A stretch of 33,034 bases of DNA, taken from contig JAAYLK010000043.1 of assembly GCA_012521895.1 (NCBI GenBank), forward strand, positions 1-33,034. The letters run 5' to 3'. The translations under genes and the position numbers were made by a program. The notes beneath the pieces were generated by a model. The model saw only the letters and a list, made by a program, of their open reading frames with translations. It had not been told where the DNA came from and made no database searches. The DNA comes from Clostridiales bacterium. GTDB lineage: Bacteria > Bacillota > Clostridia > Christensenellales > Aristaeellaceae. Shown in pieces: positions 1 through 33,034 of this stretch; positions within the stretch are counted from its first letter, which is position 1; each line of letters begins with the position of its first letter.

Positions 1-119
1 ACGTAGTAGCGACGGATCATGGGCACCACCACATAGCCGCCGCCAAAGGTGAAGGCGGAGATGAAGAGGTTGATGAAGAACAGCCAGGCAAGGTCCCGGG
101 CTTTGCCCATCTTCCTCAT
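1..119 (-). CDS. Chromate transporter family protein (5' part only)
   Basis: Only the first 39 codons lie in the window; the gene continues past the left edge. The translation begins MRKMGKARDLAWLFF and contains FTFGGGYVVVPMI, the glycine-rich first-helix signature of the CHR (chromate ion transporter, ChrA) family. In Firmicutes these are usually short single-domain proteins encoded in pairs, so a partner may lie further left. The ATG overlaps the TGA of the upstream MATE gene as ATGA (116-119), which predicts translational coupling, and GGAAGGGG lies about 8 bases before it. The family moves chromate or sulfate-like oxyanions across the cytoplasmic membrane, but the substrate cannot be fixed from this fragment. 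Confidence 0.8.
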   Translation of the reverse strand, partial: MRKMGKARDLAWLFFINLFISAFTFGGGYVVVPMIRRYY

Positions 120-1462
120 GACGGCGCCCCTTCCTTGACAAGCGCGGGCTGGAAGTTTTGGGAGCGCAGGCGCAGCATGATCAGCAGGGTGATGACCGCG
201 GTGACGGCCTCGCTGATGGGATGGGCAAACCAAATGACATGGCTGCCAAGAAGCCCGGGCAGCACAAACAGCAGCAGGGGCGGCAGCGCCAGGCTGCGCA
301 GCAGGGAGGTGTACAGCGCCTTGCCCGCAAAGCCGGTGGACTGCCAGTAGATGATGAGCAAGATGTTGAAGCCCGACAGGAACATGCCGCTGAAATAGGC
401 GCGGGACTGGGTGGCGGCAAAGCTGATGAGCGCCGGGTCATCGCCGGTAAACAGGCTGAAAAAGCCGCCGGAAAAGAGGATGATGAGCAGGGAGAGGAGG
501 ATGCCCAGCGACAAAACCGCGGTGATGGAATATTGTTTGAGCGCCTGCAAGCGTGCCCGGTCCCCCGCGCCAAACAGGTAGGCAAAGGCCGGCTGCAGGC
601 CTTCTGCAAGCCCCAGGAAGACGGTCAGCATGAGCAGCATCAGATAGCCGATGAGCAGGTAGGCGGCCAGGCCCACCTCGCCGTAGCCCTCCCGCAGGAT
701 GGCCAGGTTATAAAACAGGGTGATGAGGCCGATGGTGAACTCCAGGATGAAGCCCGGGAAGCCCAGCACCAGCATCTGCCCCGCTTCCTTCAACTTCAGC
801 CGGGCGCGGCAGAAATACAAATGGCCTTTGCGGGTGAAAAAACGCGGCAGCAGAATCAGCACGCTGACCACCGGCCCCAAGCCGGTTGCCAGGGCCGCCC
901 CCTTGATGCCCATGTCCAGGGGATACATGAACACATAATCCAGCACGATGTTGGTAAGCGCGCCCAGGGTCATGGCCGCCATGGCCAGGCGGGGCTTGCC
1001 GTCGCCGCGCATGAGGCCGCCCAGGAGAAAGCTGAAGACCAGCACCGGCGAAAACAGCAGGATCAATCGCAGGTAGTCCACCGCCATCAGCAGGATTTCC
1101 GGCGTAGCGCCCAGCAATCGCGCGAGCGGCGCGGTGAAAAACTGCCCGACAGCCAGGGTCACAAGCCCCAGGAGGGAGGCCATCATAAGCGACGACATCA
1201 TCAGGCGCCTGGCCGCTTCAGGCTTGCCCCGCCCCAGGCTGCGGCCAATCAGGATGCTGGCGCCCCCGGTCAAGGCCAGGGACAGGGCAATCAGCACCTC
1301 AATCACCGGCACGGCGATGGCCACCGCCGCCAGCGCGTCCCGGCCCAGGCGGTTGCCGATGAACATGCCATCGACAATGAAGTACATGGAGTTAAACACC
1401 AGGCCCAGCATCTGCGGGATGGCGTAGGTTTTAAAGATTCGGGATGGCCTGCTGTCCAGCAT
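116..1462 (-). CDS. MATE family multidrug/toxin efflux transporter
   Basis: This is a 448-residue, strongly hydrophobic protein with about twelve membrane helices in two homologous halves. It matches the length and pattern of MATE (NorM/DinF-type) cation-coupled exporters, including the N-terminal FKTYAIPQMLGLVFNSMYFI helix with its VDGMFIG continuation. MATE proteins extrude drugs or metabolites using Na+ or H+ gradients. The frame is open from a TTG at 1483, but I place the start at the ATG at 1462 because AAGGGGGAAG sits directly before it at the right spacing. The gene is transcribed leftwards from its own promoter (1562-1590) and overlaps the chromate-transporter gene by four bases. The substrate is unknown. 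Confidence 0.9.
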   Translation of the reverse strand: MLDSRPSRIFKTYAIPQMLGLVFNSMYFIVDGMFIGNRLGRDALAAVAIAVPVIEVLIALSLALTGGASILIGRSLGRGKPEAARRLMMSSLMMASLLGLVTLAVGQFFTAPLARLLGATPEILLMAVDYLRLILLFSPVLVFSFLLGGLMRGDGKPRLAMAAMTLGALTNIVLDYVFMYPLDMGIKGAALATGLGPVVSVLILLPRFFTRKGHLYFCRARLKLKEAGQMLVLGFPGFILEFTIGLITLFYNLAILREGYGEVGLAAYLLIGYLMLLMLTVFLGLAEGLQPAFAYLFGAGDRARLQALKQYSITAVLSLGILLSLLIILFSGGFFSLFTGDDPALISFAATQSRAYFSGMFLSGFNILLIIYWQSTGFAGKALYTSLLRSLALPPLLLFVLPGLLGSHVIWFAHPISEAVTAVITLLIMLRLRSQNFQPALVKEGAPS

Positions 1463-1561
1463 GCGGTGTTCTTCCCCCTTCAAAATAAAAAAGCCCTTGG
1501 CTTCATCCCTTCAATGGCCTAACGGAATGAAACAAGAACTGTGCCCGGCGGCAACACAACC

Positions 1562-1590
1562 AGTATAAGCGATTTTGCCGGGGAAGGCAA
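1562..1590 (-). promoter_or_regulatory. Predicted sigma-A promoter of the MATE gene
   Basis: On the minus strand TTGCCT (1585-1590), a 17-base spacer and TATACT (1562-1567) give a good sigma-A type match: 4/6 for the -35 and 5/6 for the -10. It would give a leader of roughly 90 bases before the ATG at 1462. Confidence 0.55.
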
Positions 1591-1663
1591 ATCCTCCGCG
1601 CAATAAATCACGCACCCGCCTCCAGCAGCGCGCACGGCGGAGCGGCTGGCATGGAACCCAAAG

Positions 1664-1683
1664 AAAAAATCGTTTTTTCTATT
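1664..1683. repeat. Operator-like repeat, distal copy
   Basis: This is a 20-base A-tract/TCG/T-tract element ending in CTATT. It matches the copy at 1817-1836 at 16 of 20 positions. The mismatches fall at the edge and in the core, where TCG here is CGA there. Read on the opposite strand this copy gives AAAAAACGATTTTTT, which contains the 14-base core of the other copy. A near-palindrome with central CG is the usual form of LacI-family operators, so it may bind the LacI protein encoded at the operon end; this is inference. Confidence 0.4.
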
Positions 1684-1816
1684 TTCATGTGCAATCGGGC
1701 GGAAAAACATCCAATCAGCGGAATATTTTGTAAATTATTTAGCAGAAACCGGCTTTCATCAGCCATTCATGGCCATTTCGGGCGAAGAAAGGCGTCTTGC
1801 GGACATCTTTGGAAAA

Positions 1817-1836
1817 TAAAAACGATTTTTTCTATT
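1817..1836. repeat. Operator-like repeat, promoter-proximal copy
   Basis: This is the second copy of the A-tract/CGA/T-tract element. It abuts and slightly overlaps the -35 box of the predicted operon promoter (1835-1840), where a bound repressor would block RNA polymerase. Its partner lies 153 bases upstream, a spacing that could allow looping. Assignment to the LacI regulator is inferred from position and form only. Confidence 0.45.
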
Positions 1837-1863
1837 GCGTTCCGCGGACACGCATGCTATTAT
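1835..1863 (+). promoter_or_regulatory. Predicted promoter of the glucan-utilisation operon
   Basis: TTGCGT (1835-1840), a 17-base spacer and TATTAT (1858-1863) form a sigma-A-like promoter with a weak -35 (3/6) and a good -10 (5/6). The spacer contains the palindrome TCCGCGGA (1841-1848), a further possible operator half. The weak -35 suits a regulated promoter. Transcription would start near 1870, about 45 bases before the first gene. Confidence 0.55.
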
Positions 1864-1915
1864 CCAGGTAATCTGACCCATAAACGACAAGTAAACAACA
1901 AGGAGGAACTCTCAC

Positions 1916-3556
1916 ATGCGGGGAACCAAACGCTGGATTGGCCTGTTGGTGGCCATCGTGATGACCCTGGGCCTGCTGCCTGCCCTGGCGGCGGACGCAA
2001 CACCCTACTACAAAACCCTGGACCCCAATGTCAACGGTTCACTGGACATCATGGTCTGGTCCGGCGACAGCATCTACCATGAAGACCTGGGCAAGAAAGA
2101 CTGGAAGCCCGAGGACATCACCTCCCAGAACGTGGCCGCCGTCTACGCCATGGCCAAGGCCTTCAACGCGATGTATCCCAATGTCAAGGTGAACCTGTGG
2201 GCCAAGATTGACGACCCGCACGGCAACAACACCTCCTGGCAGCAGGAAATGGAAAACTTCAAGGCCGAGCACGGCAAATACCCGGACATCTACGCCTCCA
2301 CCGACCTGGTGGGCGATGTCACCAAGGGCCTGGTGGCCGACCTGTCCGCCTTCCAGAATGACCCCCTCTACCAGACCTTCAACCCCGCCATCATGAACAT
2401 GATGAACTACTATGGTTTCCAGGGTGGCCTGCCGCAGTTCATGCAGCCCTGGGGCGTCTGGGTCAACAAGGAACTGGCCGAGAACAACAACATCGACGTG
2501 CCCGACCCGGACTGGGACATCGACGACTACACCGCGATTGCCACCGCCGGCGACAACAAGACCTTCTGGGGCGCCATGGACACCCCCTTGTCCTTCATCA
2601 TGACCGGCAGCGATGACATGGCCTATTCCATGAGCCACTACAAAGGCGAAGGCGACCGCGTGAACCTGGCCAGCGAACAGGTGGCCAACCTCCTGGCTTA
2701 CCTGCCCCAGTGGGCCGCCAGCGCCGTCTGGCCGCAAAACGGCCTGGGCAATGTGCCCACGGAAATCATGGATGACGGCTGGTGGTGGGGCTTCCGCTTC
2801 TTCTGCCGCAACTACGTCCTGACCCTGGACGGCGATCCCTGGATGCTGGCTGCCGCCACCGGCGGCAAGGACGAGGCGGGCAACTGGGTGGTCAACGCCG
2901 TTGAAAGCGCCGACTGGGACATCTATCCCCGCCCCGCCACCCCCTACCGCGGCAACACCGTGGGCCTTGTGATTGACCCCATGGCCGTGCACAACTACGC
3001 CATGGACGACAACAACCCCGCCTGGAGCGAGGAAGAGCTGGCCAAATTCTCCCTGGCCTATGCCTTTAGCTCCTTCTGGGCCGGCTCAACCGAGGCCATG
3101 CAGGCCCGCGCCGACCAGCAGTTCTCCAACGCCGGCGCCCTGCGCAGCGCCTTGAACGACTCCTTCCCCCTGGTGACGGGCGACGCCTTCCAGACGCAGA
3201 TGGACATCTGGTATGCCACCCCCAGCCACCAGCGCTATGCCGACAAGGACAAGATGCCCGGCTTCCAGTACGTGCTGGAGCTGTGGGAGAAGGGCGAGAT
3301 GTGGGACATCTCCGACAAGACCTATCCCTTCTACGTCCAGGTGGATGGCACCCAGACCGCCAACCTCTATGAGTGGCTCAACATCGCCAACGCCGAAGTG
3401 GCGGGCGCGGGCACCACGGACGCCAACTGGCTGGACACCGTCAAGTCCAAGCTGGCCGACTGGAACCGCAATGTCAACAACCGCTTTGTGCAGGCTGAGA
3501 CCGAGCTGAAGAACGGCCTGACGCGCTACTACGGCTTCACCGACGCGGACTTCTAA
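1916..3556 (+). CDS. Secreted sugar ABC transporter solute-binding protein
   Basis: This 546-residue protein has a signal peptide (residues 1-25, cleavage after PALA) followed by a family 1 extracellular solute-binding fold (SBP_bac_1). The fold is recognisable from the early beta strand LDIMVWSG, the AKAFNAMYPNVKVNL helix-strand and the D-(I/V)-Y-A segment after a proline. It is rich in Trp, Tyr and Asp, as expected of an oligosaccharide binder. The ATG follows AAGGAGG by nine bases. It is the first and probably most highly expressed gene of the operon. There is no lipobox cysteine, which is unusual for a Gram-positive binding protein. The partner permeases are most likely the pairs downstream. 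A beta-glucan oligosaccharide ligand is inferred from the GH16 and phosphorylase genes. Confidence 0.88.
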   Translation: MRGTKRWIGLLVAIVMTLGLLPALAADATPYYKTLDPNVNGSLDIMVWSGDSIYHEDLGKKDWKPEDITSQNVAAVYAMAKAFNAMYPNVKVNLWAKIDDPHGNNTSWQQEMENFKAEHGKYPDIYASTDLVGDVTKGLVADLSAFQNDPLYQTFNPAIMNMMNYYGFQGGLPQFMQPWGVWVNKELAENNNIDVPDPDWDIDDYTAIATAGDNKTFWGAMDTPLSFIMTGSDDMAYSMSHYKGEGDRVNLASEQVANLLAYLPQWAASAVWPQNGLGNVPTEIMDDGWWWGFRFFCRNYVLTLDGDPWMLAAATGGKDEAGNWVVNAVESADWDIYPRPATPYRGNTVGLVIDPMAVHNYAMDDNNPAWSEEELAKFSLAYAFSSFWAGSTEAMQARADQQFSNAGALRSALNDSFPLVTGDAFQTQMDIWYATPSHQRYADKDKMPGFQYVLELWEKGEMWDISDKTYPFYVQVDGTQTANLYEWLNIANAEVAGAGTTDANWLDTVKSKLADWNRNVNNRFVQAETELKNGLTRYYGFTDADF

Positions 3557-3580
3557 GCAACAAAACAAGCCAAACCTTGA

Positions 3581-3610
3581 GGGCGCGGCGGGGATGGCCC
3601 TGCCGCGCCC
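3581..3610 (+). other. Strong intercistronic hairpin
   Basis: A 13-bp stem with one G-U pair (3581-3593 with 3598-3610) and a four-base loop lies between the first binding-protein gene and the next gene. No T-run follows, so it is not a standard terminator. Such hairpins after the binding-protein gene of sugar ABC operons often protect the upstream message from 3' decay and lower expression of distal genes. That role is inferred here. Confidence 0.65.
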
Positions 3611-3642
3611 CATCTTTAAAGGACAAAGGAAGGGATGTGCCC

Positions 3643-6549
3643 ATGAAGAAGGCCCTGCTATGGCTGATCGTCATCGCCCTCATAGCGGGCGCCTTTTTTC
3701 TGTGGCCCAAGGCCGCCGCACCCGTCCCGGCGCGGCCGGAGGCGAGCAAGGTGCAAGCCGCCGCCGGCTTGCTGCAATCCTCCCTCACCTTGCGGGAAAC
3801 CTTCTATGCCGACCTGGACATCCCGGACGCCGCCGGCGCGCACACGGCTAGCGCCCAGCCTAACAGCACGGAGGCGCTCAACTACCGCGACAGCGCCCGC
3901 TACCTGCTAAGCGTGCCGGAAGCAGGCTGGTACAGCCTGACGCTGGCCTACCAGCCCCGCAGCCAGACGCTGTCGGACTTCATCATCGCCCTCACCATCA
4001 ACGGCCAGGCGGCCTATTCCGAGATGAACAACCTGCTGCTGCCCCTGTACTGGCGGGATGAGACCAAGGATTTTCCGCTGGACAGCTACGGCGACCAGAG
4101 CGTGCCCGCGCAAATCCGGATGGATGGCATAAGGAAGGAAGCCCTCAAAGGCAGCCTGCGCAGCACGGCCGGTCCCCTGCGCTTTCCGCTTCAGGCCGGG
4201 GAGAACCTGGTAGAAATCACCAACATCTCAAACGACGGCCTGTGGCTGGGCGAGCTGACCGCGCAAACGCTTCAGGAAACGCCGCGCTACGCGGACTATT
4301 CCCAGCGGCACATGGGGCAGAAGGAAGGCGGTCTGATCGCGGTCAACGCGATTGACTACACCGAAAAAAACTCCTCCCAAGTGCTGCTGCTGTCGGAAGA
4401 GAACCCGGCCATGCACCCCCAGGACCCGACCAGCAAGCTGCTGAACATCCTGCAGTTCACCCAGCCGGGCAGCCAGGCCGTCTTCCGGGTGGAAGCGCCG
4501 GAGGACGGGCTGTACAGCCTGCGCCTGCGGATGAAGAACAGGCGGCAGGACCTCAACGCCTACATCGGGCTGTCCATTGACGGCGAGCTGCCCTTTCTGG
4601 AGGCCGCCGCCTACGCCCTGCCCGACACCGGGGAAGCCTGGGTGAACCACACCCTGGCCGGACCGGACGGCACGCCCTACCGGTTTTATTTATCCAAGGG
4701 CAGCCACAGCCTGGGACTGAGCCTTGAGATGGAGCCCCTGATGCGCACTTGGCGCCTGGCCAGGTTATTAAGCGAACACATCACCCGCCTGGCGCTGGAC
4801 ATCACCAAGGTGGCGGGGCCGGAGGCCGACCGCCAGCGCACCTGGCGCATGACCCGCGTGATGCCCGAGATCCCGGACTACCTGGCTGCCTATCAGACCC
4901 TGATGGACGAGATGCGCTATGAAAGCTACCAGCATGTCTCCGCGGAGTCCGCGGCCCTGCTGGCCGACCTGGACCGCGCGGGCCAGTTTTTGGACCAGGT
5001 GGCCGAGTATCCGGACGAGATCGCCCTGTACCTGGAGAGCCTGACCGGGCGGGACAACTCCATGCTCTCGGCGCTGACCACCTTTGCCTCGGCTCTGAGC
5101 CAGAACGAGCTGAGCCTGGACATGCTCTACCTGGGGCAGGGGGACATCCCGCCCGCGGACGCGGGGCTCATCCGCAAGCTGTCAAACGGCATCGCAAGGC
5201 TGAACGCCTCCTTTTCAAACCGCAAGTACCGCCCCGCCGGCATCCCGGAAGGCACCCTGGACATCTGGGTCAACCGGGCGCTGACGCATGTGGACGTGCT
5301 GCAAAAGATGGCGGACACCGAGTTTACCAAGAAGACCGGCATCCCGGTCAAGGTGTCCGCGATGCCCGACGCCGGCAAGCTCACCCTGTCCGCAGCCGCG
5401 GGCAGCGCGCCGGATGTGGCGATGGGCCTGCTGTCCTACATGCCCTTTGACCTGGCCAGCCGCGGCGCCCTCTATGACCTGACACAGTTTGAGGATTTCT
5501 GGCAGGTGGCCGGCCGCTTCGCCCCGGGCGCCATGGTGCCCTATCTGTTCAACGACGGCGTATACGCCATGCCCGAGACCATGGATTTCAACGCCCTGGT
5601 CTATCGCCGGGACATTTTTGAGGGCCTGGGCTTTGCGGTGCCCGACACCTGGGACGAGGTAATAGGCCTGCTGCCGCAGTTGCAGCGCTACGGGATGAAC
5701 TTCTACCACAACATCGCCACCGGCGTGGGCTACAAGTGGTTTTACCAGACCACGCCCTTCATCTACCAGCACGGCGGCAGCCTGTACCAGAGCGACGGCC
5801 TGCGCACCGCCATTGACCAGCCCGAGGCGGTCGCGGGCATCCAGGCGCTGGGCAACCTGTTTTTGGCCTATTCCCTGGACCGCCAGGTCAATTCCTTCTT
5901 CAACTCCTTCCGCTACTCGGTGCTGCCCATTGGCATCATGGACGCCACGGAATACATCCTTCTTAAAAACGGCGCGCCGGAGTTGCAGGGCCGCTGGGCG
6001 CTGGCCCCCTACCCGGGCACCGTGGATGAACACGGCGACATCCAGCGCTGGTATGTCTCCAACGGCCAGGGCGCCCTGATTTTCGGCGATACCGACATGG
6101 CCGAAGAATCCTGGGAATTCCTCAAGTGGTGGACCCAGGCGGACACCCAGGTACGCTACGGCCACACCCTGACCTCCACCTACGGCGACGCCTTCCTCTG
6201 GCTGTCGGCCAATTTGACCGCCCTCAAGGACGCGCCCATTGACCGCTCGGACAAGGATGTCATCCTGGGGATGGCGCCCTGGCTGCGGGACGTGCCGCGC
6301 TCTCCCGGGCAGTACATGGTGGAGCGCTCCATCTCCGACATCTGGAACAACATGATTGCCCGCGGCGTCTCCGCCCAGGTGGCGGCGGATGAGAAGGTGA
6401 TCGCCGTCAACCGCGAAATCCGCAAGAAGCTGCAGGAGCTTGGCTTCATGGATCAGGAAGGCAATTTAGTGAAGCCCTATGTGGTGCGGGACGTGGACTG
6501 GATCGCGGCGCAGATTGCCCAGCACAAGGAGGCCGGCCATGACGACTAA
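3643..6549 (+). CDS. Giant membrane-anchored fusion: carbohydrate-binding-like domains plus solute-binding domain
   Basis: This 968-residue protein starts with a hydrophobic segment (about residues 5-22, [15 protein letters not shown]) that may be a signal peptide or an uncleaved anchor. Two beta-rich modules follow, each with a phrase of the type [15 protein letters not shown] or [16 protein letters not shown] (about 60-215 and 255-375), which resemble CBM35/CBM6-like domains. A helical linker (about 375-535) leads to a complete family 1 solute-binding domain (about 540-930) beginning GTLDIWVN and containing WEFLKWWTQ. Family 1 binding proteins are usually about 400-550 residues, so the N-terminal half is an addition. 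The frame is open further upstream, but GGAAGGGA before the ATG at 3643 supports this start. The likely role is to hold long glucan chains at the cell surface and present them to the permeases; the role is inferred, the architecture is seen. Confidence 0.82.
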
Positions 6550-7480
6550 GCCACACCGCCTGTCAAAGCGCGAAGAGAAGGCCCGCCTCAAACGGGACGC
6601 CGGCGCCTACGCCCTGCTGGTGCCCTATGCCCTGCCCTTCATCCTGTTCATCCTGATGCCGGTTGTGATGGCGATGGGCCTGTCCTTCACCTATTTTGAT
6701 GTCATCAACCCACCCAGCTTCACCGGCTTCCTCAACTACATCACCCTGTTCACCCAGGACACAGTCTTTTTGAAGAACGTCCTGCCCAACACCTTCCTCT
6801 ATGCCCTGGTGGTGGGCCCGGGCGGCTATGTGCTGTCCTTCCTGATCGCCTGGATGCTGACACAATTGCCCAAGGGCCCGCGCACCGTGCTGGCCCTGGC
6901 GGTGTACACTCCCTCCATGCTGGGCTCGGTCTTTATCGGCGTGGTCTGGCGCGCCATCTTCTCCGGCGACCAGCGCGGCATTGTTAACTACCTGCTGATG
7001 GAGCTGGGCGTGATTGACCAGCCGCTGCAATTTTTATTAACCCCCAACCACTTCATGGGCATCATGATCCTGGTGTCCCTCTGGTCGGCCATGGGCATCG
7101 GCTTTCTGGCGATGATTTCGGGCATCCTCAACATCAACCAGGAGCTGTACGAGGCCGCCTATGTCGACGGCATGCGCAACCGCTTCCAGGAAATCATCTA
7201 CATCACCGTGCCCTCGATGAAGCCTCAGATGCTGTTTGGCGCGGTGATGGCCATCGTCAACGCCTTCAACATGGGCTGGATTGGCGTCACCCTGTCCGGC
7301 GCCAACCCGACGCCGGAATACTCCGGCCAGCTCATCACCAACCACATCGACGACTTTGGCTTCATCCGCTATGAGATGGGCTACGCGGCGGCGCTGTCGG
7401 TGGTGCTGCTGATGGTGGTCTACCTGTTCAACCGCCTGGCCCACCGCTTCTTTGGGGAACGCGAGGAGGTGGAATCATGA
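6539..7480 (+). CDS. Sugar ABC transporter permease, pair 1, LplB/MalF type
   Basis: This 313-residue protein has six predicted membrane helices and the cytoplasmic EAA loop ([12 protein letters not shown]...ITVPSMKP, from about residue 204) that contacts the ATPase. The helix [21 protein letters not shown] and the phrase [11 protein letters not shown] are typical of the first permease of carbohydrate ABC importers. The start is set by AAGGAGG at 6526-6532 before the ATG, giving an 11-base overlap with the preceding gene; the longer open frame is not used. It should pair with the next gene to form the membrane channel. No ATPase gene accompanies it. Confidence 0.9.
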
Positions 7481-8382
7481 GCAAACAACTGACTAAGCCC
7501 AAAAAAGCCAAAAAAGGAGGCTACCAGGGCTCCCGCATCAACCCCACACGCTTCTCCCTGGGCCAGCTCAAGTTCTATTTCATCCTCATCCCCCTGGCGA
7601 TGTTCATGATCATCCCGGTGGTGATGATCATCAACCGGGCCTTCATGCCCCTGGGCGAGCTGTTCGCCTTCCCGCCCCGGGTGATTGTGAAGAACCCCAC
7701 CATCAACAACTTCCGCGACCTGCTGTCGCTGTCGGGCTCCACCGGCGTGCCGATGTCCCGCTACCTGCTCAACTCGGTTGTGATCACGCTGCTGACGGTG
7801 CTGATGAACCTGGTGATCTCGGTGACCGGCGCCTATGCCCTGAGCAAAAAGCGCTTCCGGGGCAAGGAGAAGCTGTTTGCCATCAACCAGCTGGCGCTGA
7901 TGTTTGTGCCCACCGCGGTGGCCGTGCCGCGCTACCTGGTCATCATGAACTCCGGCATGTTCAACACCTTCTGGGCGCAGATCATGCCGCTGTTGGCCAT
8001 GCCCGTGGTGTTGTTTCTGGTGAAGCAGTTTGTGGACCAGATCCCAGACGCCCTGATCGAGGCCGCGGTGGTGGACGGCGCCAATGATTTGACCATCATC
8101 CGCCGCATCATCATCCCCCTGACACGCCCGGCCCTGGCCACCGCGGTGGTATTGACCTTCCAGGCGGTCTGGGGCTCGGTGGAGGCCTCCAACAACTTCA
8201 TCACCGATGACACGCTGCGCACCCTGGCCTTCTACCTTAACTCCATCTCCACCAACAACGCGGTGGCGGGCGCGGGCATGGTGGCCGCGGCCTCTGTCAT
8301 CCTGTTTTTGCCCAATTTGATTATCTTTATCGTGATGCAGTCCCAGGTGATGAACACCATGAGCCATTCGGGCATCAAATGA
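7477..8382 (+). CDS. Sugar ABC transporter permease, pair 1, YtcP/MalG type
   Basis: This 301-residue permease has six membrane helices and a canonical EAA loop ([24 protein letters not shown], from about residue 194), as in the second permease of carbohydrate importers (MalG/YtcP class). The N-terminus carries a lysine-rich cytoplasmic tail ([13 protein letters not shown]). Its ATG overlaps the previous stop as ATGA, behind GAGGAGGTGG, so the two subunits are translationally coupled and probably made in equal amounts. It is followed after 13 bases by the NHL/TPR/Yip1 gene. Confidence 0.9.
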
Positions 8383-8395
8383 AAGGAGGCCGCGC

Positions 8396-10414
8396 GTGAA
8401 GAAAACCCTCGCTCTTTTGCTGGTGCTGCTGGCCTCCTTGCAGGCCACAAGCGCCTTTGCCGTCCAGGCCACCAGCTTTACCTACACGGTGGATGACACG
8501 ATGACCCTGGTGCGCACCCAGGACGCCTACCTGCCCGACAAGACCATCTCCAGCCTGGGGCTCAATAGCCCCGAGGACCTGTTTTTTGATGACAGCGGCC
8601 TGCTGTACATCGCCGACACCGGCAACAAACGGGTGCTGGTGTACGACAGCCTGCGCGAGCAGGTCGTGAAGGAGCTGGCCCACCCGGACTTCAGGACGCC
8701 GCGCGGCTTGTATGTGACCGAAGAAGGCCAACTGTATGTGGCCGACGCCGGCGCCAAGGCCGTCTTCCGCTTTGACGGCGACCTGGCATTGGACCACACC
8801 TTCTTAAAACCCGACACCGCCGTCTTTGCCGACACCAACTACGAACCCATGAAGGTGGCGGTGGACAAGGCCGGCAGCATCTACATCATCGGCGAGGGCG
8901 TTTATTCCGGCGTCATCCAACTAGCGCCCACCGGCGAGTTCCTGGGCTATTTCACCGTCAACCGCTCCCGCCCCTCCATCCAGCAGATCATCCAGCGCGC
9001 CCTTTTCACAAGGGAGCAGCGGGCCAACCTGGTGGATGTAGCGCCGGGCACCTTCTCCAACGTTTTTGTGGACAAGCAGGGCATCGTCTACACCACCTCC
9101 ATGGGCCTTGAGCTGGACGGCCTCAAAAAGCACGCCACCAACGGCGTCAACATGTTCGTGTCCCCGGCCTGGGGCGAGGAGGACATGCGCGATGTGACGG
9201 TGAATGGGGAGGGTGTCATCTTCGTGTCCTCGCAGCGTGGCAAGGTCACCATTTACTCCAAGGCCGGGGAGCTGGTGTTTTCCTTTGGCTCCAACGTGGC
9301 CGACTTGGACGTCTCCGGATTGTATGGCTCCCTGCCCTCCATCGCGGTCTCCCCAAATGGTGACATCTGGACGGTGGACGGGATGAAGGGCTACCTGCAG
9401 TCCTACAAGCCCACCGTGTATGCGAACACCGTTTATGAGGCCATGACCCTGTATGAGCAGGGGCGGTACAAGGATTCCCTGGAACTGTGGAACCAGGCGC
9501 TGCGGCTGAACCAGATGTCGGTGCTGGCGCACAACGGCGTGGGCAACGCCCTGTTCCATGAGGGGCAGTATGAGCAGTCCATGGGCCACTTTGAGGTGGC
9601 CGGCAACCGCCATTACTACTCCGAGGCCTTCTGGGAAGTGCGCAACGACTGGCTGCAAAAGACCCTGCCCCTGGTCGCCATCGCGCTGATCGCCCTTGTG
9701 CTGCTGGCCCTCCTCATCAGGCGCCTGGATAAAAAGAGGCATATCCGCGGCCTGTTGCGCGGAATGTGGGCAAGGCTGGCCGCCGCGCCCTTTGTGGGCA
9801 ATGTATTGTTCGCACTGACCACCGCCCGACACCCCCTGGACGGCTACTATGACCTGCGCGTCAAAAAGCGCGGCAGCCTGCCCGCGGCCACCTTCCTCTA
9901 TGCCGCCTTCTTTGTCACCTTCATCCTCTACCAGACCTCCAAGGGGTTCATCTACCAGTTCGTGCGCGTGCAGGACATCGACGTGGCCGGGCTGTCCGCG
10001 GGCTTCTTCGTGCTGCTGGGCATGTTCATTTTCTGCAACTGGCTGGTGTCCTCCATCAATGACGGGGACGGCACGCTCAAGCAGATTTACATGATTCCCG
10101 CCTATGCCCTGCTGCCGCTGCTTTTCGCCATGCTCATCAACCTGGCCCTGTCCTACGGGGTGACCTATTCCGAGTCCTTCATCCTCTCCCTGGTGGAGGG
10201 CGTGGGCATCCTGTGGTCCCTGGCGACGCTGTTTTTGGGCCTGATGACGGTGCATGATTACTCCTTCAAGGAAACGGTCAAATCCCTGCTGATGACCGTG
10301 GTGTTCATCATCATCGCCGCCCTGGTGGCGCTGATCTTCATCGTGATGGTGGAGCGCCTCTACCAGTTCCTGGGCACAATCTTCCAGGAGGTGAAACGCA
10401 ATGTCTACGCTTAA
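8396..10414 (+). CDS. NHL-propeller/TPR/Yip1 fusion membrane protein of unknown function
   Basis: This 672-residue protein starts at a GTG preceded by AAAGGAGG. Residues 1-22 are a signal peptide (ATSAFA). NHL-type beta-propeller repeats follow at about 45-335, with phrases such as SPEDLFFDDSGLLYIADTGN, GQLYVADAG and NGDIWTVDG. A TPR-like helical pair (about 343-405, ALRLNQMSVLAHNGVGNALF) comes next, then a membrane helix (about 424-441) and a C-terminal multi-helix domain of Yip1 type (about 465-660). The predicted layout puts the propeller and TPR outside the cell and the Yip1 domain in the membrane. Similar genes occur beside DUF5696 and sugar permease genes in other Firmicutes, but no function is established. 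It could organise the import complex or sense bound glycan; both are guesses. Confidence 0.8.
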   Translation: MKKTLALLLVLLASLQATSAFAVQATSFTYTVDDTMTLVRTQDAYLPDKTISSLGLNSPEDLFFDDSGLLYIADTGNKRVLVYDSLREQVVKELAHPDFRTPRGLYVTEEGQLYVADAGAKAVFRFDGDLALDHTFLKPDTAVFADTNYEPMKVAVDKAGSIYIIGEGVYSGVIQLAPTGEFLGYFTVNRSRPSIQQIIQRALFTREQRANLVDVAPGTFSNVFVDKQGIVYTTSMGLELDGLKKHATNGVNMFVSPAWGEEDMRDVTVNGEGVIFVSSQRGKVTIYSKAGELVFSFGSNVADLDVSGLYGSLPSIAVSPNGDIWTVDGMKGYLQSYKPTVYANTVYEAMTLYEQGRYKDSLELWNQALRLNQMSVLAHNGVGNALFHEGQYEQSMGHFEVAGNRHYYSEAFWEVRNDWLQKTLPLVAIALIALVLLALLIRRLDKKRHIRGLLRGMWARLAAAPFVGNVLFALTTARHPLDGYYDLRVKKRGSLPAATFLYAAFFVTFILYQTSKGFIYQFVRVQDIDVAGLSAGFFVLLGMFIFCNWLVSSINDGDGTLKQIYMIPAYALLPLLFAMLINLALSYGVTYSESFILSLVEGVGILWSLATLFLGLMTVHDYSFKETVKSLLMTVVFIIIAALVALIFIVMVERLYQFLGTIFQEVKRNVYA

Positions 10415-12773
10415 GCGCCTGCTGGCCCTGTGCCTGGTGTGCCTGTTTGCCCTGCCCGGGCTGGCGGAGGACTATGCCCCCACCAACCGCGACACCCGCT
10501 ATGAACCCGTCACAATGGACATCCCGGAACCCGATTTTGATGGCTTTGAGCCGCTGTATGAAACCGCCTCCGCGCAGTACTACTGGCGGGAGGACCGGGA
10601 CGTCATCGCCGTGTATGACAAGGAGAGCGGCTACACCTGGAAGACGGGCCTTGACACGGGCTTCCCCGCGGACATCAAGGACCAGGTAAAGCAGGCCCAG
10701 ACAGACGAGGAGAAAATCAAGGCGGCGCAGCCCCTGGAAGCCCAGCTCAACGCCCGCTACATCGGCATCGCCAACTCCCTGCTGACGGCTGAATACTATG
10801 AGGCGGAGACCATCAAGTTCATCTCCTCCGCCAGCCGCGAGGGCGCCAGCAGCGCCCTGGTGAAGCTGGACCAGCCCGGCCGGTTTGCCCTGGATGTGTC
10901 CTTTGAGGAAATCGACCTGCAGGTGAAGGTGAACATCGCCTTTGAAGACAAGGGCATTTCCTACCACATCCCCTTTGACGGCCTCAAGGGCGCGGGCCTT
11001 TCCCGCCTGGCCGCCCTGTGGATCACCCCCTTCCTGGGCGCCTCCGGCGGCGTCTCCCAGGTGTTTGACCCGCAGGCCATGGACTATGGCCCGGCCCAGC
11101 CCAAGGCCATGACCCCGGGCTATGTGCTGGTGCCCGACGGCCCGGGCGCCCTGATCCGCTTTCGGGACAACACGGTCACCTTCAAGGAGTATGTGGGGGA
11201 GGTCTACGGGGATGATTACGCCACCGCCACCTACTACTACAATGTGCTGACGGATGCCGTCAGCCTCAAGCAGCCGGTGATGCCGGTGTTTGGGATCGCC
11301 CACGGGCATGAGCAGGCCGCCTTTGTGGCCTTCGCCCGGCAGGGCGCCGAGCACATGAGCATCGTGGCCAGGCCCGAGGAAAACCTGCGCATCAAGTACA
11401 CCTGGGCCCACCCGCGCTTTGAGTACAACGCCACCTACTACAAGGTGTACAACCGCTACGGCGAGGGCTTCTTCTCCCTCATGAGCGCCCCCCTCAATTA
11501 TGACATTCAGATGACCTACCGCTTCCTGTCCGGGGCGGAGGCCACCTGGGCCGGCATGGCCCGGGCCTACCGGGCCCACCTGCGCTCAGAGGGCAGCCTG
11601 ACGGAACTTGAGGCCTCCGGCGACGACATCCCCATCCGGCTGGACTTCATCCTGTCTGACATCAAAAAAGGCCTGATCGGCCCGGAGCAGGTGGTGGTGA
11701 CCACCGCGCGGGACGCCGGCGAGATGCTGACCAAATTGAACCAGGATGGAATCAGGCGAATTTCCTCCGGCCTGATCGGCTGGCAGGACGGCGCACAGAC
11801 CCTGGCCCAGCCCGGCAGCCTGCGCTTTTACCGCGGCACCGGCGATGAGCAGGCCTTCAAAACCCTGGCCAGGGAGCAGGATGAACTGGGCACCCAGGTG
11901 GAGCTGGCGCGGGACTTTGCCAGGGTCAATGAAAAGATGGTGCGCTACAACGGCAACGCCGTGCAGCACCTGAACACCTGGTTTGTGAACACCGATTACT
12001 CCTGGCGCTACCCCAAGGCCCCGGTCACCCAGTATTCCCTGGCGCGGCCGGACGTGGCCGCGAAATGGCTGCAAAACGTGGCAAAGCGCGCGGGGCAAAA
12101 CGGCCTGGGCCTGATGGTGACAGGCCTGCCCGGGCTGCTGGTGAGCACGCACCGCTATGAAGGCCCGGAAGTCACCCGCCTGCAGGCCAAGGACCTGTTA
12201 AGGGACGCCTTCCAGACAGCCGGGCAGGACGCCAGCTTGTCTTTGGACCAGCCCAACCTCTACCTCTGGAACAGCACCCGCCGCTACCTGCAAGCGCCGG
12301 TGACCGGCTCCCAGCATGTGTTTGAAAGCGACAACGTGCCCTTCCTTCAAATGGTGCTGCAGGGCAGCATGGACGTGCACGGGCCCTACAGCAACTTCTC
12401 CTTCTACGCGCGGGAGGACATCCTGCGCATGATTGACTACCACACCTACCCCAGCTTTATCCTGTCCAGGCAGCCCGCCCACCTGCTGGTGAGCACGATG
12501 TCCGCCGACTTGTACTCCACCGAGTTTTCCCAGTATGAGCAATTGGTGAAGGACACCTACGACCAGGTGAACGCCGCGCTGGGACAGCTTGTGGGCTGGC
12601 AGTGGCAGGACAGGACGATGCTGCAGCAAGGCGTGGCGCAAAACACCTACGCGCGTGATGGGCAAATCAAACACCTCATCATCAACTACACCCACAACGC
12701 GGTGGACATCAATGGCACAAGCGTCCCGGCCCAAAACTGGACGCTTGAGGAAAGAGGCGCGCATGGCCAATAA
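10401..12773 (+). CDS. Secreted DUF5696-type protein, possibly glycosidase-like
   Basis: This is a 790-residue exported protein with a signal peptide (about 1-22, ending ALPGLA). Overall sequence and context fit the DUF5696 family: an N-terminal part with YYWREDRDVIAVYDKESGYTW, a beta-rich middle (PGALIRF, GEVYGDDY), then a segment from about residue 406 (IPIRLDFILSDIKKG) that could be a barrel-like domain. The near-terminal phrase LIINYTHNAVDINGT (about 757) resembles the closing beta-sandwich of several glycosidases. No catalytic pair can be named with certainty. The gene overlaps its predecessor by 14 bases behind AGGAGGTGA, so expression is coupled to the NHL/Yip1 protein. A role in handling extracellular glycan is inferred from the operon. 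The cysteines within the signal peptide are not in a valid lipobox. Confidence 0.75.
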   Translation: MSTLKRLLALCLVCLFALPGLAEDYAPTNRDTRYEPVTMDIPEPDFDGFEPLYETASAQYYWREDRDVIAVYDKESGYTWKTGLDTGFPADIKDQVKQAQTDEEKIKAAQPLEAQLNARYIGIANSLLTAEYYEAETIKFISSASREGASSALVKLDQPGRFALDVSFEEIDLQVKVNIAFEDKGISYHIPFDGLKGAGLSRLAALWITPFLGASGGVSQVFDPQAMDYGPAQPKAMTPGYVLVPDGPGALIRFRDNTVTFKEYVGEVYGDDYATATYYYNVLTDAVSLKQPVMPVFGIAHGHEQAAFVAFARQGAEHMSIVARPEENLRIKYTWAHPRFEYNATYYKVYNRYGEGFFSLMSAPLNYDIQMTYRFLSGAEATWAGMARAYRAHLRSEGSLTELEASGDDIPIRLDFILSDIKKGLIGPEQVVVTTARDAGEMLTKLNQDGIRRISSGLIGWQDGAQTLAQPGSLRFYRGTGDEQAFKTLAREQDELGTQVELARDFARVNEKMVRYNGNAVQHLNTWFVNTDYSWRYPKAPVTQYSLARPDVAAKWLQNVAKRAGQNGLGLMVTGLPGLLVSTHRYEGPEVTRLQAKDLLRDAFQTAGQDASLSLDQPNLYLWNSTRRYLQAPVTGSQHVFESDNVPFLQMVLQGSMDVHGPYSNFSFYAREDILRMIDYHTYPSFILSRQPAHLLVSTMSADLYSTEFSQYEQLVKDTYDQVNAALGQLVGWQWQDRTMLQQGVAQNTYARDGQIKHLIINYTHNAVDINGTSVPAQNWTLEERGAHGQ

Positions 12774-13650
12774 AAACACCAGGCGCAATGAAAACCTGAA
12801 GGGCTATGCCTTCATGGCGCCCTGGATTCTGGGCTTTCTGGCCTTCACCCTCTTCCCCTTCCTGGCCACCTTGTACCTGAGCTTCTCCAGCGTCCGCGCC
12901 ACCATCCTGGGCTATGAAATCACCTGGACGGGCCTGGAGAACTACCACACCGCCTTCTTGAAAAACACCGAGTTTGTGCCCGCCCTGGGCGAGTTTTTGT
13001 CCATGGTGCTGCCCAACACCTTTGTCATCCTGGTGGTGTCCTTCATCATCGCCTACCTGTTGGGGCGCATCAAGAAAGGCAGGGGGCTGTTCCGCACCAT
13101 CTACTTCCTGCCAGTCATCATCATGTCCGGGCCCGTGATGAGCCAGATTCTCTCCTCCTCCACCGCCATCACCGGCGCCCAGCGCCCGGCGGATGTGACG
13201 CAGCTGTTCATCTACCAGATCATCAACAACTACTCAAGGCCCCTGGCCTCTGTGTTCACCGGGGTGTTTGAAAACATCAGCACCATCTTGTGGTTCACCG
13301 GCATCCCCATCGTGCTGTTCATCAACGCCCTGCAAAAAATCAACCCCAGCATGTACGAGGCCGCGCGCATTGACGCCGCCAACGAGTGGCAAATCCTGTG
13401 GAAGATCACCCTGCCGCAGCTGAAGCCGGTCGCCCAGGTGGCCGCCATCTTCACCATCGTGCAGCTGGGCATCTCTGACCACAGCACGGTGTACACCTTG
13501 ATCAACACCGCGACGGGCAACCTGTCCGGCGGCCTGGGCTATGCCGCCACCTACGCCTGGGTATACAGCCTGCTGGTGATGGCGGTGATTGGGCTGGCCT
13601 TCCTGATTCTGCGCCAGCCCAAGGGAGGAGGCAGGACCTATGAAGAATAA
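12763..13650 (+). CDS. Sugar ABC transporter permease, pair 2, LplB/MalF type
   Basis: This is a 295-residue, six-helix permease opening with a short charged tail and the typical helix GYAFMAPWILGFLAFTLFPF. The EAA loop is present (EAARIDAANEWQILWKITLPQLKP, from about residue 198), with Ala where the family usually has Gly in the D-G-A motif. The start at 12763 is supported by GAGGAAAGAGG and gives an 11-base overlap with the DUF5696 gene; an open frame far upstream is only a shadow within that gene. It is the first subunit of a second permease pair in the same operon, so the locus may serve two ligands or chain lengths. Confidence 0.9.
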   Translation: MANKNTRRNENLKGYAFMAPWILGFLAFTLFPFLATLYLSFSSVRATILGYEITWTGLENYHTAFLKNTEFVPALGEFLSMVLPNTFVILVVSFIIAYLLGRIKKGRGLFRTIYFLPVIIMSGPVMSQILSSSTAITGAQRPADVTQLFIYQIINNYSRPLASVFTGVFENISTILWFTGIPIVLFINALQKINPSMYEAARIDAANEWQILWKITLPQLKPVAQVAAIFTIVQLGISDHSTVYTLINTATGNLSGGLGYAATYAWVYSLLVMAVIGLAFLILRQPKGGGRTYEE

Positions 13651-14566
13651 GCAAGGCATCGGCAATGACGCGCGCAAGGCCTGGGGCGTCCTGTCCAAGG
13701 CCGCCATCTACGCCCTGCTGATTGTGGTCAGCTACCTGTTTTTGGAGCCCATTGTCACCATCATCTCCAAGACCTTCATGAACGCCCAGGACATCGTGGA
13801 CCCCGCCGTGCAGTGGCTGCCCCGCAGCGTATCCCTGACCAACCTGGAGGTGGCCTCCAAGGTGCTGCGCCTGCCCCATTCGCTGCTCAACTCCATCGGT
13901 TTTTCTTCATTGCTGGCCTTTTGCCAAGTGGTGGTGTCGGCGCTGACGGGCTATGCCTTCTCCCGCTACCAGTTCCGCTTTAAAAATTTCTGGTTCATGA
14001 TGCTGCTGCTGGCCTTCATCCTGCCCCTGCCGGTGCTGATGATTCCCCGGCTGATGATGTTCACCACCGCCCAGGAAGCGATGAAAATCAGCCTGATTGG
14101 CACGCCCATTCCCCAGGTGCTGATGGCGGTGCTGGGCCAGGGCACCTATTCCACCGTGCTCATTCTGATTTTCACCAACTTCTTCAACATGATCCCCCGG
14201 GTGCTGGACGAGGCGGCGATGATTGACGGCGCCAACAGCGCCCAGGTCTTCTTCCACGTGACGGTGCGGCTATCCATCAGCACCATTTTGGTGGTCTTTC
14301 TGTTAAGCTTTGTGTGGAACTGGAATGAGACCTATGTGACGGCCACCCTGGTGCGCAGCAGCATCGAGCTGCTGCCCCACAAGCTCAACGCCTTTGACAG
14401 CCAGTTTGACTCCCTGGTGTCCGCCCAGGGAGGCGGCTTCCGCCTCAACGAGGCCTACAAGATGGCAGCCACCCTGATTGCCATCCTGCCCCTGGTGGTG
14501 CTGTACATCTTTGTGCAGAAGAAGTTTATCCAGGGCATCGAAAACGCGGGCATTACAGGAGAGTGA
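13640..14566 (+). CDS. Sugar ABC transporter permease, pair 2, MalG type
   Basis: This 308-residue protein has six membrane helices and the MalG-class pattern, including LNSIGFSSLLAFCQVVVSALTGYAFSRYQF and a C-terminal LYIFVQKKFIQGI. The EAA loop starts normally (EAAMIDGANSAQVFF, from about residue 190) but its second half reads VTVRLS, where most members have an I-x-L-P segment, so the conserved proline of the ATPase-contact loop is missing. It overlaps the preceding permease by 11 bases, behind GGGAGGAGG. It forms a transporter with that permease and an ATPase encoded elsewhere. Confidence 0.88.
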   Translation: MKNKQGIGNDARKAWGVLSKAAIYALLIVVSYLFLEPIVTIISKTFMNAQDIVDPAVQWLPRSVSLTNLEVASKVLRLPHSLLNSIGFSSLLAFCQVVVSALTGYAFSRYQFRFKNFWFMMLLLAFILPLPVLMIPRLMMFTTAQEAMKISLIGTPIPQVLMAVLGQGTYSTVLILIFTNFFNMIPRVLDEAAMIDGANSAQVFFHVTVRLSISTILVVFLLSFVWNWNETYVTATLVRSSIELLPHKLNAFDSQFDSLVSAQGGGFRLNEAYKMAATLIAILPLVVLYIFVQKKFIQGIENAGITGE

Positions 14567-14567
14567 C

Positions 14568-15521
14568 ATGAAACAATTCAAATTCCGCTTCAGCATTTTG
14601 ACCGCAGCAATCTTGTTGTTGATTGTTTTTACAGCGCAAGGAGGAAGTGAAAGCCCCATGATGGATCTGGACAGACTGCACACAGGCAGCCAGGTGTCTG
14701 ACGCCTATGTCGACCCGGACAAGCTGGCAAAAGGCACCTATGAGTATGACCGCTCACAGCTGCAATACGAACTGGTTTGGGCGGATGAGTTTGACACGGA
14801 CGGGCCGGTGGACCCCGCGAAATGGCATTTTGAGACAGGCGGCAGCGGCTGGGGCAACAACGAGCCGCAGTACTACACCAGGGGCGAAAACGCCTGGGTG
14901 GAGGACAACCACCTGGTGATTGAGGTGCGCAAGGAAGCCCGGGGCACCAACCCCTATACCTCTTCACGCATGGTGACCCGCGGCAGGGCGGATTGGCTGT
15001 ACGGCAAGTTTGAAATACGCGCCAAGCTGCCCACGGGCCTGGGCACCTGGCCTGCGCTGTGGATGATGCCCACCCATTCCACCTATGGCGGCTGGCCGCG
15101 CTCGGGCGAGATTGACATCATGGAGCACGTGGGCTATGACCAGGACCGGGTGCATGCCTCCGTCCACACAGGCGCTTACAACCATGTGATGGGCACCCAC
15201 AAGACCGCCACCATCCAGGTGCCCGGCGCCAGCGAGGATTTCCACACCTACACACTGGAATGGCTGCCCGACCAGGTCATCATCAGCGTGGACGGCAAGG
15301 AATACTACACCTACAACCCCGCGCGCTATGAGGCGGATTTCAATTACATGCAGTGGCCCTTTGACAAGCCCTTCTACCTGATTTTCAACATCGCCTTTGG
15401 CGGCAACTGGGGCGGGGCGCGGGGCGTGGACGACAGCGTGCTGCCGCAAAAAATGCTGGTGGACTATGTGCGTGTCTACCAAAGCCCGGAGATTACAAAC
15501 CTTGTAAAGGAGCAGCCATGA
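14568..15521 (+). CDS. Secreted GH16 endo-beta-1,3-glucanase (laminarinase type)
   Basis: This 317-residue protein has an N-terminal hydrophobic signal (about residues 8-23) and a single GH16 catalytic domain (about 65-312). The catalytic motif is EIDIME at 181-186: E181 as nucleophile, D183 as helper and E186 as acid/base. The extra residue between D183 and E186 is the beta-bulge form found in laminarinases and related endo-1,3-glucanases, not in lichenases, whose motif is one residue shorter. Other GH16 marks are WADEFDTDG near the start, YGKFEIRAKLPTGLGTWPALWM and FYLIFNIAFGGNWGG near the end. It should cut beta-1,3 or mixed glucans outside the cell. It starts one base after the permease stop behind AGGAGAG, with no lipobox or wall-sorting signal, so it may be released. 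Confidence 0.92.
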   Translation: MKQFKFRFSILTAAILLLIVFTAQGGSESPMMDLDRLHTGSQVSDAYVDPDKLAKGTYEYDRSQLQYELVWADEFDTDGPVDPAKWHFETGGSGWGNNEPQYYTRGENAWVEDNHLVIEVRKEARGTNPYTSSRMVTRGRADWLYGKFEIRAKLPTGLGTWPALWMMPTHSTYGGWPRSGEIDIMEHVGYDQDRVHASVHTGAYNHVMGTHKTATIQVPGASEDFHTYTLEWLPDQVIISVDGKEYYTYNPARYEADFNYMQWPFDKPFYLIFNIAFGGNWGGARGVDDSVLPQKMLVDYVRVYQSPEITNLVKEQP

Positions 15522-18500
15522 GCCGCTTTTCAACCCTGACAGATGGCCGCGTGCGGATGAGGGACTATGACCAGGCGCCCGGCTTTTCCAGTTTCCTGCC
15601 CGGCCTGGCCGGCCCCCTGGGCACCCCCATCTGGGCCTTCACCTGCAACCGGGGCCAGGGCATCTCCAGCTTTGGCATCAACCACAAGGGCGATTCCATC
15701 CTGCCCTTCCAGCCGGCCAACCTGGCCTATGAAGACACGCCAACCCTGGGCTTTCGCACCTTTTTGCTGGTGGACGGGCAGTTTCTTGAGCCGTTTTCAC
15801 CGCTGAGCACTGGCGCGCAGCGCAGCATGACGCAAGGCGCTGGCAGCCTGGAATTGATTGAGGAAAACGCCGCCTTCGGCCTGGCTGTGCACGTGCACTA
15901 CACCACCCTGCCCGGGGAGCCCATCGGCGCGCTGCTGCGCGGGGTGACAATCAACAACACCGGGGAGAAGGCGGTCCATATCCAGCTGCTGGACGGTCTG
16001 CCGCGCGTCCTGCCCTATGGCCTGCAGCTGGGCCAGTACAAGGACATGGGCAACCTGTTCAAGTCCTGGGCCCAGGTGCAGGAGGCGGAAAACGGCGCCA
16101 GGCAGTACAACCTGCGCTCCTCCACCGGGGATTCTGAGCGCGTCAGCGAGGTGGCCGGCAGCTTTTTCTATGCCGCCAAGGCCAGCGGCCAGCCCCTGGG
16201 CACCGCTTACGACCCCGCCCTGGTCTTTGGCGCGGACGCCCCGCTGCTCCTCCCCCAGGCCTTCATCAACCGGGGCTTGGCAGGCATCAACAAGGCAATT
16301 CAGCACGGGGAAAACCGCCTGGCCTGCGCCTTCGCGATGGCGGACATCACGCTGAAACCTGGTGAATCCTATGCCCTGGACAGCCTGATTGGCTTCACGC
16401 CTTCCACAGAGCTGCTGAACCAATTGATGCCCCGGTTCCTGCAAAATGGGTACGCGGACAAAAAACGCGAAGAGAGCGCCCGCGTGGTCAGCAGCATGCT
16501 GGAGGATGTGAACACCGCCACGGCCAATCAGCAGTTTGACGCCTACATCGCCCAGTGCTACCTGGACAACCTCCTGCGCGGCGGCTACCCCAGGCTGATT
16601 GGCGGCAAGGTGGTGCATCTGTTCAGCCGCAAGCACGGGGACCCGGAGCGCGACTACAACTGGTTTGTGACCTCCGGGGAGCCTTATTCCCAGGGCAACG
16701 GCAACTTCCGCGACGTCTGCCAGAACCGCCGCATGGACGTCAGCCTGCACCCTGAAGTGGGCGACTTCAACGTGCACAACTTCTACTCCCTCATCCAGAT
16801 GGACGGCTACAACCCGCTGGAAATCCGCCCCTCGCGCTTTGTGCTGAAAGCGGGTTTGGATGCAGGCGGCGCGCTGAAGGGCCTGGTCGAAGGAGACTTG
16901 CAACCGCTTGTAAACTTGCTCAAGGACAGCTTCACCCTCGGCCAGGTGGTGCTGGCGCTACGCCAGCACGGCCTCAAGACCCCCAAAGGGGTGGAAGCGG
17001 TGGTGGAAGCGCTGCTGCAAAACGCCGACCAGCAGCTGCACGCCGGCTTTGGCGAGGGCTGTTGGAGCGACCACTGGACCTACCTGCTGGATTTGGTGGA
17101 GGACTATTTGAAGGTCTATCCCGACAAGCAGGATGATTTGCTGTGTGGGCGGGCGGACTACCGCTTCTTCCACAGCGGCGCCAGGGTGCGGCCACGAACG
17201 GAGACCTGCCAACTGACCGACAAGGGCGTCAGGCGGTATGACGCGCTGGACGCCAAAAACGTGGTGGGCCACACCCGCTGGCTGAAGGATGCGCAAGGGC
17301 AGGCAGTCACCACCAATTTGCTGGGCAAGATGCTGGTGCTGGCCGCCACCAAGGCCGCCAGCCTGGACCCGGAGGGCCTGGGCATCTCCATGGATGGCGG
17401 CCGCCCCGGCTGGAACGACGCCATGAACGGCCTGCCGGGCCTGTTTGGCTCGGGCATGGCGGAGGCCCTGGAGCTGCGCCGCCACCTGCGTTTCCTGTTA
17501 AACCTGAAACATGGGCAAACCACCGTGCCGGAAGAACTGGCGGCCTTTGTCGCTGGTCTTCAAAAAGCGCTCAAGGAAGAGGATGCTTTCAAGCGCTGGG
17601 ACAGCGCCACAACGCTGCTGGAAGGCTACCGGGCCACGACCTGGGAGCACACAGGCGGCGAGGCTGTCACCCTCAGCCTTGAGGACATCCGCCCCTTCCT
17701 GCAAACGGCGATGCAAAGGGTGGAAGAGGGCATCCGCCAGGCCTTCGCCATTGGCCAGGGCATCATGCCCACCTATTTCACTTACGAAGCCACGGCGTAC
17801 GAACCGCTTATGGATGCAACCGCGCCCCGGCTGTCAGCCTCCGGGTTGCCGCTGGTCAGGGTCACAGCCTTTGAACGCCGGGACGTTCCCCACTTCCTGG
17901 AAGGCCCCGCCCGCCAGCTGGCCTGCGCCGGCTTGAAGGCGGAGGAAGCCAAAAAGACGGCGGAAGCCGTCAGGAACAGTGATTTGTTTGACCCGCACTT
18001 AGGGATGTATCTGACCAGCGTGCCGCTGAACCACATGAGCATGGAGCTGGGCCGCATCCGCGCCTTCACCCCCGGGTGGCTGGAGCGGGAGAGCGTGTTC
18101 CTGCACATGGCGTACAAGTACCTGCTGGGCCTGCTGGAAAGCGGGCAGCAGGACGCCTTCTGGGCGGCGGCCAGGACCGGCCTGGTGCCCTTCATGGACG
18201 CGGACACCTATGGCCGCAGCACGCTGGAGAACTCCAGCTTCATCGCCTCCTCCCGCAACCCCGACCCCGCCATGTGGGGGCGCGGTTTTGTGGCCAGGCT
18301 GTCCGGCTCCACGGCGGAGATGCTGTCCATCTGGCAAAAACTGTTCTGGGGCGAGGGCGGCATGGAGCTGGTGAATGGTCGGCCTGCCTTCCGCTTTGAC
18401 CCGCGTTTGCCCCACTTCCTGCTGGATGATGAGGGCCGGGCGGCCTTCACACTGTTTTCAACATGCCAGGTGGTGGCTCACGGCAACAAGGGCTGGAGCA

Positions 18501-18643
18501 ACAGCAGCGTCAAATCCCTTGTGTACCGGATGGGCGGCAAGGCGTATACTGTCCAGGGTTCTGTACTGCCTGACGGCGAAGCCCTGCGGCAGGGCGACAT
18601 TGACAAAGTGGACATCTACCTGTGTGAGGGGGAAGCTGATTGA
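15518..18643 (+). CDS. Cytoplasmic beta-oligoglucan phosphorylase (GH94/GH149/GH161-like)
   Basis: This 1041-residue protein lacks a signal peptide and has the layout of inverting glucoside phosphorylases: an N-terminal beta-sandwich (about 1-300), a helical linker and an (alpha/alpha)6 barrel. Within the barrel, YSQGNGNFRDVCQNRR (390-405) corresponds to the sugar-binding RGWRDLWQD region of GH94. GRPGWNDAMNG (628-638) corresponds to the segment carrying the catalytic acid, so D634 is the likely acid. GH94 cellobiose phosphorylases are near 800 residues. The greater length and the pairing with a laminarinase favour a beta-1,3-oligoglucan phosphorylase like GH149 or GH161. The reaction would be oligoglucan plus phosphate giving glucose-1-phosphate. 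It is coupled to the GH16 gene by an ATGA overlap behind AAAGGAG. Family assignment is inferred. Confidence 0.8.
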   Translation: MSRFSTLTDGRVRMRDYDQAPGFSSFLPGLAGPLGTPIWAFTCNRGQGISSFGINHKGDSILPFQPANLAYEDTPTLGFRTFLLVDGQFLEPFSPLSTGAQRSMTQGAGSLELIEENAAFGLAVHVHYTTLPGEPIGALLRGVTINNTGEKAVHIQLLDGLPRVLPYGLQLGQYKDMGNLFKSWAQVQEAENGARQYNLRSSTGDSERVSEVAGSFFYAAKASGQPLGTAYDPALVFGADAPLLLPQAFINRGLAGINKAIQHGENRLACAFAMADITLKPGESYALDSLIGFTPSTELLNQLMPRFLQNGYADKKREESARVVSSMLEDVNTATANQQFDAYIAQCYLDNLLRGGYPRLIGGKVVHLFSRKHGDPERDYNWFVTSGEPYSQGNGNFRDVCQNRRMDVSLHPEVGDFNVHNFYSLIQMDGYNPLEIRPSRFVLKAGLDAGGALKGLVEGDLQPLVNLLKDSFTLGQVVLALRQHGLKTPKGVEAVVEALLQNADQQLHAGFGEGCWSDHWTYLLDLVEDYLKVYPDKQDDLLCGRADYRFFHSGARVRPRTETCQLTDKGVRRYDALDAKNVVGHTRWLKDAQGQAVTTNLLGKMLVLAATKAASLDPEGLGISMDGGRPGWNDAMNGLPGLFGSGMAEALELRRHLRFLLNLKHGQTTVPEELAAFVAGLQKALKEEDAFKRWDSATTLLEGYRATTWEHTGGEAVTLSLEDIRPFLQTAMQRVEEGIRQAFAIGQGIMPTYFTYEATAYEPLMDATAPRLSASGLPLVRVTAFERRDVPHFLEGPARQLACAGLKAEEAKKTAEAVRNSDLFDPHLGMYLTSVPLNHMSMELGRIRAFTPGWLERESVFLHMAYKYLLGLLESGQQDAFWAAARTGLVPFMDADTYGRSTLENSSFIASSRNPDPAMWGRGFVARLSGSTAEMLSIWQKLFWGEGGMELVNGRPAFRFDPRLPHFLLDDEGRAAFTLFSTCQVVAHGNKGWSNSSVKSLVYRMGGKAYTVQGSVLPDGEALRQGDIDKVDIYLCEGEAD

Positions 18644-19650
18644 CAACCATCAAGGACGTGGCGCGGGAAGCCGATGTGGCCATCTCCACCGTCAGCAAGG
18701 TGCTCAATGACGCGGGCAACGTGCGCCCGCATCTGAAAGCCAGGGTGCTGGAAGCGGTGGACAAGCTGGGCTACATCCCCAACACCGCGGCGCGGTCCCT
18801 CAAAAGCCGGCGCAAGGACACCCTGGGCCTCTTCCTGTTTTCCATCCAGGGCGAGTTTTTCACCACCCTGTCCCAGGCCATCCACAGGCTGTGCCAGCAA
18901 TCGGGCTACATGCTCAACATCTTTGTGGGCAACCAGAACACCAGCGAGGAAATCCACAGCCGCATCCTGGCTTCAGGCGTGGCTGGCGCCATCGTCTTCA
19001 ACGAAACCCTGGCCCCGCAGAGCATCCAACGCATCACCGCCCACGGCATCCCCCTGGTGTTCATCGACCGCGAATACAAGGCGCTCAACGCGTCCAGCAT
19101 CACCATTGACAACGTCGCGGGCGCCAGCCTGGCGGTGAATTACTTGATCCGCCAGGGCCACCGCAAGATCGCCTACCTGCATGGCAACCTGTCCTTTGAC
19201 AACGCCCAGCGCTTTTCCGCCTACCAGGACATCATGAAGAAAAACAGGCTGCCCATCCCCGAGGAATGGCTGCTGCGCGGCTTTTATGAAGAGGTGCTGG
19301 CCTACGGCGAGGTGCGCAAAGCGGTGCTCAGCGGCCTGCCCCTGCCCGAGGCCTTCTTTTGCGCCAATGACGAGATGGCCTGGGGCACCATCCGCGCCCT
19401 GCGTGACCTGGGCATCGCCGTGCCCGGGCAGGTGAGCGTGGTGGGCTTTGACGACGTCACCCGGGCGGAGCACTACTCCCCCGCGCTGACCACCGTGCAC
19501 AGCCCCATCGCCGAGGTGGGCACCCAGAGCGTAAAGGAGCTGCTGCGTTTGCTGTCTGACGGCACGCCCAAGGAGGGCCGCATCCAGCGCCTGGCGCCCA
19601 GCCTGATTACAAGGGAGAGCTGCACGCTGCGGCTGGATGCCAGGGTGTAG
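18640..19650 (+). CDS. LacI-family transcriptional regulator
   Basis: This 336-residue protein has the LacI N-terminal helix-turn-helix (residues 2-23, TIKDVAREADVAISTVSKVL), a hinge helix region ending TAARSLKSRR, and a periplasmic-binding-like effector domain with FFCANDEMAWG and SVVGFDD near the end. It starts at a TTG that overlaps the stop of the phosphorylase gene (TTGA), behind a GAGGGGG run; no ATG is available at the proper position. As the last gene of the operon it probably represses the promoter near 1835 until an oligosaccharide binds. Possible operators are the repeats at 1664 and 1817. The effector is unknown but is likely a short beta-glucan sugar. Confidence 0.93.
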   Translation: MTTIKDVAREADVAISTVSKVLNDAGNVRPHLKARVLEAVDKLGYIPNTAARSLKSRRKDTLGLFLFSIQGEFFTTLSQAIHRLCQQSGYMLNIFVGNQNTSEEIHSRILASGVAGAIVFNETLAPQSIQRITAHGIPLVFIDREYKALNASSITIDNVAGASLAVNYLIRQGHRKIAYLHGNLSFDNAQRFSAYQDIMKKNRLPIPEEWLLRGFYEEVLAYGEVRKAVLSGLPLPEAFFCANDEMAWGTIRALRDLGIAVPGQVSVVGFDDVTRAEHYSPALTTVHSPIAEVGTQSVKELLRLLSDGTPKEGRIQRLAPSLITRESCTLRLDARV

Positions 19651-19666
19651 GTACTTCATTCTATAG

Positions 19667-19690
19667 AAAAAAGGCCTCCAGGCCTTTTTT
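19667..19690. terminator. Bidirectional Rho-independent terminator
   Basis: Ten A/G/C bases (19667-19676) pair perfectly with 19681-19690 around a TCCA loop, giving GGCC flanked by six A's on one side and six T's on the other. It works on both strands, ending the plus-strand glucan operon 17 bases after its last stop and the minus-strand exporter operon 25 bases after its stop at 19715. Confidence 0.92.
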
Positions 19691-19714
19691 CAGTTTCTTT
19701 TGTATCTCTGGATA

Positions 19715-20836
19715 TTATACAAAACTCTCCACACTCTGGCTCCGCCTCAAGGCGAACACGCCCAGGGCGAAGAACAGCACCAGGAAGCCGGTCAAAGCCA
19801 TCAGGTCGGTGCCCTGGGTGAACAGGGACTGGCCTTTCTGGATGAGGGTCATGGCGTCATTGGCCCAGTAATGGGGCGTGATCATGGCCAGCTTCTGCAT
19901 GAACGGCGGCATCAGCCACAAAGGCCAGAAGCAGCCGCCCAGCATGGCGAACACCGTGGTCACAATGGGAATGATGGAGGAGTACACCGCGCGGGACCCA
20001 GCCACCAGGGCCAGGAAGATGCCAAAGAAAATCCAGATGAGGCCAAAGTAGAACCACAGCAGGTACATGCTGAAGGTGGTGTTCACCGGCAATAGGGTCC
20101 TGGTGATCACAAAGAGGGTCACCAGGTTGAACACCAGAAAGATAACAGCAGTCAGAAAGTTGGCAATCAGGTAGTCGAACTTGCCCACCGGCGCCTGCCG
20201 CAAGCGGCTCAGGGTGTTCCATTGCTTTTCAGATAGAATCAGGCTGGTGGCCTGCATCATGCTCATGGCCAGCACATAAAACAGCATACCGCTTGCAAAG
20301 CTCAGGGTTTGGTTGACCTGAGCCTCGTTGATGCGGCGGGTTTCATACCGAAGCCCGCTTTTCTCCATCGCCGCCATCTCCTCAACCAGCTCAGCGCCGC
20401 TTTCCGCCTTGACAATGTCCTGCAAGCGGTTGAGGGAGGACAGGTACATGTCCAGGCTAACGCGCAGGCTGGTCACCACCTCCTGGCCCTTGAGCGTGCG
20501 GATGGTCAGCTGGGGCTGTTGCCCGGCCAGGAAGGCCGCTTCAAAGCCTTCCGGAATCAGCACCACGGCCTCCTCCTTGCCATCCAGCAGGCTCAGGTCG
20601 ATGTCTGCCGCCTCAATCGGCTGCACCCGGCTGCCATCCCGGGCGATGTAATTTGCAAGCGCCTTGGAAAGCGGGCTTTGGTCCTCATCATGTACAGCGA
20701 CAAACAGCTTGGCGTCATTGGTGGAGTTGTTGAACAAACTCACCGAGAACAGCATGATGGGCAGCACCAGCAGCATAATCAGGGTGCCCTTCCTGGCCAG
20801 CAAAACCCGGATGTTGTTTTTAATAAGCGGCCACAC
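19715..20836 (-). CDS. ABC-2 type transporter permease (second subunit)
   Basis: This 373-residue protein has one N-terminal membrane helix (about residues 15-36), a long extracytoplasmic region (about 40-190) and five or so C-terminal helices, the standard layout of ABC-2/YhgE-type exporter permeases. The helix GMLFYVLAMSMMQATSLILSEK followed by LRQAPVGKFDYLIAN is the typical cytoplasmic coupling segment. The start is a GTG at 20836 behind GAGGAGGG and overlaps the previous permease gene by 17 bases. Together with that gene and the ATPase upstream it makes an exporter, probably for a drug, peptide or lipid-like compound. The substrate is not evident. Confidence 0.88.
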   Translation of the reverse strand: MWPLIKNNIRVLLARKGTLIMLLVLPIMLFSVSLFNNSTNDAKLFVAVHDEDQSPLSKALANYIARDGSRVQPIEAADIDLSLLDGKEEAVVLIPEGFEAAFLAGQQPQLTIRTLKGQEVVTSLRVSLDMYLSSLNRLQDIVKAESGAELVEEMAAMEKSGLRYETRRINEAQVNQTLSFASGMLFYVLAMSMMQATSLILSEKQWNTLSRLRQAPVGKFDYLIANFLTAVIFLVFNLVTLFVITRTLLPVNTTFSMYLLWFYFGLIWIFFGIFLALVAGSRAVYSSIIPIVTTVFAMLGGCFWPLWLMPPFMQKLAMITPHYWANDAMTLIQKGQSLFTQGTDLMALTGFLVLFFALGVFALRRSQSVESFV

Positions 20837-21929
20837 GGTCAGAGCCCTCCTCTCGTTTGAACAGCCAAAAGGCTGTCAGGTACATCAGCAAACTGATTCC
20901 CAGCAGTTTCACAGAGGCGCTGATGATCGCTTCCCGGCTGCCGCGGTAGATATACCGGAACAGCCCCTGGTTGACCCAGCCCACCGGGGAAAACCCGGCA
21001 AGCTTTGAAAACACCTCGTTATCCATAGACACCATCATGTACCCGCCGCCTGTGAACACCATGGCGAAAATCATAATGTTCAAAAAGGCCGAAGCCGCGG
21101 ATTCCGAGCGCAGCACCTGGTAGGCCAAAACACCCAGAGCGGTTGAGAACACCGCCAGAGGCAGCAGCCACGCCAGCACCTGGGGGATGCTGCGGTAGGA
21201 GATGCCGTACACGAAGTGGTTAAACAGCACGATGATGGCTGCCTGGAGCATCAGGATCACGCAGGAGGCGATGATTTTCACCATAAAAACCTTGCTCATT
21301 TGGTAGGGGGAGGCCTTCAGCCTCAGCCCCGTGCGCTCACCTTTTTCCCGGGACAGCATGGACACCATCTGCAGGCTGCCATACATCATAATCATGGTAA
21401 GCATGGTCACCCCGTAGTATCCAAAGGAGCTGGGCTCCACCCGGCCATCAATGCCCTCCACCGTCACATGCTTCTGAACCTGCGGCGTGAGCAGATCCAG
21501 GCGGCCTGCCTTCAGTGCGGCGCCTGTCAGGTTGGCCTGCTGAAGAAAGGCGTTGGTGTACATACGCACCATCATCGCGTCCATCCCCGTGCCCTCATCG
21601 CTGTGCAGGATAACCGCCTTGTCCGTCAGTTCCACATACTGCTTCAGGCTGCCTTCCCGCGCGCCTTCCGCGGCTTCCTCAGCTGTCATGTTTTCAAAGA
21701 CAATGCCGCTTTGGCCGCTGTTTGCCTGGTACAAGCGAGATAGCATCCCACCGTCTGATACCAGGGCCATCCGCGTTTGCGGCAAGTCCAGCGTGCGGAC
21801 GGAGAGGTTGGAAAACGCCATGCCCAGCACCCAGGTTAGCAGCAGCGGAAACAGCAGCATCAGCAGCACGGTCTCCGGCGCCGCCAGGCTGTGCAGCGCT
21901 TCCTTTTTCAAAAATTGCAGTGTTCTCAT
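20820..21929 (-). CDS. ABC-2 type transporter permease (first subunit)
   Basis: This 369-residue protein has the same layout as its neighbour: a first helix (about residues 18-42, TVLLMLLFPLLLTWVLGMAF), a long extracytoplasmic domain (about 45-180) and a C-terminal membrane block with SREKGERTGLRLKASPYQ as the cytoplasmic coupling region. Two non-identical permeases of this sort usually form a heterodimer with one ATPase type. The ATG at 21929 lies 10 bases past the ATPase stop region, behind GGAGGCGGGG. It is transcribed with the ATPase and the second permease. Confidence 0.88.
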   Translation of the reverse strand: MRTLQFLKKEALHSLAAPETVLLMLLFPLLLTWVLGMAFSNLSVRTLDLPQTRMALVSDGGMLSRLYQANSGQSGIVFENMTAEEAAEGAREGSLKQYVELTDKAVILHSDEGTGMDAMMVRMYTNAFLQQANLTGAALKAGRLDLLTPQVQKHVTVEGIDGRVEPSSFGYYGVTMLTMIMMYGSLQMVSMLSREKGERTGLRLKASPYQMSKVFMVKIIASCVILMLQAAIIVLFNHFVYGISYRSIPQVLAWLLPLAVFSTALGVLAYQVLRSESAASAFLNIMIFAMVFTGGGYMMVSMDNEVFSKLAGFSPVGWVNQGLFRYIYRGSREAIISASVKLLGISLLMYLTAFWLFKREEGSDRVAAY

Positions 21930-21938
21930 CCCCGCCTC

Positions 21939-22862
21939 CTAATCCCGCAGCCGCTTGCCCGTCAGGGTGAGGAAGACGTCCTCCAGGTTGGGTTCCTCAA
22001 TGGACAGGTCCAGCACCTCGTTGTGCGTTTGCCCCAGCACCTCCAACATGTCCCTCAGCTGCGCGTGCTTGCCCCGGCAGGTGAAGCGCAGCGCGTTGCC
22101 GTTCAGGTCAATCTTCTCCACACCGCTCACCCGGCTGAGCTTATCCACATCGGGCATGCCCTTCACCTTGATGGCGATGTACCAGTTCTCCTCAATCAAG
22201 CCGCGCAATTCACTCAGGTTGCCCTGGGCCACGATCTGCCCCGCGTCCATGATGGCAATCCGGCTGCACAGCTGCTCCGCTTCCTCCATGTAATGCGTGG
22301 TATACAAGATGGTCGTGCCCTCGCGGTTCAATTGCAAAATCGCCTCCATGATATGGTTGCGGCTTTGCGGGTCAATCCCTACGGTAGGCTCGTCCAGAAT
22401 CAGCAATTTGGGCCGGTGCACCAGCCCGCAGGCGATGTTCAGCCGGCGCTTCATACCGCCGGAAAAAGTCTTCACCTTGTCCTTGGCCTTGTCCAAAAGC
22501 CCCACAAAATCCAGCGTTTCCAGCGCCCGCTCATTCAGTTTTCTCCCGGACAGGCCATACAGCGAACCAAAGAACTTCACATTGGCCAAGGCGCTCAAAT
22601 CATTGTAAATAGCCAGCTCCTGCGGCACGATGCCCAGCAGGTACTTGGCCTTTGTCAGCTCCTTGTCCAAATCCAGCCCGCCGATGGTCACCTGGCCGCT
22701 GTCTTTTTGAATCAGGCCGGTAATCACGTTGATCGTCGTGGACTTGCCGGCCCCATTGGGCCCCAGCAGGCCGTAGATTTCGCCCTTTTCCACCTTAAAG
22801 CTCACATCGCTCACAGCCAGCTTGCTGCCATAGCGCTTCACCAGTTTCTTCACTTCCAGCAT
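21939..22862 (-). CDS. ABC-2 exporter ATP-binding protein
   Basis: This 307-residue ATPase has Walker A GPNGAGKS (34-41), signature FSGGMKRR (133-140) and Walker B LLILDEPT (about 153-160) followed by VGIDPQSR, the pattern of drug/antibiotic-type exporters (CcmA/DrrA class). The C-terminal region (about 215-305) is the small accessory domain common in this class. I choose ATG 22862 because AAGGAGGAAT lies 10 bases upstream; the longer open frame lacks a ribosome site. A strong terminator hairpin ends only 30 bases before this ATG, so expression may be controlled by read-through. The two permease genes follow directly. Confidence 0.92.
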   Translation of the reverse strand: MLEVKKLVKRYGSKLAVSDVSFKVEKGEIYGLLGPNGAGKSTTINVITGLIQKDSGQVTIGGLDLDKELTKAKYLLGIVPQELAIYNDLSALANVKFFGSLYGLSGRKLNERALETLDFVGLLDKAKDKVKTFSGGMKRRLNIACGLVHRPKLLILDEPTVGIDPQSRNHIMEAILQLNREGTTILYTTHYMEEAEQLCSRIAIMDAGQIVAQGNLSELRGLIEENWYIAIKVKGMPDVDKLSRVSGVEKIDLNGNALRFTCRGKHAQLRDMLEVLGQTHNEVLDLSIEEPNLEDVFLTLTGKRLRD

Positions 22863-22891
22863 GTTCCCATTCCTCCTTGCATCCCCATCAT

Positions 22892-22918
22892 AAAAAAAGA
22901 CCGGGCCCATGCCCAGTC
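22892..22918 (-). terminator. Rho-independent terminator or attenuator before the exporter ATPase
   Basis: On the minus strand an 8-bp stem with one G-T pair (22911-22918 with 22899-22906) and a four-base loop is followed by seven T's (22892-22898). It is a textbook terminator. It sits 30 bases upstream of the ATPase start, too close for a normal promoter to lie between, so it probably acts as a conditional terminator in the exporter leader. Confidence 0.8.
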
Positions 22919-22950
22919 AGGAAAGTCACGAGTTGGGGTGACGAAAGTCA
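22917..22950. repeat. 12-base direct repeat with 22-base period
   Basis: TCAGGAAAGTCA (22917-22928) and TGACGAAAGTCA (22939-22950) share AAAGTCA and most flanking bases, with start points 22 bases apart, about two helical turns. The arrangement suits a dimeric DNA-binding protein such as the adjacent NarL-type regulator. It could instead belong to a dispersed intergenic repeat. Confidence 0.5.
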
Positions 22951-22984
22951 TATCGGGGGGCGTGGAGGACGGGGACGGGGAACC

Positions 22985-23010
22985 CTTCTTTTCTTTGAAA
23001 AGAAAAGAAG
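22985..23010. repeat. Perfect 12-bp inverted repeat
   Basis: A pyrimidine-rich arm (22985-22996, starting CTTCTTTTC) is perfectly complementary to 22999-23010 around a two-base centre. It lies beside G-runs (22955-22980). As RNA it forms a weak A/U-rich hairpin; as DNA it may be an end or centre of a small repeat element. Confidence 0.65.
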
Positions 23011-23279
23011 CAAAAGAAACTTTAATGGGAGATGTGATTTTGTTAACTTGTATTTGCAACAGAACAAAAATGTTCCCATTGACCAAATAGAAACTGGAAC
23101 AGGGTAAACTTTGACATCAATGCTAAAGTTTTTGCCCGGCTTTTTTCAAAAGGGGCAGAATGCTGCCGCCCGCTGTGCGGGATGCAGGCTGCATGACAGC
23201 CCAATGAATCAGGGGGGGCGAAAGCGGCAGCGAATCGTCTGACCATGATGAATTGAGGTGTTTACGGGCGTCTCCCGTC

Positions 23280-23888
23280 CTACAACTCCCCCTTGAGGTG
23301 GCTGACGGCGATCTGCGTGCGGTGCGCCAGGCCGGTCTTTTGCAGGATGGCGGTGATGTGGTTTTTGACGGTGCCCTCGGAGATGAAGAGGGCATCGGCA
23401 ATCTGGCGGTTGGAGAGACCGTCTGCAATGGCTTTCACAATTTCGTTTTCACGTTCGCTGAGTTCAGCTAATTTGGCGGTACTTGCCGGCTTCAGGCTGC
23501 GGCGCAGCGCTTCCAGGGCCACTTCGTCAAACACGCTCTTGCCCTGGTGCAATTGCGCGATGGCCTGGATGATGGCCGCGGGCTTGGCGCTTTTAAGGAG
23601 GTAGCCGTGCGCGCCCCCGCGCAGGGCCTTGACGATTTCGGCGTCATCATCAAAGGTGGTCAGCACCAGCACCCGCGTCTGCGCCGCCACCTCCTTCAGC
23701 ACGTCCAGGCCGCCCTTTAAGGGCATGCGCAGGTCCAGCAGCATCACATCGCACTGCGGGGCCAGGCGCAGGGCCTCCAGGCCGTTTTCCCCAAAGCCCA
23801 CGATGTGGATGCCCTCCTTGCCTTCCAGCAGGATGCCCAGGGACTCCCGGATGAGGGCGTCATCATCAATGACCGCGACCTTAATCAT
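23280..23888 (-). CDS. NarL/LuxR-type response regulator
   Basis: This 202-residue protein has a receiver domain (about 1-118) with acidic pocket DDD at 8-10, phospho-acceptor D52 in LLDLRMP, and the conserved Thr and Lys of VLVLTTFDD and LLKSAKP. A LuxR-type helix-turn-helix follows (about 142-200, LSERENEIVKAIADGLSNRQ and GTVKNHITAILQKTG). It overlaps the kinase gene by eight bases, with AAAAAGGAG ahead of the ATG. Such pairs commonly control an adjacent ABC exporter in Firmicutes, and the exporter genes lie directly downstream on the same strand, so they are the likely target. Confidence 0.93.
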   Translation of the reverse strand: MIKVAVIDDDALIRESLGILLEGKEGIHIVGFGENGLEALRLAPQCDVMLLDLRMPLKGGLDVLKEVAAQTRVLVLTTFDDDAEIVKALRGGAHGYLLKSAKPAAIIQAIAQLHQGKSVFDEVALEALRRSLKPASTAKLAELSERENEIVKAIADGLSNRQIADALFISEGTVKNHITAILQKTGLAHRTQIAVSHLKGEL

Positions 23889-24858
23889 CTTGCAGCTCCT
23901 TTTTGGGCAGCAGGGTAATCACCCGCAGGCCCCCCTCATTGTGCACAATCAGGCTGCCGCCCTGCTCGCGGGCGCGCTCGCGCATGCCCGACAGCCCCAT
24001 GCCCTCCACGATGTCCTCGCAACCGCGCCCGTTGTCGGAGATTTCCAGCCGCGCCATGCCGGGCAGGGCTTTGAGGGTAACCGTGGCCTCCGTCGCCCCG
24101 GCGTGGCGGATGACGTTGGTCAGCGCCTCGCGCGTGTTGCCCAGGATGACCTGCCAGAGGCTGTTTGGTAGGCTTTCCACCTGCCCTTCTTCAACAAACC
24201 TGATGACCAGGCCGCTGTCCAGGCGAAAGCGGTCCAGCAGGGCCTGCAGCTCAGATAGCTTCAGGGCGGGCACCTCCGCGCGCATCTGGTGGACGGCCTG
24301 ACGCACCTGGGCGATGCCCTCGCGCAGCTGGCTGGCCGCGCCCTGCATCAAGCCCTTGGCGCGGTCGGGCTCCCTGTCCACCAGTTCCGTCGCCGCCTCC
24401 AATTGCAGGGTGGCCGCCGTCAGGCTGTGGCCCAGCAGGTCGTGGATTTGCTGGGCGATGGCCCGCCGTTCCTCCAGCCGGGCGTTGAGCGCCGTCTGGC
24501 TTTCGTAGTTCTCCTTCATGAACTGGTAGCGCAGGCTGTTCTTCTGCTCAATTTTAAGGCGGGTATTCTCCCCCGTGAGCAGCTTTTGCTGGCCTTCGCG
24601 ATGGCTTAAGTAGATGTACAGGGCCGTGTAAAACAGGTAGGCCAGCAGCAGGATGAGGGGCTGGTACGGCAGGAGGAAGGAAACCAGCCCCAGGTTGATG
24701 ACGGAAAAGGCCGGATGCACCGCCAGCGCCAGCACGCGCGCCGCGAAAAAGAACAGCAGCACCACCAGGATGCCGGAAAAACCCTGGAAGGTGAGTAGGG
24801 CATACACGCCGTAGCCGGTCAGAATCAGCAGGTCTGTCAGCAGCAAAAACAGGTTCAT
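23881..24858 (-). CDS. Sensor histidine kinase, HisKA_3 (NarL partner) type
   Basis: This is a 325-residue kinase. About four membrane helices occupy residues 1-85 with almost no extracellular loop, as in intramembrane-sensing kinases. A coiled linker (about 90-130) leads to the HisKA_3 box RRAIAQQIHDLLGH with phospho-accepting H139. The ATPase domain has N241 in NTREALTNVIRHA, D275 in DNGRG and the GLSGMRER box. The ATG at 24858 is chosen because AGGAGGTG stands about 10 bases before it; the upstream open frame has no membrane or domain logic. The lack of a sensor domain suggests it responds to membrane stress or to the loaded exporter. Confidence 0.92.
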   Translation of the reverse strand: MNLFLLLTDLLILTGYGVYALLTFQGFSGILVVLLFFFAARVLALAVHPAFSVINLGLVSFLLPYQPLILLLAYLFYTALYIYLSHREGQQKLLTGENTRLKIEQKNSLRYQFMKENYESQTALNARLEERRAIAQQIHDLLGHSLTAATLQLEAATELVDREPDRAKGLMQGAASQLREGIAQVRQAVHQMRAEVPALKLSELQALLDRFRLDSGLVIRFVEEGQVESLPNSLWQVILGNTREALTNVIRHAGATEATVTLKALPGMARLEISDNGRGCEDIVEGMGLSGMRERAREQGGSLIVHNEGGLRVITLLPKKELQDD

Positions 24859-24993
24859 CTTCGGCAGCACCTCCTCTTCCTTTTGCCACAGCGGCAGACT
24901 TCCTTCATGAGTGCAGTATATAACAAAATCGGTGAACCCGGGCTGAAAGTTGGCAGATGAAATGGTAAAACCTTGATTAAAACCACAAAGCGA

Positions 24994-25019
24994 AAGGCCG
25001 GGGGACAATCCCCGGCCTT
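24994..25019 (-). terminator. Terminator of the exonuclease III gene
   Basis: A 10-bp perfect stem (24994-25003 with 25010-25019, AAGGCCGGGG type) with a six-base loop lies 21 bases beyond the exonuclease stop on the minus strand. It is followed by TTCGCTTTG, a short imperfect T-run. It separates this gene from the kinase gene downstream. Confidence 0.75.
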
Positions 25020-25040
25020 CCGGTGAATGCAGCAGTTTTC

Positions 25041-25793
25041 TTACAGGTCGATTTCCAGGGTCACCGGGCAGTGGTCGGAGCCGTAAATCTGGTCCTCAAT
25101 GGTGGCGGCCTTGATCTTGTCCGCGACACGGTTGGACACCAGGAAGTAGTCAATCCGCCAGCCGGCATTGGTGGCGCGGGCGTTGGTGCGGTAGCTCCAC
25201 CAGGTGTAGGCCTCTTTCTTGTCCGGGTAGAGGTAGCGGAAAGTATCGGTAAAACCCGCGTCCAGCAAGACATTGAACTTGGCGCGCTCCTGGTCGGAGA
25301 AGCCCGGCTGGCCGCGGTTCTGGCGGGGGTACTTCAGGTCGATTTCATTGTGCGCCACGTTCAAATCGCCGCAGTAGATGACCGGTTTTTTCTGGTCCAG
25401 CGCCTTGAGGTGGGCAAGCATGGCGTCCTCAAACTGCTCGCGGTAGCCAATGCGCACAAGGCCCGGCTGGGCATTGGGCACATAGGCGGTGACGAAGTAG
25501 AAGTCCGGGTATTCCATGGTGATGACGCGGCCTTCGTCGGTATGCGCGCCATCCAGGCCGTAGACGATGGACAAGGGCTCGTGCTTGGTGAACACCGCAG
25601 TACCCGAATAGCCTTTTCTCTGGGCGGAATGCCAGAAATCCTCATAGCCTGGTGGGTCGTAGTCCGCCTGGCCCGGCTGCATCTTTGTCTCCTGCAGGGC
25701 AAAAAAGTCGGCGTTCAGCTTGATGAAGGACTCATCAAATTCCTTCTGCAGCACCGCCCGGAAACCGTTGACATTCCATGATACAAATCTCAT
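25041..25793 (-). CDS. xth: Exodeoxyribonuclease III (AP endonuclease)
   Basis: This 250-residue cytoplasmic enzyme of the endonuclease/exonuclease/phosphatase fold is the normal size for bacterial ExoA/XthA. Visible catalytic residues are N7 in SWNVNG, the metal-binding E35 in ALQETK, the YCGDLNVAH motif (Asp and Asn) and the terminal GSDHCPVTLEI with catalytic Asp-His. It cleaves DNA 5' to abasic sites and removes 3' blocks in base excision repair. The start at 25793 (MRFVSWNVNG) matches the family and has GGAG six bases ahead. The gene is divergent from the GyrI-like gene and has its own terminator. Confidence 0.95.
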   Translation of the reverse strand: MRFVSWNVNGFRAVLQKEFDESFIKLNADFFALQETKMQPGQADYDPPGYEDFWHSAQRKGYSGTAVFTKHEPLSIVYGLDGAHTDEGRVITMEYPDFYFVTAYVPNAQPGLVRIGYREQFEDAMLAHLKALDQKKPVIYCGDLNVAHNEIDLKYPRQNRGQPGFSDQERAKFNVLLDAGFTDTFRYLYPDKKEAYTWWSYRTNARATNAGWRIDYFLVSNRVADKIKAATIEDQIYGSDHCPVTLEIDL

Positions 25794-25816
25794 CTTGCGC
25801 TCCATTTGCCGTAGTA

Positions 25817-25845
25817 TCGTCAATATACCCGATTTGGTGTATACT
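25817..25845 (+). promoter_or_regulatory. Predicted promoter of the GyrI-like/DUF503 gene pair
   Basis: TCGTCA (25817-25822), a 17-base spacer and TATACT (25840-25845) match the sigma-A consensus at 4/6 and 5/6. It would give a leader of about 35 bases before the ATG at 25889. Confidence 0.5.
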
Positions 25846-25888
25846 TTTGTTGTGAACACAGCGATTATATCCGGTTTTGGAGGATTTT

Positions 25889-26758
25889 ATGGCGGAAGTA
25901 ATCAAGGTTTATGTAGAGCATGCCCCCGCCTGCCGCCTGGTCGGCAAGCGCTATACCCAGAAGGACAGCAAGGACGGCAGCTATGCACATTTGTGGCAGG
26001 AGTGGTTCAGGGAGGGGCGTTTTCAAATCCTGGAAGGCCTGCTCAACCCGGACTTCATGGCCGGCTTCCCGGAGGCGGGTTCTTTCCTGGGCTTCATGCG
26101 CATGAAGGAGCCGGACAGGTTTGACTATTGGATTGGCCTGTTTGCGCCTACGGACGCCCCGGTGCCCGAAGGCTTTAACAGCCTGGACCTGCCGGAGATG
26201 ACCTGTGGGGTGGGCTGGATCAAAGGCACGGAGCCCCAGATTTACTGGGAGCAGCACAAGGTGATGGACGCCCTGTTGGCGCAGGGATACCAGCCCTTTG
26301 TGGACGAGGAGGGCTGCTCCCTCATGGTGGAGCGCTACCAGTGCCCGCGCTTTACCTCCCCGGAGGAATCGGGCGAAAAGGTGCTGGACATCCTGCTGTG
26401 CATTCAAGCCCCGGCGGATCAAGCCGCGGAGGACATCAGCCAGATGCGCTACTGCGCCGCCTGCCGCCAGGCTTTTACACAGGAGAAATGCCCCGGCTGC
26501 CAGCAGCGCGGCACGAAGCTGCAGATGGATGACCCCATCTACATCGGCGAATTGCCCGGGCGGCTGCGCAACGCGCTGCAGATCGCCTTTGGCGCGACCG
26601 AAATCCCCTTCAACGCCCTGGCCAACCTGGGCAGCGGCTTCACCCTGTCCGCGGGCGACCTCTTTGAAAGCTACAGAATCTATGTGCCCTATGAGCGCGC
26701 GGAGGAAGCCCGGGCGGCCTTCCAGTCCGTTTTTGACATCAACCAAGAGGACGCGTGA
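25889..26758 (+). CDS. GyrI-like effector-binding domain with zinc ribbon and DUF2007-like tail
   Basis: This 289-residue soluble protein has three recognisable parts. Residues about 5-175 resemble the GyrI-like/AraC effector-binding fold (YAHLWQEWF near the start, DYWIGLFAP, and WEQHKVMDALLAQGYQPF late in the domain). A short zinc-ribbon-like CxxC-x8-CxxC motif follows, with C189, C192, C201 and C204. The tail (about 212-283) resembles DUF2007-type domains, with SYRIYVPYERAEEARAAF as the closing strand and helix. No helix-turn-helix is visible, so it is probably not a direct transcription factor. TTGGAGGATTTT precedes the ATG at 25889. Its stop overlaps the next ATG as TGATG. The ligand and role are unknown. 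Confidence 0.6.
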   Translation: MAEVIKVYVEHAPACRLVGKRYTQKDSKDGSYAHLWQEWFREGRFQILEGLLNPDFMAGFPEAGSFLGFMRMKEPDRFDYWIGLFAPTDAPVPEGFNSLDLPEMTCGVGWIKGTEPQIYWEQHKVMDALLAQGYQPFVDEEGCSLMVERYQCPRFTSPEESGEKVLDILLCIQAPADQAAEDISQMRYCAACRQAFTQEKCPGCQQRGTKLQMDDPIYIGELPGRLRNALQIAFGATEIPFNALANLGSGFTLSAGDLFESYRIYVPYERAEEARAAFQSVFDINQEDA

Positions 26759-27039
26759 TGCATTTGCTGGTGGTGACAGCCAGCTTGCGCGCCCCGTGGT
26801 GTACAAGCCTGAAGGACAAGCGCTCGGTTGTGAAGCCTTTGGTGCAGAAAATCCGGCAGCAGTTCAACGTCTCCGCCAATGAATCAGGCCATCAGGACAG
26901 CCACACGATGATGGAAATCACCATCGCTGGTTTGAGCTTTGACACGGCCTCCGGCGACAGCCTGAACGAGGCCCTCTACGGCTTTATCCAGCGGAACACC
27001 CAGGCCGAAATCATCGCCTGGGACGCGGAATACCGCTGA
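26758..27039 (+). CDS. DUF503 (YlxP-like) protein
   Basis: This small 93-residue protein shows the DUF503 pattern: an opening beta strand, the phrase SLKDKRSVVKPLVQKIRQQF, NVSANESGHQDSH in the middle, and a ferredoxin-like alternation of strands and helices. Members such as Bacillus YlxP are often encoded near ribosome-maturation or translation genes; their role is not settled. The ATG overlaps the previous stop by one base (TGATG); a GTG three bases earlier is an alternative start. Its stop lies only two bases from the stop of the convergent methionine gamma-lyase gene, with no terminator between. Confidence 0.85.
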   Translation: MHLLVVTASLRAPWCTSLKDKRSVVKPLVQKIRQQFNVSANESGHQDSHTMMEITIAGLSFDTASGDSLNEALYGFIQRNTQAEIIAWDAEYR

Positions 27040-27041
27040 AT

Positions 27042-28223
27042 TTACAACAGGTCAAAGGCCTGCTTCAAATCCTCAATGATGTCCTCGGGATGCTCCAGCC
27101 CAACCGACAAACGCACCAGGCCGCCGCTGATCCCGGCGGCTTCCTGTTCCATTTTGGTGTAGGCGGCATGGGTCATGGAGGCCGGGTGCTCCACCAGGGT
27201 TTCCGCGTCGCCCAGGCTGACGGCCAGGGAACACAATTTTAATGAATCCACAAAGCGCTTGGCCAGCGGTTCCCCGCCCTTCACTTCAAAGGCCACCATG
27301 CCGCCAAAGCGGTTCATCTGTTTTTTGGCGACGGCATGCCCGGGATGGGTGGGCAGGCCTGGGAAATACACGGTTTCCACCTTGTCATGCCGGGATAGGT
27401 AGTTCGCCACCTGCTGCGCGCCCTCGCAGTGCGCCTGCATCCTGCAGGCCAGGGTTTTGATGCCCCGCAGCAGAAGGAAGGCGTCATGCGGGCTGAGGAC
27501 CGAGCCGGTGATGTCCTTGCGGCCCACGTTGCGCACCTGGTCCATCAGGGCCTGGCTGCCCACCGCCATGCCGGCGATCACATCGCCGTGGCCGCTAAAA
27601 TACTTGGTGGCCGAGTGCAGCGCGATGTCCACGCCCAGGTGCAAAGGCCGGGTCAAAAAGGGCGTGGCGAAGGTGTTGTCCACCACCACCAGGCAATCGG
27701 GGTTGATCTCATGCACCGCCTCGCTCACCGCCATGATGTCCACAATCTTCATGGTGGGGTTGGCCGGGGTCTCAAAATAGACCAGCCTGCAGCCCTGCGC
27801 CACGGCGGCTTTCAGCGCCTCCAGGTCGCAGCAGTCCACAAAGCGGGTGCTGATGCCAAAGCGCGGGAAGACATGGCTCATCAGGGAAAAGGTGCAGCCA
27901 TACAGCACGCTGTCGGCCACCACGCAGTCGCCCTGGCTCAAAAAAGTGAGCAGGGTGGCCGAGACCGCCCCCATGCCCGAGGAGAAGGCCACGCAGTCCT
28001 CCGCCTGCTCCATGGCGGCAATCTTTTCTTCCAGCAGGCGCACCGTGGGGTTGGCAAGCCTGGAGTAGATATAGCCCGCCTCCTCCCCCGCAAAGCGCTT
28101 GCTGCCCTGGGCGGCGTTGTCAAACACGAAGGTGGAGGTTTGGTAGATGGGCATGTTCAAGGAGCCATGGGGGTGCTTGCCGCCCACATCGTGGAGGGCG
28201 CCGGTTTCAAAATGCTCGTACAT
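27042..28223 (-). CDS. Methionine gamma-lyase (PLP enzyme)
   Basis: This 393-residue enzyme belongs to the Cys/Met-metabolism PLP family. The PLP lysine is K207 in HSATKYFSGHGD; the cofactor-binding region includes SSGMGAVSAT and VVVDNTFATPFL. C110 in VLYGCTF matches the active-site cysteine characteristic of methionine gamma-lyases (C116 in the Pseudomonas putida enzyme), which separates it from cystathionine lyases and synthases. It would split methionine to methanethiol, 2-oxobutyrate and ammonia in the cytoplasm. Related O-acetylhomoserine sulfhydrylases remain possible. AAAGGCGG precedes the ATG at 28223, and the gene has its own promoter (28293-28321). Confidence 0.85.
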   Translation of the reverse strand: MYEHFETGALHDVGGKHPHGSLNMPIYQTSTFVFDNAAQGSKRFAGEEAGYIYSRLANPTVRLLEEKIAAMEQAEDCVAFSSGMGAVSATLLTFLSQGDCVVADSVLYGCTFSLMSHVFPRFGISTRFVDCCDLEALKAAVAQGCRLVYFETPANPTMKIVDIMAVSEAVHEINPDCLVVVDNTFATPFLTRPLHLGVDIALHSATKYFSGHGDVIAGMAVGSQALMDQVRNVGRKDITGSVLSPHDAFLLLRGIKTLACRMQAHCEGAQQVANYLSRHDKVETVYFPGLPTHPGHAVAKKQMNRFGGMVAFEVKGGEPLAKRFVDSLKLCSLAVSLGDAETLVEHPASMTHAAYTKMEQEAAGISGGLVRLSVGLEHPEDIIEDLKQAFDLL

Positions 28224-28292
28224 GGGGACCGCCTTTCGTCTGCGTCAAAGAAGCTGGAGGCTGCGCCTTTTGTATTTTTACTGTTCTTTTGC

Positions 28293-28321
28293 ATTGTAGC
28301 ACAGGCGGCGATGTGTTTCCA
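28293..28321 (-). promoter_or_regulatory. Predicted promoter of methionine gamma-lyase
   Basis: On the minus strand TGGAAA (28316-28321), a 17-base spacer and TACAAT (28293-28298) match the sigma-A consensus at 4/6 and 5/6. It begins just past the terminator at 28331-28355, so the lyase gene is an independent unit. Confidence 0.55.
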
Positions 28322-28330
28322 TAGACAAGC

Positions 28331-28355
28331 ACAAAAAAACTGCCGCGCGGGCAGT
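28331..28355 (-). terminator. Rho-independent terminator after the msrB unit
   Basis: ACTGCC (28339-28344) pairs with GGCAGT (28350-28355) around a five-base loop. On the minus strand a run of seven T's (two belonging to the stem end) follows. It closes the msrB/metallopeptidase transcription unit about 210 bases past the msrB stop. Confidence 0.82.
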
Positions 28356-28372
28356 CAGAATGAAGACAGACG

Positions 28373-28513
28373 AACTCCAGGGGAGTTTCAGAGGGCACAG
28401 CCCTCTGACTAAAATCGTATCGCCCGGCTCTGCCGGGCGTGCGGGGCGAATTGCGAAGCAATTCATTCCTCGCATTTTCGCTGACCGTGAGTAAAACGAA
28501 CAAGCGAAAATGC
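28373..28513. repeat. Array of consecutive perfect hairpins
   Basis: Four adjacent perfect inverted repeats occur with stems of 6 bp (28373-28387), 9 bp (28388-28408), 8 bp (28421-28439) and 7 bp (28448-28464). The last is extended by an outer helix at 28441-28446/28468-28473. A 10-bp stem with a 22-base loop (28472-28481 with 28504-28513) follows. All have short GC-capped loops apart from the last. Such blocks resemble dispersed intergenic palindromic elements; here it lies in the msrB 3' untranslated region. Confidence 0.7.
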
Positions 28514-28523
28514 CCGAACCTCC

Positions 28524-28555
28524 AAAACGACAAAGTGTCCGCAGACACTTTGTCG
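28524..28555 (-). terminator. First hairpin terminator of msrB
   Basis: A 12-bp perfect stem (28528-28539 with 28544-28555) with a CGCA loop begins eight bases after the msrB stop. Only four T's follow on the minus strand, so it is a weaker terminator or an mRNA-protecting hairpin, backed up by the one at 28331-28355. Confidence 0.65.
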
Positions 28556-28563
28556 ACATTGAA

Positions 28564-29172
28564 TCAGTCAAACAGCTTCAGGTAGTCCCCATAGCCTTCC
28601 TGCTCCAGTTGGTCCTTGGGCACAAAGCGCAGGGAGGCGCCGTTGATGCAGTAGCGGGTGCCGTTGGGGGATTCGGGGTCGTTCTGGAAGACATGGCCCA
28701 GGTGGCTGTCCCCCAGGCGGCTGCGCACCTCGGTGCGCTTCATGCCAAAGGAGTTGTCCTCAATCTCCACAATGCGCTCATCCATAATGCTGTCAGAAAA
28801 CGAGGGCCAGCCGCAGGAGCTGTGGTACTTGTCCAGGGAGGAGAACAGCGGCTCGCCCGTGACGATGTCCACATAAATGCCCTCGTCCGTCTGGTTCCAG
28901 TATTCATGGGTGAAGGGCTGCTCAGTACCCGCTTCCTGGGTGACATAGTACTGCATGGGCGTGAGGGCGGCTTTTATTGCCTCATCGCTTGGTTTTTGAT
29001 AGTTGTCTTGATTGGAATCAGTCAAAATAAATCCTTCCTCCTGTGCTTGTGCCTTCGGGGTTTGCTTGCCTGGCGTTTTCGCGGCTTTGATTGCCAGGTA
29101 GGACAGGGCCAGTACCAATAACGCGAAGGCGATGAGCTTCCCCTTGCCCCATCTTCCCAGTGGTTTGTTCAA
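28564..29172 (-). CDS. msrB: Membrane-anchored or exported methionine-(R)-sulfoxide reductase
   Basis: This 202-residue protein has an N-terminal membrane helix (about 12-30) and a complete MsrB domain (about 57-195). The catalytic cysteine is C175 in [11 protein letters not shown] and the resolving cysteine is C120 in SSCGWPSF. The zinc-binding CxxC pairs of many MsrB proteins are absent, so this is the zinc-free type. It would repair oxidised methionine in proteins on the outer face of the membrane. The start is a TTG three bases after the stop of the metallopeptidase gene, behind a weak AGGGG; no suitable ATG exists. The two genes form an operon, suggesting a cell-envelope protein quality role. 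The electron donor is not encoded here. Confidence 0.88.
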
Positions 29173-29175
29173 GGA

Positions 29176-30078
29176 TTACAGCCCCTGGAAGGTGTCCCAC
29201 TGGGACAGGTCGCCGGCTTCAAAGCCGCGCTTGAACCATTCCTGGCGCTGGGCGCTGGTGCCGTGGTTGAAGGTGTCCGGATCCACATAGCCCTGGTAGC
29301 GCTTCTGGATGGCGTCATCGCCCACCACGGCGGCGGCCGACATGGCCTCGGACAGGTCCCCGCGCTCCAGGTAGCCGCGGTCTTGCATGTAGCGCGCCAC
29401 CACGCCCGCCAGGTAGTCCGCCTGCAATTCAAAGGCCACGGAGTAGCGATTGAACTCGGTCTGGCTCATCGTGCCCTGGGCCACGCGCTGGCGCAGGGCG
29501 TTGAGCTGCTGGGTGACGCCCAGCAGGGTCTGCACATGGTGGCCGGCCTCGTGGGCGACGACGTAAACCATGGCAAAGTCACCCTCCTTGGCGCCGTACT
29601 TCTGGGTGAGGGTGTTGTAAAAGCTCAAATCCAGGTAAATGGTGTGGTCGCCCGGGCAGTAGAAGGGGCCAACGCCCGAGTCCGCCGCGCCGCAGGCTGT
29701 GTTGATGGCGCCGGTGTAGATGGTCATCTGCGGCTCCTTGTACGCCGTCTTGTATTGGGACGCGGGCAGGATTTTGCCCCAGGTGTCCTCAATGTCCGCA
29801 AGGGCGACAGAGAGGAAGGCCATCAGCTCCTTCTCCTGCGCGGTTTCGGTGTAGGTGCCCTGCTGCTGGCTTTGCTGCTGCGCGGGCTGGTTGATCACGG
29901 CATCGCTCAGGATGTCCCCGAGGTTGCCGCCGCCTCCGCCCAGCATACTGACCAGCAGATAGATGACGATGCCGACAATGCCGATGCCGCCGCCGCCAAG
30001 GGCCACGCGGCGCCCGGAGGAGAACTGGCCGCGCTGGTCATTGACGTTGGTGCTTTTTCGTCTGCCTTCCCATTTCAT
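29176..30078 (-). CDS. YpfJ-family zinc metallopeptidase, membrane anchored
   Basis: This 300-residue protein starts with the family's typical MKWEGRRKSTNVNDQRG, then a membrane helix (about 27-46) and a Gln-rich linker (about 65-75). The catalytic domain is extracytoplasmic, with zinc-binding HEAGH at 176-180 and a downstream ELQADYLAG (about 217-225) that supplies the third ligand. The length matches YpfJ/neutral zinc metallopeptidases. The ATG at 30078 is chosen because of the conserved N-terminus, though the ribosome site (GGAAAGTGGA) is weak and the frame is open further upstream. The biological substrates of this family are unknown. It is the first gene of the unit with msrB. Confidence 0.9.
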   Translation of the reverse strand: MKWEGRRKSTNVNDQRGQFSSGRRVALGGGGIGIVGIVIYLLVSMLGGGGGNLGDILSDAVINQPAQQQSQQQGTYTETAQEKELMAFLSVALADIEDTWGKILPASQYKTAYKEPQMTIYTGAINTACGAADSGVGPFYCPGDHTIYLDLSFYNTLTQKYGAKEGDFAMVYVVAHEAGHHVQTLLGVTQQLNALRQRVAQGTMSQTEFNRYSVAFELQADYLAGVVARYMQDRGYLERGDLSEAMSAAAVVGDDAIQKRYQGYVDPDTFNHGTSAQRQEWFKRGFEAGDLSQWDTFQGL

Positions 30079-30160
30079 AATTGCGTTCCACTTTCCGGGC
30101 TGTGCACCCTGATCAAGTCTGGTGTGCCTTGTAAGGATTGTACCCAGGGACAACCCTTGA

Positions 30161-31234
30161 TTAAGTCTGAATCTTCAACTGCTCATCCAGTGAGCCGTCA
30201 TCGTCATAGACCAGGAAGTCCAGCATGGAAAGGTACACGGTGTCCCCCACCAGGTACTGGCGGTAGTCCCGCCCGTCAGTGATGACCCGCACGCTGGCCT
30301 TGCCCACCTGCACACGGTAATCGCTGGTGTCGCCAAGGTAATAGGCCGCGGTCACGGTGCCCTTGAAGTCGCCTTCGGATTTGGACATGCGGATGTTCTC
30401 CGGCCGCACCGCCACTTCCACAGCGCCCTTGCGCTCCCCAAAATAGGGCAGCTTCACATCCATGTCCGTCAGGCTGATCACGCCGTCTTTGGACTGGCCC
30501 TTGAAAAAATCCACCTTGCCCAGGAAGTTGGCCACAAACTGGTTGACCGGGCTTTGGTAGATTGTTTCCGGCGCGCCCACCTGCTGCACCACGCCGCGGT
30601 GGATCAGGAAGACCCGGTCGCTCATGGCCATGGCCTCGGTCTGGTCGTGGGTGACATAGACCACGGTGACGCCCAGCTTTCTCTGGATTTCCTTGATTTC
30701 AAAGCGCATGGACTCGCGCAGCTTGGCGTCGAGGTTGGAAAGCGGCTCATCCAGCAGCAGCAATTTGGGCTCTGCCACCAAAGCACGCGCCAGTGCGACG
30801 CGCTGCTGCTGGCCGCCGGAGAGCTGGTTGGGGTAGCGCTCCTTGTACTTGCCCAGGTGGACGATGTCCAGCGCCTTCTGCACGCGGTCTGAAACGGTGT
30901 GCTTGTCCACCTTCTGGATGGTCAGCGGGTAGGCCACGTTCTGGTAGACATCCATGTGCGGCCAGACGGCGTAGCTTTGGAAGACCATGCCCACCCCGCG
31001 CTTTTCCGGCGGCAGGAAGACTTTTTCAGACGACACCAGGGTATCGTCGATATAGATTTCCCCCGTGGTGGGCTTTTCAAAGCCGGCGATCATGCGCAGC
31101 ATGGTGGTCTTGCCGCAGCCGGAGGGCCCCAGCAGGGTAACAAACTCCCCGTCCTGGAAGACCTCGTTAAACAGAGAGAGCACCTGGGTGGTGCCAAAGG
31201 ATTTGGTGACATCGCGGATGGTGACGCTGGACAT
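30161..31234 (-). CDS. Ferric-iron/polyamine-type ABC importer ATPase (FbpC/PotA class)
   Basis: This 357-residue ATPase has Walker A GPSGCGKT (36-43), signature LSGGQQQR (138-145), Walker B LLLLDEP (158-164) followed by SNLDAKLR, and a C-terminal TOBE-like regulatory domain (about 235-345). The phrase FQSYAVWPHMDVYQNVAYPL is typical of the ferric-iron and 2-aminoethylphosphonate ATPase group. AUG is preceded by GGAGGGCAAGA. It lies 13 bases downstream of the fused permease gene, with which it forms an importer. The binding protein is expected to the right of the window. Iron is the likeliest substrate, but polyamine, phosphonate or thiamine cannot be excluded. Confidence 0.88.
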   Translation of the reverse strand: MSSVTIRDVTKSFGTTQVLSLFNEVFQDGEFVTLLGPSGCGKTTMLRMIAGFEKPTTGEIYIDDTLVSSEKVFLPPEKRGVGMVFQSYAVWPHMDVYQNVAYPLTIQKVDKHTVSDRVQKALDIVHLGKYKERYPNQLSGGQQQRVALARALVAEPKLLLLDEPLSNLDAKLRESMRFEIKEIQRKLGVTVVYVTHDQTEAMAMSDRVFLIHRGVVQQVGAPETIYQSPVNQFVANFLGKVDFFKGQSKDGVISLTDMDVKLPYFGERKGAVEVAVRPENIRMSKSEGDFKGTVTAAYYLGDTSDYRVQVGKASVRVITDGRDYRQYLVGDTVYLSMLDFLVYDDDGSLDEQLKIQT

Positions 31235-31247
31235 TCTTGCCCTCCGA

Positions 31248-33034
31248 TCAGATGGTGAATTGGCCCTTGGTAACGCGGCTTAAAAACTGATTAATCAGGA
31301 TAACAATCATCAAAATGCCAAAGGCCATGGCGCTGGCCTGGGGCTGGCTGGTGTAGGTCCAGTACTCATACAGTTGGAAGCCGATGGTCTTGGTGGTGTT
31401 GGAATATAACAAGGTGGTCATGGACAGCTCATAGAAGCAGGGGATGAAAATGAGGAACCAGCCCGCGGCGATGGAGGGGAAGATGAGGGGGCCCGTGACA
31501 CGGCGCATGGTGGTGAGCCAGGAAGCGCCCGACACCTGGGAGGATTCCTCCAGCGACACATGAATCTGGCTGATGGCACTGGTCACCGTGCGCATGCCCA
31601 TCATCATGTACTTGATGAGGTAGGCCACGATGATGATGTAGGCGGTGTTGTAGATGTTGACGCCAAAGCGCCCTTGCATGGTCATGATGAGGCCCAGGGC
31701 GATGACCACGGAAGGCGAGCCCGAACCCAGGGTGATGAGGAAGTCGGGCAGCTTGCGCCCCCTTATGCGGGTGCGCTGCATCAGATAGCTCATCGTGATG
31801 GCCACCAGGATGCCCACGGTGGCGGCCACGGTGGCGAAGATCAGGCTGTTCTTCAAGGAATCCATGGTCTCCGCGCGGGAGAAGATGGTGGACCACTGGG
31901 AGAAGGTGAAGTTGCCCGCGTCCCACAGCGACTTGCCCACGTCGATTTTGAGGCTGGTGGTGAGGATGGTGATGAAGGGCAGGATGACCATCAGCCCGGC
32001 AAACAGGCTGACCAAGATGGTGAGCGGCAGCCGCCAGGCGCGCAGGTCCACGATGTTGGGGCGGGTGGACTTGCCCGACACCGTGATGTACTGCTTCTTG
32101 GCCACCACAAAGTCCGACAGGTACAGGATGAGGATGGCCAGCGCCATTAAAAAGACGGCCAGGCCGGTCGCGTCGTTCAGGCCCTGAGTGCCCCGGCCGT
32201 AGTACTCAATGATGCGCGTGGTGACCGTGTGTACACGGCCCGGCGCGCCGATGATGGAGGGGATGCCGTAGCAAGAGGCCGCGCTGACAAAGACCAACAG
32301 GGCGCCCGCGATCAAGGAGGGCGTCATGATGGGCAGGGTCACCTTGATGAGGGTGACAAAGGGCGAGGCGCCGGAGATGCGGGAGGCCTCCTCCAGGGAG
32401 GGGTCCATCTTCTCCATCGCGCGGGAGATGGTGATGAAGGCGTAGGGGTAATAAAAGGTGGTCAGCACCCAGACCAGGCCGCCCAGGCTGTAGATGTTGA
32501 TGGGGCCGGTGCTGCTGCCCAACTGGAAGAGGCCGCGCAAAAACAGGTTGATGGAGCCCACGTTGGGGTTGAGCAGCCTTAGCCACGCCATGGCGCCCAC
32601 ATAGGGGGGCACCATGTAGGTCATCACGAACAGGCCGCGGAAAAACTTCTTGCCGTGCAAATTGGTGCGCCCCACCAGCCAGGCCAGCGGGAAGGCCAGC
32701 ACCGTCCCCAGCACCATGGCGGACAGGCCCGCCAGGATGGTGTTGAGGAGCGCTGAGCGGTTCATGTTGTAGGAGAACAGCCTCTCAAAGGTGGTCAATG
32801 ACAGGCTGCCCGCGGGCGTCAGCGCGCGCCATAGCAGGAACAGCAGCGGCAGCACCTGGAACACCAGCATGAAGTCCACAATCAGCAGCACCGCCAGCCA
32901 CTTGATGTCCAGGCGCCATTCATGGCTTTGCCGCATGAAGAAATACAGCATCAGCGCGTTGATGATGAGCAGGGCCCCCACCAGCGCCAGCAGCTTGCCC
33001 TGGCTGCCGGTGATGCTTGAAAACCAGTTGCCGC
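31248..33034 (-). CDS. Fused double permease of a ferric-iron-type ABC importer (5' end off the window)
   Basis: At least 594 residues with two tandem binding-protein-dependent permease domains, as in FbpB/ThiP-type proteins. Each half has its own EAA-type loop: EEASRISGASPFVTLIKVTLPIMTP in the first and EESSQVSGASWLTTMRRVTGPLIFP in the second. About twelve membrane helices are visible, plus one extra near the visible N-terminus. A GTG at 32981 could serve as a start, but it has no ribosome site and the frame stays open to the window edge (reading GNWFSSITGSQGKLLALV before it), so the gene is treated as truncated. It couples to the ATPase gene 13 bases downstream. Confidence 0.87.
   Translation of the reverse strand, partial: GNWFSSITGSQGKLLALVGALLIINALMLYFFMRQSHEWRLDIKWLAVLLIVDFMLVFQVLPLLFLLWRALTPAGSLSLTTFERLFSYNMNRSALLNTILAGLSAMVLGTVLAFPLAWLVGRTNLHGKKFFRGLFVMTYMVPPYVGAMAWLRLLNPNVGSINLFLRGLFQLGSSTGPINIYSLGGLVWVLTTFYYPYAFITISRAMEKMDPSLEEASRISGASPFVTLIKVTLPIMTPSLIAGALLVFVSAASCYGIPSIIGAPGRVHTVTTRIIEYYGRGTQGLNDATGLAVFLMALAILILYLSDFVVAKKQYITVSGKSTRPNIVDLRAWRLPLTILVSLFAGLMVILPFITILTTSLKIDVGKSLWDAGNFTFSQWSTIFSRAETMDSLKNSLIFATVAATVGILVAITMSYLMQRTRIRGRKLPDFLITLGSGSPSVVIALGLIMTMQGRFGVNIYNTAYIIIVAYLIKYMMMGMRTVTSAISQIHVSLEESSQVSGASWLTTMRRVTGPLIFPSIAAGWFLIFIPCFYELSMTTLLYSNTTKTIGFQLYEYWTYTSQPQASAMAFGILMIVILINQFLSRVTKGQFTI

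What the first reader, a model, noticed from the sequence alone, without database searches (positions are those of the whole stretch)
8396..10414. NHL propeller, TPR and Yip1 membrane domain fused in one exported protein
Seen: signal peptide, propeller-type repeats, TPR-like pair, single helix, then a Yip1-type multi-helix domain. Yip1 domains are best known from eukaryotic vesicle traffic, and the bacterial versions have no settled role. An outside propeller on a Yip1 base, inside a transporter operon, suggests a scaffold or a glycan sensor that couples binding to the permeases.
Basis: partly seen in the sequence, partly recalled or inferred. Interest (0 to 1): 0.6.

Follow-up and report, generated by a model that had tools for sequence, protein, structure and literature searches.

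The report
Membrane scaffold of sugar-uptake operons
A bacterial membrane protein with an outside propeller and a Yip1 base is, wherever we looked, encoded inside the same sugar-uptake gene set, which makes it the probable scaffold of an undescribed multi-part sugar importer and gives a concrete context for a protein family whose bacterial role was unknown.

Summary
Window 8396-10414 (+) encodes a 672-aa exported protein: signal sequence, NHL propeller (29-339), TPR pair (341-403), conserved juxtamembrane helix, one TM, K/R-rich cytoplasmic linker and a five-TM Yip1 domain. Pfam cut-offs are passed, and the AlphaFold model (pLDDT 84) matches NHL propellers (Z 31.9). In every locus with enough flank the next gene is DUF5696 (120/120), followed by permeases C and D (113/113). 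In 101/111 loci SBP2, permease A and permease B lie directly upstream. Hosts are Bacillota, Mycoplasmatota, Spirochaetota and Thermotogota. In 27 loci the protein is two adjacent genes cut in the cytoplasmic linker; all 20 N-terminal halves inspected end in a TM plus a basic tail, which supports the topology. DUF5696 folds like GH129 glycosidases. DUF5696 and SBP2 carry export signals but mostly no lipobox or further TM, so this protein is the likely membrane base. Neighbouring enzymes vary (beta-1,3-glucan, pectin, arabinan), so the cassette is a generic glycan importer. Best reading: a membrane scaffold docking SBP2 and DUF5696 on the permeases (inferred). Glycan sensing by the propeller is untested. 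No paper found describes this cassette.

The parts
8396..10414 (+). NHL-TPR-TM-Yip1 protein, 672 aa
8480..9412 (+). NHL propeller, residues 29-339, outside the cell
9416..9604 (+). TPR helices, residues 341-403
9608..9655 (+). juxtamembrane helix, residues 405-420 (YSxAFWExRN), the most conserved segment of the protein
   Evidence: mean entropy 1.19, 44% of columns at 80% or more; the start of the motif (Y[SG]xA[FYL]) is found in 19 of 20 split-form proteins
9647..9733 (+). single TM (TM0), residues 418-446, out to in
9722..9877 (+). basic cytoplasmic linker, residues 443-494; the place where the split forms are cut
9827..10333 (+). Yip1 domain (Pfam stretch, residues 478-646); five TMs spanning residues 492-664
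10401..12773 (+). DUF5696 protein: signal sequence, beta sandwich, TIM barrel, beta sandwich (GH129-like fold); overlaps the NHL-Yip1 gene by 14 nt
3643..6549 (+). SBP2: export signal, N-terminal region without a Pfam match, SBP_bac_1 at the C-terminus
6539..7480 (+). permease A (BPD_transp_1, EAA loop intact)
7477..8382 (+). permease B (BPD_transp_1, EAA loop intact)
12763..13650 (+). permease C (BPD_transp_1)
13640..14566 (+). permease D (BPD_transp_1)
1916..3556 (+). SBP1-like exported protein, present upstream in the beta-glucan type of cassette; no Pfam match
14568..15521 (+). GH16 glycosidase, substrate-specific neighbour
15518..18643 (+). divergent GH149-related, possibly GH161, beta-1,3-glucan phosphorylase
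   Evidence: 96 bits against a cut-off of 1150
18640..19650 (+). LacI-type regulator

Best explanation
The protein is the membrane-embedded scaffold subunit of a conserved multi-component carbohydrate ABC importer. Shown by computation: the outside propeller plus TPR is joined by one TM and a cytoplasmic linker to a five-TM Yip1 base, and the gene is coupled to DUF5696 and permeases C/D in every locus with room, usually also to SBP2 and permeases A/B. Inferred: the Yip1 base packs beside the permeases; the propeller, TPR and the conserved juxtamembrane helix form the outside platform that holds two exported partners mostly without an anchor of their own, SBP2 and the GH129-like DUF5696. Glycan caught or trimmed there is handed to the permeases, powered by a shared MsmX-type ATPase encoded elsewhere. 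Specificity comes from exchangeable SBPs and glycosidases, not from the scaffold.
For: Gene order: DUF5696 is next in 120/120 loci with room, DUF5696-permC-permD in 113/113, SBP2-permA-permB upstream in 101/111. Family searches: in 60 related genomes every Yip1 match over the cut-off lies next to a DUF5696 gene; in a 249-genome phylum sample at least 29 of 37 DUF5696 matches have Yip1 within 1.2 kb, the others including contig ends and unlisted rows, and four of those read afterwards do have it (L151-L154). Topology. Anchoring: DUF5696 (115 sequences) and SBP2 (110) mostly show an N-terminal hydrophobic signal, no further TM (one exception) and a lipobox in about 10%, while upstream SBP1 has one in 23/27. 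Distance matrices over 80 loci: propeller-TPR partial correlation is highest with SBP2 (0.32) and DUF5696 (0.31), Yip1 with DUF5696 (0.32). Fused and split forms alternate, at least 2 and by parsimony 6 changes. ATPase candidates elsewhere in the genome are 56% and 54% identical to the UgpC encoded next to the same cassette in Paenibacillus cellulosilyticus. Neighbour enzymes vary.
Against: No complex was modelled and no interaction measured. Conserved neighbourhood shows joint function, not contact. Partial correlations are modest and not corrected for tree shape. Signal sequences of SBP2 and DUF5696 might stay uncleaved and act as anchors. Diderm hosts (Treponema, Thermosipho) would not need an anchor.
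Confidence: 0.55

Rival explanations
1. Glycan sensor: the propeller binds a glycan or the loaded SBP and the Yip1 base passes the signal to the permeases or to a cytoplasmic partner.
For: Outside propeller, single TM and long conserved helix joined to a cytoplasmic linker; a review proposes a receptor role for prokaryotic Yip1 proteins (PMC6682643).
Against: The cytoplasmic linker is among the least conserved parts; no glycan site was identified; the same scaffold serves cassettes for very different glycans.
Confidence: 0.15
2. Yip1 is itself part of the translocation path or a channel, for example extending permeases C/D.
For: Yip1 clan proteins have been proposed as transporters or channels (PMC6682643); always encoded with permeases C/D.
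Against: All four permeases keep EAA coupling loops, so no extra path is needed; no ATPase-coupling loop was looked for in Yip1.
Confidence: 0.1
3. Assembly factor: the protein helps fold or insert the four permeases or DUF5696 and is not part of the working importer.
For: TPRs are typical docking modules (general knowledge); gene lies between the two permease pairs.
Against: An assembly factor would be expected to serve several transporters, yet each cassette has its own copy, up to 8-13 Yip1 matches in some genomes.
Confidence: 0.1
4. Enzyme platform: DUF5696 is an active glycosidase and the propeller protein holds it at the importer mouth, so that trimming and uptake are coupled; SBP2 is held otherwise.
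For: DUF5696 folds like GH129 enzymes, Z 27.5 over 580 residues; in the split clade an Asp sits at window position 575 in 22/27 sequences.
Against: In the fused group that position is Gly in 67/95, and no acidic residue at the barrel strand ends where catalysis is expected is kept throughout.
Confidence: 0.1

Closest known systems
Carbohydrate ABC importers of the MalFG/UgpAE (CUT1) type
   Same: SBP_bac_1 protein and BPD_transp_1 permease pairs with EAA loops; no ATPase gene in the window operon, as noted for GH161 clusters (PMC6484121)
   Different: two permease pairs, an SBP mostly without lipobox fused to a large N-terminal region, plus two accessory proteins (NHL-TPR-Yip1 and DUF5696) that I know of in no described CUT1 system
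Yip1 domain family (PF04893; eukaryotic YIPF, bacterial YIP1 family proteins)
   Same: five TMs, N-terminus of the domain in the cytoplasm (predicted), Pfam cut-off passed
   Different: preceded by an outside propeller, TPRs and an extra TM; tied to an ABC importer instead of vesicle traffic. The review read here states no function was reported for prokaryotic members (PMC6682643)
Yip1 proteins beside leaderless bacteriocin genes
   Same: Yip1 near ABC-type transport genes; role in immunity or transport only suggested (PMC11580447)
   Different: peptide export or immunity context; the passages read mention no NHL propeller or DUF5696
GH161/GH149 beta-1,3-glucan phosphorylase gene clusters
   Same: phosphorylase, GH16 and ABC permease genes in one locus (PMC6484121)
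   Different: that paper's text has no mention of Yip1; here the phosphorylase is only one of several enzyme types found beside the cassette
GH129 / GH101 glycosidases
   Same: DUF5696 overall fold, Z 27.5 to 5opq and 27.3 to 5wzr
   Different: 12-13% identity; catalytic acids apparently not kept in the window clade

Membership tests
Yip1 domain (PF04893) | Pfam gathering score | tested here: met
   57.7 against 28.6 bits
Yip1 domain (PF04893) | five TM segments in the domain | tested here: met
   five hydropathy peaks 492-664 averaged over 44 sequences; helices in the model; prediction only
Yip1 domain (PF04893) | domain N-terminus in the cytoplasm | tested here: met
   linker with 12.3 K+R per sequence; basic tails in 20/20 split forms; prediction only
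Yip1 domain (PF04893) | role in vesicle traffic or Rab binding (eukaryotic members) | not testable with these tools
   no such machinery is expected in bacteria
NHL propeller (PF01436) | repeat score and propeller fold | tested here: met
   53.1 against 20 bits; Z 31.9 to 6d69
TPR | repeat score over cut-off | tested here: met
   TPR_11 31 against 26.8, TPR_2 30.8 against 27 bits
CUT1-type carbohydrate ABC importer | permeases with EAA loop | tested here: met
   all four permeases, 106-113 sequences each; permease D is weakest at the final Pro, 69%
CUT1-type carbohydrate ABC importer | solute-binding protein | tested here: met
   SBP_bac_1 in SBP2, 73.7 bits
CUT1-type carbohydrate ABC importer | ATPase for the importer | tested here: inconclusive
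   no ATPase gene between 1916 and 19650; MsmX/UgpC-like candidates on contigs C93 and C110; a shared ATPase encoded elsewhere is common in Bacillota
GH129 (for DUF5696) | overall fold | tested here: met
   Z 27.5, rmsd 3.6 over 580 residues
GH129 (for DUF5696) | conserved catalytic acids | tested here: inconclusive
   position 575 is Asp in 22/27 split, Gly in 67/95 fused sequences; mapping to NagBb Asp435 rests on counting from a partial alignment
GH149 phosphorylase (window 15518-18643) | NCBIfam equivalog cut-off | tested here: not met
   96.4 against 1150 bits; membership of GH161 was not tested

The most novel reading that the evidence does not exclude
NHL-TPR-Yip1, DUF5696 and two permease pairs form one physical super-importer in which an outside pseudo-glycosidase and a fused SBP are held over the pore by a Yip1-based scaffold: a previously undescribed architecture of carbohydrate uptake, and a first assigned role for a bacterial Yip1 protein.
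Probability: 0.35. Interest if true: 0.8.

Novelty: new variant of a known kind. Interest (0 to 1): 0.62.

Why it matters
The role of prokaryotic Yip1 proteins is an open question (PMC6682643 states that no function had been reported). Here a Yip1 domain has an invariant gene context across several phyla, with named culturable hosts (for example Sutcliffiella horikoshii, Evansella vedderi, Paenibacillus cellulosilyticus, Butyrivibrio fibrisolvens), so the question becomes directly testable. If the scaffold reading holds, a common class of gut and soil glycan importers has at least two obligate subunits now annotated only as 'YIP1 family protein' and 'DUF5696 domain-containing protein'.

Tried and rejected
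Fusion as an assembly artefact: rejected, the same fusion recurs in 95 of the 122 loci on the tree and in a public record, and the split form has the same order. Chance neighbourhood: rejected by 120/120. A propeller enzyme such as a lyase or lactonase: not pursued; no invariant His is found in 44 homologues. Degenerate permeases C/D: rejected, EAA loops are largely kept. Solved structure of a Yip1 relative: a phmmer search with the Yip1 part found none at E up to 1; both structural searches of the whole model are filled by the propeller, so the Yip1 part is barely tested. GH129 sequences for direct mapping of catalytic residues: none found in 61 genomes and the controls did not ring. Literature searches for DUF5696 and for YIP1 with NHL or solute-binding terms gave nothing; only open-access papers are held. 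My first guess that NagBb Asp330 is the nucleophile was dropped after reading PMC5698469, which names Asp435 as one of the two catalytic residues. Searches were input errors, a wrongly formatted report.

Full report
What is there. The ORF at 8396-10414 (+) encodes 672 aa behind a strong ribosome-binding site. Pfam finds NHL, TPR and Yip1 over their cut-offs. The AlphaFold2 model (pLDDT 83.7) shows a propeller at 29-339, TPR helices at 341-403, a long helix running into the membrane at 405-448, and helices for five more TMs. The propeller matches solved NHL domains at Z 31.9. In 44 homologues the most conserved segment is not the propeller but the juxtamembrane helix 405-420.

Topology. An N-terminal signal precedes the propeller. 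The linker between TM0 and Yip1 carries 12.3 K+R per sequence, the loops of the Yip1 domain 0-1.4. In split relatives the N-terminal protein ends in a TM plus a short tail with 4-10 K+R in 20 of 20 cases. The propeller and TPR are therefore outside and the linker inside, by prediction.

A conserved cassette. A search of the own genome and 60 relatives, an 80-locus draw from named genomes, and a 249-genome phylum sample gave loci that were annotated by BLAST against the window's proteins. Tally (128 loci, a few of them near-identical, and most found by similarity to this protein): DUF5696 next in 120/120 with room, DUF5696-permC-permD in 113/113, SBP2-permA-permB upstream in 101/111. In four loci permease B has moved; in two the SBP2-permA-permB block follows instead of precedes; in three from pectin-type genomes no A/B pair is found nearby. 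The core is therefore NHL-TPR-Yip1, DUF5696, permease C and permease D. Searches that start from the Yip1 or DUF5696 family agree. Shorter or partial DUF5696 matches without the cassette also exist (for example G028 and G029). Public annotation shows the same order in Paenibacillus cellulosilyticus, with a UgpC ATPase gene beside it, and in Butyrivibrio fibrisolvens in the split form.

Fused and split. On a DUF5696 tree of 122 loci (95 fused, 27 split) the label changes six times by parsimony, at least twice on well-supported branches; some joins involve long branches. Split genes often overlap by 4 nt or 23-35 nt. Gene fission or fusion inside one unit is classic evidence of joint function.

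Partners. DUF5696 was modelled at pLDDT 91.8 and matches GH129 enzymes over its whole length (Z 27.5). In fused loci the position nearest the expected nucleophile is Gly in 67/95 (Gly in the window), in split loci Asp in 22/27. Window-type DUF5696 may thus be a non-catalytic binding protein, while the split clade may be active; this mapping is tentative. DUF5696 and SBP2 have export signals but mostly no lipobox and no further TM, unlike SBP1 (a regular-expression and hydropathy test with uncertain start codons). All four permeases keep EAA loops. Distance matrices over 80 loci group permA with permB (partial correlation 0.65), permC with permD (0.40), and the propeller-TPR part with SBP2 and DUF5696 (0.32, 0.31).

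Substrates. Neighbouring genes include GH16 and a divergent GH149-related phosphorylase here, GH106, pectate lyase and an apiosidase-like protein in genomes with many copies, GH43, GH3, GH35, arabinofuranosidases and galactarate/altronate dehydratase elsewhere. The scaffold is constant and the enzymes change.

Mechanism. Shown: architecture, predicted topology, gene association. Inferred: the Yip1 base sits by the permeases and the outside part holds SBP2 and DUF5696 over the pore. Sensor, channel, assembly-factor and enzyme-platform readings remain open and are listed as rivals.

Novelty. The papers consulted (PMC6484121, PMC6682643, PMC11580447, PMC10318527; searched for terms, not read in full) do not describe this cassette in the passages seen, and searches for DUF5696 found no paper. 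Only open-access literature was searched. The system is filed as a new variant of carbohydrate ABC importers.

Limits.

Noticed in passing
L009 (G000:C63) 7600-10518: A fourth cassette in the same genome looks decayed or mis-assembled: a 152-aa Yip1 remnant and a DUF5696 broken over two frames, between permease genes.
   Followed up: partly
genomes G099, G121, G141, G194, G224 (L154, L158, L159, L163, L164): Small genomes (2.2-3.0 Mb) with 8-13 Yip1 matches each, most in ORFs of about 700-790 aa, some beside pectin-degrading genes: a lineage-specific expansion of the cassette.
   Followed up: partly
DUF5696 alignment, window position 575: Mostly Asp in split loci, mostly Gly in fused loci: possible loss of glycosidase activity on one branch of the family.
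   Followed up: partly
window 15518-18643: Phosphorylase-like protein related to GH149 (96 bits) but far below the family cut-off; perhaps GH161 or a new family.
   Followed up: no
window 1916-3556: Exported SBP-like protein with no Pfam family; most relatives are lipoproteins, the window copy has no lipobox.
   Followed up: no
L089, L099, L102: The cassette also occurs in Treponema and Thermotogota, which have outer membranes.
   Followed up: no

Follow-up and report, generated by a model that had tools for sequence, protein, structure and literature searches.

DesR of Bacillus subtilis binds the des promoter at two sites. The motif of this regulator is given as ATGACA-N2-TGTCAT, and the candidate motif of the pneumococcal regulator RR11 (TCS11), ATGACATTTGTCAT-N7-AGTGACA, has been likened to it; the TCS11/ABC operon is described as the sole specific target of RR11 (PMC11034029). 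A further related system is LnrJK-LnrLMN (YfiJK-YfiLMN) of B. subtilis, which serves the linearmycin/amphotericin response. In the portion of the report on yfiJKLMN that was available, a terminator is placed after yfiK, the following 143 bp up to yfiL are described as lacking a recognizable promoter and as failing to complement, and read-through was proposed (PMC4672918). An LnrJK-dependent inducible promoter has also been described: a 147-bp fragment was active and a 127-bp fragment was not, both ending at −16, while cutting the 3′ end of the lnrL fragment back to −57 abolished the activity (PMC7472640). By arithmetic from these fragment lengths, as far as they are given in the accessible part of the report, the lnr promoter needs DNA between −163 and −143, which is the terminator region.

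We analysed a stretch of 33,034 nucleotides from a Clostridiales bacterium (GCA_012521895.1, contig JAAYLK010000043.1), referred to here as the window. It contains the gene set of an LnrJKLMN-type module, with kinase, regulator, terminator, ATPase and two permeases in the same order as in B. subtilis. The genes lie on the minus strand, and a gap of 417 bp separates the regulator from the ATPase:

23881-25008, minus strand: sensor histidine kinase with a DesK-like core (HisKA_3, HATPase_c; Pfam)
23280-23888, minus strand: response regulator, receiver plus LuxR/NarL-type helix-turn-helix (Pfam)
21939-22862, minus strand: ABC exporter ATPase (DrrA-like; Pfam), first gene of the controlled operon
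20820-21929, minus strand: ABC-2 permease (Pfam ABC2_membrane_3)
19715-20836, minus strand: ABC-2 permease (Pfam ABC2_membrane_3)

The window thus links a HisKA_3 kinase, a LuxR-type regulator and target genes. In sequence comparison with solved structures, the best relative of the kinase was DesK (7ssj, E = 9.2e-17); the regulator matched VraR (9e-30), DevR, ChrA and NarL, with DesR lower (2e-24). The two proteins are therefore relatives of DesK and DesR. The ATPase scored 303.8 bits against TIGR01188, under the cut-off of 312.45. Its start was listed at 22910, within the terminator hairpin, but alignments with homologues begin at 22862. The permease at 20820-21929 scored best against SagH, a bacteriocin/toxin exporter subunit (1.9e-55, 188 bits), for which the cut-off, 450 bits, lies far above. 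A search of a plasmid collection gave no match.

The region in front of the ATPase contains the following features:

22939-22950, minus strand: operator box A, TGACTTTCGTCA, of the TGAC-N4-GTCA type, conserved in position and geometry
22916-22928, minus strand: operator box B, TGACTTTCCTGAC, beginning with TGAC, 22 bp from box A, conserved in geometry
22892-22918, minus strand: intrinsic terminator with its stem-loop at 22918-22899 and its T tract at 22898-22892; it shares sequence with box B and the promoter spacer
22887-22892, minus strand: −10 hexamer TATGAT; box B starts 36 bp before it (promoter scan and conservation)
22872-22878, minus strand: ribosome-binding site AAGGAGG, read from the sequence and present in relatives too

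An earlier note on this DNA had pointed to a classic terminator ending 30 bases before the ATPase ATG and, just upstream, to two AAAGTCA-containing 12-mers spaced 22 bases apart; both are there. The repeat covers 22916-22928 and 22938-22950 (13 nt, 85% identity, spacing 22). On the minus strand the terminator reads GACTGGGCATGGGCCCGGTC followed by T7, with a stem of 8 pairs, 6 of them G-C, and the T tract directly after it. It folds at −15.1 kcal/mol (z −2.76), and 3 of 200 shuffled sequences were as stable. The same note held that no room was left for a promoter between the terminator and the ATG (22862). We observed that the −10 hexamer sits right after the T tract and shares its final T. 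A consensus scanner assigned this promoter a weak −35 (9/12). The two-box pattern matched the window once, with 0 mismatches, against an expectation of 0.01 with up to 2 mismatches; it is not a chance occurrence.

The paired repeat looks like a site bound by the adjacent response regulator, and the suggestion in the earlier note that a response regulator binds here fits well with the evidence from sequence. As in RR11, TGAC elements stand 22 bp apart before an ABC operon, so that the second element expected of a DesR/RR11-type tandem operator is present. Compared with the palindromic primary site of RR11 and DesR, ATGACANNTGTCAT, the window has ATGACTTTCGTCAC, which keeps the TGAC/GTCA core and departs at the inner A, the inner T and the last T; its half sites enclose TTTC in place of the common ATTT. 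Most loci of the class fit the primary site, the inner A and T each being present in 17 of 18. The available part of the RR11 report describes no terminator inside the operator (PMC11034029), whereas the window has one. An operator of the DesR/RR11 type is thus known, and the built-in terminator and compact placing would make this one a variant of it. Literature searches on terminators that overlap regulator sites returned no relevant precedent, and we make no claim about the overlap being unpublished beyond those searches.

The same geometry recurs in other genomes. In front of the ATPase, the loci L026, L027, L028 and L029 have TGAC-N4-GTCA, a TGAC element exactly 22 bp further on, then at a constant distance a hexamer resembling a −10, and a Shine-Dalgarno sequence. 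In the distant loci L036, L037, L038 and L041, where the kinase and the regulator face away from the exporter, the geometry is identical, and L040 keeps it with one extra base. From the loci seen first (L026-L029, L036-L041) we built the pattern TGACN4GTCA-N10-TGAN8AC-N23-TANNNT, with the pattern reversed as the control; it embodies the distances of 22 bp from box A to box B and 36 bp from box B to the −10, each counted from box start. It occurs once in the genome of the window. Scans at three ranks found it in 4 of 297 genomes of the order, 25 of 393 of the class and 17 of 398 of the phylum, and the reversed control gave 0 in each; the class and phylum scans have 20 genomes in common, 3 of the 17 phylum genomes had already been seen, and the loci are related to one another and not phylogenetically independent. 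Three of the four matches in the order stand at the exporter. The fourth (G162), where an ATPase was looked for and not found, was taken as chance. Four class matches come from one genus, which is included in the 25 and left out of the following count: of the 21 class genomes with a single site (own genome included), 20 have an exporter ATPase immediately downstream in the same orientation. Among the new phylum loci it lies directly downstream in all 14, the weakest ATPase having 33% identity (E = 1e-43).

Columns that the pattern leaves free are conserved as well. Among 18 deduplicated class loci, the inner ATTT of box A is kept at 17, 14, 15 and 17, the CAC-T after box B at 17 and 18, and an A as the fifth base of the −10 at 16; the consensus reads ATGACATTTGTCAT ... 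TGAY...CGNCACT ... TANNAT. A protein-anchored search recovered the ATPase at E <= 1e-70 in 11 of 150 genomes of the family. An exact TGACN4GTCA stands 87-95 bp before the ATG in 10 of these 11 loci (about 0.001 expected per locus), and in the eleventh (L135) box A is a variant one base off.

Two observations from the scans concern other arrangements. The genus set apart above (g313; G653, G696, G752, G764; L140-L143, L164-L168) carries arrays of boxes, GTGACYAAAGTCAC units followed by GTGACTAATGGCACTT and a −10. They precede genes whose translations, judged by eye, resemble WXG100-type proteins, a C39-peptidase-type ABC protein and a lipoprotein, which suggests a larger regulon that would use the same site. 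In L163 a kinase and a regulator lie upstream of the composite, and the stretch covered includes no ATPase.

The hairpin behaves differently from the boxes. Folding placed it at the same position, with box B forming part of its 5′ arm, in five compact loci (L027, L028, L120 of G009, L132, L149), where the regulator stop lies 4 bp before box A and terminator, operator and promoter fit within ~60 bp. The idea that the terminator is a chance feature absent from relatives was dropped on this folding evidence. The window itself has lost the ancestral-type stem and has another in its place. In 47 distinct loci (L038 and L155 are one locus, counted once among the 38 below), a fold was scored as a hairpin if its energy was −7 kcal/mol or lower and its tail was rich in T. 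All 9 loci in which a same-strand upstream gene ends no more than 46 bp from box A had one, as did 3 of the 38 remaining loci (Fisher P = 1.6e-7), and at −12 kcal/mol the counts were 7 of 9 and 2 of 38 (P = 1.9e-5); the second, later set of loci alone gave 3/3 and 1/11 (P = 0.011), all P values being indicative since the cut-off was chosen after the values had been seen and the loci are related. The three exceptions with a hairpin are the window, where the regulator ends 329 bp upstream, L040 with a divergent gene, and L189 with a same-strand gene 566 bp away. By the same test L026 has a poor terminator (−5.1), and L029, L125 and L134, with an opposite-strand gene between regulator and ATPase, have none. 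The hairpin tracks the closely placed same-strand gene upstream; therefore it most likely ends the transcript of the sensor operon. In L026, the closest relative (same genus), a sigma-factor-like gene and an apparent anti-sigma partner, both named by eye, lie between regulator and exporter (L026:1282-2953).

The distance of 329 bp in the window stems from an insertion:

22951-23279, no strand assigned: 329-bp insertion between the regulator stop and box A, made up of interspersed repeats at least in part; 4 bp at this place in the five compact loci
22967-23026, no strand assigned: interspersed repeat R1, multi-copy, with a 12-bp palindrome (22985-23010) and part of a G-run
23152-23207, no strand assigned: interspersed repeat R2 (core), found again at 6 further sites of the same genome, 78-91% identical

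R1 has copies at one other place in the own genome (G000:C100), at 12 places in G009, 3 in G004 and 1 each in G005 and G008, and the mobility of these repeats is putative. In G009 the repeat appears as CTTCTTTTCTTT(G)AAAGAAAAGAAG-CAAAAGAAC (L006, L011, L013, L015-L022, L024), several copies seemingly right after stop codons. Other copies of R2 (L171, L172, L173, L175) extend beyond the matched core. The G-run block (~22955-22982) and the perfect 12-bp inverted repeat (22985-22996 / 22999-23010, 12/12 pairs, centre of 2 nt) listed in the earlier note are both present, and a search of the own genome for the palindrome pattern with up to 3 mismatches found only itself. As they lie in inserted repeats, they have no tie to the exporter promoter. 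The features named in that note thus belong to two unrelated things, the composite promoter and the inserted repeats.

We therefore read 22887-22950, at a probability of roughly four in five, as a stretch in double use: an activator-dependent promoter for the exporter operon, with an operator of the DesR/RR11 kind, and the terminator of the sensor operon. The 22-base repeat, the terminator and the −10 would then form one composite exporter promoter. The earlier note had offered a mobile intergenic repeat as the source of the terminator, and such an element could also have brought the 22-base repeat, R1 and R2 being multi-copy and adjoining. It was right that interspersed repeats were inserted here. 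Apart from the R1 part, however, 22780-23040 is single copy in the genome, multi-copy occurrence being confined to 22967-23026 and 23152-23207; and relatives with no such insertion have the boxes in the same geometry. The terminator and the 22-base repeat (22892-22950) lie outside the repeats, because they are single copy and are kept, or in the case of the hairpin replaced in place, in those relatives. We regard an origin in a mobile repeat as very improbable. The hairpin might also arise from the symmetry of the operator and a T-rich spacer, terminating nothing beside a promoter that alone is real; we consider this unlikely. In its favour, box B contributes a large share of the 5′ arm in several relatives, spacers rich in T are frequent next to −10 sites, and 12 kb hold 23 terminator-like sites against 13.3 expected. 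Against it, the presence of the hairpin goes with how the upstream gene is oriented and not with the operator (the 9/9 and 3/38 above), and the window has replaced a lost stem by a different one at the same place.

The earlier note also proposed control of the exporter leader by read-through or antitermination, from a promoter upstream of the hairpin in the sensor genes or the inserted stretch. The same idea is in print for B. subtilis yfiJKLMN, as far as the accessible part of that report goes (PMC4672918), and the T7 ending 30 bp before the ATG, weak promoter-like matches upstream (23149-23120, 23046-23019) and a 178-nt leader that folds with z −3.62 are consistent with it. These upstream sites, however, together with a C-rich strand able to pair with the Shine-Dalgarno sequence, lie in or derive from the inserted repeats and are absent from the compact relatives. 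The stem sequences vary among relatives with no conserved alternative fold, Rfam gave no known leader at gathering scores, and loci with the sensor genes in the opposite orientation lack the hairpin but keep the boxes. The marks of an attenuator or riboswitch-type leader, a promoter upstream of the terminator and a conserved alternative fold, were accordingly not found. Two RNA switches were considered and rejected: long-range pairing of the C-rich strand with the Shine-Dalgarno sequence, the former being in the insertion and outside a transcript starting near 22880, and pairing of box A with box B (GUCAC/GUGAC) as an antiterminator, whose 5 pairs were judged too weak. Right behind the T tract stands a conserved −10 whose distance to the conserved two-box operator is constant; the predicted start of the exporter transcript therefore lies beyond the hairpin, at about 22878-22882. 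This start, predicted in silico, falls between 22870 and 22892, where the note itself had said that a start would speak against its proposal. Read-through control of the exporter is quite improbable in our judgement.

Under the composite-promoter reading, the neighbouring regulator, phosphorylated in answer to a presumed inducing compound, would bind box A and box B as two dimers 22 bp, or two helical turns, apart. Assuming a standard 7-nt discriminator, the boxes would be centred near −64 and −42, and the bound regulator would bring in RNA polymerase at a promoter whose −10 is good and whose −35 is poor, in the general manner of class II activation. Exporter transcription would begin near 22880 with a leader of ~18 nt, and the hairpin, lying between box B and the −10, would be absent from the exporter's own mRNA. 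It would instead stop transcripts arriving from the kinase-regulator genes, so that the exporter stays off without a signal. The requirement for −163 to −143 at the lnr promoter fits an operator inside the terminator. Two points differ in the published descriptions: the lnr leader is longer than that of the window, and activity is lost on cutting back to −57 (PMC7472640), which the window geometry, with its −10 36 bp past box B, does not predict.

It is also possible, as a tentative generalization, that this is a recurrent design in Bacillota, the phylum sampled: whenever a sensor operon leads into the exporter under its control, the proximal site of the activator would double as a terminator arm, packing operator, terminator and promoter into ~60 bp. 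If so, activator binding could also alter termination as a roadblock and a terminating polymerase could occlude the promoter, either of which would couple the two operons; the early verdict that no promoter follows the terminator before B. subtilis yfiLMN would be explained as well.

A terminator just before a gene thus need not mean control by read-through, since an operator and a promoter can overlap it, and an inference that is easily made, and was printed for yfiJKLMN, would thereby be corrected. The scan pattern finds such exporter promoters across hundreds of unannotated genomes, its reversed control giving none, and predicts which exporters a DesR/LnrK-like regulator would switch on. 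The overlap also makes it possible to test clearly whether termination and activation get in each other's way on one piece of DNA.
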